From NCBI GenBank assembly GCA_945872795.1, contig CAMCAZ010000027.1, positions 1 to 44,954 of the forward strand: DNA of 44,954 nucleotides, written 5' to 3'. Both the position numbers and the translations under genes were made by a program. The stretch is from Chryseobacterium gleum (GTDB taxonomy: Bacteria; Bacteroidota; Bacteroidia; Flavobacteriales_F; PHOS-HE28). The notes beneath the pieces are model-generated. The model was not told the origin of the DNA and made no database searches. It saw only the letters and a program-made list of their open reading frames with translations. Numbering within the stretch: the stretch's first letter is position 1; each line of letters begins with the position of its first letter. This document shows positions 1 through 44,954 of the stretch, one piece after another.

Positions 1-315
1 GTCCGGCGCATCTGCATCACGGGCGAAACGGGCCACCACGTTGGGCAGGTCGCCATGCTCGCAAACGGTGTTGATCACCGGCTTGAGGCTGCCCAGATCC
101 TCCTTCAGCCTCGCGGTGAAATCGTTCAGGCCTTCCCGAGCCTCCTTGGCCAACAGGTCATCGATGCTCCACATGGTGCTGGCCGATCCGCGCGGCATCA
201 TATAAGTGTTCAGCACCGTGAAGGTGTTCCCTTCCGCCCCGAACAGTTGCACGGCGTAGCGCGCGGCGTTCAGGGAATTGGCACTGAAGTCGGTGGGTAT
301 GAGGATGTGTGCCAT
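1..315 (-). CDS. universal stress protein (UspA family), partial
   Basis: The first 105 residues are present; the 3' end lies outside the window. The protein begins MAHILIPTDFSANSLNAARY, the typical first beta strand and P-loop-like start of the UspA fold. The ATP-binding G-2x-G-9x-G(S/T) motif would be in the missing part, so nucleotide binding cannot be judged. Usp proteins are small cytoplasmic proteins induced by starvation, low oxygen or redox stress. The start is the ATG at 313-315. The gene lies 27 bases downstream of a small membrane-protein gene on the same strand and may be co-transcribed with it. A second, two-domain Usp is at 3674-4534. Family assignment is firm; the exact role is unknown. 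Confidence 0.85.
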   Translation of the reverse strand, partial: MAHILIPTDFSANSLNAARYAVQLFGAEGNTFTVLNTYMMPRGSASTMWSIDDLLAKEAREGLNDFTARLKEDLGSLKPVINTVCEHGDLPNVVARFARDADAPD

Positions 316-342
316 GATGCTTGGATCGTAAGAGGTGACGGC

Positions 343-558
343 TCAGTGGCCGTGGTGTCCTTCGGTGGTGTTCTTCGCTGAATCCACCAAGGCATAGCCC
401 AGGAAGAACAGGGTCAACATGGCCACGAAACTGATGAGGCCCATCACGTTATCGGCCCGACCGTCCTCCAGCACCACCTGGTCGGTGTCGAGGATGGCGA
501 AACGGAAGGGGATGATCAGGGCAGCGATCCACAGGGCAAGGCCGATGTACTTTTTCAT
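343..558 (-). CDS. small two-helix membrane protein, unknown function
   Basis: This 71-residue protein begins MKKYIGLALWIAALIIPFRF. It has one hydrophobic helix at about residues 4-20 and a second at about 38-58, joined by a short acidic loop, so it is predicted to span the inner membrane twice as a hairpin. The C-terminus is His-rich (EGHHGH), which could bind a metal, but that is only a guess. I do not recognise a named family. An upstream in-frame ATG at 594 would add 12 residues without membrane character, so the start at 558 is preferred. It precedes a Usp gene and follows a redox/stress two-component system, which suggests a stress- or respiration-linked membrane role. Confidence 0.6.
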   Translation of the reverse strand: MKKYIGLALWIAALIIPFRFAILDTDQVVLEDGRADNVMGLISFVAMLTLFFLGYALVDSAKNTTEGHHGH

Positions 559-624
559 GGGGTCCGGTGTGATTTGGGCGCAAATTAACGCCATCGCGCC
601 GAGGCGGAGATGACGTGTGTTCGT

Positions 625-1686
625 TCAATCGTTCGCCAGGCGCTCCAAGCCCTTCACGTTCCGCAGGTGGATCTCCCTTCCCCGTACCTCGATCAGGTTG
701 TCTTCCTTGAGGTCCGTGAGCGCCCGGATGAGTGATTCCGTAGCGGTGCCCACGATGGTGGCAAGGTCCTCCCGGCTGATCTGCACCCCCAGGGTGGTGG
801 CCGTGTCCTCGCCGAATCGCTTATGGAGATGCAGCAGGGCTTGGGCGACCCGCTGCCGAACTGAAGCGTAGGCAAGGTCCAAGAGCCGTTCTTCCTTTTC
901 CTTCACCTCCCGGGTGAGCATCTTGATGAAGCGCATGCTCACATCACGGTCGCGGTAGAGCAATGCCTGCAGCTCCTCCCGGGGGATGATAGCCAGTTCC
1001 GTGGCCTCGATCGCCTCCGCGGCCTCCGCCACGCGACCGCCCTCCAGCACGCTCATGTAGCCCAGGAACTCACCGGGGCCATAGAGCCCCGTCACCAGTT
1101 CCTTGCCATCATTGTTCATCTTGAAACCGCGCACCTTGCCGGTGTTGATGAAGTAGATGGACCGGAGCTCATCATCCTCGTGGAAGATCATCTCCTTCTT
1201 GCCCACTTGGCGCAGTTTGCGGTTCGTCGCGATATCGGTCAAGGCGGCAACTCCCCGGGCACTCTCCAGGAAGTCGTTCAAGCCGCTCAGGCTCTGGTCG
1301 AATCCCTTGCGGAACAGGTCGCTACGCTTCAGGCGTCCTTCGATGGCGTTCAGCAGTTCGCTTTCCTCAAAGGGCTTGGTGAGGTAATCGTCCGCACCCA
1401 GTTCCATGCCCTTGCGCACGTCGCTGCGTTCAGCCCTGGCGCTCAGGAAGATGAAGGGCACCTCGGCGGTGTGGGGGTCGCGGGCCAGCAGGTGCAGCAC
1501 GCCGTATCCGTCCAGCTCGGGCATCATGATGTCGCACAGGATCAGGTCCGGTGGTTCCCGGCGGGCCAGTTCCACACCGCGGCGACCGTTCTCGGCTCTC
1601 AACACACGGTAATTCGCCAGTTCCAGGATCTCTGCGGTGTTCTCCCGCATATCCTGATCATCCTCGATCAACAGGATGTTCTTCAT
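625..1686 (-). CDS. response regulator with REC domain fused to CRP/FNR-type cNMP-binding and HTH domains
   Basis: A 353-residue cytoplasmic regulator. Residues 1-120 are a REC domain with acidic pocket D9/D10, phospho-acceptor D52 (LILCDIMMPE), S82 and K104 (LTKPF). Residues about 150-265 form a cyclic-nucleotide-binding-type beta barrel, and about 275-345 a CRP winged helix. There is no cysteine cluster, so an FNR iron-sulfur oxygen sensor is excluded. The recognition helix (TATESLIRAL) keeps the Glu and Arg that in CRP (E181, R185) and FNR (E209, R213) read a TGA core. Its start lies inside the upstream kinase gene (29-base overlap), so the two are almost certainly a cognate pair. Targets may be the TGATACnnGTCA boxes nearby. 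The architecture is firm, the targets inferred. Confidence 0.9.
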   Translation of the reverse strand: MKNILLIEDDQDMRENTAEILELANYRVLRAENGRRGVELARREPPDLILCDIMMPELDGYGVLHLLARDPHTAEVPFIFLSARAERSDVRKGMELGADDYLTKPFEESELLNAIEGRLKRSDLFRKGFDQSLSGLNDFLESARGVAALTDIATNRKLRQVGKKEMIFHEDDELRSIYFINTGKVRGFKMNNDGKELVTGLYGPGEFLGYMSVLEGGRVAEAAEAIEATELAIIPREELQALLYRDRDVSMRFIKMLTREVKEKEERLLDLAYASVRQRVAQALLHLHKRFGEDTATTLGVQISREDLATIVGTATESLIRALTDLKEDNLIEVRGREIHLRNVKGLERLAND

Positions 1687-2881
1687 AGTGGTGTAGTTGA
1701 GGTAGTTGAGCAGTAAAAACGCTTCCTTTTCCGGGCTCGCTCGTGAAATGGATGGTGCCGCCCATCAGGTCCAGGTACTTGCGCACGATGTTCAGGCCCA
1801 GGCCGGTGCCCTGCACGGTGAAGGCATTACTCGCCCGGAAGAACCGCTCGAACAGGTGTTGCTGATCTTCCAAGGGGATCCCCATGCCTTCATCACTCAC
1901 GGTGATCTGAAGCACTCCGTTCGCCACGGATGTCGTGAGCGTGATGCGTTTGTTCTCCGGACTGTACTTGATGGCGTTGCTCACCAGGTTGCTCAGGACG
2001 TGGGCCAGCATCTGGCGGTCCTGTAACACGGTACGCTGATCGCCATCATGGTCATAGATGATCTCCTGGCCCGGTTTGGTGAGGCTCCGCAGTTCCTCCA
2101 CCAGTTCAATGCACAGATGCACCACATCCACCTCGGATACGGTGCATCTCACCATGCCCTGTTCCAGTTTATCCAGCGAGAGGAAGTCGTTGAGCATGGT
2201 GGTCAGCTCGCGCACTTTGCCCCTGATCTTGGCCACGTGCCGCTCAACCTTGTCCCGTTGAGGACCATCACTGTAGCGCGCGATCAGGTCAACCGAGCTC
2301 ATGATGGTGCTCAGCGGCGTGCGGAACTCGTGCGAGGCCATGCTCACGAAGCGTGATTTCAGAGCGTTCAGCTCTTTTTCCGCCTCCAAGGCCTCACGCA
2401 CACTTTTCTCTGCCAGCTTCAGTTCTGCGGTGCGCGAATCCACGCGCTCCTCGAGGTCGGCGTTGGTGCGTTGCAGCTCCAATTCCACCGACCGGCGCTG
2501 GGTCACATCGCTCACCAGACCCATGACGAAACGTTGGTCACCCACTTGGAAATGATTGAGGCTCACTTCCAACGGGAAGGTGCTGCCATCCTTGCGTTCT
2601 CCCTGAAGGTCGAGCCCCTGCCCCATCGGGCGCTGATGGGGATCCTTCTGATAGGCACTGCGTTGTTTCACGTGCCGATCCCGAATGGTGCCGGGAATCA
2701 AGATCTCTATCGGCTGATCCAGAAGTTCCTTTACCTCATAGCCGAAAAGCTCACCGATACGCGGGTTCGCCAGGCAGATCATACCATTCGCATCCACCAC
2801 CACCAAACCTTCGGCGGCGGCACTGAACAACATACCGTAGATGGAGGAAACCTCTTCCTCACTGAACCGGGAATGCGTCAT
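1658..2881 (-). CDS. PAS-domain sensor histidine kinase
   Basis: A 407-residue kinase without membrane segments. It has an N-terminal PAS domain (about 14-130), a short coiled coil (about 130-175), and a HisKA domain with the H-box SHEFRTPLST, phospho-acceptor H184. The HATPase domain shows the N-box (SNLVSNAIKYSP), G1 (DEGMGIP) and G2 (GTGLGLNIV). It should autophosphorylate and pass phosphate to D52 of the REC-CRP/FNR protein whose gene overlaps its 3' end. A soluble PAS sensor suits an intracellular redox, oxygen or metabolite signal; the ligand cannot be read from sequence. A possible -7 element (GATCTTTG, 2916-2923) lies 35 bases upstream, at the 3' end of the dioxygenase-like gene. Confidence 0.93.
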   Translation of the reverse strand: MTHSRFSEEEVSSIYGMLFSAAAEGLVVVDANGMICLANPRIGELFGYEVKELLDQPIEILIPGTIRDRHVKQRSAYQKDPHQRPMGQGLDLQGERKDGSTFPLEVSLNHFQVGDQRFVMGLVSDVTQRRSVELELQRTNADLEERVDSRTAELKLAEKSVREALEAEKELNALKSRFVSMASHEFRTPLSTIMSSVDLIARYSDGPQRDKVERHVAKIRGKVRELTTMLNDFLSLDKLEQGMVRCTVSEVDVVHLCIELVEELRSLTKPGQEIIYDHDGDQRTVLQDRQMLAHVLSNLVSNAIKYSPENKRITLTTSVANGVLQITVSDEGMGIPLEDQQHLFERFFRASNAFTVQGTGLGLNIVRKYLDLMGGTIHFTSEPGKGSVFTAQLPQLHHYEEHPVDRG

Positions 2882-2914
2882 GGGTTGAAATGTACCAAGA
2901 AATGGCTGGTCGCA

Positions 2915-3433
2915 TCAAAGATCGTTCACCTCTTGTGATCGTTGTTCCCCTGAGCTTTCATCATAGACCTTCCATTTATTCAATGGCTTGGCGTAAAGAT
3001 CCAATGTGATGGACCGCTCCTTGATGGTATTCAGATAGCGGTGGATCCTGCGTTCATTATGCAGGTAAGAGAAGGAATTGGTGTCCAATTTAGCAGAGCT
3101 CACCTTGCGTAAGGGACCGTCCGGCCCAAGCTCGAAGCGCTCCTCGATCACGGTCCCCACGACCGGATGGATCCATGCCTCCTGGGTGGCATAATCGTGT
3201 ATGCTCGTGCGCTGACCGGGTTCATAACAGATCAGCAACAACTCGAAATCATCCGTTCTGGCGATGCAGTTGCGCGTGTAGTGCTTCTGGTTCCAGCGGC
3301 AATAGGGCTCGAACTCCGAAGAGGGGATCTTCACCCGGTTCATGATCTCCAAATACCCCTTTGTGCCCGGGCCAACATTCAATGTGCTGACGAGTTCCTT
3401 GACGGTACGTATGGGGCGTGCACCTTGTGGCAT
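2915..3433 (-). CDS. cysteine dioxygenase-like cupin protein with altered metal site
   Basis: This 172-residue protein matches type I cysteine dioxygenases in length and blocks: HYTRNCI (51-57), ELLLICYEPGQRTSIHD (64-80) and LDLYAKP (144-150). The family oxidises cysteine to cysteine sulfinate with a ferrous ion held by three histidines. The first (H79) and third (probably H131) are present, but the second, expected in I-H-x-H, is Tyr81. The second-sphere Ser-His-Tyr triad reads Thr143-Asp145-Tyr147, and the crosslinking Cys position is Ala. The metal site should therefore be altered, giving either a non-catalytic relative or changed chemistry. An FNR/CRP-like box lies 24-35 bases upstream of the ATG. 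Fold assignment is strong; enzyme activity is doubtful. Confidence 0.75.
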   Translation of the reverse strand: MPQGARPIRTVKELVSTLNVGPGTKGYLEIMNRVKIPSSEFEPYCRWNQKHYTRNCIARTDDFELLLICYEPGQRTSIHDYATQEAWIHPVVGTVIEERFELGPDGPLRKVSSAKLDTNSFSYLHNERRIHRYLNTIKERSITLDLYAKPLNKWKVYDESSGEQRSQEVNDL

Positions 3434-3456
3434 CGCGGTCTTCCTTCTTTCCTAAC

Positions 3457-3468
3457 TGATACAGGTCA
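3457..3468. promoter_or_regulatory. FNR/CRP-like box TGATACAGGTCA
   Basis: A TGAT-N4-GTCA near-palindrome, matching FNR/DNR-type consensus (TTGAT-N4-[AG]TCAA) except for a leading C. It shares the 14-mer ACTGATACAGGTCA with the site at 4612-4625. It sits 24 bases before the dioxygenase-like start codon, so close that it may act as an operator as readily as an activator site. The rest of the 240-base gap 3434-3673 holds no visible gene, only a second box at 3635. Confidence 0.5.
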
Positions 3469-3634
3469 AGCGGCGAACTTAGACGGCACCGAACTCCTGA
3501 AGCCTGACGAATATCAGGTGGCGTCATCCTCCCTTCGTTCATCGAACACCCGCTTTCGGTCGCTCCCGAAATACCATGATCGCAAGGAACAGTTGCTCCA
3601 TGCTGCGGTCAATGACCTCGCTCAACCGTGATGG

Positions 3635-3646
3635 TGATACTTGTCA
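3635..3646. promoter_or_regulatory. FNR/CRP-like box TGATACTTGTCA
   Basis: Third member of the TGATACnnGTCA set; with flanks it reads GTGATACTTGTCAC, a good inverted repeat. It lies between the stop of the tandem Usp (3674) and the dioxygenase-like gene, about 200 bases upstream of the latter's ATG. No -7 element was found at the spacing expected for activation. Confidence 0.4.
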
Positions 3647-3673
3647 CTATTGCATGGCTGACCGGGGGCGGCC

Positions 3674-4534
3674 TCAGGTGGTGCGCAGGGTCAGCACCGG
3701 CACCGCAGAGTGGTTCACTATGGTCTCGGCCACGCTGGCCGTGAGCAGGGAACGCAGGCCTTGGCGTCCGTGAGTGGGCAGGGCGATCAGATCGGCACCC
3801 TCGCGGCGTGCGAAGGCCACAGCACCCTCGGCCACCGTGAAGTGGTCGCAGGTGTGCACCATGCAGCTGGACTCCAGCCGTTTCGCGATCCGGTGCAGGG
3901 CCTCGAGCGCGCTGTCCGTATCCAGAAAGTCGCCTGGCGTGTTCACCCGCACCAGATGGAACCGTACCCGCTGGCCAGCAAGGGGAGCCACCATCCGGCT
4001 CACCACTTTTTCGATCGCCGGTTCCATGGGGTCCAGAAAAAGTGCCACATGGGCTATCCGGCCGGGCAGGGCATGGTGCAGGGTAAGGACCGGAACCTCC
4101 GCCATGCGCACCACGCGTTGTGCATTGCTGCCCATGGTGGCCTCTTTCAGCGCGCCCGCACCATGGGTGCCCATGATGATCAGGTCCGCTTTCATGTCCT
4201 TGGCCACCTGCACGATGTCCTTCCATGCCACGTTGGCCGCCACGTTGTAGGTGGCCTTCACTTTCTTGCGGGACATTCGAAGGGTCAGTTCCTCCAATCG
4301 TTGGCGTGCCTCACCCACCCGTTGCCGCACCTCGGGGTAGAGGTCGTATTGCTGCTTGGGCGGGCGTGTGGCCAGCACGGCATTGCTGAAGCGGGCGTCC
4401 TGCCAGGTGTCGGGCACATCCACGGAGTGGATCAGGTGCACGCCTGCACCGTGCTTCAATGCGAGTTGAACGGCGGCATCTGCGGCATGTCCGGCCGGTG
4501 CGCTGAAATCGGTGGGGACAAGGATCTGTTTCAT
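3674..4534 (-). CDS. tandem-domain universal stress protein
   Basis: A 286-residue protein made of two UspA domains, about 1-150 and 155-284. The first begins MKQILVPTDFSAPAGHAADA and carries the nucleotide-binding signature at GTHGAGALKEATMGSNAQRV, matching G-2x-G-9x-G-S. The second has PTHGRQGLRSLLTASVAE; its motif departs from consensus, so it may not bind ATP. Two-domain Usps of this kind are common stress proteins, and in Pseudomonas several belong to the Anr (FNR) low-oxygen regulon. Upstream lie a -7-like element (4583-4590) and an FNR/CRP-like box (4614-4625) at activator spacing. Family is certain; the inducing signal is inferred. Confidence 0.92.
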   Translation of the reverse strand: MKQILVPTDFSAPAGHAADAAVQLALKHGAGVHLIHSVDVPDTWQDARFSNAVLATRPPKQQYDLYPEVRQRVGEARQRLEELTLRMSRKKVKATYNVAANVAWKDIVQVAKDMKADLIIMGTHGAGALKEATMGSNAQRVVRMAEVPVLTLHHALPGRIAHVALFLDPMEPAIEKVVSRMVAPLAGQRVRFHLVRVNTPGDFLDTDSALEALHRIAKRLESSCMVHTCDHFTVAEGAVAFARREGADLIALPTHGRQGLRSLLTASVAETIVNHSAVPVLTLRTT

Positions 4535-4582
4535 GAGCGGGGTAGGGTGATGGCGAAGGCGTTCGCTGCATTTGTACCGCCG

Positions 4583-4625
4583 CCAACCTAGGACCTTCTG
4601 ATAGGTCCCTTACTGATACAGGTCA
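4583..4625 (-). promoter_or_regulatory. putative activated promoter of the tandem Usp gene
   Basis: The -7-like element TAGGTTGG lies at 4583-4590 (one mismatch to TAnnTTTG). With a transcription start about 5 bases beyond it (near 4578), the box TGATACAGGTCA at 4614-4625 is centred at 4619.5, about -41.5. That is the classical class II activator position for CRP/FNR proteins. The transcription start is an estimate. Confidence 0.45.
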
Positions 4626-4655
4626 CCATGGTCACCTGATGGTCGTCATTGAACG

Positions 4656-4688
4656 AACGAAAGGGCCCCCATCGGAGACCCTTTCGTT
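4656..4688 (-). terminator. hairpin terminator after the coiled-coil gene
   Basis: A 10-base perfect stem, AACGAAAGGG (4656-4665) with CCCTTTCGTT (4679-4688), and a 13-base loop. It starts 18 bases beyond the stop codon of the minus-strand gene ending at 4707. The following U-rich tract is weak. Confidence 0.75.
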
Positions 4689-4706
4689 TGTGCGGAAGCG
4701 CTGTGA

Positions 4707-5108
4707 TCACATGGACTTCGCCACCCAGCGGTAGAATTCGTCCTTCAGTTCACGGTACAACTTTTCGAAGGTCTCCATCTGGTTCCGCAGCTCGGTGTGG
4801 TCGGTGAAGGACCGACGGTCGATGGCGGTGGGTTGCTCGATGGATTCCTTCTCCAGGAAGTCCTCGTGCTGCTTGATATCGTGGCGCAGCACATCGATCA
4901 CTTCGCATTGGCGGATGTACTGGTTCTGGAAGTGCTCCAGTTCAGCCAGCAGGGTGGTCTTGGTATTGCGGGTGGCCAGCTCGCCCATTCTGCGCTCGAA
5001 GATGGTGATCTCGTCCTTGCAGAACTGCAGGGTGTTCAACCACACTTGGTGCTCGAAATGGAGGTCGCTGAGGTGCTTGGTTCCGTTGGTCTTGGTCGCT
5101 GTGGTCAT
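4707..5108 (-). CDS. hypothetical coiled-coil protein
   Basis: A 133-residue soluble protein, strongly charged and helical, with no signal peptide or membrane segment. It begins MTTATKTNGTKHLSDLHFEH and is mostly alpha-helical to the end (FYRWVAKSM), consistent with a helical bundle or coiled coil. I do not recognise a family. Alternative starts are an ATG at 5144, adding 12 residues, and a TTG at 5159; the extra N-terminus has no recognisable features, so 5108 is chosen with moderate confidence. The gene has its own terminator and sits alone between the Usp and citrate synthase genes. Confidence 0.6.
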   Translation of the reverse strand: MTTATKTNGTKHLSDLHFEHQVWLNTLQFCKDEITIFERRMGELATRNTKTTLLAELEHFQNQYIRQCEVIDVLRHDIKQHEDFLEKESIEQPTAIDRRSFTDHTELRNQMETFEKLYRELKDEFYRWVAKSM

Positions 5109-5180
5109 GGGGGCTCGGATCGTTGTACTGCGAAGGTCGGACATCTGTTCGGCGGGCAAATGACCGGCGTCATGGAACGC

Positions 5181-5209
5181 GAAAGGGCGGGTCCGAGACC
5201 CGCCCTTTC
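5181..5209 (-). terminator. hairpin terminator after citrate synthase
   Basis: A perfect 12-base stem, GAAAGGGCGGGT (5181-5192) with ACCCGCCCTTTC (5198-5209), and a 5-base loop. It lies 22 bases past the citrate synthase stop codon. Very GC-rich; the U-tract is short. Confidence 0.8.
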
Positions 5210-5231
5210 ATAGCGATCGCCGCCGCAGCGC

Positions 5232-6521
5232 TCACTTCCGGTCCTTCAGCGCAATATAATCGCGCTTGGTGGCACCGGTATAGATCTGGCGCGGACGGCC
5301 GATGGGCTCCTTGTTGTCCACCATCTCCCTCCACTGAGCGATCCAGCCCGGCAGGCGGCCCAGGGCGAACATCACGGTGAACATGCGCGTGGGGATGCCG
5401 ATGGCGCGGTAGATGATGCCGCTGTAGAAGTCCACGTTGGGGTAAAGCTTGCGCTCAATGAAGTAATCGTCCTTCAGGGCGATCTCCTCCAGCTGCTTGG
5501 CGATGTCCAGCACGGGGTCGTTCACTCCCAGCTTCTGCAGCACATCATCGCAGCTCTTCTTGATGATCTTGGCGCGCGGGTCGAAGTTCTTGTACACGCG
5601 GTGGCCGAAACCGAACAGACGGAAGGGATCGTTCTTGTCCTTGGCCTTGTCCACCCATTTCTGGATGTCGCCGCCGTCGTTGCGGATGGTCTCGAGCATT
5701 TCGATCACCTCCTGGTTGGCACCGCCGTGCAGGGGGCCCCAAAGCGCAGCGATACCCGCGCTGACGCTGCTATACAGATTGCTCTGGCTGCTGCCCACGA
5801 TGCGCACCGTGCTGGTGCTGCAGTTCTGCTCGTGGTCCGCATGAAGGATCAGGAGCGTGTTCAGCGCGTTCGCCACCACGGGGTCCACCTTGTAGTCCTC
5901 GGTGGGCAGGGCGAACATCATGTGCAGGAAATTCTCCACGTAGCCCAGCTTGTTGTTGGGGTACATGTAGGGGTGGCCCAGGTTGTTCTTGTAGCTGATG
6001 GCCGCCAGCGTCGGCATCTTCGCGATCAGGCGGTAGATGGTGCGCAACACCTCATGCTGCGGACGGTGCGGGTTCTGGCTCTTGGGGTAGAAGGTGCTCA
6101 ACGAGTTCACCATCGCCGACAGGATACCCATCGGGTGGGCATTCGCCGGGTAGTGCTCGAAGAAGCGCTTCATGTCCTCATGCACCAGCGAATGGTAGCG
6201 GATGTTGCCCTCGAACTCCTCCAGTTGCTGTTTCGTGGGAAGCTCGCCGAAGAGAAGCAGGTAGGATACCTCGATGAACGAGGCCTTCTCCGCCAGCTGC
6301 TCGATGGGATACCCTCGGTACTGCAGGATACCCTCCTCGCCATCCAGGAAGGTGATCGCGCTGGTGGTGGCACCGGTGTTCTTGTAGCCGAAGTCCAGCG
6401 TGATGTAACCCGTCACATCGCGCAACTTGCCGATATCGATGGCCTTCTCGCCTTCACTGCCCGTCACGATCGGGAATTCGTACGTCTTGCCGTCGAGGAT
6501 GATCTGCGCCTTTTCGCTCAT
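5232..6521 (-). CDS. gltA: citrate synthase
   Basis: A 429-residue type II citrate synthase that condenses acetyl-CoA and oxaloacetate to citrate at the head of the TCA cycle in the cytoplasm. The N-terminal beta domain (IILDGKTYEFPIVTGSEG) is followed by the large helical domain. Active-site blocks are visible: LHADHEQNCSTSTVR (first His), GPLHGGANQEV, GFGHRVYKNFDPRAK (second His) and NVDFYSG (catalytic Asp). Length is normal for hexameric gram-negative enzymes. The ATG at 6519-6521 is preferred over a GTG one codon upstream. A -7-like element TAACTTCG lies at 6564-6571. It is monocistronic, with a strong terminator at 5181-5209. Confidence 0.97.
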   Translation of the reverse strand: MSEKAQIILDGKTYEFPIVTGSEGEKAIDIGKLRDVTGYITLDFGYKNTGATTSAITFLDGEEGILQYRGYPIEQLAEKASFIEVSYLLLFGELPTKQQLEEFEGNIRYHSLVHEDMKRFFEHYPANAHPMGILSAMVNSLSTFYPKSQNPHRPQHEVLRTIYRLIAKMPTLAAISYKNNLGHPYMYPNNKLGYVENFLHMMFALPTEDYKVDPVVANALNTLLILHADHEQNCSTSTVRIVGSSQSNLYSSVSAGIAALWGPLHGGANQEVIEMLETIRNDGGDIQKWVDKAKDKNDPFRLFGFGHRVYKNFDPRAKIIKKSCDDVLQKLGVNDPVLDIAKQLEEIALKDDYFIERKLYPNVDFYSGIIYRAIGIPTRMFTVMFALGRLPGWIAQWREMVDNKEPIGRPRQIYTGATKRDYIALKDRK

Positions 6522-6563
6522 CACTGGTGCCTGGATTGAAATGGTTCTTCAGAGGGATGGGCG

Positions 6564-6571
6564 CGAAGTTA
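6564..6571 (-). promoter_or_regulatory. -7-like promoter element of citrate synthase
   Basis: TAACTTCG on the minus strand, one mismatch from TAnnTTTG, 43 bases upstream of the ATG. No convincing -33 TTTG was found. Confidence 0.35.
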
Positions 6572-6642
6572 GCGAACAGCATCGCGTTCCATGGGAATGA
6601 TCTTCGTCCGTTCACGTCTGGACGGAGGGTGCACCAAAAACA

Positions 6643-6675
6643 CCAAAGGCCGCCCGGTGTTCGGACGGCCTTTGG
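6643..6675 (-). terminator. hairpin terminator after the thioredoxin-like gene
   Basis: A perfect 10-base stem, CCAAAGGCCG (6643-6652) with CGGCCTTTGG (6666-6675). On the minus strand it is followed by TGTTTTTGG, a good U-tract. It lies 20 bases past the stop codon at 6696. Confidence 0.85.
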
Positions 6676-6695
6676 GCGTTCGTTCGAGGTGCGGA

Positions 6696-7274
6696 CTATG
6701 GGGTTTTCCAGCGGCTCTTGAAGGTGCCCATGAAGGCCTGGTAGTCCTGGGTCTTGTAGTGCCCCTCCCCGAAGTAGTTCAGGATGGGCTCCATCTGGTC
6801 GGGCGTCAGGTAGCCCTGCACGGGGGCCAGCACCTTCAGGTCACTGTCCAGGTATACCACGGTGGGGTAGGCGATCCGTCCATCCACGTTCGCGATGGCA
6901 TAGGTCAGGTGGTGGGTCCCGTTGCGGCCACTGGTGTTCGCTGGGTTGAAGTCGGGGTTCTCCAGCTTCTGGCCCTTGAAGGTCACCGGGTCACCGCTTT
7001 CGGCGTTGAACTTCACGGCGTAAAAGTTCTTGTTCACATACTCCACCAGCTTCGGGTCGCTGAAGGTGTTGCGGTCCAGCATCTTGCAGGGCCCGCACCA
7101 GCTGGTGTAGACGTCCACGAACAAGGGTTTCGGGACCTTCTTGGTCAAAGCCTGTGCCTCTTCCATGGTCACCCATTTGATGGTCTTGGGGGCCGTGGTG
7201 GAGGTCGGTTTCGTGGTGGTCTGGGCGGAAAGTGCCAATGGTACCAGGGCCAGGGCGAAAAGAAGGGTGCGCAT
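6696..7274 (-). CDS. secreted thioredoxin-like protein
   Basis: A 192-residue exported thiol-disulfide protein. Residues 1-17 form a signal peptide (MRTLLFALALVPLALSAQ) with cleavage expected at ALSA-Q. A Thr-rich linker follows, then a thioredoxin fold with active site WCGPCK, C60 and C63. The cis-Pro region reads IAYPTVVYLD. The spacing suits the thioredoxin_7/DUF255-like families that reduce periplasmic or outer-membrane proteins. A possible -7 element (GATCTTTG, 7327-7334) is 52 bases upstream, so it is probably transcribed separately from the POT genes. Substrates are unknown. Confidence 0.88.
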   Translation of the reverse strand: MRTLLFALALVPLALSAQTTTKPTSTTAPKTIKWVTMEEAQALTKKVPKPLFVDVYTSWCGPCKMLDRNTFSDPKLVEYVNKNFYAVKFNAESGDPVTFKGQKLENPDFNPANTSGRNGTHHLTYAIANVDGRIAYPTVVYLDSDLKVLAPVQGYLTPDQMEPILNYFGEGHYKTQDYQAFMGTFKSRWKTP

Positions 7275-7336
7275 GGGACTGAAATGTGAGGGGTGAACAG
7301 CGAAGACCGTGCCGTGCTGGTCGGGTCAAAGATCGA

Positions 7337-8827
7337 TCAATGGACGCCACGCATCAACTTCCGGACCAGGGGGGAAAGGGCCAGCAGGACCAGCCCAGCG
7401 ATGAGCGCGTAAATACCCAATTGGAGGTAGCCGTCGGTGTAAGACTGTAACTTCTCCATGTTCGGTGCATCCGGGTCTGCCGTGCTCATGCCTGCGCCCA
7501 AAAGCCCTGCCACATATTGTCCATAGGCGCTGGCCAGGAACCACATGCCCATCATCAAGCCTTGGATGGATTGGGGGGACAGCTTGGTCATCAACGAGAG
7601 GCCGATAGGTGAGAGGCACAGTTCACCGAAGGTGATCACGAAATAGCCCAGGGTGAAGACCTCCAGAGAGGTGAGGCCCTCAGGGTTGGCGAAATGGATG
7701 GTTGCGTAGAAGATATAGAAGGCGAGGGCCAGCAGCAGGAAACCCAGACCAAACTTCACCACCGAGTTGGGCTCCAGTTTCCGCTTGCTCAACCAGACCC
7801 AGAGCAGGCCCACCAATGCCGCGAAGGCGATCACGAAGAGGGAGTTCGCCGAGTTGTTCACCACGTTCGGGTCCATCGGTATGCCGAACAAACTGCCGTG
7901 CAGATTGCTCAAAGCGAACAGGCTCAGACTGCCTCCGCTCTGCTCAAAGAAGGCCCAGAACAGCACGGAGAACAGGATGAAGACCATGGCGGCCAGCAGG
8001 CGCTTGTTCTCCGTTACGTTGAAATTGCGCATCTCCCAGCCCAGATAGACCAGCGTAAGCGGTCCGATCGTGAACATGAAGTAATCCGTGTAATCAGTGT
8101 TGGTCACCAGCAGCAGGATGATGGGAACTGCGATGAGGGAGCCCACATAGGTCGCGATCTCCAGGATACGCTGACGGGAAGATGTCACACCTGCCGCGGC
8201 CAGTGGAGACAGGCCGATGGGACCCAGGCTCTTGCGGGTCAGGGCGAAGTTGACCAAGCTGATGGTCATAACCACCGCCACCAAACCGAAGGCCATGCTC
8301 CAACTATGGTACTTGCCGACATATACCATGATGATGCCCCCAAGTAGCGCGCCCAGGTTGATGCCCGCATAGAAGAGACTGAAGCCCGCATCCCGGCGAC
8401 TGTCGTTCTCATGGTACAGGGCGCCCACCATGGTACTGATGTTCGGCTTGAAGAAGCCGGTGCCGATGATGGAGAACGAAGTGCCGATATAGAACAGGTC
8501 CTCGGGAGCAAAGGCGATCACCAAGCCGCCCGAGATCATCAGCAGCGCACCCCAGAACAGGGACTTTTGGAAGCCGAGGATCTTGTCAGCGAAAACGCCG
8601 CCGATGAATGTGAACGCATATACGAAGGCCTGTATGGCACCGTACTGCAGGTTCGCCGTCCGATCGTCCAGGCCCAACTTGGTGACCATGAACACCGCCA
8701 GCATGCCGCGCATGCCATAGAAGCAGAAGCGCTCCCACATCTCTGTGGCGAACAAGTACCACAGCTGTTTGGGGTACTTTCCTTCGAAGTTCCGGATCTG
8801 GTCGAGGGTGGGGGCGGTGCCGGTCAT
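7337..8827 (-). CDS. POT/PTR2 family proton-coupled di-/tripeptide transporter (copy 1)
   Basis: A 496-residue multi-pass inner-membrane transporter of about 12-14 helices. The proton-coupling motif EMWERFCFYG (about 28-37) and the PTR2 signature (FSLFYAGINLGALLG) are intact. POT carriers import di- and tripeptides with protons. It is the last gene of a three-POT operon: its start is 14 bases after the stop of copy 2. The three copies differ in length and helix-loop sequence, so they are paralogues with perhaps different peptide preferences rather than recent duplicates. The family is certain; substrate range cannot be read from sequence. Confidence 0.95.
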   Translation of the reverse strand: MTGTAPTLDQIRNFEGKYPKQLWYLFATEMWERFCFYGMRGMLAVFMVTKLGLDDRTANLQYGAIQAFVYAFTFIGGVFADKILGFQKSLFWGALLMISGGLVIAFAPEDLFYIGTSFSIIGTGFFKPNISTMVGALYHENDSRRDAGFSLFYAGINLGALLGGIIMVYVGKYHSWSMAFGLVAVVMTISLVNFALTRKSLGPIGLSPLAAAGVTSSRQRILEIATYVGSLIAVPIILLLVTNTDYTDYFMFTIGPLTLVYLGWEMRNFNVTENKRLLAAMVFILFSVLFWAFFEQSGGSLSLFALSNLHGSLFGIPMDPNVVNNSANSLFVIAFAALVGLLWVWLSKRKLEPNSVVKFGLGFLLLALAFYIFYATIHFANPEGLTSLEVFTLGYFVITFGELCLSPIGLSLMTKLSPQSIQGLMMGMWFLASAYGQYVAGLLGAGMSTADPDAPNMEKLQSYTDGYLQLGIYALIAGLVLLALSPLVRKLMRGVH

Positions 8828-8841
8828 GGGTCAGGCGCTTG

Positions 8842-10488
8842 TCAGTGCTGTGAAATGGTCTTGTTCAGCCAGCGCAGCATCAGGAACATCACAACTGCTG
8901 CGGCGCCCAGCAGGGCGAAGTTCACCAGGAAGAAGCTGCTCTTGTGCGCATAACCATCCCACAGCGTGGCCAGGATACCGCTCAGTTTGTTGCCGATCGA
9001 AGTGCTCAGGAACCAGCCGCCCATCATCAGGGCCGTCAGACGCTTGGGGCTCACCTTGCTCACCAGCGACAGGCCCATGGGGCTCAGGAACAGTTCGCCA
9101 ATGGTGACCACGCCATAGCAGGCCACCAGCCACCAGCTGGAGGCTTTCATTGTACCGTTCTCACAGACGTATACCGCCGCCACCATCACCAGGGTGGAAA
9201 GGGCGGAGATCAAGAGGCCCCACGCGATCTTGGTGGCCGTGTTCGGTTCCATGCCCCGGCGCTTCAGCAGGGCGAAGAAGCCTACCACCAGCGGTGTCAG
9301 CAGGATCACCCAAAGCGGGTTGATGCTCTGGAAAAGTTCGGTGTTGAAGAGATGGATCGTCGCCCCTTCGGGTGGCGCCAAGGCCGGTTGAAGGTTCTTG
9401 AAGTACACCGGCTTGCTCCATTCCTTCACCTCCCGGCCATCCACCTTCACCACCTTGAAATTGGCATCATACGCGGTGACCGAATCCGGGCTGTTCACCA
9501 CCTGCTCGGCCAGGTACAGCGACCCCGTCACCGGCTGTACCACAGCGGGCACCTCGCGGTCCGTGTAGAACTGTGCCCAGGTGGTGAGGGCCGTGCCGTT
9601 CTGCTTGAACACCGCCCAGAACATGATGCTGACCGCGAATATGCTCAACAGGGCCGCGAGCGGGCGTTTGTCCTCGATGCTGGCCCGGATGTACAGGCCC
9701 ACGTAGAAGATGATCACCGGGATGGTGGCGAAGATGAACGCATCCGTGCTGTCGCTGCCGAACACGTTGCCCGGAAGGCTCCATCCACCGATGCCCACGA
9801 TGATCGCCGGCAGGAACACCGTGGCGAACACGCGCTGAAGGCTCATGTCCTCCTTCTGGGCGGGCTTGCGCACATCCGCATGGCGATAGTGCTTCAGGCC
9901 AAGGGCGAAGACGATCAGGCCGATGAACATGCCCACCCCGGCCGTGGCAAAGGCCTCGCCCCAGCCGTACTTGTTCCGCATGTAGGCTGCGAACAGGTTG
10001 CACACCATCGCACCGAGGTTGATCCCCATGTAGAAGATGTTGTAACCGCTGTCCTTCCGGTCCCTGTACTGCGGATCATTGTAGAGATTGCCCAGCAGTG
10101 TGCTGATGTTGGGCTTGAAGAAGCCGTTTCCCAGGATGATCAGGCCCAGCGATACGTAGAACGCCGTCATGCCCGGGAGCGACAGGCCGATGTAGCCCAG
10201 GCCCATCAGCGCGCCACCCAGGAAGATGGAACGCGAATAGCCCAGCACGCGGTCGGCCAGCAGCCCCCCGATGAAGGGGGTGAGGAAGACCAGGGCGATG
10301 AAGGTGCCGTAGATGTCCGCAGCATCCTTGCGGTCCATCGCCAACCCACCGGTGGACAGTGGGTCCGTGAGGTACAGCTGGAAGATGCCGATCATCAGGT
10401 AATACCCGAACCGTTCCCACATCTCCGAGAGGAACAGGAAGGGTAGACCGGCAGGGTGTTTAGCGGACCTGAGCGTGGCGTTGGACAT
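8842..10488 (-). CDS. POT/PTR2 family proton-coupled peptide transporter (copy 2, with extended loop)
   Basis: A 548-residue POT carrier. It has EMWERFGYYLMIG near the N-terminus and YNIFYMGINLGAMVC in the central signature. Unlike its neighbours it has an insertion of about 60 polar residues (roughly 300-385) between two helices, including AYDANFKVVKVDGREVKEWS. A similar extracytoplasmic loop is common in Bacteroidota POT proteins. The usual YG after the ERF motif reads YL here. The gene follows copy 3 by 9 bases and precedes copy 1 by 14 bases, so all three are co-transcribed. It should import short peptides with protons. Confidence 0.94.
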   Translation of the reverse strand: MSNATLRSAKHPAGLPFLFLSEMWERFGYYLMIGIFQLYLTDPLSTGGLAMDRKDAADIYGTFIALVFLTPFIGGLLADRVLGYSRSIFLGGALMGLGYIGLSLPGMTAFYVSLGLIILGNGFFKPNISTLLGNLYNDPQYRDRKDSGYNIFYMGINLGAMVCNLFAAYMRNKYGWGEAFATAGVGMFIGLIVFALGLKHYRHADVRKPAQKEDMSLQRVFATVFLPAIIVGIGGWSLPGNVFGSDSTDAFIFATIPVIIFYVGLYIRASIEDKRPLAALLSIFAVSIMFWAVFKQNGTALTTWAQFYTDREVPAVVQPVTGSLYLAEQVVNSPDSVTAYDANFKVVKVDGREVKEWSKPVYFKNLQPALAPPEGATIHLFNTELFQSINPLWVILLTPLVVGFFALLKRRGMEPNTATKIAWGLLISALSTLVMVAAVYVCENGTMKASSWWLVACYGVVTIGELFLSPMGLSLVSKVSPKRLTALMMGGWFLSTSIGNKLSGILATLWDGYAHKSSFFLVNFALLGAAAVVMFLMLRWLNKTISQH

Positions 10489-10497
10489 GAGCGACGT

Positions 10498-11979
10498 CTA
10501 GCGGATGCCGTGGAACAGTTTGTTCACCAGCGGGCTCACCACCATCAGGAAGAGACCGATCCCAGCGGTGACGTAACCCATAGTGCTATATACATCCACG
10601 TAGGTGGCCAAGCTGGCGGCCTTGTCCAACACTTCGGCTTCACCGCCGCCATGTTCAGCACCCGTCAATTTGGCAAGCATACCTGCTGCGTAGTTGGCCC
10701 CAGCGATGCTGAGGAACCAAGCGCCCATGGCCGTTGCGGTCATGTCCTTCGGCACCAATTTGGTCACCATGCTCAGGCCGATCGGTGAGAGGAACAGTTC
10801 ACCGGTGGTGTGCAACATGTAGAGCAGTGCGAGTGTCCACAATGGAACTTGGTATTCCACTGCCAGCGGTGCAGCAATAAGGATCACGAGATAGCCCAAG
10901 CCAAGTTGGAGGATGCCCAAGCCGAATTTCATCGGGATGCTGAAGTCCCTGTCCATCTGCTTCAGCTTCACCCACATGATGGAGAAGATGGAACCGAAGA
11001 TGAGGATGTAGGCCGGATTGAAGAATTGTGTGGTGGCCGCGCCCATTTCCCAACCGAAGATGTGGCGGTCCACGTTGCGGTCCGCAAAGAGTGTGAGGCT
11101 GCTGCCGGCTTGCTCGAAGCAGGCCCAGAACACCACGTTGAAGAGCATGAGGATGATGAAGCCGAACATCTTGTCCAACTGCACCTTGCCATCCTTCACC
11201 CCGCGTGCGATCAAACTACTGATCACGAATACGGCCACCGCCAGGAGCACATAACCTGCGATGGTGGTATTGCGCAGCAGGAAGTACAGCACGGGGATCA
11301 GCCCGGCGCACACTACCAGCACGGCATTGAACGGGCTCAATGGACCGTACTTCGGTTTGTACAGAGTTGCTGGTGAAGGAGGTGCGCTCACTTCAGCGTA
11401 GTGTTTGCTACCCAATTGGAATACGATCACCCCCAACAGCATGCCTACGCCCGCCAGCGCGAAGCCGTATTTGGCACCGTAGATATTGCCCACCTCGGCA
11501 CAGACCGTCGTGGCCAATAACGCGCCGAGGTTGATGCCGATGTAGAAGATGGTGAAGCCGGAATCCTTCCGGTTGTCGCCGTCCGCGTAAAGCTTGCCCA
11601 CCATGGTGCTGATGTTCGGCTTGAACAGGCCGTTACCCACGATGATCACGGCCATGCCCCAGAAGAGCAGCATTTCCGTGCCACCTACGATGATGAATTC
11701 GCCGATGGCCATCAATATGCCTCCAAGTAAGACAGCCAACCTTGATCCCAGGATCTGGTCCGCGATGCGGCCTCCGATCACCGGCATCACATACACGAGC
11801 GCGGTGTAGGCCCCGTAGACCGCGAAGCCTTTGTTGTCGCCCATGGCCAGCGATTTCACCAAGTACAACAGCAGCAGGGCCCGCATGCCATAGTAGCAGA
11901 AGCGTTCCCACATCTCTGCGGCGAACAGCCAGTACAGTCCTTGGGGGTGACCGATGGTCGGTGTCGTGGTGTTGCTCAT
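10498..11979 (-). CDS. POT/PTR2 family proton-coupled peptide transporter (copy 3)
   Basis: A 493-residue POT carrier and the first gene of the transporter operon. It begins MSNTTTPTIGHPQGLYWLFA, followed by the proton-coupling motif EMWERFCYYGMRALL and the signature FTIFYIGINLGALLA. Twelve or more hydrophobic helices are visible. It is preceded by a plausible Bacteroidota promoter (12004-12032) and, just beyond that, a hexamer repeat array. Upstream on the same strand is a dipeptidyl peptidase IV, whose dipeptide products are the natural substrates of this family. Confidence 0.95.
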   Translation of the reverse strand: MSNTTTPTIGHPQGLYWLFAAEMWERFCYYGMRALLLLYLVKSLAMGDNKGFAVYGAYTALVYVMPVIGGRIADQILGSRLAVLLGGILMAIGEFIIVGGTEMLLFWGMAVIIVGNGLFKPNISTMVGKLYADGDNRKDSGFTIFYIGINLGALLATTVCAEVGNIYGAKYGFALAGVGMLLGVIVFQLGSKHYAEVSAPPSPATLYKPKYGPLSPFNAVLVVCAGLIPVLYFLLRNTTIAGYVLLAVAVFVISSLIARGVKDGKVQLDKMFGFIILMLFNVVFWACFEQAGSSLTLFADRNVDRHIFGWEMGAATTQFFNPAYILIFGSIFSIMWVKLKQMDRDFSIPMKFGLGILQLGLGYLVILIAAPLAVEYQVPLWTLALLYMLHTTGELFLSPIGLSMVTKLVPKDMTATAMGAWFLSIAGANYAAGMLAKLTGAEHGGGEAEVLDKAASLATYVDVYSTMGYVTAGIGLFLMVVSPLVNKLFHGIR

Positions 11980-12003
11980 GAAGGGTTCACGGGTTGAGGT
12001 GCG

Positions 12004-12032
12004 CCAAGGTAGGAAAGGCGGGGAACTGGCAA
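12004..12032 (-). promoter_or_regulatory. putative promoter of the POT operon
   Basis: On the minus strand, TTG (12032-12030), an 18-base spacer, and TACCTTGG (12011-12004), a one-mismatch copy of the Bacteroidota -7 element. The element is 24 bases before the ATG at 11979. The hexamer array begins 3 bases upstream of the TTG. Confidence 0.45.
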
Positions 12033-12034
12033 TG

Positions 12035-12154
12035 CAGGAGCAGGGGAAGGGGCAGGAGCAGGAGCAGGAGCAGGGGCAGGGGCAGGAGCTGGAGCAGTGG
12101 CAGGGGCAGGAGCAGTGGCAGGAGCAGGAGCAGTGGCAGGGGCAGGAGCAGTGG
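12035..12154. repeat. 20-unit hexanucleotide repeat array (CAGNGG/CAGGAG)
   Basis: Exactly 20 tandem hexamers: CAGGAG, CAGGGG and CAGTGG, plus single variants AAGGGG and CTGGAG. CAGTGG units recur in an ordered pattern in the half nearer the protease. The array fills the gap between the DPP IV terminator and the POT promoter. The last units form one arm of the terminator hairpin. The plus strand is open in one frame (Ala-Gly-Ala-Val-type repeats), but no gene is supported. Copy number may be assembly-sensitive. Confidence 0.9.
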
Positions 12155-12177
12155 CCTCAGTTGGTCCTGCCCCTGTT
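12135..12177 (-). terminator. hairpin terminator of the DPP IV gene, overlapping the repeat array
   Basis: Arms 12137-12147 and 12165-12175 (core GGGGCAGGA with TCCTGCCCC) form 11 Watson-Crick pairs, extendable by two G-U pairs, with a 17-base loop. It starts 7 bases after the DPP IV stop codon. There is no U-tract. One arm is made of repeat units. Confidence 0.55.
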
Positions 12178-12183
12178 CCTTGC

Positions 12184-14391
12184 TCACAGATTCTCCACCA
12201 ACCACTGGGTCATCATCTCATACAGGTGCAAGCGCGTGGGACCGCCGTAGATGCCGTGGTTGCGGTCGGGGTAGGCGAACTGGTCGAAGGGCTTGTTGGC
12301 CTTCACCAGCGCGTTGATCATCTCGGCGGCGTTCTGGAAGTGCACGTTGTCATCGGCCATGCCGTGGATGAGCAGGTAGTTGCCCTTGAGCTTGCCCACA
12401 TGGTTGATGGGGCTGTTATCATCATAGCCGTGCCCGTTGGCCTGCGGCATGCCCATGTAGCGCTCGGTGTAGATGGTGTCGTAGTAGCGCCAGTTGGTCA
12501 CGGGTGCCACGGCGATGGCCGCCTTGAACACATCGGCCCCCTTGGTGATGCAGAGGCTGCTCATGTACCCGCCGTAGCTCCAGCCCCAGATGCCGATGCG
12601 CGCGCCGTCCACATAGGACTGCGAGGCCAGCCACTGCGCGGTCGCGATCTGGTCCTCGGTCTCGTACTTGCCCAGCTCGCCGTAGGTCACGTGGCGGAAA
12701 TCCTTGCCCCGGTGCCCGGTGCCGCGCGGGTCCACGCAGGCCACGATGTAGCCCTGGTCCGCCAGCAAAGTATGCCACAGGTGACCCCGGCCGTCCCACT
12801 GGTCCAACACCTCGTTGCTGTTGGGTCCGCTGTATTGCACCATCAGCACCGGGTATTTTATCGCTGGGTCGAAGTCACGTGGCTTCGTCATCCACCCACG
12901 AAGTTCCACAGCACCCGGCGTGGTGAAGGTGAAGAACTCCTTCGTCACCAACCCGTATTCCGTGGTGGCGGCCTGCAGCTTCACGTTGTCCTTCAGCACC
13001 TTCACCAGTTTGCCGTTGCCCTGGTGCAGCGTCACCACGGGCACACTGTTCGCCGTGCTGCGGGTGTTGATGAAGTAGCGGAAGCCGGCACTGAACTCCG
13101 CATCGTTGTGCCCGCCCTTGGGCGATAGCTCCACGATGCCCTTGCCCGCCAGGGTGGTGCTCAGCACCTGCTGGGTCTCTGGTGAATCCTTCGCAGCGGT
13201 GAAGATCACCTGCCTGGTCTTTTCGTCGATGCCCTTCACGCTGAGTACATCCCACGCACCGCGCGTCAGCTGTCGGGCCTCACCGTTCATCGGCACGAAG
13301 TAGATATGGTTCCAGCCATCGCGCTCGCTGGTGAGCACGAAGCCGCTGCCGTCGCTCAGGAAGTGCAGGTCGTCCGTGACCTCCACGTAGGTGCGGTTGG
13401 TCTCGTTGTACACGGTGTTCGCCACCGGCACCACGCTGCGTTCCGCCAGGTTCACCGTGGCGATCACCTTCTCGTTCTGCAGGCGGTTCATGCGCATGAA
13501 CCACAGCACATTGTCATCCGGCGTCCAGCCCAGGCGGGGGATGTACACCTCGCCGCTGGCCCCCAGGGGAATGGCGCGCGAGGTCTTCGTCGCCACCTCA
13601 TAGCAGTGTAGTTCCACGCTGCTGTTCACCTCGCCGGCTTTGGGGTACTTGAACCGGTACTCACTGGGATACAGCTGCCCCTTGTACAGGGCCAGGTCGA
13701 ACTCCTTCACCGCGCTCTCATCGCTGCGCAGGTACAGCAGTTTCGTACCCTGCGGGCTCCAGGCATAACCCTGCACCAGCGCGAATTCCTCCTCATACAC
13801 CCAGTCCGTGGCGCCGTTCAGCACCTTGTTCCACTCACCGTCGGTGGTCACCTGGGTCTCGGTCATCGTCGCCAGGTCCACCACAAAGAGGTTGTTGTCG
13901 CGCACGAAGGCCGCCTTGCTGCCATCGGGGCTGAAGGTGGCCAGCCGCTGTTTGGCCTTGCCCAGGTCGCTGAGCGGCACCAGCTTCTTGGTGCTGCGGT
14001 CATACACGTAGTTGTAGCCCGAATAGCTGTAGCGGTAGATGGGCTCGTGGCCCGTGCCGATCATCATCTTGCGCTCATCGCCGCTGAAGCTGTAGTCGTC
14101 CATCTCCACCGGCTCACGGGCACCCGTGGGCACCAGTTCGCTGCCGCGCACCAGGGTGGCCACCGCCTCGCCGGTGCGGTAGGCGTACTGCTTGATCACC
14201 GCCTCATCACCTTCCTGGTCCAGTGCGGTGTAGTGCAGGCCGTCCTTCATGCTCGCCAGGCCACCCACCATCTCGGCGCTGAACAGGGGGCTGGCCCAGA
14301 TCTCGCGGTTCGTCAGCTTCTTCTGGGCCTGCAGGGCAGGGGCGAGCAGCAGCACCAGGCCGCAGGCCGCCATTACGTTCCGTTGTAGCAT
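12184..14391 (-). CDS. dipeptidyl peptidase IV (S9B family), secreted
   Basis: A 735-residue exported serine peptidase with a signal peptide (about 1-22, ending ALQA-Q). The beta-propeller (about 40-480) includes DWVYEEEF, the double-Glu motif that binds the substrate N-terminus in DPP IV. The C-terminal alpha/beta-hydrolase domain has the S9 motif GWSYGG (S605), D680 in HGMADDNVHF and H712 in DRNHGIYGG. The enzyme removes N-terminal X-Pro or X-Ala dipeptides in the periplasm or at the surface. Downstream on the same strand lie three di-/tripeptide transporters, so products can be imported directly. A terminator-like hairpin and separate promoter suggest the transporters can also be expressed on their own. 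Confidence 0.96.
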   Translation of the reverse strand: MLQRNVMAACGLVLLLAPALQAQKKLTNREIWASPLFSAEMVGGLASMKDGLHYTALDQEGDEAVIKQYAYRTGEAVATLVRGSELVPTGAREPVEMDDYSFSGDERKMMIGTGHEPIYRYSYSGYNYVYDRSTKKLVPLSDLGKAKQRLATFSPDGSKAAFVRDNNLFVVDLATMTETQVTTDGEWNKVLNGATDWVYEEEFALVQGYAWSPQGTKLLYLRSDESAVKEFDLALYKGQLYPSEYRFKYPKAGEVNSSVELHCYEVATKTSRAIPLGASGEVYIPRLGWTPDDNVLWFMRMNRLQNEKVIATVNLAERSVVPVANTVYNETNRTYVEVTDDLHFLSDGSGFVLTSERDGWNHIYFVPMNGEARQLTRGAWDVLSVKGIDEKTRQVIFTAAKDSPETQQVLSTTLAGKGIVELSPKGGHNDAEFSAGFRYFINTRSTANSVPVVTLHQGNGKLVKVLKDNVKLQAATTEYGLVTKEFFTFTTPGAVELRGWMTKPRDFDPAIKYPVLMVQYSGPNSNEVLDQWDGRGHLWHTLLADQGYIVACVDPRGTGHRGKDFRHVTYGELGKYETEDQIATAQWLASQSYVDGARIGIWGWSYGGYMSSLCITKGADVFKAAIAVAPVTNWRYYDTIYTERYMGMPQANGHGYDDNSPINHVGKLKGNYLLIHGMADDNVHFQNAAEMINALVKANKPFDQFAYPDRNHGIYGGPTRLHLYEMMTQWLVENL

Positions 14392-14514
14392 GGTGCGAAT
14401 ATCGGGGGCCAGCGGTCAACGGCCACACCAATTTGAAGCGCTCAGCCCACCTTCAGCGTTCCGGGACATCGCGGATATGGCCCAGGACATTCGGGATGGT
14501 AACGTGGAAGTGCT

Positions 14515-15819
14515 TCACTTCTCCACGAAGTCCATGTCGCTGTGGAAGGTCTCGTGCACCCGGCTGGTGGCCCAGAACGCGGCCGCGATGCAGATCAGGC
14601 CCACGGCCAGGGCACTGGTGATGTTGCCCAAGGGTGCGGCGAGGAAGGTGAAGGCATAGGTGACCGGCAGTACGGCACCGCGCACGAAATTGGGGGTGGT
14701 GGTGGCCACGGTGCTGCGGATGTTGGTGCCGAACTGCTCGCTGGCCACGGTGACGAAGATGACCCAGTAGCCCGTGGCGGTACCCAAGGCCAGGCACATC
14801 CAGTAGTAGGTCTGGATGGTGGCCCCGTTCATGCCGAACAGAAAGACCAAGGTGAGCAGGAAGTTGGCCGTGAGATAACCGTAGATGACCTTCTTTCGGC
14901 TGCGCAGGATCTGGCTGAGCAGGCCGCTGAGCAGGTCGCCCAGGCTCAGGCCGATGTAGGCATAGCGGATGGCACTTCCATTGATGCGCTTGAGCTCTTC
15001 GCCCTGCAGCGCACTGGTGTCGATCGCCAGTTGGGGCACGAAGACATCCTGGCTGAGGTTGACCAGGACGCCGATGACATACCAGACCGGCACCCCGATG
15101 AGGATGCAGCCGAGGTAGCGCAGCAGGCGGTCGCGGTCGTTGAAGAGCAAGCGCAGGTCCCCTTTGCGGGCCGTACTCTGCTTCACGCGGTGGAAAAGAC
15201 CGCTCTCGAAGGCGCCCACCCGCATGATGAGCAGTACCAGACCCATGAGGCCACCCATGAGGTAGGCCACCTGCCAATCCATCAGCGGACCACCGGTGAG
15301 CTGCTCGAACACGCTGCCCAGGGCCTTGCCCTGCCGCACCACCTCATCGGCGAACACCGCCCCCAGCGCGCCGAAGGTCACCACGATCATGGTGCCGTAA
15401 CCGCGTTTCCCCACCGGCAGTGTTTCGGTGATCAGCGTGATGCCCGCGCCCAGTTCACCGGCCAGGCCGACGCCCGCGATGAACCGCACGATGGCATAGC
15501 TGGTCAGGTCGAAGGTGAAGGCGTTGGCGATGTTGGCCAGCGAGTAGAGCAGGATGCTGCCGAAGAGCACGGTGATCCGGCCTTTCTTGTCACCCCACAC
15601 GCCCCATAGGATGCCGCCCACGAGCATGCCCAGCATTTGGATGTTGAACAGGTTGATCCCGACATCCTTGATGCCCGGATGCCCTGCCCCCATGATGTGC
15701 TCGAGGCTTTCGCGCTTCACCACGTTGAAGAGTACCAGGTCGTAGATGTCCACGAAGTATCCCAGCGCCGCCACAGTGATGAGCAGGGCGGTGCGTTTGT
15801 CGGTGATGAAGGCGGGCAT
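14515..15819 (-). CDS. MFS transporter, metabolite:H+ symporter type
   Basis: A 434-residue 12-helix carrier. It begins MPAFITDKRTALLITVAALG, and loop 2-3 carries the MFS signature GGILWGVWGDKKGR. Further helices and the central charged loop (RVKQSTARKGDLRLLFNDRD) fit the sugar-phosphate or metabolite/H+ symporter group. The substrate cannot be assigned. An ATG 150 bases upstream would add a low-complexity, non-membrane N-terminus antisense to the neighbouring gene, so the start at 15819 is used. The gene diverges from the propeller gene at 15900. The 123 bases between it and the DPP IV start hold nothing recognisable. Confidence 0.88.
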   Translation of the reverse strand: MPAFITDKRTALLITVAALGYFVDIYDLVLFNVVKRESLEHIMGAGHPGIKDVGINLFNIQMLGMLVGGILWGVWGDKKGRITVLFGSILLYSLANIANAFTFDLTSYAIVRFIAGVGLAGELGAGITLITETLPVGKRGYGTMIVVTFGALGAVFADEVVRQGKALGSVFEQLTGGPLMDWQVAYLMGGLMGLVLLIMRVGAFESGLFHRVKQSTARKGDLRLLFNDRDRLLRYLGCILIGVPVWYVIGVLVNLSQDVFVPQLAIDTSALQGEELKRINGSAIRYAYIGLSLGDLLSGLLSQILRSRKKVIYGYLTANFLLTLVFLFGMNGATIQTYYWMCLALGTATGYWVIFVTVASEQFGTNIRSTVATTTPNFVRGAVLPVTYAFTFLAAPLGNITSALAVGLICIAAAFWATSRVHETFHSDMDFVEK

Positions 15820-15899
15820 GCGTCCGCGAACGTATGGATTTGCCAGTTGATGCTCAGCAAATGGGCCTGCCGGCACGGATCGTGCACCTTCGTGGCACG

Positions 15900-16778
15900 A
15901 TGTGCCGACAGTATCTTCTTCCCTTGGCCCTTGCCCTGGCCACCATGGCGGTCGCTCAGACCCGGACATTGCCCTATGACCTGGCGAACCCCACGGTCGT
16001 GCATGAACTCCCGGGCATGTTGCTGGAGGTTTCGGCCTTGACCGATGTGGACGCCCACACCGTGGCCTGCCTGCAGGACGAGCAGGGAAAAGTGTTCCGT
16101 GTCGATCTGCGTGACGGAGCAGTGAGCACCCTGGCCACCTTCAGCGGTCCGGGTGATTTTGAAGGGCTTACCCGTGTGGGAGAGGATTACCTGGCCCTGC
16201 GCAGTGACGGTCTTGTGTTCCGGCTCCGGCCGGAGAAAGGTCTGTTCGCGGTGCACGACACCTTCCGTCTGGCCGTGTTGCACAATAACCTGGAAGGTCT
16301 GGGTTATGATGAGCAGGCCGGCCGTGTCCTGGTCTCGCCCAAGGACATTGCCAAGGGTGGTTCGGATATACGTGACCGAAGGGTGCTCTATGCGTTCGAT
16401 CCCTTGTCCGCCACGCATCCCGTGGAGGAGGTGCTCCAGCTCTCGCTGCAGGACCTGATGACACAGGCCAAGGCCTTGGGCATTTCCATACCCATGAAAC
16501 GCACGGACAACGGCCGTGAAGTGCCGGCCCTGAAACTGCGCTACAGCTCCGTCGCTGTTCATCCGCGCAGCGGGCATTATTACCTGCTCTCGGCTGTGGA
16601 CCGTTCGCTGCTGGTGCTGGACCGCGCGGGTACCCTGATGCACCTCGCCTGGCTGGATGAACGGCTGTTGCCCAAACCCGAAGGAATCACCTTCCTCGCC
16701 AACGGTGACCTCGTACTGAGCAGTGAGGGCAAGGGCCGGACCCCGGTGGTCGTACGGTATGCGATGAAGCCTGAATAG
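15900..16778 (+). CDS. secreted SdiA-regulated-type beta-propeller protein
   Basis: A 292-residue exported protein. The signal peptide MCRQYLLPLALALATMAVAQ is followed by the SdiA-regulated domain pattern: LPGMLLEVSALT, a DEQGKVFRVDL strand, GPGDFEGLTRVGEDYLALRSDG and KPEGITFLANGDL. This family (YjiK-like, related to phytase-like propellers) is a calcium-dependent-looking beta propeller of unclear activity. Bacteroidota members are usually annotated as SdiA-regulated or phytase-like; catalytic residues are not established. The start is set by the signal peptide. It diverges from the MFS gene and converges on the bestrophin gene with a 7-base gap. Confidence 0.82.
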   Translation: MCRQYLLPLALALATMAVAQTRTLPYDLANPTVVHELPGMLLEVSALTDVDAHTVACLQDEQGKVFRVDLRDGAVSTLATFSGPGDFEGLTRVGEDYLALRSDGLVFRLRPEKGLFAVHDTFRLAVLHNNLEGLGYDEQAGRVLVSPKDIAKGGSDIRDRRVLYAFDPLSATHPVEEVLQLSLQDLMTQAKALGISIPMKRTDNGREVPALKLRYSSVAVHPRSGHYYLLSAVDRSLLVLDRAGTLMHLAWLDERLLPKPEGITFLANGDLVLSSEGKGRTPVVVRYAMKPE

Positions 16779-16785
16779 GCCAGGC

Positions 16786-17664
16786 TCAGGCGAGGATCTC
16801 CTTCACATTCCCGTCGATCATCGTGGTGAGACGCGCCATGGGCAGGTCGTTCTCGTCCTTGCCGAAAGGGTCTTCGATCTCCTCGGCGATGATCTCCAGG
16901 CTGGCCAGCACATAAAAGATGAACATCACCACCGGGATGGCGATGTAGCCCAGGGAGAAGACGAATCCGAAGGGCAGCGTGAGCACGTAGATGACGATGA
17001 ACTTCTTGATGAAGCTGCTGTACGAGTAGGGGATCGGCGTGTTCTTGATCCGCTCGCAGGCCCCGCAGATGTCCATGAACTGGGAGAGGTCGCTGCTGAT
17101 CGCGATGAGCTGTTCACCGCTGATCTCCTGATCACGGTACAGGCGCATGGTGCGCTGCTGCATCAGGCTGGCCACCTGTGCTGGCACGTGCTTGCTGCGG
17201 TCGAAGTCAGGGATCTCCGGATGGGGGAGGGTATCCAGCGCCAGCCGGGTCTTTTCGGACTGCAAATGCTGCTTCATTTCCTCCGCAAAGAGGGCGATCA
17301 GTCGACCGTAGAACATACGGGTATTGCTGTCGTCCGGGGGCACATAGGCGGCGATCTTGATGGCCGTATTGCGGCTCACGTTCACCAGCTGGCCCCAGAG
17401 CTTTCGCCCCTCCCACCAGCGGTCATAGGCGGTATTGGTGCGGAACACCAGCAGCATGCTGATGGCGAAACCGAGCAGGCTGTGCATCACGGGCAGGTTG
17501 CTCACGAAGCTCTCCTTTCCCAGTTTCAGGTAGCGCACCTCCCAGTAGCCGATGGCGAAGGTGATCAGCCCCACGACGATCAGCATCGGGAACAGCTTTC
17601 GGAAGGTGTCCGACTTGTGCAGGGCCAGCGCCCGCATCCAGTTCGAGGAGTCGTAGGTGATCAT
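16786..17664 (-). CDS. bestrophin family anion channel
   Basis: A 292-residue membrane protein of the bacterial bestrophin (UPF0187) family. The N-terminal WMRALALHKSDTFRK, a helix pair, and the hallmark FRTNTAYDRWWEGRKLWGQL are all present. So is the polar C-terminal region with IAEEIEDPFGKDENDLPM, which matches the conserved acidic DPFG-type segment that lines the cytoplasmic side. Bacterial bestrophins form pentameric ion channels in the inner membrane. The gene starts 4 bases after the SDR stop codon and is probably its operon partner. Confidence 0.93.
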   Translation of the reverse strand: MITYDSSNWMRALALHKSDTFRKLFPMLIVVGLITFAIGYWEVRYLKLGKESFVSNLPVMHSLLGFAISMLLVFRTNTAYDRWWEGRKLWGQLVNVSRNTAIKIAAYVPPDDSNTRMFYGRLIALFAEEMKQHLQSEKTRLALDTLPHPEIPDFDRSKHVPAQVASLMQQRTMRLYRDQEISGEQLIAISSDLSQFMDICGACERIKNTPIPYSYSSFIKKFIVIYVLTLPFGFVFSLGYIAIPVVMFIFYVLASLEIIAEEIEDPFGKDENDLPMARLTTMIDGNVKEILA

Positions 17665-17668
17665 GGGC

Positions 17669-18478
17669 TCACTCGTAATGCTTGCGGACCATGCGTTCGA
17701 ACAAGCGGCCGGGCAGCAGTTTCTTCAGCAGTACGCTCATCTTCTGCATGCCTTCGGCCACCCTGTACACGGTACGCGGTCGGGGAGAAGCGATGATGCG
17801 GGTGATCACGCGGGCCAGTTCATCGGGGTCACGGCTGTAATGCATGCTGCCCCCGAGCACCTCCATGGCCTTTTCATAGCCGGGTCGATGGGCCTCGCTG
17901 ACCACCTCGGGACGAAGCCGCGCGGTGGCGATGTTGGTGTTGAACTCCCCCGGTTGCACCGTCACCACCGTGATGCCGAAGCGGTCCACCTCGGTGCTCA
18001 GGCCCTCGCTGTACCGGTCCAGGGCTGCCTTGCTGGCACTGTAGAAGCTGCGGTAGGGAAGTCCGAAGTTGGCGGCGATGCTGCTGATGTTGATGATCAG
18101 ACCGCTTTTCTGGGCACGCATATGGGGCAGTGCGGCCCGGCACACCCGGTGCGGCCCGAACACGTTGGTGTCGAACAGCTGCTGTGCCAGGGCGGGCGTG
18201 ATGTCCTCCGCAGCCCCCTGGATGCCCAGGCCTGCGTTGTTCACCACCACGTCCAGCCGCCCTTCGCGCCGCACGATCTCGGCCACCGCCGCACGCACGC
18301 TGCCTTCATCGGTCACATCCATGGCCAGCAGGTGGTGGCTGCCTTGGGCTTCCACGCCCTGGGCCTTGCGGCTGGTGCCGTAGACGGTGTGGCCACTGGC
18401 CGAAAGACGCTCGCAGATGCTCTTCCCCAGACCACTGGAACCGCCGGTGACAAGGACGACTTTGACGAAGGAGGACAT
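17669..18478 (-). CDS. SDR family short-chain dehydrogenase/reductase
   Basis: A 269-residue classical SDR. The NAD(P)-binding motif is VTGGSSGLGKS (about 9-19), followed by NNAG (VVVNNAGLGI), the catalytic Ser (INISSIA) and YRSFYSASKAAL with the YxxxK pair. The SRKAQG segment after the second strand suggests NADP preference. The C-terminal region (about 190-265) is basic and typical of fatty-acid or steroid-type SDRs; the substrate is unknown. The ATG at 18478 is preferred because it gives a standard N-terminus and sits 5 bases after a -7-like element (18484-18491). Longer upstream starts would run through the SRP RNA gene. Confidence 0.92.
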   Translation of the reverse strand: MSSFVKVVLVTGGSSGLGKSICERLSASGHTVYGTSRKAQGVEAQGSHHLLAMDVTDEGSVRAAVAEIVRREGRLDVVVNNAGLGIQGAAEDITPALAQQLFDTNVFGPHRVCRAALPHMRAQKSGLIINISSIAANFGLPYRSFYSASKAALDRYSEGLSTEVDRFGITVVTVQPGEFNTNIATARLRPEVVSEAHRPGYEKAMEVLGGSMHYSRDPDELARVITRIIASPRPRTVYRVAEGMQKMSVLLKKLLPGRLFERMVRKHYE

Positions 18479-18483
18479 GGGCG

Positions 18484-18491
18484 GAAAGGTA
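18484..18491 (-). promoter_or_regulatory. -7-like promoter element of the SDR gene
   Basis: TACCTTTC on the minus strand, one base from TAnnTTTG, ending 5 bases before the ATG. If used, the mRNA would start at or near the start codon (leaderless). Confidence 0.4.
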
Positions 18492-18566
18492 GGGACAGCG
18501 CTTTTCCCGATCCGAATTTCGCCCGTTGGACAGGACCGCGGGAACGGCGGGTAGGGGCAAAAAAAA

Positions 18567-18665
18567 GTGGGGCAAGCGACCCATATCGCACCGCTCAACC
18601 GCTTACCCTTGCTTCCTTCCGGACCTGGGGGATTCAGCGGGAGCTGGTCGTACAGGACTTGCCCC
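18567..18665 (-). ncRNA. ffs: small bacterial signal recognition particle RNA (4.5S-type)
   Basis: About 97-99 nt on the minus strand. It carries the universally conserved SRP domain IV core CAGGTCCGGAAGGAAGCA with its GGAA tetraloop. The ends GGGGCAAG (18658-18665) and CTTGCCCC (18569-18576) pair to close the hairpin, and a run of eight U residues follows at once (18566-18559) as terminator. This RNA binds Ffh and guides membrane and exported proteins to the Sec machinery. A perfect -7 element lies 5 bases upstream of the predicted 5' end. Boundaries are inferred from pairing. Confidence 0.9.
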
Positions 18666-18669
18666 GGCA

Positions 18670-18677
18670 CAAAGGTA
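18670..18677 (-). promoter_or_regulatory. -7 promoter element of the SRP RNA gene
   Basis: TACCTTTG on the minus strand, an exact match to Bacteroidota TAnnTTTG, 5 bases before the first paired base of the RNA. No clear -33 TTTG was found at the usual distance. Confidence 0.65.
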
Positions 18678-18725
18678 GCTGATCCAATGGTTCGATGCTT
18701 GCGCGCTGAGGCGTAATCTTGCAGC

Positions 18726-19682
18726 ATGGACGTAAGTATCGTCGTTCCCCTGCTGAACGAGCATGAGTCGTTGCCGATCCTGGCCGAACGCCTGCATGCA
18801 GTGCTGGGCGCCATGGGCGTGCAGTATGAAGTGATCCTGGTGGACGATGGCAGCACCGACGGATCATGGCCCGTGATCGAAGGTCTCGCAAGGGCGGATG
18901 CCCGCGTGAAAGGGATCCGCTTCGGACGCAACTACGGCAAGAGCCCCGCCCTGAACGAAGGCTTCCGGGCCGCACAGGGCCGGGTGGTGATCACCATGGA
19001 CGCCGATCTGCAGGACGACCCGGACGAACTGCCCGAGCTCTACCGCATGATCACCCAGGACGGGTTCGACCTGGTGAGCGGCTGGAAGAAGAAGCGCTAC
19101 GACCCGCTTACCAAGACCCTGCCGACCAAGCTGTTCAACTGGACCACCCGCCGGGTGAGCGGGGTGCACCTGCACGATTTCAACTGCGGGCTGAAGGCCT
19201 ACCGCAGCGAAGTGGTCAAAAGCATCGAGGTCTTCGGTGAGATGCACCGCTACATTCCCTTCATCGCCAAGAAGGAGGGCTTCCGGAAGATCGGCGAGAA
19301 GGTGGTGAAGCACCACGCCCGCAAGTACGGAACCACCAAGTTCGGTTTCGACCGCTTCATCAACGGTTTCCTGGACCTGCTGACCATCACCTTCATCTTT
19401 CGCTTCGGAAAGAAGCCGATGCACTTCTTCGGCGGTCTGGGCACCATCATGTTCGTCTTCGGCCTCATTGCCGTGTCTTGGCTGGTGGCCAGCAAGGTTT
19501 GGCACCTGTTCGTGGTCCATGAATCCGCTCCTCTCGTCTCCGATCAGGCCTTGTTCTACGTGGCCCTCGTGGCCATGGTCATCGGTGTGCAGCTCTTCAC
19601 CGGTGGCTTCGTGGCCGAACTGGTGAGCCGCAACAGCGCCGATCGCAACAGCTACCGCGTCAAGCAGCGCGTGGGTTTGTGA
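18726..19682 (+). CDS. GT2 family glycosyltransferase, DPM1/ArnC-like, with C-terminal membrane helices
   Basis: A 318-residue polyprenyl-phosphate glycosyltransferase type. The GT-A domain (1-220) shows VSIVVPLLNE, VDDGSTDGS, and the metal-binding MDADLQDDPDE. The acceptor region GEMHRYIPFIAKKEGF and the amphipathic KYGTTKFGFDRF match DPM1/ArnC relatives. Two helices near 235-260 and 275-300 anchor it in the inner membrane. Such enzymes charge undecaprenyl phosphate with a sugar that GT39-like enzymes then use; one of those lies at 21333-22790 and another at 44059. The ATG at 18726 follows a -7-like TAATCTTG closely. Confidence 0.92.
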   Translation: MDVSIVVPLLNEHESLPILAERLHAVLGAMGVQYEVILVDDGSTDGSWPVIEGLARADARVKGIRFGRNYGKSPALNEGFRAAQGRVVITMDADLQDDPDELPELYRMITQDGFDLVSGWKKKRYDPLTKTLPTKLFNWTTRRVSGVHLHDFNCGLKAYRSEVVKSIEVFGEMHRYIPFIAKKEGFRKIGEKVVKHHARKYGTTKFGFDRFINGFLDLLTITFIFRFGKKPMHFFGGLGTIMFVFGLIAVSWLVASKVWHLFVVHESAPLVSDQALFYVALVAMVIGVQLFTGGFVAELVSRNSADRNSYRVKQRVGL

Positions 19683-19739
19683 GGTTTCTTGGGCGGTCGT
19701 AAGGGCGTGTTGCTGGCTGCATGGTATAACCACAGCACG

Positions 19740-19883
19740 CATGTGGGCATCTGAACATGTGGGCATCCCGCGCAGGCGGGTCAGGTCTTGCGCATGAAAT
19801 GCTGGGACCTATTTCCGTTGCGCTGAGCTGCGATCGGATCGCTCCGCCATGGTCACATGCCCACAAGGGCACATGGTCACATG
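19740..19883. repeat. short direct and inverted repeats in the gap 19683-19957
   Basis: CATGTGGGCATC occurs at 19740-19751 and 19756-19767. CATGGTCACATG, itself partly palindromic, occurs at 19848-19859 and 19872-19883. The second pair is separated by CCCACAAGGGCA, which carries the inverse of the first repeat's core. No gene is supported in the 275-base gap. Confidence 0.6.
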
Positions 19884-19943
19884 AAGTTCAAGCCTCGCGT
19901 GCGGGGTGCAGTTCCCCCCCGGCTACATGCTTTCGGAATGAAC

Positions 19944-19951
19944 CATCTTTG
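19944..19951 (+). promoter_or_regulatory. -7-like promoter element
   Basis: CATCTTTG, 6 bases before the ATG at 19958. It supports that start and suggests a leaderless or near-leaderless mRNA. Confidence 0.35.
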
Positions 19952-19957
19952 GTCCGG

Positions 19958-21355
19958 ATGCATCCCCGGGTCCTCATCATTGCCTTGCTGGTGCTGGGCC
20001 TGTTGCGCTACGCCTGGCTGGCCCAAAGCATGCACCCCTATGCCGATGACTGGTCCTACGCGGCCACGGCCTTCGATGAACCGTTCAGCGATCGCTTGGT
20101 GCATGAGTACCGCTCCTGGAACGGTCGTTTGGCATCCAATATCCTGGTCCTTCGTGGGCCACTGGTGTTGGGGCTAGAACGCGGTCTGCCCCTGTACCGG
20201 GCATTCCCCTTGACCTGGATCGCCCTGATGGTCATGGGGTGGACGCTGCTGATCCGCTCGCTCGGGCCGTGGGGACCGCCCCGGTCATGGGCTTTCCCGG
20301 GGGCATTGCTGATCACCACCCTGTGGCTGAACACGCTGCCCGATCTGACCGAAGGTCTTTACTGGTACACCGGTACCGTGACCTACACCTTACCCAACCT
20401 GATCCTGCTGTTCATTGCATCCGCAGCGTTGCGCAGCACACAGGCCGCAAACCGTGGACAGCGGGTGTTGTGGTCCATGCTCGTCGTGGTCCCGGGTCTG
20501 TGGGCCGCGTGGAGCAGCGAGGTGCATCTGGTGATCCTGGTCGTCGCGGTGGCGGTCAGGAGCCTTTTCCTCCTGCGTCGTGATGGGCGTTTGCCTGGGC
20601 CGCTGTGGGCCTTGGCAGCCCTTTCTGCGATGGCGGCCTTGGTGCTGGTGCTGGCGCCGGGCAACGCCACCCGCGCTGCCCACTTCCCCCTCCGCGGTGA
20701 CCTGATCAACACATTGGCCATGGGAGGGCTGCAGACCCTGCGTTTTCTCCTTGCGTGGATCCTGTCCCCGGCCATCTGTGCAGCCTCCTTCCTCTGGCTG
20801 GTCCTCCTGCGCCGCACGAAGGTGATCCTGTTGCCGGGTCTGGACCTGCGGGCGTTGGTGGTGGCGTTGGTCGGTACGGTGTTCGTCATCATGGCCATGC
20901 CGTACTGGGCCACCGGACTGCTGGGCCAGCACCGCACGGTGAACGTGGCCTTCTTCCTTTTTCTGCCGCTGTGGGCCTTGGTGATCGCGGCAGTGGAGCG
21001 GGATGTGCTGCGGCCAGCGAACAGTGCACTGCCCCGTCATCGGGCATTGGTGCCTGTGTTGTCGGGTTTCCTTGTCCTGTCGTTGTTGCTGGGTGGCAAC
21101 GATGGTCGCGTGGCCTCCGACCTGCTTTCCGATGCTGCTGCCAGCAGTGACTCCACCTGGACGGCCCGTTATGCCGAGGTTCGAAAGGCGGCGGTCCAAG
21201 GCCGGTCATCGGTCACCTTCACGCCCATGGTCGCAGCGCCCGTGGCGATCCGGACCATGGAACCGGATACTGCCCCGGACCACTGGACGAACACATCGCT
21301 CGCCCGTTACCTCGGTGCCCCGGGAGTGCGGATCACGGGACCGCCGGCGAACTAG
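19958..21355 (+). CDS. multi-pass membrane protein, DUF6056-like
   Basis: A 465-residue protein with about 10-12 hydrophobic helices and no soluble domain. The N-terminal MHPRVLIIALLVLGLL helix is followed by a conserved-looking extracytoplasmic stretch: MHPYADDWSY, then YRSWNGRLASN, and later LTEGLYWYTGTVTYTLPN. These blocks resemble the DUF6056 family of glycosyltransferase-like membrane proteins; the acidic DD pair recalls GT-C enzymes. Function is not established. The start is chosen from the -7-like element and the first helix; an ORF start 201 bases upstream would cross a repeat region. Its 3' end overlaps the convergent gene by 23 bases. Confidence 0.75.
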   Translation: MHPRVLIIALLVLGLLRYAWLAQSMHPYADDWSYAATAFDEPFSDRLVHEYRSWNGRLASNILVLRGPLVLGLERGLPLYRAFPLTWIALMVMGWTLLIRSLGPWGPPRSWAFPGALLITTLWLNTLPDLTEGLYWYTGTVTYTLPNLILLFIASAALRSTQAANRGQRVLWSMLVVVPGLWAAWSSEVHLVILVVAVAVRSLFLLRRDGRLPGPLWALAALSAMAALVLVLAPGNATRAAHFPLRGDLINTLAMGGLQTLRFLLAWILSPAICAASFLWLVLLRRTKVILLPGLDLRALVVALVGTVFVIMAMPYWATGLLGQHRTVNVAFFLFLPLWALVIAAVERDVLRPANSALPRHRALVPVLSGFLVLSLLLGGNDGRVASDLLSDAAASSDSTWTARYAEVRKAAVQGRSSVTFTPMVAAPVAIRTMEPDTAPDHWTNTSLARYLGAPGVRITGPPAN

Positions 21356-22790
21356 GTCTTCTGCGATCCAGCGCGAAGACCGTGTAGTGAGCGGTGTTCA
21401 GCACCACCGGTAGCGCCAGTGGTACGGGCCGTTCATAGCCATCGTACACCTGCAAGACGTAGTCGGCGCCATGTCCGGCCAGCGAATCGAGGTACGTGCC
21501 GCGTTCCAGGTCGGCGGCATAGGCGGTCCAGCCCTTGCGGTGCGCGAAGTACAGCGGTGTGGGGATCGCGCCACTGTTCACCACCAAGAGCTCCGACCGC
21601 GGCCCCAGACGGTCCAGATCACGTTCCAACCCCAGCAGCGGTGCCTGGACAGGATTGAGGCGGAAGTCCTGCCACTGGCTGAGGAGACCTTCCGCCGCGA
21701 TGAGGACCACCGCCGCGATCTGCCATGATCGCCGGGGCAGGCGGTTCACGGCATAGCCGGCCAGTACGGCCATCACCGGTACGAAGGGCACCACGTAATA
21801 CGCATGTTTCCAGAAGGCCGCACCGGCCTTGAGCATCACCACGCCGAAGGCCACCGTGGCCAGGCCCAGCGCGATCAAGAGGACCCGTTCCCGATGACGA
21901 AGGGTGAGCACGAGGCCCGCAACGGTGGCCGCCATTCCGGAGAAGCGCATCGCATCGAAGTAGAAATTGTCCAGCGTACGCAGGGGCTGCTGGGCCAATT
22001 CCTGCAGTCCCTGGGACATGGTGGCCCCCATGAAGAAGTGCCGGAATCCGCCCAGTTCCTCCAGGTGAGGCACCCAGCGGAAATACCACCAGAGCACGGG
22101 CAGCTGAAAGAGGCCCACCAGGCCGAGCAATGTCCAGCGCTCGCGGGTGGTGGCCGTGGAGCCCAGTACCATCACCGGAAGGATGGCGAGCAGGTACCCC
22201 GCCGGCAGTTTAATGGCCGTTCCCAAGGCGAGGAAGAGGGCCGCGAGCAAGGTGTTGCGCAGTGGGGCCAAGCCATCCAGCGCCCGCGAGGCGAAGCAGA
22301 TGCCGATGATCACCAGCGCCGTGGACGGCACATCGGGCATGATCTTGCGGCCGTAGGTGAACCAGAGTGAAACGCCCAGCAAGTGCGTGGCCCAGAACGC
22401 CACATCACGGTCCACGTAGCGCGAAACAAGGCGGTGAAAGGCCAGCAGACCGGCGCTGCACAAGAGCAGGCTGATCAAGCGGCCATACCAGTGCGTGTAG
22501 CCGAACAGATCGGCGATCACCGCGATCCCGGCGGCCAGCAAAGGCACCTCCATACCGGTGATGCCGCTCTTCTCACCCGCCATGTCCACCCGCGGATGGA
22601 GCAGGTCCAGGCTATGCTCATGGAAGTTGCGCGCGGTCATCGTCACCGTGGTCTGCCGCCAATGATGAGCCGTTTCCAGCGGTGGCTGGGTGATGCCGAT
22701 TAGCCTGACGAGCAACAACAGGAGGATCCACGGGCGGATGTCCCACAGGAAGGACCTGCCGCCTTGCAAGGTGTTCGGCGGTCCGCTCAT
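21333..22790 (-). CDS. GT39/ArnT-like membrane glycosyltransferase
   Basis: A 485-residue protein with about 10-12 membrane helices. The N-terminus shows the first helix and then the loop PPLETAHHWRQTTVTMTARNF, a pattern seen in GT-C (GT39) enzymes, where an acidic residue at the first extracytoplasmic loop is catalytic. Further on are HPRVDMAGEKSGITGMEVPL and a soluble C-terminal tail. It likely moves a sugar from a polyprenyl-phosphate donor to an envelope acceptor; donor and acceptor are unknown. Its ATG overlaps the stop of the upstream L,D-transpeptidase gene (ATGA, 22787-22790), so the two are translationally coupled. That suggests a cell-wall or surface-glycan job. Confidence 0.8.
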   Translation of the reverse strand: MSGPPNTLQGGRSFLWDIRPWILLLLLVRLIGITQPPLETAHHWRQTTVTMTARNFHEHSLDLLHPRVDMAGEKSGITGMEVPLLAAGIAVIADLFGYTHWYGRLISLLLCSAGLLAFHRLVSRYVDRDVAFWATHLLGVSLWFTYGRKIMPDVPSTALVIIGICFASRALDGLAPLRNTLLAALFLALGTAIKLPAGYLLAILPVMVLGSTATTRERWTLLGLVGLFQLPVLWWYFRWVPHLEELGGFRHFFMGATMSQGLQELAQQPLRTLDNFYFDAMRFSGMAATVAGLVLTLRHRERVLLIALGLATVAFGVVMLKAGAAFWKHAYYVVPFVPVMAVLAGYAVNRLPRRSWQIAAVVLIAAEGLLSQWQDFRLNPVQAPLLGLERDLDRLGPRSELLVVNSGAIPTPLYFAHRKGWTAYAADLERGTYLDSLAGHGADYVLQVYDGYERPVPLALPVVLNTAHYTVFALDRRRPSSPAVP

Positions 22791-24475
22791 GGTGCGCTTT
22801 CCTGCATGGTACTGACCATGGGGCCAGGGGGCAGTGGCTCATCGAAGAGCTCCTGGGCCAGACGCTGGTCGTGGCCATAGACGTCGTCGCGGAAATTGAG
22901 GCGCCCCTGTGCATCCACCCAGGCCGTGAAATAGCCAATGGTGACCGGCCTTTTCTTCGACAGGCGCACATATTTCTCCTTCTCGCTGAACATGGCCTCC
23001 TTGATCTTCGCTGCTGTCCAGGCCGTGTCGTTCCGCAGCAGGTATTCGGCCAGTTCGGTGGGCCGGCTCAGGCGGATGCACCCGTGGCTGAAGGCGCGCT
23101 GTTCCCGGTCGAACCCTCCCTTGCTCGGCGTGTCGTGGAAGTAGATGCTGTAGCTGTTCGGGAACAGGAACTTCACCCGGCCCAGGGCATTGCTGGCTCC
23201 CGGTTTTTGCCGGATGATCGGGTTGGCAGCACTGCCGCCGATCTTCTCCATGTTCTTCTTGCGCAGATAGTTGGGGTCGCGTGCCATGGCCGGCAGGATC
23301 TCGCCCTGGACGATGCTCTTGGGGATGGTCCATGTCGGGCTGAAGACGATCTGGGACAGGGAGTCGCTGAAGATCACGGTGCGTGTGGCCACGGTGCCCA
23401 CCACCACGTCCATGCTCAGCACCTCCCTGCCATCTTCGAAGACGTGCATGCGGAACTCGGGGATGTTCACCAGGACCTGGTCCGGGGCATTTTCCTCCTG
23501 CACCCACCGCAGCCGTTCCATGTTCACGAGCATGGTGCGCAGTCTGGCGCTGGGCGTAACGTTCAAGGCCGCCACCACACCCTTGCCCACCACGCCGTCC
23601 GGGTGAAGGCCGTGCCGCTCCTGGAAACGCTGTACGGCAGCGACCAGGGTGCTGTCATAGTCCTTGCTGTTCAGGTACAGGGTATCGCCGGTGGTGGTGA
23701 GGTCGCCCAGCAACAGGAGCCGTTGGCGCAGGTCGGGGACGATGGCGTTGCGTTGGCCTGGTTCCAGCTTCCGCAACTCGCCCAGACTGATCGGGGTCCA
23801 GGCGGAAAGGCTGTCCAGCAGGTGGTAATGGCGCAACTGCGCTTTGAGGGCGCGGTATTGCGGGTGCAAGGGCTCCAAGGGCGAGAGGTCCATGTGCCCG
23901 GCGGCAAGCGAATCGATCAGGCGCGAGATGTCCTTTTTCCGACGCGGGATGAACCAGTCGAGCTCGCGCAGGTCCTTGCCCACCACGCCACCGTATTTCT
24001 TGTCCGCGATGCCGAAGAACTGGGCCGTGAGCGCGAGCTCCAGATGCAGCTGGCAACTGTCGCACAAGGCGATGCTCCGGCCGTCCGCCTTGGTGGACTG
24101 CAGCAATTCGCGCATCTGGTCACGAAGGGTACGCACCGCATTGAAGGCCGTATCCGCACTGTTCACCAGGTCGAAGAAACCCAGGGCCGATTGGGACAAT
24201 GAATCGTTCACAAACCAGGCGTACTGGTACTTGCGACGATGGTAGAAGTTGCGCATACCCGTGGTGTCCGTGCGGTAGCCCGGGAAACTGTCGAGGAAGG
24301 CCTCGATGTCCAGGCTGTCCAGGCGATGAACGCTGTACGCTTCCCTCGATTCAAAGACCACGCTGATGTCCTGGGTCTTTTCCGCCATGTCGACGGCATC
24401 CGCGGGCACATCTGGGGTGATGCAGGCCGTAACGCCTGTCAGCAGGATCAGTAAAGGCAGAAGGGAACGTTGCAT
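22787..24475 (-). CDS. L,D-transpeptidase, YcbB/LdtD-like lipoprotein
   Basis: A 562-residue periplasmic lipoprotein. The signal peptide MQRSLLPLLILLTGVTAC ends in a lipobox (GVTAC). An LdtD-type scaffold domain (about 60-290) is followed by a peptidoglycan-binding_1 motif (DSTLVAAVQRFQERHGL) and a YkuD catalytic domain with FSHGCIRLSRP. The catalytic Cys is C466 with H464 adjacent in the SHGC motif. These enzymes make 3-3 crosslinks in peptidoglycan or attach proteins to it. The start is fixed by the lipoprotein signal; a -7-like CACCTTTG lies at 24482-24489. It is 29 bases after another L,D-transpeptidase gene and overlaps the GT39-like gene by ATGA. Confidence 0.93.
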   Translation of the reverse strand: MQRSLLPLLILLTGVTACITPDVPADAVDMAEKTQDISVVFESREAYSVHRLDSLDIEAFLDSFPGYRTDTTGMRNFYHRRKYQYAWFVNDSLSQSALGFFDLVNSADTAFNAVRTLRDQMRELLQSTKADGRSIALCDSCQLHLELALTAQFFGIADKKYGGVVGKDLRELDWFIPRRKKDISRLIDSLAAGHMDLSPLEPLHPQYRALKAQLRHYHLLDSLSAWTPISLGELRKLEPGQRNAIVPDLRQRLLLLGDLTTTGDTLYLNSKDYDSTLVAAVQRFQERHGLHPDGVVGKGVVAALNVTPSARLRTMLVNMERLRWVQEENAPDQVLVNIPEFRMHVFEDGREVLSMDVVVGTVATRTVIFSDSLSQIVFSPTWTIPKSIVQGEILPAMARDPNYLRKKNMEKIGGSAANPIIRQKPGASNALGRVKFLFPNSYSIYFHDTPSKGGFDREQRAFSHGCIRLSRPTELAEYLLRNDTAWTAAKIKEAMFSEKEKYVRLSKKRPVTIGYFTAWVDAQGRLNFRDDVYGHDQRLAQELFDEPLPPGPMVSTMQESAP

Positions 24476-24481
24476 GCACCA

Positions 24482-24489
24482 CAAAGGTG
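24482..24489 (-). promoter_or_regulatory. -7-like promoter element before the LdtD-like gene
   Basis: CACCTTTG on the minus strand, 6 bases before the ATG at 24475. It fits the spacing seen at other starts in this window. Confidence 0.3.
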
Positions 24490-24504
24490 CGGCCTTGGCG
24501 CGGA

Positions 24505-25158
24505 TCAGTTCCCGTGCACGTAGAGCAGGCCACCGTCGGCCAGCAGCTCGATCATCTTCGCCATGTGCTCGCGGCTCACGGCCGGGCAACCCCAACTGCG
24601 GCCCAGACGGCCATGCTGTGCGATGAAGGAGGCGCTCACATAGTCCGCGCCATGCATGATCACCTCGCGGGCCAGTGCCTGGTCGTTGGTGCCTTTGTCC
24701 ATGCCATGCAGCAGTAGTGCAGGGCCGTGTTTGGGGCTCACGATCTCGGCCCCCACGCGGTACAGCCCGAGGCTGGTCTGGTGTGAGCCGTGGGAATTGC
24801 TGAAATGCCGGGCCATCACTTCACCGGTGCCCTGCCCGTGGGCCACCCAGGTGCGCAGCATCAAGGTCTTCCGGTCCAGGTCGATGATGTACAGACGCTT
24901 GGCGGTGCTGGGCTGGGTCATGTCCGCGATGGCCAGCATGCGGGCGGGAGCCATGCCACTGACACGGGCGTAGGCTTTCACGAACACTTCCGAGGCCACC
25001 TCTCCGGCCAGTCCCACCTCGTGGTAAAGCTCCAAGGCTTCGGCTCGCGCGGCGTCCTCGGCCATAACAGGAAGGGGTGCAGGCATGGGCGCAGCACAGG
25101 GCTCCCCGGCGAAGAGCCAGGACCATAGGAATACCGAGAGCATTGGTGGGTTCACCAT
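24505..25158 (-). CDS. murein L,D-transpeptidase catalytic-domain protein (YkuD_2 type)
   Basis: A 217-residue exported protein. The N-terminus is hydrophobic (MVNPPMLSVFLWSWLFAG), probably a signal peptide with cleavage near residue 20-25. The rest matches the YkuD_2 family: YIIDLDRKTLMLRTWVAHG, LLLHGMDKGTNDQALAREV, and the active site GRSWGCPAVS with C191. It acts on peptidoglycan, as transpeptidase or carboxypeptidase-like hydrolase. An ATG at 25143 is an alternative start. It is the first gene of a run with the LdtD-like and GT39-like genes on the same strand. Confidence 0.9.
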   Translation of the reverse strand: MVNPPMLSVFLWSWLFAGEPCAAPMPAPLPVMAEDAARAEALELYHEVGLAGEVASEVFVKAYARVSGMAPARMLAIADMTQPSTAKRLYIIDLDRKTLMLRTWVAHGQGTGEVMARHFSNSHGSHQTSLGLYRVGAEIVSPKHGPALLLHGMDKGTNDQALAREVIMHGADYVSASFIAQHGRLGRSWGCPAVSREHMAKMIELLADGGLLYVHGN

Positions 25159-25369
25159 TGTTCCGTGCAGGTTAGGCCGCTACCGTCCCTTCGTGCGAGG
25201 TTCCAGGTCGCAGGACGTCAGCGGGATCGTGAAGCTAACGATCATTCGCATGCGATGGTCTTCTACGTCGATGGAAGCCCTTGGTTTCCCGCCGAGTAGC
25301 CCTGTGCCGGGGATTGAGCTCGGATCGGTATACTTGTTGCGTTCGGGATCACACCAAGACCCGATCACC

Positions 25370-26050
25370 ATGCGTACCAGCCTCGCCCTGTTGGCCCCTC
25401 TGCTGCTCCTCACCGCCTGTGCCAAGGAGGAGAGCGACGACCTGCCCGTCTCCACGCCCGTCTACCAGGACCTGAAGGTGCTGTACGACAAGCCCGATAA
25501 CCGCACGAGGGCCTATGCCACCTTCCGCAAGAGCAGCAGCTTGGGTGTGCGCCTTCAACTGACCGGCGGCTCTTCCATCACCTTCAACAACGAGTTGTAC
25601 ACGACCTACACCGAACTCGACAACTACTTCTACCGCTGGAGCGAAGAGGGGATGGTGGATGGCGTTTTCCGCTACACCAAGGAAGGTGTCGGCACCTTTC
25701 TGAACACCATCTCCCGGGCGGATACCAACGATATCAACGTGCCCAACGGTGTGGTCCTTTCCCAATTGAACGGCGGGCAGGTGTTCTGGTCCGGCCGGCC
25801 CTTGGAAAACGGGGAGACCGTGAGCGCCGAACTGAAACAAGGCAGCACCAGCAGCTCCTCCGTGAACGTCTCCGTCACGGGCACCCAGAGCATTCAACTG
25901 CCCGCCTCGCTCTTCACCAACTTTACCACCGGCACGGCAGAGCTCTACCTCACCCGCACCCGGACCATGAGCATCCAGCAGTCCGACGGTTCCGCTGGTG
26001 GACGGCGCATCTGGGAGGTGGAAGCGCGTGGTACGGTCGCGATCGAGTAG
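25370..26050 (+). CDS. lipoprotein of unknown function
   Basis: A 226-residue lipoprotein. The signal peptide MRTSLALLAPLLLLTAC ends in a clear lipobox, followed by AKEESDDLP. The mature part is rich in Ser, Thr and beta-strand-like segments (for example GVRLQLTGGSSITFNN) and resembles an immunoglobulin-like or lipocalin-like beta domain, but no family is recognised. The Glu/Ser-rich segment after Cys is compatible with surface export in Bacteroidota, where an acidic motif near the lipidated Cys acts as export signal. The start is fixed by the signal peptide; a TATACTTG -7-like element lies at 25329-25336. It converges with the GT4 gene. Confidence 0.7.
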   Translation: MRTSLALLAPLLLLTACAKEESDDLPVSTPVYQDLKVLYDKPDNRTRAYATFRKSSSLGVRLQLTGGSSITFNNELYTTYTELDNYFYRWSEEGMVDGVFRYTKEGVGTFLNTISRADTNDINVPNGVVLSQLNGGQVFWSGRPLENGETVSAELKQGSTSSSSVNVSVTGTQSIQLPASLFTNFTTGTAELYLTRTRTMSIQQSDGSAGGRRIWEVEARGTVAIE

Positions 26051-26082
26051 GGTCAAAACCCGACTCCATCAAGATTCAACCA

Positions 26083-27363
26083 TCAACCGTTCAAGACGGC
26101 TTTCGCGTAATTCGCCCAGCTCATGTTCTTCGTGGCCTCCACCACGTTCTCACGCGGGATCGGCTGATCGATGCTGGCGTTCATGACCCGCACCATGTCG
26201 GGGATGTTCCTCGGTTCGGCCAGATAGCCATTGAAGCCGTCCGTGATCGTCTCGGGGAAGTGCCCCACGCGCGTGGCCACGGCGGGTAGCTTGAAGTTGT
26301 AGCTGAGGCTTTCCACACCGCTCGGCGTTGCCGTTTCGTAGAAGAGGACAATGGTATCCGCCGCTTGGAAGTAGGGAGGCACCTCCTCGTTCGGGATGAA
26401 GCGGTCCACCACGAGCGTACGGTCCTTCAACCCCAACTTCTCGATCATCGCCAGGGGATCGTAGTCCCGTTCGTCGTCGGCCTTTTTCAGGAAGAGCTTC
26501 TTCACCGTGCCGAAGACGGCGTTCTTCAATTTGGTGCTGAGCTTGCTCTGGTCCACGGTCTGCCAGAAGCGTTCGCCCACGATCATCAGGCTCACATCAT
26601 CCCGCTGCTTGGCGAGTTCCGCGAAAGCCTCGATGCAGTAGTGCAGCCCCTTGTACTTCCGGATGAAGCCGAAGAAGAGGAAGACGTGTTTCCGCAGGTG
26701 GTACTGGGCTTTCCAGGCTTCCTTGTCGAACGTGGGGTCGGGCTTGAAGAGGGAGTAGATGGGGTGGTAAAGTTTCAGAATGGCGCGTTGGGGCGCGAGA
26801 TCTCGTGCCCGTACTCCCCGCGCGCCATCCAACGTCAAGGTGAATTCCTCCCCAGCGAATAGTGCTTTCAGTTCCTCCGCCGTTTTGTAGGCGTGAACGA
26901 TGAAGCTGTGCCCGTGCCGTAGTGCCATCCGCGTGAGCCGCGCATCCAGCGAGCTCTGTTCCTTGGCGGCCACGAAGTGCAGGTCGAAGAGGATCTCGGT
27001 CTGATTGCAATGCTTGCGTAGGTACTTCGCGATCGTGTTGAGCGGGATGCCTTGGGTGGGGTTGTACCACTGCAGGATCACCTTGTCCGGCTTCAGCGTC
27101 GCGATGGCCTTGGCGGTGGCCCGCCAGGTGCGTGGATCGTTCCAATTGGTGAGGTACTTCACCGGAATGTCGTAGCCCTCCAGGAAGTCGCTGCGGCTGG
27201 CCTTGTCCACGAACTCGCGCGGGATGATCGCCGGGTACTGTTGCGTCCAGCTGACGATGGTGACCTGCGCTCCTTCATCCTTCAGCGAACGCGCCAACGC
27301 GGTGTTGTACTGCGCGATGCCGCCCTTGAATTTGGGGCCGGGGCCGAAGCAGACGACATGCAT
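26083..27363 (-). CDS. GT4 family glycosyltransferase
   Basis: A 426-residue cytoplasmic GT-B enzyme. The N-terminal Rossmann part has FGPGPKFKGGIAQYNTALARS, the acceptor-side glycine loop. The C-terminal part has FFGFIRKYKGLHYCIEAFAEL and the nucleotide-sugar region FYETATPSGVESLSYNFKLP, where the EX7E-type motif lies. It should transfer a sugar to an exported glycan. The gene follows an NAD-dependent epimerase across an inverted repeat (27372-27454). Acceptor and sugar are unknown. The start ATG at 27361-27363 abuts the repeat. Confidence 0.9.
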   Translation of the reverse strand: MHVVCFGPGPKFKGGIAQYNTALARSLKDEGAQVTIVSWTQQYPAIIPREFVDKASRSDFLEGYDIPVKYLTNWNDPRTWRATAKAIATLKPDKVILQWYNPTQGIPLNTIAKYLRKHCNQTEILFDLHFVAAKEQSSLDARLTRMALRHGHSFIVHAYKTAEELKALFAGEEFTLTLDGARGVRARDLAPQRAILKLYHPIYSLFKPDPTFDKEAWKAQYHLRKHVFLFFGFIRKYKGLHYCIEAFAELAKQRDDVSLMIVGERFWQTVDQSKLSTKLKNAVFGTVKKLFLKKADDERDYDPLAMIEKLGLKDRTLVVDRFIPNEEVPPYFQAADTIVLFYETATPSGVESLSYNFKLPAVATRVGHFPETITDGFNGYLAEPRNIPDMVRVMNASIDQPIPRENVVEATKNMSWANYAKAVLNG

Positions 27364-27371
27364 GATCAGAA

Positions 27372-27454
27372 GATCAGAAAATGAGATGATCAGTAGAACG
27401 TTCGGAAGAAGGCATTTCCATTATCTGATCGTCTGATCGTCTAATTTTCTGATC
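27372..27454. repeat. imperfect inverted repeat with GATCAGAAAAT arms
   Basis: The left arm 27372-27393 starts GATCAGAAAATGAGATGATC. The right arm 27425-27454, read in reverse complement, starts GATCAGAAAATTAGACGATC. CTGATC is repeated inside the right arm. The right arm encodes the last residues (RSEN) and stop codon of the epimerase gene. It resembles REP-like intergenic repeats of Flavobacteriales; it could also act as a terminator or mRNA end stabiliser. Confidence 0.7.
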
Positions 27455-28481
27455 GGCGTTTCGCTGCCTCATACACCCTCCGCATCCCTTCCTCGATGCT
27501 GATCTTCGCCTTCCACCCGAGGTTCTCCTCCACCCACGTCATGTCGCAGTAGCGGCTGTGTACACCAACGGGTTTGTCCAGCAGTGCCTTGATGGTGGGT
27601 TTATAGCCGGCGAAGCCGGTGAAGACCTCGATCAGTTCCAGGAAGCTGGTAAGCCTGCCCATACCGATATTGATGGCTCTGCCGTCGCTGATCTTGTCCA
27701 TGGCGAGGAGCGTAAGATCGAGCACGTCGTCGATATGGACGAAGTCGCGGCCTTGTTTGCCGGTGCCCCACACCTCGAAGGGGTTCTCCTTTTTCGCTGC
27801 GCGCGCCGCGATGGCGGGCACGGGGTAGCTGAGGTCCTGGTCCTCACCATAACCGCTGAAGGGGCGGATGCAGGTGACATGCACGCCATAGTGGCTGGCC
27901 GCGATCTTGGCCAGGAACTCGCCCGTGAGCTTGCTCCAGCCATAGGTCATGTCCGGCTCGCCCATCTTCTTGAAGTCGATGTCGCTCTCCTTCAACTTCA
28001 GGGTGTTGCTCTCGGTCTGCAGGTCGATGGGGTAGGCGGCGCTGCTGCTGGGGTAGAGGAAGCGATGCGGCTTGTGGCGGCACACATAGAGGAAGAGCTC
28101 CGCATCGATGCTGAGGTCCTGCGCCACGAGCATGGGGTCGCCGTCGATCTTGCTGCGCCCACCCACGATGGCCGCGAAGTGGAAGATGTCGCGGAAATTG
28201 GTGACGTCCAGTCCGTATTGCTTGTTGAAGTACTCGGCGTCCTTGTTCAGTTCGCGGAGCACGTCGCGCAGGTCGGCATGCAGGAACAGCACGCGTCCGT
28301 CGCCGTAGACGGTGATGCCGCGGTCCACACCGTTGCACTTCCAGGGCGCCCAGGTGTCGGGGTGGGTGCCCACGCTGAGGTCGTCAATGACCAGGATGCG
28401 GTCGGGCGTGGTGTTGAACAGCCGCTGGACCATGTTGCGGCCCACGAATCCGCAGCCGCCCGTTACCAAGTGTGTTGCCAT
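27441..28481 (-). CDS. NAD-dependent epimerase/dehydratase (extended SDR)
   Basis: A 346-residue extended SDR acting on nucleotide sugars. The NAD motif TGGCGFVGRN is near residue 7. The catalytic Ser region is LYPSSSAAYPI, and the YxxxK pair lies in YGWSKLTGEF. The C-terminal sugar-binding half has VWGTGKQGRDFVHIDDVLDL, typical of UDP-glucose epimerase or GDP-fucose-synthase relatives. The substrate sugar cannot be decided. The start at 28481 gives the canonical MATHLVTGGCGF N-terminus and follows a CATCTTTG -7-like element. It is probably part of a surface-glycan unit with the GT4 gene. Confidence 0.92.
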   Translation of the reverse strand: MATHLVTGGCGFVGRNMVQRLFNTTPDRILVIDDLSVGTHPDTWAPWKCNGVDRGITVYGDGRVLFLHADLRDVLRELNKDAEYFNKQYGLDVTNFRDIFHFAAIVGGRSKIDGDPMLVAQDLSIDAELFLYVCRHKPHRFLYPSSSAAYPIDLQTESNTLKLKESDIDFKKMGEPDMTYGWSKLTGEFLAKIAASHYGVHVTCIRPFSGYGEDQDLSYPVPAIAARAAKKENPFEVWGTGKQGRDFVHIDDVLDLTLLAMDKISDGRAINIGMGRLTSFLELIEVFTGFAGYKPTIKALLDKPVGVHSRYCDMTWVEENLGWKAKISIEEGMRRVYEAAKRRSEN

Positions 28482-28488
28482 GCGGGTG

Positions 28489-28496
28489 CAAAGATG
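28489..28496 (-). promoter_or_regulatory. -7-like promoter element of the epimerase
   Basis: CATCTTTG on the minus strand, 7 bases before the ATG at 28481. Confidence 0.35.
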
Positions 28497-28567
28497 CGGC
28501 TTGCCAAGCCCTCGGATCGAACCTGCCGTGCCGATGATGAACGAAGGGCCGTGAGTTGATCCGATCC

Positions 28568-28575
28568 TATCTTTC
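28568..28575 (+). promoter_or_regulatory. -7-like promoter element of the Gcr-type gene
   Basis: TATCTTTC, one base from TAnnTTTG, 4 bases before the ATG at 28580. Confidence 0.4.
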
Positions 28576-28579
28576 ACCC

Positions 28580-30631
28580 ATGACACGAGGCCCCTTGCGC
28601 GCTTGGCTGGAGGCGATCGCCGGATACGACGGGACAGACCTGGACCTCCTGGCCCGCCTGGTGCAGGGCATCCGGTCGCGCAGGGGCGAGGGCATCACTT
28701 CGGCCGGTCCCCGGTTCAAGGAGCTGATCGCCATCCTGGAAGGTGATCCGGCATTGCGGATCGGACTTTCCGACTACGTGCGTCGCGTCACAAAAGGGAT
28801 CCGCATCCATCGCACCCTCACTGATGCCGGTATGCCCTCTGGCGATTTCTGGCACGAGCTGAGACGGCGGTTGAGCTACAAGATCTTGCCGCCCCAGCCT
28901 GAGGAAGGCACGAGCGACCACCTGCTGGTGAACGTGTTCTTCCGAGAGCGGGATGCGGATTGGATGGATGCCCTACCGGATGCGGATTGTGAGCGACTGC
29001 TCGATCTCCTGGGAGTGATGCAGGATGATGCGTCCGACGTCCACATGCCGGAGGAACTGGTCTTTTCGGCAGAGGTGCTGGGACTTCGGATCGCCGGCCG
29101 CGCCTTCGATGAGGAGGTGATGCGCATGGTACCCGCCTACGAGAACCTGAACAACCCCTTCGTGGCCCTGGCCGATGAGATGGACGATCACATCGAACGG
29201 GTGCGCCAGGGCGGTGCATTGCGGCACGTGGACAACGAGGGTCACCGGCAGATGAAGGTGCTGCTGACCCAGTGCCACGGACTGATCGAGCAGGCCTATC
29301 GCAACACGGCGACGCTGGGCATGGGCTTCTCAGTGAACCAGCAGCTCATCACCATGGAGCGGATGCTGGAACGGCTGGAGGTGGTGCTGGACCTGCTGGC
29401 CATCGACCCTGCCCGTACGCCGCGAAGCAAACAGGTGCAGCTGTTCAAGTTGCTGGTACGGGTCAGTTCGGGAAGCACCCGCGTGCTGGGCTACATCGAT
29501 CGCTCCACACAGGTGATCGCCCGCGAAGTGACGGGCCATGCAGGTCGCAAAGGGGAGCACTACATCACCACCACCGCCGGTGAGTACGGCGCGATGTTGC
29601 GGTCGGCCCTGGGCGGCGGTGCGATCGTGGCCTTTGCCTGCATCTTCAAGGCCTGGCTTGGAACGGTGGAGGCCAGCCCTTTCGCGCATGCCATGCTCTA
29701 CAGCCTGAACTATGCATGGGCCTTCATCACCATCTACCTGCTGCACCTCACACTGGCCACCAAACAACCCGCCATGACGGCCTCGACCATCGCGGCCACC
29801 CTGGATGCCGGTCGCAGGCTCAACCCCGTGGAACGCTACGCCGCGCTCTCCGACCTCTTTGCGCGGGTTTGGCGTTCGCAGTTCATCGCATTCGTGGGCA
29901 ACGTCCTGATGGCCTTCCCTGTGGCGGTGGCCCTGGCCTATGCCTGGAACGCACTGTTCGGACCCGAACTTCTGGAGCATAAGTCGACCAAGATGGTGCT
30001 GGAACTGGACCCTTTCGCCTCCCTGGCGCTATTGCATGCCGGGATCGCCGGGGTGTTCCTCTTCCTGTCGGGGCTCATCGCCGGAAGTGTCACCAACCGT
30101 TCCATCCACGGGCGCGTGCCACAGCGGATCGCCGCTCATCCTGCGCTCAAGTTGTTCCTGTCCGATGCCAGACGCACGGCACTGGCCAACTTCTACGAGA
30201 AGCACGCCGGGGGTATCCTGAGCAACCTGTGGTTCGGCGTGTTCATGGGTTCCGTGGGCATGGTGGGAGCCTTCTTCGGCCTGCCATTGGATATCCGTCA
30301 CATCACCTTTGCCGCCGGCAATCTGGGCCTGGCCCTGGTGGGCATGGACTGGCACATGACGAGCATGACCGTGGTGATGTCCGTGCTCGGTATCGGCCTG
30401 ATCGGCTTCATGAACTTCATCGTCAGTTTCGGCCTCTCCCTGGCGCTTGCGCTGCGTTCACGGGGTGTTTCCGTGGTCGAACTGCTGCCGATCATCCTCG
30501 CGGTGTGGCGCTACTTCCTGCATTTCCCGTTGGCGTTCTTCTTTCCGCAGCGCATGGTGGTGCCAGGCGTACCGCAAAGTACCGGGGCTGGTGATCCACG
30601 CGTGACCACCCCGACTGATCACGGGCGTTGA
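28580..30631 (+). CDS. Gcr-family membrane protein, annotated elsewhere as site-specific recombinase
   Basis: A 683-residue protein that begins MTRGPLRAWLEAIAGYDGTD. The N-terminal 340 residues are soluble and helical; the rest holds about six membrane helices, including LGGGAIVAFACIFKAWLG and WFGVFMGSVGMVGAFFGLPL. This matches the Gcr (SpecificRecomb) family named after a Neisseria gene. No tyrosine- or serine-recombinase active-site motif is visible, and the many membrane spans argue against DNA recombination, so the usual name is doubtful. The start at 28580 is supported by the nearby -7-like element. It overlaps the convergent GMC gene by 13 bases. Confidence 0.8.
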   Translation: MTRGPLRAWLEAIAGYDGTDLDLLARLVQGIRSRRGEGITSAGPRFKELIAILEGDPALRIGLSDYVRRVTKGIRIHRTLTDAGMPSGDFWHELRRRLSYKILPPQPEEGTSDHLLVNVFFRERDADWMDALPDADCERLLDLLGVMQDDASDVHMPEELVFSAEVLGLRIAGRAFDEEVMRMVPAYENLNNPFVALADEMDDHIERVRQGGALRHVDNEGHRQMKVLLTQCHGLIEQAYRNTATLGMGFSVNQQLITMERMLERLEVVLDLLAIDPARTPRSKQVQLFKLLVRVSSGSTRVLGYIDRSTQVIAREVTGHAGRKGEHYITTTAGEYGAMLRSALGGGAIVAFACIFKAWLGTVEASPFAHAMLYSLNYAWAFITIYLLHLTLATKQPAMTASTIAATLDAGRRLNPVERYAALSDLFARVWRSQFIAFVGNVLMAFPVAVALAYAWNALFGPELLEHKSTKMVLELDPFASLALLHAGIAGVFLFLSGLIAGSVTNRSIHGRVPQRIAAHPALKLFLSDARRTALANFYEKHAGGILSNLWFGVFMGSVGMVGAFFGLPLDIRHITFAAGNLGLALVGMDWHMTSMTVVMSVLGIGLIGFMNFIVSFGLSLALALRSRGVSVVELLPIILAVWRYFLHFPLAFFFPQRMVVPGVPQSTGAGDPRVTTPTDHGR

Positions 30632-32232
30632 GCCAGCTGCTCTTCCAGTGACGGATGTGGGTTCCCGGGCTTGGGCGGTACCAGGCTCATGGCGTATTCG
30701 CTCAGCGCGGTGATCGTCAGGCTGGGGTTCACGCCCAGGTTGGCTGGGATGATGGATCCGTCGAGGATCCGCAGCTCCGGGTACCCGAAGGCCTCGAAAC
30801 GCTCGTTCACCACACCGGTGGATGCATCGGTCCCCATGGGACAACCGCCCAGGATGTGCGCGGTGCTGCTCATGTTGAAGAGCACTTCGGTGGTGGCGTT
30901 CAGGGCCACTCCCCCGGTCTTGGCGGCGTAGCGGTGCATCACGTCCTGGCCCACGCCGATAAAGGCGGGTACGCGGTGGTCCTTCCCGTCCACCACCTGC
31001 AACCGCCCGCCGAAGAGCCCACGTTTCCAGCGCATCGTGACGGCATTGTCCAGGGACTGCATGACCAGCAGGATGATCGAGTGGCGACCGAAGTCGCGGC
31101 GCAGCACCTTCCACACTTTGCCCGGGTGGGTGAGGGTGTTCCACAGCATGTTGGCCGCGCGCACCACGGGAGGTCCGGCACCGGCGGCCATGGTGGACAG
31201 CAGGCCCATGGCTCCCGAACCGTCCGGGTATTTCACCAGTTCGATGTGCGTGTGCTCGTCGGGTTCGAACACCCTGCTGATCGCCACGCCATGGTTCATC
31301 TTCCCCGCAATGCCGGAGATCCCGCAGAGCGATTCGCTGTTGGTGCGGAGGTTCGTACCCAGGGTGTCCGAAAGACCGGTGAGCGTGCCCAGTTCATGCT
31401 TCTGGCGCAGGAGCAGGCGCAGGGTGCCCATCACGCCGGCGCTCACCACCAGGCCCTTCGACCGGAACACCTGCCGTTCCCCGCGTCGCCATGAAGTGGA
31501 ACGCCGCGTGTGGATGTGGTAGAGGCCATCACGGTGCTCGATGCGCTCCACCAGCGTCTCGGCTTCGATACGTGCACCGAACTTCTCGGCGAACCAGAGG
31601 TAGTTCTTGTCCAGGGTGTTCTTGGCATGGTAGCGGCAGCCCACCATGCATCCGGCACATTCGGTGCAGCCCTTCCGTTCAGGGCCGAGGCCTTTGAAGT
31701 AGGGGTCAGTGGATCGTGCCGGATCACCCGTGTACACACCGATGTGATCCACGGCTTTGCAGGTGGCCTCGCGTCCCATGTCCCGCGCGATGTCCGCCAG
31801 CACCTTGTCCTCCGGCCCTACCTTGGTGTAGGCCGTGCTGCCCAGCATGAAGCGGGCAGTGGCGTAGTGTGGCATCAGTCGGGCGCGCCAGTCGCCGAGC
31901 TGCGCCCAGGCCGGATTCCGGAAGAAGGCGTCCGGGGGCATCATGTGGGTGTTCGCGTAGATGAGGCTTCCGCCCCCCACACCCGCACCGCTCAGGATCA
32001 TGATGCGGTTCAGGATATCGATGCGCTGCGGACCGAAACAGCGCATCAGCGGAAGCCAGAGGTACTTGCGGACGTTCCAATTGCTCTTGGGGAAGTCGCC
32101 GGCCTCCCAGCGTTTGCCCTTTTCCAGCACCAGCACCCTGTAGCCCTTCTCGGCCAGGCGCATGGCCGACACGCTGCCCCCGAATCCGGAACCGATGACG
32201 ATATGGTCGTACAGGGTGGGAGATGGTTTCAC
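30619..32232 (-). CDS. GMC family oxidoreductase with four-cysteine cluster
   Basis: A 537-residue flavoprotein of the cholesterol-oxidase-like GMC group. FAD binding is seen at HIVIGSGFGGS (10-20) and SGAGVGGGSL. The C-terminal part has HILGGCPMG and LDGSIIPANLGVNPSLT, the usual GMC end. Residues 189-199 carry C-x2-C-x2-C-x3-C, then YHAKNTLDKNYL, so an iron-sulfur cluster or structural metal may be bound. It probably oxidises an alcohol or sterol-like substrate; none can be named. The start is GTG at 32232 (no suitable ATG nearby), overlapping the stop of a short upstream ORF as GTGA. Confidence 0.88.
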   Translation of the reverse strand: MKPSPTLYDHIVIGSGFGGSVSAMRLAEKGYRVLVLEKGKRWEAGDFPKSNWNVRKYLWLPLMRCFGPQRIDILNRIMILSGAGVGGGSLIYANTHMMPPDAFFRNPAWAQLGDWRARLMPHYATARFMLGSTAYTKVGPEDKVLADIARDMGREATCKAVDHIGVYTGDPARSTDPYFKGLGPERKGCTECAGCMVGCRYHAKNTLDKNYLWFAEKFGARIEAETLVERIEHRDGLYHIHTRRSTSWRRGERQVFRSKGLVVSAGVMGTLRLLLRQKHELGTLTGLSDTLGTNLRTNSESLCGISGIAGKMNHGVAISRVFEPDEHTHIELVKYPDGSGAMGLLSTMAAGAGPPVVRAANMLWNTLTHPGKVWKVLRRDFGRHSIILLVMQSLDNAVTMRWKRGLFGGRLQVVDGKDHRVPAFIGVGQDVMHRYAAKTGGVALNATTEVLFNMSSTAHILGGCPMGTDASTGVVNERFEAFGYPELRILDGSIIPANLGVNPSLTITALSEYAMSLVPPKPGNPHPSLEEQLAQRP

Positions 32233-32348
32233 TGGAGCAATGGGAAGAGGGGGTCAGGAGAGGTGAAGGAGGCAGGTGCGGTCAGAATAGCCAAACACAC
32301 CCAAAATGTACGGAGAACGTCCTCTCTTACCACTTCTTCCTTCACCAT
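32229..32348 (-). CDS. possible 39-codon leader ORF upstream of the GMC gene
   Basis: A short ORF starting MVKEEVVREDVLRTFWVCLA. It follows a GGGAGG sequence 7 bases before its ATG and ends in TGA overlapping the GTG start of the GMC oxidoreductase. A TACATTTT -7-like element lies inside it (32303-32310). It has a weak hydrophobic stretch and no known homologue; it may be chance. Confidence 0.25.
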   Translation of the reverse strand: MVKEEVVREDVLRTFWVCLAILTAPASFTSPDPLFPLLQ

Positions 32349-32359
32349 TTTCGCCTCCC

Positions 32360-34045
32360 TCAGAACTGGAAGTAGATGAAAGGCACCATCTCGGCCGTGA
32401 TGGTCTGGTAGATGAGGCCGATCACCAGCACACTGATCAGGCCCATGGCCCACAAGGGAAGCATGGCGAACCACATGCGGTAGCGTTGCTTCAGGGTTTC
32501 GGGTAGCCAGTGGATCACCAGTCCGACCAGCATCAGGAGGAAAACGCTGCGGAAGCCGGTCAGTATGTCCCCCACAACGGTCAGGTCCGTTCCACCACCC
32601 AGGCTCTGGAGGATCTCATTGGCGGTCTGCATCGAATCACTGCGGAACCAGATGCGAGTGAAGGTGATGAAGGAGAAGGTGATGAACACCTTCCAGGCGT
32701 TCACCGCCCAGTGGTCCAGCTTCTCCCAAGGGCTTACGCGTTTCCAGAACTTGTAGACCACAAGGCCCAGGCCGTTGAGCCCGCCCCAGATCACGAACAT
32801 CCAACTGGCACCATGCCACAGGCCGCCCACGAGCATGGTGATCATCAGGTTGGTGTTGGTGGTGATGATGCCATGCATGGAGGGCGAGAAGCGCTGCAGC
32901 ACCACGACCAGCGCGACGATCGACAGATAGACCGCCGGCAGCCACCACCAGCCGGTGAGCAGGATGAAAGCCGCGCCGATGATGGTGAGCATGATCCAGG
33001 AGAACAGCGAAGCGCTGCGGTTGCCCCCCATGGGGATGTACAGGTAGTCGCGGAGCCAGGTGCTCAGGCTCATGTGCCAGCGTTTCCAGAACTCCCCGAC
33101 GTTACGGGCCTTGTAGGGACTGTTGAAGTTCATGGTGAGCGTGAAGCCCATGAGCAGCGCCACACCGATGGCCACGTCCGTGTAGCCGCTGAAATCGGCA
33201 TACACCTGCAGCGAGTAGCCGAAGAGCGCCATCATGGTCTCGAAGCCACTGAAGCGCAGCGGATCGGCGAACACGCGGTCGATGAAGTTCACGGCGATGT
33301 AGTCGCCGATGATCATCTTCTTCATCAGGCCGTTCAGGATCCAGAAGAGGGCGATGCCGAACTGTACGCGGCTCAGCTGGTAGGGCTTGTCGATCTGCGG
33401 AATGAAGTCCGATGCACGGACGATGGGGCCTGCCACCAGCTGCGGGAAGAAGCTGACGTAGAAGCCGAAGTCCACCACGCTGCGCACAGGCTTCAGCTCG
33501 CCCCGGTAAACATCCACCGCGTAGCTCATGCACTGGAAGGTGTAGAAGCTGATGCCCACCGGAAGCAGGATCTTGTTCTCCACGAAGTGCGCGTTCCACG
33601 CCAGGTTCGCCCATTGCGCGAAGTAGTTGATGGGCTCGAAGGTGGTGCCGAGCAGCGCGTTGATGTTCTCCACCACGAAGTGCGCGTACTTGAAGTACAG
33701 GAGCACCGCCAGGTTCACGGTGATGCTCAGGGCGAGCAGCAAGCGCTTGCGTGGAAGGTGCTGTGTCGCCGCGCTCCATAGTGCCAGTCGATGGTCCAGC
33801 AAAATGGAGAAGCCGAGCAGACCCACGAAAAAGCCGCTGGTCTTCCAATAGAAGAAGAGGCTGGCCACGAAGAGCCACGCATTGCGCAGGGACCGATCGC
33901 GGTAGATCAGGCTATAGACCACCAACACCACCGCGAAGAAGGCCCAGAAGAAGAAGCGCGTGAAGATGATCGGCTCCGATGGGTCGTAACCCAACATCCC
34001 ACCAAGGTCGATGGAGGACAACAGGTCGGTGAGCGCGAAGAGCAT
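32360..34045 (-). CDS. MBOAT family O-acyltransferase (AlgI/PatA-like)
   Basis: A 561-residue inner-membrane protein with about 10-12 helices. It contains the AlgI/DltB/PatA hallmarks: YADFSGYTDVAIG, FWKRWHMSLSTWLRDYLYIP with H324, and the catalytic GLWHGASW with H411. MBOAT proteins of this type pass an acetyl group from a cytoplasmic donor across the membrane to a periplasmic acceptor protein or glycan. It lies 5 bases after the second SGNH gene and is the last gene of the four-gene operon. Start 34045 gives the family-like N-terminus; longer starts run through the SGNH gene antisense-like sequence. Confidence 0.94.
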   Translation of the reverse strand: MLFALTDLLSSIDLGGMLGYDPSEPIIFTRFFFWAFFAVVLVVYSLIYRDRSLRNAWLFVASLFFYWKTSGFFVGLLGFSILLDHRLALWSAATQHLPRKRLLLALSITVNLAVLLYFKYAHFVVENINALLGTTFEPINYFAQWANLAWNAHFVENKILLPVGISFYTFQCMSYAVDVYRGELKPVRSVVDFGFYVSFFPQLVAGPIVRASDFIPQIDKPYQLSRVQFGIALFWILNGLMKKMIIGDYIAVNFIDRVFADPLRFSGFETMMALFGYSLQVYADFSGYTDVAIGVALLMGFTLTMNFNSPYKARNVGEFWKRWHMSLSTWLRDYLYIPMGGNRSASLFSWIMLTIIGAAFILLTGWWWLPAVYLSIVALVVVLQRFSPSMHGIITTNTNLMITMLVGGLWHGASWMFVIWGGLNGLGLVVYKFWKRVSPWEKLDHWAVNAWKVFITFSFITFTRIWFRSDSMQTANEILQSLGGGTDLTVVGDILTGFRSVFLLMLVGLVIHWLPETLKQRYRMWFAMLPLWAMGLISVLVIGLIYQTITAEMVPFIYFQF

Positions 34046-34050
34046 CGGCG

Positions 34051-35319
34051 TCAGGGACGGTACGTTTGGCGAAGGTGGTGGTCCAGGTCGTTCATCAGGG
34101 CATCGAAGAGCAGGTCGCCCAGCAGTGCGTAGCCCTCCCGCGTCAGGTGGATGCGGTCGTGCTTGGCCAGGCCGACACTTTCCCAACTGCGGATGGATCC
34201 CACACCGCCCATCACGCCCAAGGCATCCCACACAGCCACGCCCTCTTCCTGGGAGAGCTCCAGCATCACCTGGCGCACGTCCTCGGCCCGGCGGTTGACC
34301 GTCCTGCGCTTGATGAAGCTGTCCGTGTTGGTGGTGAGCAGGATGGCACAGCCCGGCGATGCGGCTCGGATGCGTTGGATGAGCTGTTGGTAGTTGGCCT
34401 TGAACCGCGCGGCCTGGAAGTCGGGGTCGTGGGCGTCGTTGATGCCGATGGAAAGGATGACGAGGTCGGGGTGCAACAGCGCCAGGTCCTCGCTGAAGCG
34501 CTGGCAGCGCAGCCAACTGTTTGTGCTGGCCCCGTTCACACCGCTCGCGTGAAGGAAGATCCCCGGGTCGTCGCTCTCCAGTAGCAGGCCCTGCAAGGTG
34601 AACAGTGCCTGGGTGCTGTCCATACGGGTGAACCGCAGATGCAGCGTGTCCGTGTAGCGGCTGAAGCGGAAGGTTGTGGCGTGCTCGTCGGGCTCGCTTT
34701 CACGCTCGATGAACAAGGTGCTGTCCGGTGACCAGGCGGTGACCGTGAGACTGCTGTCCTGGCGGTGCAGCACCTTCACCCGGTTGAAGGTGTAGCCCGG
34801 ATAGACATCGCCCCGGAAGCTCACGTTCAGTGTGGATATACTGTCGCGGGTGGTGACGGAGATCCCCGCGATCCCCAGCGTACTGCTGTCCGCGAGGTGC
34901 ACGTTGCGCACGGCCGACCAGTTGCCGGTGTACACCGGTTCATACCAGTAGGGATTGTTGCTCTTCGCCATGTTGTAGGGGAAGATGAAGCCCCTGCCCG
35001 CGCGGATCCCCGGGGCCATGGTCTGCAGGCGGTGGCGCAGCTGCATGCTCCACATGTCGGCCTGCACGTGCGACCCGCCGATGTGGACGACGTTGATCTG
35101 TCCTTCACCCTGGAACAGCAACTTGTCCATTGCTCCGTGAAGGGTTTTCCAGGAGGTGCTGTCCCCGCGCTGAACGATGGTGTTCGCAGCGTGACCGATG
35201 AAGGGAAGTTCCTTCAGCCGTTGAAGGTCCTGCGCCTGTGACCCGAATGGAAGGCACAGCAGGAACAGGCCCATGGTCCGGGCAAGGGACCGATCCCGAT
35301 GATGTCTGGATCCGATCAT
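34051..35319 (-). CDS. SGNH/GDSL hydrolase-fold exported protein (second of pair)
   Basis: A 422-residue exported protein; the signal peptide ends near residue 30 (FGSQAQ-D). SGNH blocks: block I HIGGSHVQAD with nucleophile S83 (the usual GDS reads GGS), block III LSIGINDAHD, and block V HDRIHLTREG with D388 and H391. The catalytic triad is therefore intact. Between block I and III is an inserted beta-rich region (about 110-250), as in AlgJ/AlgX- or OafB-type acetyltransferase partners. It may take acetyl from the MBOAT protein and move it to the polymer, or remove it. The ATG overlaps the upstream stop by ATGA (35316-35319). Confidence 0.85.
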   Translation of the reverse strand: MIGSRHHRDRSLARTMGLFLLCLPFGSQAQDLQRLKELPFIGHAANTIVQRGDSTSWKTLHGAMDKLLFQGEGQINVVHIGGSHVQADMWSMQLRHRLQTMAPGIRAGRGFIFPYNMAKSNNPYWYEPVYTGNWSAVRNVHLADSSTLGIAGISVTTRDSISTLNVSFRGDVYPGYTFNRVKVLHRQDSSLTVTAWSPDSTLFIERESEPDEHATTFRFSRYTDTLHLRFTRMDSTQALFTLQGLLLESDDPGIFLHASGVNGASTNSWLRCQRFSEDLALLHPDLVILSIGINDAHDPDFQAARFKANYQQLIQRIRAASPGCAILLTTNTDSFIKRRTVNRRAEDVRQVMLELSQEEGVAVWDALGVMGGVGSIRSWESVGLAKHDRIHLTREGYALLGDLLFDALMNDLDHHLRQTYRP

Positions 35320-36797
35320 GGTGCAGTGGAATGGTACTGGGCGAAGTCGTTGATGAAGGCCGTCCAGAAGAGCTCGCCCACCTTGCGTGCACCCTGTGGA
35401 CTGAAATGGATGTAGTCCGTAGCGGCCAGTGGTGGATCGGCCTCCACCCAGCTCACCATGCTGTTCCGTCCGCCCATCGCGGCATACATGTCCCAGAACA
35501 CCGCGCCCTGTGCCAGGGCGTTGGTCTTCATCGCGGTGTTCACATCCTCCAGGAAGGGTCGCGTCACGAAGAACTCTCCTTCCTTGATGCTCATGTCACT
35601 GGGGCCGATGACCATCACGGTCACTCCCGGCATGAGCCGTCTGAACCGGGCGATCTGCGCCCCCAGGAAGCGGCCGTAACCGGCCGCCTCCTCCGCACTT
35701 TTCAAGCTGGGCAGCACGTTACCGCCGAACTGCAGGATGAGCAGGTCCACGCCGAGGTCATCGTACATGCCCCGCAACAAGGCCTGGTCCATGCGCCCGA
35801 ACTCGTAGCCTGCACCACCGCGAAGGGCCAGATTGTCCATGCACACGCCTCGCTTGCTTTCCAGCGAGATGCCGAACACGTCCGGGCTGTCCGCACCGGT
35901 GAAGCGGAGTTCCAGAGCCCCCGAGGAACTGGGGAAGCGCCACTCGCGGATCAACAGCTTTTCACTGGGGGCCACCTCATCGCTGCTCACCAGGACGCCG
36001 TCCTGCCAGAGCTCCACGGTCAATGGACTGCGGTGCCAGCCGTAGTAGAGCTTGCACACCTCGTAGACCTGTGCCTTGCCATAGGACCTTTTCTCCGGCC
36101 GCAACAGCACCGAAGCGCGGTGCACAGTGGTGTCCGGCCCCACAGTGTCCGGGAGGATGGGTGTGAAGCGGGAGAAACTCCCTAGCGCGCCGAAACGATC
36201 GTGCTTCTGGGTGGGATGCTTCCGTCCCATCACAGCGTAGCGCTCCCAATTGTCGGAGAGCACGCGTTCCACGCTGTAGAAGGGTACGATGTCGGCGACG
36301 GACACCAGCCCAGGACCACTGCCACCGAACTGCATCTGCAATTTGTTCCGCAGGTAGGAGGTGATCCGGTCGCCCTCGATCTGCGAATCGCCATAGTGCA
36401 GCACACGCACCGGGCGGCTGCCCTGTCCGGCGTTCTTCAGCGTGGCGAAGAGCTCGTGCAGCACGCTCTTGTCACCCTGCGGATAGTGCAGTGCGATCCG
36501 TTCATGCAGTGGAGGCAGCTTGCTCGCATCGAACACGAAGGGTGCGCCGGGCGGCATGCTGTCCACGGTGGCGACCGCTACCGTATCAGCGGACAATGAG
36601 CTATCCGTAGGCAATGCCACGATGTCGCTGATGTCCACTTCGGCGCGTTGCTCCGGGAACAGGATGCTCTTCGGTGAAGGCATCGTGATGGTCACGCCCT
36701 CTGCCAGGGTGATGCCATCGCGCGGCCACAGCGCACCGATCGCGGCCAGCGCAAGCCCCACAGCCAACAGGAAGCCCAGTGTTTGCGCCGGTCTCAT
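35316..36797 (-). CDS. SGNH/GDSL hydrolase-fold exported or membrane-anchored protein (first of pair)
   Basis: A 493-residue protein with an N-terminal membrane anchor or signal (about 5-24) and a linker to about residue 95. Block I is LHYGDSQIEGD (S138), block III LILQFGGNVLP, block V TDYIHFSPQG with D461 and H464, so the triad is complete. A beta-rich insert is seen near 230-330. It is a paralogue of the next gene and overlaps both neighbours by ATGA, so production is coupled. With an MBOAT partner the expected role is transfer or removal of acetyl groups on an envelope glycan. Order and context fit PatB/AlgJ-like function; this is inference. Confidence 0.86.
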   Translation of the reverse strand: MRPAQTLGFLLAVGLALAAIGALWPRDGITLAEGVTITMPSPKSILFPEQRAEVDISDIVALPTDSSLSADTVAVATVDSMPPGAPFVFDASKLPPLHERIALHYPQGDKSVLHELFATLKNAGQGSRPVRVLHYGDSQIEGDRITSYLRNKLQMQFGGSGPGLVSVADIVPFYSVERVLSDNWERYAVMGRKHPTQKHDRFGALGSFSRFTPILPDTVGPDTTVHRASVLLRPEKRSYGKAQVYEVCKLYYGWHRSPLTVELWQDGVLVSSDEVAPSEKLLIREWRFPSSSGALELRFTGADSPDVFGISLESKRGVCMDNLALRGGAGYEFGRMDQALLRGMYDDLGVDLLILQFGGNVLPSLKSAEEAAGYGRFLGAQIARFRRLMPGVTVMVIGPSDMSIKEGEFFVTRPFLEDVNTAMKTNALAQGAVFWDMYAAMGGRNSMVSWVEADPPLAATDYIHFSPQGARKVGELFWTAFINDFAQYHSTAP

Positions 36798-38242
36798 GGT
36801 GTGGCGGGGATCTTGATCTTCTGCCCGGGACGGATGTCCGGACCGATGCCGTTGAACTTCATCAGCTGTTCACTGCTGACGCCAGGGTGGCGTTTGGCGA
36901 TGAGGTACAGGGAATCGCCGCTGCGGACGGTATACCAGGTGAAGGCAGCTTCCTTTGCGGCATCCGGTGCTGGCGTCAGGGCTTGAGCTTCCGGTTTTTC
37001 GTTGGCCTCCTCCTGGTCCTCGAAGCGGCTGCGTTTTGCAGGGGGCACATAGATCGTGAGCTGCTCGCCGACGTCGATGTGATCGTTCTTCAGGTTGTTC
37101 CACTTCTTCACGTCGCTCACCCGCACATTGAAGCGGGAGGCGATGCGGCCCAGATAGTCGCCGGAGCGCACCCGGTAGTAGATGGCCTCGCGCCCGTCCG
37201 GCAGCCGTTGCACATCGTCCCGGCCCTGTGATGCGTTGCTCAGGGCAAGCAGTTCAGCCTGGCGTGAACGCAGGATCGAATCGGTCAGCAGTTCCAGGCG
37301 CTGCTTGTCACCCTGGGGCAGATGCAGGCCGTGGTAAGCGGGAATGGTGGGTCCGTGCAGGACCGGGTTCATCCAGCGGAGCTGGCCGCCCGGCAGGCCC
37401 AACATCCGTTCCACCAGCACGGTCCGGAGCTCGGTGGTGGGGCGCAGGGTGTCCATCGGCTCGGTCAGCTCCACGATCAAGGGTTTGATCCCCAGTTGTT
37501 CACTGTTCGCCGAGAGGTGCAGGAAGGCCATCAGCAGGGGAAGGACCTCCTGTTCGGGGCCGTCGAAATGCGGGTACAGGCTGCGCATATCCGTGGCACC
37601 ACCGGCCCGTTGCTGGGCACGCGTCAGGTTGGCGGGGCCGCAGGCGAAGGCCATGATCGCCAGTTCCAGGGTGGCGTGGCGTGCGCGTTGGTCCTTCAGG
37701 TACCGGATGGCGGCCAGGGTACTGAGGAAAGGGTCGAAACGCTCGTCCACCCGCTCGTTCACGGTGCAACCGTAGCGCACGGCGACCGCGCGGGGAAGCA
37801 TCCAAAGGCCGGCACCGCCGGTGGTGGAGGTGGCCAGGGTGTTCATGCCCGACAGGGCCATGGGCAAATACTTTAGCTCCCTCGGCAGACCGGCCGCCAC
37901 CAGTTGGCCTTCGATCATCGGGGAATAGGGCATGGCGATCCCCAGCATTGCCCGGAACTGCTCGCGTCGGGTTTCACCGTAAAGGTCCACCAGGGCGGCC
38001 ACGCGTTCATCCGCGAACACCGGTAACGCAGGAAATTCCCGCTGAAGTGCAGGGTTGAGCCCGCTGGTGTCCATGGGGCGGATGACGCCACCGTGCGGCC
38101 GATTGCGCGCTTCCTGCAAGGCCTTGCGCACGGGCCAGGTCGTCATCAGGCTGTCGGTCCGCCAGGTGCCCTGCGCACTGACAGCGGCCGCGCAGGGCAG
38201 CAGGAACAGCACACAAAGGAAGGGGAGGAGGGACGTACGCAT
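36794..38242 (-). CDS. lytic-transglycosylase-like protein with two LysM domains, catalytic Glu missing
   Basis: A 482-residue exported protein (signal peptide 1-24). Residues about 90-210 align with the MltD/SLT lytic transglycosylase core. At the catalytic position, where the family has ES in a block like ELKYLxxxES, this protein reads ELKYLPMALS: Leu130 replaces Glu. The AYN-x-G block reads AFACGPAN (198-205), and GLWQFM reads GLWMLP. Cleavage of glycan strands is therefore unlikely. LysM domains lie at about 355-399 and 436-479, so peptidoglycan binding should persist. It is first in the operon and overlaps the next gene by ATGA. A targeting or scaffolding role in O-acetylation is inferred. 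Confidence 0.85.
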   Translation of the reverse strand: MRTSLLPFLCVLFLLPCAAAVSAQGTWRTDSLMTTWPVRKALQEARNRPHGGVIRPMDTSGLNPALQREFPALPVFADERVAALVDLYGETRREQFRAMLGIAMPYSPMIEGQLVAAGLPRELKYLPMALSGMNTLATSTTGGAGLWMLPRAVAVRYGCTVNERVDERFDPFLSTLAAIRYLKDQRARHATLELAIMAFACGPANLTRAQQRAGGATDMRSLYPHFDGPEQEVLPLLMAFLHLSANSEQLGIKPLIVELTEPMDTLRPTTELRTVLVERMLGLPGGQLRWMNPVLHGPTIPAYHGLHLPQGDKQRLELLTDSILRSRQAELLALSNASQGRDDVQRLPDGREAIYYRVRSGDYLGRIASRFNVRVSDVKKWNNLKNDHIDVGEQLTIYVPPAKRSRFEDQEEANEKPEAQALTPAPDAAKEAAFTWYTVRSGDSLYLIAKRHPGVSSEQLMKFNGIGPDIRPGQKIKIPATP

Positions 38243-38353
38243 CAGCCGATGTAAAACAACGCTTCCCCATAACGGTCTGTGACGTGCCTCCGCGTTTTTC
38301 TTCACGCAGGCCTGTTGGGGCGCGGAGCGAATTAGTCGAGGCCCACGGACATT

Positions 38354-38361
38354 TACCTTGC
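38354..38361 (+). promoter_or_regulatory. -7-like promoter element before the leader ORF
   Basis: TACCTTGC, close to TAnnTTTG, 7 bases before the ATG at 38369. Confidence 0.35.
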
Positions 38362-38368
38362 GCCCCAC

Positions 38369-38509
38369 ATGCTGCTGCGATCCCTTCTCCGCTCTTTCGT
38401 CGCCATGGCCTTGGGCTGTGCGGGACTTGCCGGACAGGCGCAGGTGCCCTATCCACCCTTCCCCCTACCGAAGACCCGACCATGTCTGAAGCCCGCAGTG
38501 ACCGTATGA
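38369..38509 (+). CDS. possible 46-residue signal-peptide leader ORF
   Basis: Starts MLLRSLLRSFVAMALGCAGL and continues AGQAQVPYPP: a positively charged start, a hydrophobic core and an AxA-like cleavage site, as in an exported protein, but it stops after 46 codons. Its TGA (38507-38509) overlaps an ATG of the FrnE-like gene (38506-38508) as ATGA. A -7-like element sits 7 bases upstream. It could be a translated leader, a remnant of a secreted gene, or a tiny secreted peptide. Confidence 0.4.
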   Translation: MLLRSLLRSFVAMALGCAGLAGQAQVPYPPFPLPKTRPCLKPAVTV

Positions 38510-39141
38510 CCGTGGAGATCTGGAGCGACGTGGTCTGTCCCTTCTGTTACATCGGGAAACGCGAGTTCGAACGTGCCCTGGAGGGCTTTGAGTTCCGCGA
38601 CAGTGTGGATGTGATCTGGCGCAGTTTCGAGCTCGATCCCGATGCACCCGTGCGCAGTGAGTTCGACATGTACGGGATGTTGGTGTCCAAATATGGTGGC
38701 ACGCGGGAGGATGCCGTGCAACGGGTGCAGGGTGTGGTGGATCGCGCACGTATCGTCGGCCTGGAATACGTCATGGACAAGGCGGTGATCGGCAGCAGCT
38801 TCGATGCGCACCGCGTCTTGCAGTTTGCCAAAACAGTGGACAAGGGCGATGCCATGAAGGAGCGGCTGCTCAAGGCCTACTTCATGGAGGGCGCCCATCT
38901 GGCGGATGTTCCCACGCTCATCCGCCTGGCGAGCGAGGTGGGGCTGGATGGCGCCGCTGTGGCCGAAATGCTCGCGTCCACGCAGTTCACCGAAGCCGTT
39001 CGCAAGGACGAGGCCGATGCCCGGCAGTTGGGTGTCCGTGGTGTGCCCTTCTTCGCGATCGATCGCAAGTTCGGGGTCAGTGGTGCGCAGCATAGTGCCG
39101 CTTTCCTCGGCGCCTTGAACCAGGCCTGGGAGGCGCGTTGA
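38506..39141 (+). CDS. FrnE-like DsbA family oxidoreductase
   Basis: A 211-residue cytoplasmic protein beginning MTVEIWSDVVCPFCYIGKRE, the standard N-terminus of the FrnE/DsbA-like family, with active site CPFC (C11, C14). The helical insert is followed by the cis-Pro loop GVRGVPFFAIDRKFGVSGAQ. FrnE proteins act as disulfide isomerases or oxidoreductases in oxidative stress. The ATG at 38506 is chosen because it fits the family and overlaps the upstream short ORF as ATGA; the ATG at 38482 would add eight residues. It converges on the SET-domain gene with a 7-base gap. Confidence 0.92.
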   Translation: MTVEIWSDVVCPFCYIGKREFERALEGFEFRDSVDVIWRSFELDPDAPVRSEFDMYGMLVSKYGGTREDAVQRVQGVVDRARIVGLEYVMDKAVIGSSFDAHRVLQFAKTVDKGDAMKERLLKAYFMEGAHLADVPTLIRLASEVGLDGAAVAEMLASTQFTEAVRKDEADARQLGVRGVPFFAIDRKFGVSGAQHSAAFLGALNQAWEAR

Positions 39142-39148
39142 GCACCGC

Positions 39149-39580
39149 TCACAGGGGGCGCTTGGCCCAGTACGCCTTGCCGTAGTCCACGTACACCTCG
39201 CCACCCGCACGGATGTTCCGCGTGGCCATCACACAGGGGCGGTCGTCCTCGTCCAACGTGATCACGGCGTTGTTCCGCAGGCGTGTGTTGCCCGGACCTT
39301 CCACATCATTGGCATACATGGCGAAACAGTCGCTGTACATGCTGTCCAGCGTGCTGCCGTCCATCATGGTGACGAAGTAGGCATCTTCGCCGCGGGCGGC
39401 ACGCAGCTGTGCCTCTGCGTGCGAGAGGGGTTCACCGGTGAAGACGGCCACCACCTCACCGCGGTGGATGGGGATGACGGTGAAGAGCCCATGGCCTGCG
39501 CCGGCGATCCGGGAGGGCTGCACGTACAGGTACTCCGCCTCGTGGGCGTCGATAGTCTGCGGTTGGGGTAGGGCGGACAT
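39149..39580 (-). CDS. SET-domain protein
   Basis: A 143-residue single-domain protein. The SET fold is seen in GAGHGLFTVIPIHRGEVVAVFTG, a central NTRLRNNAVI segment and a C-terminal IRAGGEVYVDYGKAYW, which supplies the catalytic Tyr region. SET domains methylate protein lysines with S-adenosylmethionine; in bacteria targets are mostly unknown. The usual RFINHxxxPN pseudoknot motif is weak here (FAMYANDVEGPGNTR), so activity is uncertain. It lies 6 bases after a methyltransferase remnant on the same strand and converges with the FrnE-like gene. Confidence 0.8.
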   Translation of the reverse strand: MSALPQPQTIDAHEAEYLYVQPSRIAGAGHGLFTVIPIHRGEVVAVFTGEPLSHAEAQLRAARGEDAYFVTMMDGSTLDSMYSDCFAMYANDVEGPGNTRLRNNAVITLDEDDRPCVMATRNIRAGGEVYVDYGKAYWAKRPL

Positions 39581-39586
39581 CGGTGA

Positions 39587-40078
39587 TCAGGCCGCTCCCT
39601 TGTTCAGGTTCGAACCCTCATCGTTCCTTCCCTTGCGGATGAAGATGAGGTTGTGGTAAAAATGAATGGCAACGATGTGCGCCTCCAGATAATTCGGGAC
39701 ATGGCCCGGAATGCGCAGCTCCGCGTGGTTCAGGCCGTCCACCAGGGCCTTGAAATGGTTCATGGCCGTGAGCGCGTTGTGCAGGTCCTGGCTGTCACCA
39801 CCGAACTCCGGCCAGTAGGAGGTCTGGGTGTCCTCGATCACGTAGTAGCCTCCCTCCTTCAAGCGGGGAAACAAGTGCTTGAAGGTGGTGATGATGTGCT
39901 CGTTGATGTGGCTGCCGTCATCGATGATCAGTTCCGGTGCGCCGTGCTCGGCGAGGACGCTGTCCAGGAACGGCAGGTCCACCTGGCTCCCCCGATGGAT
40001 GCGGATGCGGGGCTCCTCCAACCACGACTTCTCCTGGATGTCCAGTGAAACGATGAGCCTTGAACATGAACGACGTCC
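39587..40078 (-). pseudogene. 5'-truncated SAM-dependent methyltransferase (CmcI-like)
   Basis: About 160 codons resembling the C-terminal two-thirds of class I methyltransferases related to cephalosporin hydroxylase/CmcI. Recognisable parts are LDIQEKSWLEEPRI, RGSQVDLPFL, IIDDGSHINEHI and GGYYVIEDTQTSYW. Homology begins just after the agmatinase stop codon (40083-40085). The part that would hold the SAM-binding motif I is absent, and no ATG or plausible start is in frame near the break. The reading frame stays open upstream only by running through the agmatinase gene. It looks like a deletion remnant. If translated, it would lack SAM binding. Confidence 0.65.
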
Positions 40079-40082
40079 CTGT

Positions 40083-41123
40083 TCAGCCTTTGGCCAGGAT
40101 CCCGCAGAGGTGGAAGAGCAGGCGCGCACCCACGTTCGCGTCCCACTCGTCCCGGCCGGGCGATACCTCCACCAGGTCGAAGCCGATGATGCTGCGTTGC
40201 GCGGCCACGCGGGAAAGCAGGTAGGTGGCCTCCTCGAACTGGAAGCCGCCGGGGACGGGCGTGCCGGTGTTGGGGCACAGGGTCGGGTCCAGTCCGTCGA
40301 TGTCGAAGGTGATGTAGACCTTCTCAGGCAACGAGGCGATGATCGCGTCGCACTGGTCCTTCCACGTGATGCCCTCGAACTGCTGACGGCGGATGTCCGC
40401 GCTGCGCACCACCTTCACCCGGTCGGCGTGTTTCACCAGCACCTCGTTCTCCTGCTCGCAGAAATCGCGGATGCCCACGCTCACGATGCGCTCCACCTGT
40501 TTGATGGGGAGCGTGTTGTACAGGATGCTGGCATGGCTGTAGGTGAAGCCTTCGTAGGCCACACGCAGGTCGAGGTGTGCATCGATGTGCAGGATGCCGA
40601 ATTTCTTGTGCCGGGCCGCCTGTGCACGGATGGCGCCCAGCGGTGTGCTGTGGTCGCCGCCCACCAGGCCCACCCGCTTGCCCTGTTCCAGCCAGTAGGT
40701 GCAGCGCTGTTCCACCCAGTCGTTCATCACCGCGCATTCCGCATTGATGCGGGCCAGGGCCTTCGCGGCCTTGGCCTTCTTCTTCGCATCGCCGCCGTGC
40801 ACCAGCAGGTCGATCACATGCTTGGCATCCTTCTTCAAGGCCTTGCTCTGCTGCAGCAGCGCTTCGGGCAGTTCGTCCATGTGGATCCCGCGTTTCCACA
40901 GACCCGGGAATTCAGGGTGGAACAGGTCCACCTGGAAACTGGCCTCCAGAATGGCATCAGGTCCCAACGAAGTGCCGCCCCCATAACTGGTGGTCACTTC
41001 CCAAGGCACCGGCAGCAGCACGATGTCGGATTCGGCAGCGGTGAAAGGCAAGCCATAGATGCCCGCATCGGCCGAAGCGGGGTCGTTGGGGTTGAAGGCC
41101 TTGATCTTGGCGGCTTTGGTCAT
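40083..41123 (-). CDS. agmatinase/arginase family ureohydrolase
   Basis: A 346-residue cytoplasmic manganese enzyme of the ureohydrolase family. Metal motifs: GGDHS (155-159), DAHLDLR (181-187) and TFDIDGLDP near 270. The C-terminal part has GFDLVEVSPGRDEW. It splits a guanidino group, giving urea: agmatine to putrescine is the commonest role for this Bacteroidota type, but guanidinobutyrase or formimidoylglutamase-like activity cannot be excluded. An insert of about 55 residues (100-150) with many Lys and Ala is longer than in typical SpeB. A TACCTTCG -7-like element lies at 41164-41171. Confidence 0.9.
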   Translation of the reverse strand: MTKAAKIKAFNPNDPASADAGIYGLPFTAAESDIVLLPVPWEVTTSYGGGTSLGPDAILEASFQVDLFHPEFPGLWKRGIHMDELPEALLQQSKALKKDAKHVIDLLVHGGDAKKKAKAAKALARINAECAVMNDWVEQRCTYWLEQGKRVGLVGGDHSTPLGAIRAQAARHKKFGILHIDAHLDLRVAYEGFTYSHASILYNTLPIKQVERIVSVGIRDFCEQENEVLVKHADRVKVVRSADIRRQQFEGITWKDQCDAIIASLPEKVYITFDIDGLDPTLCPNTGTPVPGGFQFEEATYLLSRVAAQRSIIGFDLVEVSPGRDEWDANVGARLLFHLCGILAKG

Positions 41124-41163
41124 GGGGGTGGTATCCGCAGCACTTCGTCGCCGGGAAACGTTG

Positions 41164-41171
41164 CGAAGGTA
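41164..41171 (-). promoter_or_regulatory. -7-like promoter element of the ureohydrolase gene
   Basis: TACCTTCG on the minus strand, 40 bases before the ATG at 41123. Confidence 0.35.
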
Positions 41172-41263
41172 GGTGCTCCCATTTCCTGCGGTTCAAGATG
41201 CCGCTTCCTCCGAAATAGTCGGAGGTTAGTGTGGCCGCCCCCATGAACAATGCCGCCCCGCGA

Positions 41264-41279
41264 CCCGCCGGTGGGCGGG
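41264..41279. other. GC-rich hairpin in the gap 41124-41348
   Basis: CCCGCC (41264-41269) pairs with GGCGGG (41274-41279) around a 4-base loop. It lies 70 bases past the PspC-domain gene's stop and has no U-tract. It could end that transcript. No gene is seen in this 225-base gap. Confidence 0.3.
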
Positions 41280-41348
41280 GACGCAGGGCGTCGGGCAGAC
41301 TGCGGTGCATCCCTCGTTGCGGCAGCCTGTGCGGAGCGGCAAAGGCGG

Positions 41349-43142
41349 TCAGCTATGCGGGACGATCAGTTCCAACAAGCTGGGCAGGGTGGCTGAGATC
41401 CTCTGCTCACGGGGCTCGGAGCCGGGGGCTGATGGCGCTGGTCCATCATCCTTTACCGAGGGTTCCACCGGCGCGGGTGGGGCAGGGGGGACGACGTCCG
41501 GCACCTCTTCGGGTGTCACCAGGTCGTTCAGTCCATAGGTGGTCATGGTCCAGGTGCGCCCCACCATGTCACTGTCCCAGGTGTTGCTCACGTTCTTCAC
41601 ATCATCCAGCAACAGCCCGATGCCTCCGTTGAAGTGCACCGCCCGGCCCACCGGCACGTGCACGATGAAGCGCACCTGCTGTGCCCGCAGCTTGTCCTCC
41701 TTGGGCATGTCCACCCAGGGCGAGAAGCGTACCAACGAATCCTGCTGCACGTAGGTGTAGGAGGTGTGGGAGGCCCGGGCCAGCGCCATTTTGGAGCTGC
41801 GGCCGTTCGCCTCGCGCCTCACGTAGAGGTGGAACAGGCTGTCCGTGCTGGCCACCACGTCCAGTTCCGCCCAAGCACCGTGGATGCTGTCATCGGTGAC
41901 CTTCAGCCCTTCCATGTCCCAGTCCACACGGCCCTTGTCGAAGGCCACGGACCAGTCCTTGCCCAGGCCCTGCATCTCGTGCACATCGAGGTACAGCGTC
42001 TGTCCGATGGGCTGTGCAAGGGGCACCTCCTCATGGGAATTCTGCTGGCGTGTGAAGTCGTTGCCCAGCCGTGCGCCGATGACGATGGCGATCCCCAGTG
42101 CCACGCTCCAGGCGGTGCTCAGCGTCCAGCCCAACCAACGCGGCGAGCGCATGCCCGTAAGCAGGCGGAAGCCGCCGATGAAGAGCCCGATGGCCGGGAT
42201 GAGGACCAGGAGCAGCACAGCGAGCATGAACCAGAAGGCATGGGCCGGGGTGTCGAACACGATGGAGCTGAGCTCGAAGAGGCCCGTACCGCCCAGGCCG
42301 GTGAGGCTGTCGTAGGTGACGGTGCCGCCGCCGATGAGCGCACCGATGAGGATCAGTGTGATCAATGCGCCGATGATGAGGAACACGACGCCCACCACCT
42401 TGCCGACGACCTTGAAGACAGCGCGCAGGAAGTTCTCGAGCCCATTGCCACTGGTGCCGCTCCAGGGCTGGTTGGCCGAGGCTGACCAGCGTTTGCCCAG
42501 CTCTTCAGCCTCTTCGGCCACGGTCTTTGCGCCTTGCTGGAAACGCTCGGCACCTTCCTCGAACATGCGTTTGAGGTTCTCCACGTTCACCGGCTCGCCC
42601 CGCATCTGAAGCATGTCGGCCGCCGAGTTCGCGCGGGGGACGATCACCCACAGGATGAAGTAGAGGATGAAGCCGAAGCCAAGGAACAGGAACACCAGGT
42701 AGATCAGGCGCAGGATCAAGGGGTCGACGTTGAAGTAGGCACCCACACCCCCGAGCACGCCACCCACCCACTTGTCCTCGGGGTCGCGGAACAGGCGCTT
42801 GCCGGTGCGAGCGCTGCCCGCGGCGCTCCAGCCGGCACCAGGGCCCTCGGAGCGTTCCTCCTTTTTCTCCTCGGTCGCGCCGTCCATGTAGTCCTCCGGC
42901 TGGCCCATGATGCCGATCACGTGCTCCACATCATCCACGTTCACCACCTGGCGTCGCCCGTCAAGGCGTTCGGTGAACAGCTCGGCAATGCGGGCTTCAA
43001 TGTCGGCCATGATCTCCTCCCGCCCATCGGTGCCCGTGAACTGGGCCCGGATGGTGCTGAGGTACCGTTGCAATCGGTCGTAGGCGTCCTCCTCGATATG
43101 GAACACCGTGCCGCTGATGTTGGCTGTGAGGGTCTTTTTCAT
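41349..43142 (-). CDS. PspC-domain membrane protein
   Basis: A 597-residue inner-membrane protein. The N-terminal soluble domain (1-90: KKTLTANISGTVFHIEEDAY, then a helix with IEARIAELFTERL) is followed by a PspC domain (about 118-175: KRLFRDPEDKWVGGVLGGVG, then a long hydrophobic helix). Three or four more helices follow (about 245-345), then a C-terminal beta-rich domain that is probably periplasmic (LYLDVHEMQGLGKDWSVAF). This is the usual Bacteroidota PspC protein paired with a PadR regulator, thought to respond to membrane stress. Its ATG overlaps the PadR stop by ATGA. Confidence 0.93.
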   Translation of the reverse strand: MKKTLTANISGTVFHIEEDAYDRLQRYLSTIRAQFTGTDGREEIMADIEARIAELFTERLDGRRQVVNVDDVEHVIGIMGQPEDYMDGATEEKKEERSEGPGAGWSAAGSARTGKRLFRDPEDKWVGGVLGGVGAYFNVDPLILRLIYLVFLFLGFGFILYFILWVIVPRANSAADMLQMRGEPVNVENLKRMFEEGAERFQQGAKTVAEEAEELGKRWSASANQPWSGTSGNGLENFLRAVFKVVGKVVGVVFLIIGALITLILIGALIGGGTVTYDSLTGLGGTGLFELSSIVFDTPAHAFWFMLAVLLLVLIPAIGLFIGGFRLLTGMRSPRWLGWTLSTAWSVALGIAIVIGARLGNDFTRQQNSHEEVPLAQPIGQTLYLDVHEMQGLGKDWSVAFDKGRVDWDMEGLKVTDDSIHGAWAELDVVASTDSLFHLYVRREANGRSSKMALARASHTSYTYVQQDSLVRFSPWVDMPKEDKLRAQQVRFIVHVPVGRAVHFNGGIGLLLDDVKNVSNTWDSDMVGRTWTMTTYGLNDLVTPEEVPDVVPPAPPAPVEPSVKDDGPAPSAPGSEPREQRISATLPSLLELIVPHS

Positions 43143-43477
43143 CGTTGTGCGTTCTTCCGGGTGGTCTTCTTGACAGCTTGGCTCAGTTCATCCCAGGTCT
43201 GGTCGAGCTCGTTGAGGAACTTATCGCCCACGGTGGTGAGCTTGTAGTACTTGCGGGGTGGTCCTGAGCGGGATTCCTCCCAGCGGTAGGTGAGGAGGCC
43301 GGCATCCTTCAACCGGGTGAGCAGGGGGTAGAGCGTGCCTTCCACCACGATCAGCTTCGCCTCCTTCAGCTTGCCGATGATGTCCGAAGGATACAGTTCC
43401 CCCTGCGCCAGGATGCTCAGGATGCAGTACTCCAGCACGCCCTTCCGCATCTGCGCTTTGGTGTTCTCGACGTTCAT
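43139..43477 (-). CDS. PadR family transcriptional regulator
   Basis: A 112-residue winged-helix regulator. MRKGVLEYCILSILAQGELY begins the DNA-binding domain; VVEGTLYPLLTRLKDAGLLT is the recognition helix region, and GPPRKYYKLTTVG the wing. The C-terminal helix (about 85-105) is the short dimerisation arm of the PadR s1 subgroup. It likely represses its own operon with the PspC gene it overlaps by ATGA. Start 43477 gives the family N-terminus; an upstream start at 43519 would cross the -7 element. AGTACT motifs flank the promoter (43491, 43542). Confidence 0.95.
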   Translation of the reverse strand: MNVENTKAQMRKGVLEYCILSILAQGELYPSDIIGKLKEAKLIVVEGTLYPLLTRLKDAGLLTYRWEESRSGPPRKYYKLTTVGDKFLNELDQTWDELSQAVKKTTRKNAQR

Positions 43478-43490
43478 GTGCGTTGCTTCT

Positions 43491-43547
43491 AGTACTTGAC
43501 GATGCAAACATACGGGCATGAGTTGGTACTATGCAAGGCAAAGTACT
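43491..43547 (-). promoter_or_regulatory. promoter of padR-pspC with AGTACT motifs
   Basis: The -7 element TATGTTTG (43505-43512 on the minus strand) is an exact TAnnTTTG match, with TTG 21 bases upstream (43534-43536). AGTACT palindromes lie at 43491-43496 and 43542-43547, with GGTACT at 43525-43530. They flank the promoter and are candidate PadR operators. Confidence 0.5.
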
Positions 43548-43612
43548 GTGAAGTGACGAACGGCGTAGCGAAGGGGATGAGCGGCGTTCTCTCGCGATCG
43601 GTCCGCTGCGGC

Positions 43613-43620
43613 TATCTTCG
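43613..43620 (+). promoter_or_regulatory. -7-like promoter element
   Basis: TATCTTCG, one base from TAnnTTTG, 21 bases before the ATG at 43642. Confidence 0.35.
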
Positions 43621-43641
43621 GACCATCAATCCATTGGCGTC

Positions 43642-44016
43642 ATGCGCAAACATCTTTGGAAGGTCATTCTGGTCGTGGTGCTCGTGTTCGGTATCGTGGG
43701 CTACTTCCGCTACTTCTGGGTATTTGGCACGGGCGCCAAGGCCGGAGAGCTCAACTACATGGTGCACAAGGGGGTGCTCTTCAAGACCTACGAGGGGAAG
43801 ATGATCCAGACCGGTATCCGCAGCCAGAACGGCACCCTGCAGAGCTTCGAGTTCCTGTTCTCGGTCAGTGACGCGAAGGTGGCTGAGCAGCTCATGGCCA
43901 ATAGTGGCAACCAGTTCAATGTGCATTACCGCGAATACCTGGCGGCCCTTCCCTGGCGCGGGCACAGCAAGTACGTGGTGGACAGCATCATCTCCATGGA
44001 CCGGGTCACGCGCTGA
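43642..44016 (+). CDS. conserved Bacteroidota single-helix membrane protein
   Basis: A 124-residue protein: MRKHLWKVILVVVLVFGIVG is one membrane helix, followed by YFRYFWVFGTGAKAGELNYM and GVLFKTYEGKMIQTGIRSQN. These blocks are typical of a small Bacteroidota family often mislabelled 6-phosphogluconate dehydrogenase; it has no nucleotide-binding motif and is not that enzyme. It is predicted to sit in the inner membrane with the C-terminal domain outside the cytoplasm. Function unknown. It diverges from padR and precedes the GT39-like gene by 42 bases. Confidence 0.85.
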   Translation: MRKHLWKVILVVVLVFGIVGYFRYFWVFGTGAKAGELNYMVHKGVLFKTYEGKMIQTGIRSQNGTLQSFEFLFSVSDAKVAEQLMANSGNQFNVHYREYLAALPWRGHSKYVVDSIISMDRVTR

Positions 44017-44058
44017 TCCATTTTGCGCATCTAAGCGGTCCCTGTTGATCGTTCCCCT

Positions 44059-44954
44059 GTGCGGCGCTCGCTGTTCCTCTACGTCACCTTGTTGCTCCTG
44101 GTGATCTTCACCGGCGGGGGAGCTTGGTGGGCCTCGGAACTTTCATATACCACGGTCCAACAGTACCTCGCCGCCCAAGCACCCGATGGCGAGGTGGAGA
44201 GCTACACGCCGGCCTTCCATGCCCGGGTGTTGCAGTCCCTTCGGTCGACGGCCTATGGGCTTGCAGGCCTGGTGGTGGCCCTGCTGCTGCTCTTCCCTCG
44301 CATCCGCAGGGGAACGGGACTGGGCGCGGCGTGGAGCACGTTCCGGGCCGATGTCATGGAGCGGGTGACGCGCTACCAGCGACAGACCTCCAGCCGTCAC
44401 AAGCGTTTGGTGCTGCTGCTCATCGTGGGGGGCGTTGCGCTCCGGGTCTGGGCCCTGGGCCTGCCGGTGATCTACGACGAGGCCTTCACCTACACCTACT
44501 ACGCCAGCCGGCCCTGGCATGTGCTGCTCTCCGATTACTCCTACCCGAACAACCACATCCTCCACACCCTGTTGGTGAAGCTCAGTACGGGGCTGTTCGG
44601 CGTGGGGCGTACCGCCCTGCGCCTGCCCGCCCTCCTCGCGGGTGTGCTGGTGATGCCCCTGTTCTACCTCTTCGTACGCGCCGTGTTCAACCGCTACATC
44701 GCCCTGATGGCCCTGGCACTGGTGGCGGCCAGCGGGGGGCTGGTGGAGTACAGTGCCCTGGGCCGCGGTTACAGCATCACCTGGCTTTTGCTGGTGGTGG
44801 GTCTGATCCTGGGTCGCCAGTTGGTGCGGCGTACGGACCCCATGGCGGCACTGCTCCTCGGCGTGGTCTCCGCACTGGGGCTGTGGACGATCCCCACCAT
44901 GCTCTATAGCGTGGCGCTGCTCTACCTCTGGGTGCTGTTCCAGGTCCTGTTCGA
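44059..44954 (+). CDS. GT39/ArnT-like membrane glycosyltransferase, partial, GTG start
   Basis: An open frame of 298 codons runs from GTG at 44059 off the window end, with no ATG near its beginning. The N-terminus has a first helix (RRSLFLYVTLLLLVIFTGG), an extracytoplasmic loop, a second helix, and then LPVIYDEAFTYTYYASRPWH. The DEAFTY block is the GT39-type first-loop acidic motif. Further hydrophobic segments follow (LRLPALLAGVLVMPLFYLF, and YSALGRGYSITWLLLVV). It should transfer a polyprenyl-phosphate-linked sugar outside the cytoplasm. The C-terminal part is missing; the acceptor is unknown. Confidence 0.78.
   Translation, partial: MRRSLFLYVTLLLLVIFTGGGAWWASELSYTTVQQYLAAQAPDGEVESYTPAFHARVLQSLRSTAYGLAGLVVALLLLFPRIRRGTGLGAAWSTFRADVMERVTRYQRQTSSRHKRLVLLLIVGGVALRVWALGLPVIYDEAFTYTYYASRPWHVLLSDYSYPNNHILHTLLVKLSTGLFGVGRTALRLPALLAGVLVMPLFYLFVRAVFNRYIALMALALVAASGGLVEYSALGRGYSITWLLLVVGLILGRQLVRRTDPMAALLLGVVSALGLWTIPTMLYSVALLYLWVLFQVLF

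Follow-up and report, generated by a model that had tools for sequence, protein, structure and literature searches.

The window, a 44,954-nucleotide stretch of a Bacteroidota assembly (3.3 Mb, 102 contigs) in which four genes have SLT and five have MBOAT domains, carries a minus-strand operon of four genes that encode, in order, an MltD-like LysM protein, two SGNH proteins, and an MBOAT O-acyltransferase (Table 1). Coordinates and reading frames confirm this arrangement, with ATGA overlaps between genes 1 and 2 and between genes 2 and 3, and a gap of 5 bases between genes 3 and 4; in strand, order, and junctions it is the set of four tightly packed genes described in the original prediction. 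Pfam profiles match an SLT domain and two LysM stretches in gene 1, GDSL_2 in genes 2 and 3, and MBOAT in gene 4. Among loci from the same genus, the 4-base overlap between the MltD-like gene and the first SGNH gene is seen in 19 of the 19 examined, and on every contig of sufficient length all four genes are present in this order.

Table 1. Genes and features of the four-gene operon, with positions in the window.
Feature	Position	Strand	Basis
Gene 1: MltD-derived pseudo-transglycosylase, 482 aa (signal peptide, SLT fold, middle region, two LysM)	36794..38242	-	Pfam; AF2 model
Gene 1: SLT (GH23-like) domain without catalytic residues, residues 119-215	37598..37888	-	Pfam
Gene 1: Leu130 codon, position of the catalytic Glu (IES here in PaMltD)	37853..37855	-	alignments
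Gene 1: Ala200 codon, position of the Asn of the AYN motif	37643..37645	-	alignments
Gene 1: LysM 1, about residues 354-398	37049..37183	-	Pfam
Gene 1: LysM 2, residues 437-479	36806..36934	-	Pfam
Gene 2: Ape1b-like SGNH protein, 493 aa (GDS 136-138, GGN 358-360, DxxH 461-464)	35316..36797	-	profile, motifs
Gene 3: second Ape1-like SGNH protein (ape1c position), 422 aa (GGS 81-83, GxND 292-295, DxxH 388-391)	34051..35319	-	profile, AF2
Gene 4: MBOAT O-acyltransferase (PatA-like), 561 aa (His411 in LWHG; FIYFQF with Tyr558)	32360..34045	-	Pfam, motifs

The SLT domain of the gene 1 product scores 48.9 bits with Pfam against a cut-off of 21.3, and an AF2 model of the protein (pLDDT 88.9) matches P. 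aeruginosa MltD with Z values of 19.7 (8rhf) and 19.4 (8rhe and 8rhi), with MltF reaching 15.2. The predicted fold and the combination of SLT and LysM domains are therefore common to the gene 1 product and this lytic transglycosylase. MltD, however, has the catalytic Glu and the motif Asn, whereas the gene 1 product has neither and is fixed in an acetylation operon; alignment also places Met148 where the Gln of the GLWQ motif is expected. Alignments, Pfam, and the MltD-like predicted fold thus agree with the earlier description of a transglycosylase fold that has lost its catalytic Glu and retains two LysM domains. The missing Glu is not the product of a misread base or a shifted frame, since all 19 orthologues from the genus, and likewise 47 homologues, show the same loss. 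In an alignment of 81 homologues (47 dead and 34 intact), both the Glu and the Asn are lost from every dead protein and kept in every intact one, and the Glu position is occupied by Leu in 40 of the 47 dead proteins and by Ile, Val, Ser, Cys, or Phe in the others. Conservation over the SLT domain is 0.53 in the dead group compared to 0.73 in the intact group, with scattered groove positions in the dead proteins, which keep structural SLT positions such as G145, W147, D166, and R168; conservation of the LysM domains is equal in the two groups. The dead gene is under purifying selection (dN/dS of 0.10-0.33 over the whole gene), its SLT domain has the lowest value of any of its regions within the genus (0.156), and the reading frame is open in every sampled copy. 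Selection has therefore retained the dead SLT domain, presumably for some role other than cutting.

Both SGNH proteins resemble Ape1, the peptidoglycan O-acetylesterase. Profiles built from the first and second SGNH families find N. meningitidis Ape1 (4k3u) with E-values of 1.9e-31 and 6.1e-31, respectively; Ape1 is the only good match to either profile, and PatB is absent from both match lists. An AF2 model of the second SGNH protein (pLDDT 92.3), in which a beta-sandwich is inserted at about residues 126-260, matches 4k3u with a Z of 39.6 (2.3 A over 342 residues) and C. jejuni Ape1 (8gkd/8gld) with a Z of 35.8, the next family being at Z 17. The model thus predicts for the second protein the Ape1 fold, an SGNH core with an inserted beta-sandwich, and profile similarity suggests the same for the first. 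The columns for the catalytic Ser, Asn, Asp, and His are invariant in both family alignments. Unlike Ape1, the SGNH proteins here come as two paralogues per operon, and the hydrophobic N-terminal stretch of the first (residues 6-24) may act as an uncleaved membrane anchor, judging from its sequence; the second probably has a cleavable signal. The Ape1 family is defined by motif I, GDS(H/F), and motif VII, Dx(V/T)H, with a segment of ~100 residues after motif I in Ape1b that Ape1c lacks (PMC1199599). The first SGNH protein has the traits of Ape1b, being encoded upstream of pat and having a spacing of 222 residues between S138 and N360. The second, however, departs from Ape1c, since the 211 residues between S83 and N294 leave room for the insert, which is described as absent from Ape1c. 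Moreover, both proteins deviate from the strict Ape1 motifs, with GDSQ and DYIH in the first and GGSH and DRIH in the second, although Ser, Asp, and His are present. PatA/PatB systems in Neisseria and Campylobacter likewise pair an MBOAT that has a catalytic His and a C-terminal FxYxxF motif with an SGNH partner, but both SGNH proteins here are of the Ape1 type, and the best match to the DUF459 (PatB) profile across the genome scores only 19.6 bits against a cut-off of 27.2. The block II Gly, a usual feature of the esterases for which PatB has Ser or Asn, is an invariant column in both SGNH families, so that by this mark neither protein looks like a transferase.

The gene 4 product has a Pfam MBOAT match, scores under the NCBIfam cut-off for DltB, and matches DltB structures with an E-value of 2e-25. 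Features of the PatA type are the catalytic His in LWHG and the C-terminal FxYxxF motif in the form FIYFQF. At residue 319 the protein reads FWKRWH, which differs from the Pat signature F-W-R/N-R-W-H by one conservative change. The FxYxxF tail is present in 68 of 75 MBOATs from this genomic context, and several of the other seven are cut by contig ends. FIYFQF, however, ends all five MBOATs of the genome and does not single out peptidoglycan acetylation, and we have dropped it as proof of PatA identity for this reason. The other four of these proteins are encoded on contigs C9, C19, C22, and C31 (L170-L173), the one on C31 among capsule-like biosynthesis genes. Position in the MBOAT tree is better evidence than the tail for a link to peptidoglycan: the window MBOAT lies in a clade of Ape1-linked MBOATs, apart from the other four of the genome (support 100), including the one from the capsule-like locus. 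A grouping with unrelated exopolysaccharide acyltransferases had been named beforehand as evidence against the original prediction. Dead and intact states of the upstream MltD gene are interleaved in this tree.

Genes 2-4 are an already known kind of cluster. The OAP (O-acetylpeptidoglycan) cluster of Bacteroides and Porphyromonas has the order ape1b-ape1c-pat, and O-acetylated peptidoglycan is reported at 69% in B. fragilis and 27% in B. thetaiotaomicron, both of which have the cluster (Weadge et al. 2005, PMC1199599). In the window, and in most of the other loci, two Ape1-type SGNH genes are likewise followed on the same strand by an AlgI-like MBOAT gene in the Pat position. Because both SGNH proteins match Ape1, peptidoglycan is the likely substrate, which supports the proposal of an envelope O-acetylation operon made at the outset. 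The original interpretation is thus supported in part: the four genes are a conserved unit that may work as one machine, but the last three have the order of the already published OAP cluster. In the published Bacteroides clusters, however, the upstream gene encodes a cation-efflux transporter, and no transglycosylase-like gene is mentioned (PMC1199599). The dedicated pseudo-transglycosylase is what appears to be new, and a literature search that covered few subscription papers returned no description of a transglycosylase pseudoenzyme in an O-acetylation cluster.

Conservation of the gene order in genus loci, in Bacteroidota loci, and in a separate class sample, which the original prediction had called for, rules out a chance neighborhood. 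Among the 80 top-ranked of at least 591 Bacteroidota loci, a set whose frequencies describe the closest relatives, 48 have an MltD-like gene on the same strand upstream of the first SGNH gene, dead in 25 and intact in 23; none was detected in the other 32, in some cases because of contig ends. Since many OAP clusters have no MltD-like gene, the chemistry can do without the adaptor. A DUF5683 gene precedes 20 of the 23 intact upstream MltD genes in this same set of best 80 of at least 591 loci, but was found beside none of the 46 dead operons in which it was looked for. Most of the intact upstream genes are thus housekeeping mltD genes that belong to a parA-parB-DUF5683-mltD locus. Homologues with the catalytic Glu in the same context had been put forward as evidence against the idea, and they do occur in 23 of these 80 top-ranked loci (out of at least 591); since they belong to a lineage different from that of the dead protein, however, the idea is refined rather than refuted. 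In two loci (L067, 5975-14460, and L084, 6015-14403) the trio lies directly behind parA-parB-DUF5683-mltD, and in a third (L099, 420-7514) the OAP genes do so without the second SGNH gene, giving a collinear block that ties chromosome-partition genes and the housekeeping MltD to O-acetylation.

The separate class sample comprised 247 genomes, from which 30 profile-match loci were examined: Ape1b adjoins nine of nine dead genes compared to two of 21 intact MltD genes (Fisher p 4e-6, kinship ignored). A survey of 45 genus members places the dead gene and Ape1b in the same 21 genomes; both are absent from 24, and in no case is only one found, although these genomes are related and the co-occurrence therefore represents fewer than 45 independent events; one genome (G311) gave only a weak SGNH match. 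The 24 genomes that lack the operon raise the possibility that wall O-acetylation varies within a single genus. All sampled genomes with the dead operon and a readable paralogue have an intact MltD elsewhere, and in eight Bacteroidales genomes of this kind the intact paralogue lies behind a DUF5683 gene. No further recurrent neighbor was found beside the dead-gene operons, and a family that recurs upstream in the genus is a frame that runs antisense to one of the window's coding genes.

In the main tree, all of the dead copies fall on one side of a single branch, which spans several orders, and in a more careful tree from which long rows were left out this branch has support of 100/99. Repeated independent loss of catalysis is disfavored by the single branch in both trees. 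Nevertheless, a topology that groups the dead and the intact genes of Bacteroidales together is not rejected by an AU test (p 0.16), so that there may have been two losses. A history consistent with these observations is that the trio once lay beside mltD, that a copy stayed there and lost catalysis, and that the operon then moved as a four-gene unit.

We consider it probable, with moderate confidence, that the operon serves peptidoglycan O-acetylation and de-O-acetylation and that it includes a dedicated, non-catalytic copy of MltD as a LysM-anchored adaptor. PatA carries acetyl on its C-terminal FxYxxF tail and passes it to the SGNH enzyme PatB (PMC12148441). By analogy, acetyl-CoA would probably serve as the donor for acetylation of the MBOAT at its C-terminal Tyr558, and the acetylated tail would hand it to an SGNH partner for esterification of O6 of MurNAc, with the other SGNH protein removing it. 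Given that no PatB scores above the cut-off in the genome, one of the Ape1-type proteins should perform the transfer, and our guess assigns transfer to the first SGNH protein, which would be anchored in the membrane, and de-acetylation to the second, which would be soluble. The first is favored because its putative N-terminal anchor resembles that proposed for PatB, and because it is alone beside the MBOAT in two loci (L099 and L136). The pseudo-MltD might bind glycan via its two LysM domains and offer the inactive SLT surface as a docking face, thereby placing the acetylation enzymes where MltD-type enzymes act; it could hold the soluble esterase, or all of the operon's enzymes, at the glycan, or mark MltD sites. 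A more far-reaching version, to which we would give somewhat less than an even chance, is that an ancient pseudo-transglycosylase of single origin has become a dedicated O-acetylation subunit in several Bacteroidota orders, with a dead domain that now serves for docking or for reading the glycan and steers acetylation to MltD cut sites.

O-Acetylation of MurNAc blocks lytic transglycosylases. A dead transglycosylase kept by selection in an acetylation operon would give a direct handle on where acetyl groups are placed relative to cutting sites, and would extend to the SLT fold the theme of the dead hydrolase as regulator, known for LytM proteins. This theme also underlies an alternative that we regard as unlikely but worth serious attention, namely that the dead protein mainly regulates the housekeeping MltD, as an activator, an inhibitor, or a competitor at the same sites on the glycan, its co-expression with the acetylation genes reflecting that both restrain or time transglycosylase action. 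DipM, a LysM protein with an inactive LytM domain, regulates autolysins, and proteins of this kind act on lytic transglycosylases and amidases via the inactive domain (PMC10336132). Like DipM, the gene 1 product couples LysM to a wall-hydrolase domain that is inactive yet preserved by selection; DipM, however, has a LytM domain and targets autolysins, whereas the gene 1 product has an SLT domain and is tied to O-acetylation genes. A LytM/M23 domain as in DipM and EnvC has no Pfam M23 match in the gene 1 product, and only the way of working is being compared. The strong conservation of the dead SLT domain and the intact MltD encoded elsewhere in the sampled genomes would both suit such a regulator. 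The dead gene, however, is lost or kept together with Ape1b, while intact MltD persists in genomes that have neither; because it tracks Ape1b rather than MltD, the acetylation enzymes are its likelier partners.

It is less probable still that the operon acylates another polymer, such as an exopolysaccharide, to which, or to chitin-like glycans, the LysM protein would bind. Although the known targets of MBOAT-SGNH pairs include alginate, cellulose, and secondary wall polymers (PMC12148441), both SGNH proteins are nearest to Ape1 by sequence, the second also by predicted fold, and the window MBOAT splits from the four others of the genome. In addition, the flanks of the operon contain no glycosyltransferase or export genes, and it is an MltD-type LysM protein that recurs beside the operon. 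Finally, the notion that the dead gene is a decaying, functionless relic of mltD beside the cluster, as the widely degenerate catalytic groove and the intact MltD often found at the same position might suggest, is hardly credible given the open frames, the low dN/dS (lowest in the dead domain itself), the one deep branch across several orders, and the ATGA coupling kept in the genus.

The operon is flanked in the window by a divergent DsbA/FrnE-type oxidoreductase-like gene (38346-39141, plus strand) and a GMC-type oxidoreductase-like gene (30619-32232, minus strand), each of which is a neighbor in at most one other genus member, and a few genus members have a sigma-factor-like gene after the operon. 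In five genomes (G230, G238, G411, G481, and G532, four of them in family f12), matches to intact MltD cross one or two in-frame stop codons, perhaps a sign that the gene is split or its LysM region shortened. Elsewhere in the phylum (L048-L053), the MltD-like gene and Ape1c are replaced by a small SGNH protein of ~240 aa encoded ahead of Ape1b, and in five loci that have no MltD-like gene (L090, L100, L102, L105, and L111) a gene for an acyltransferase-3-like membrane protein follows the MBOAT gene after 0-1 bases.
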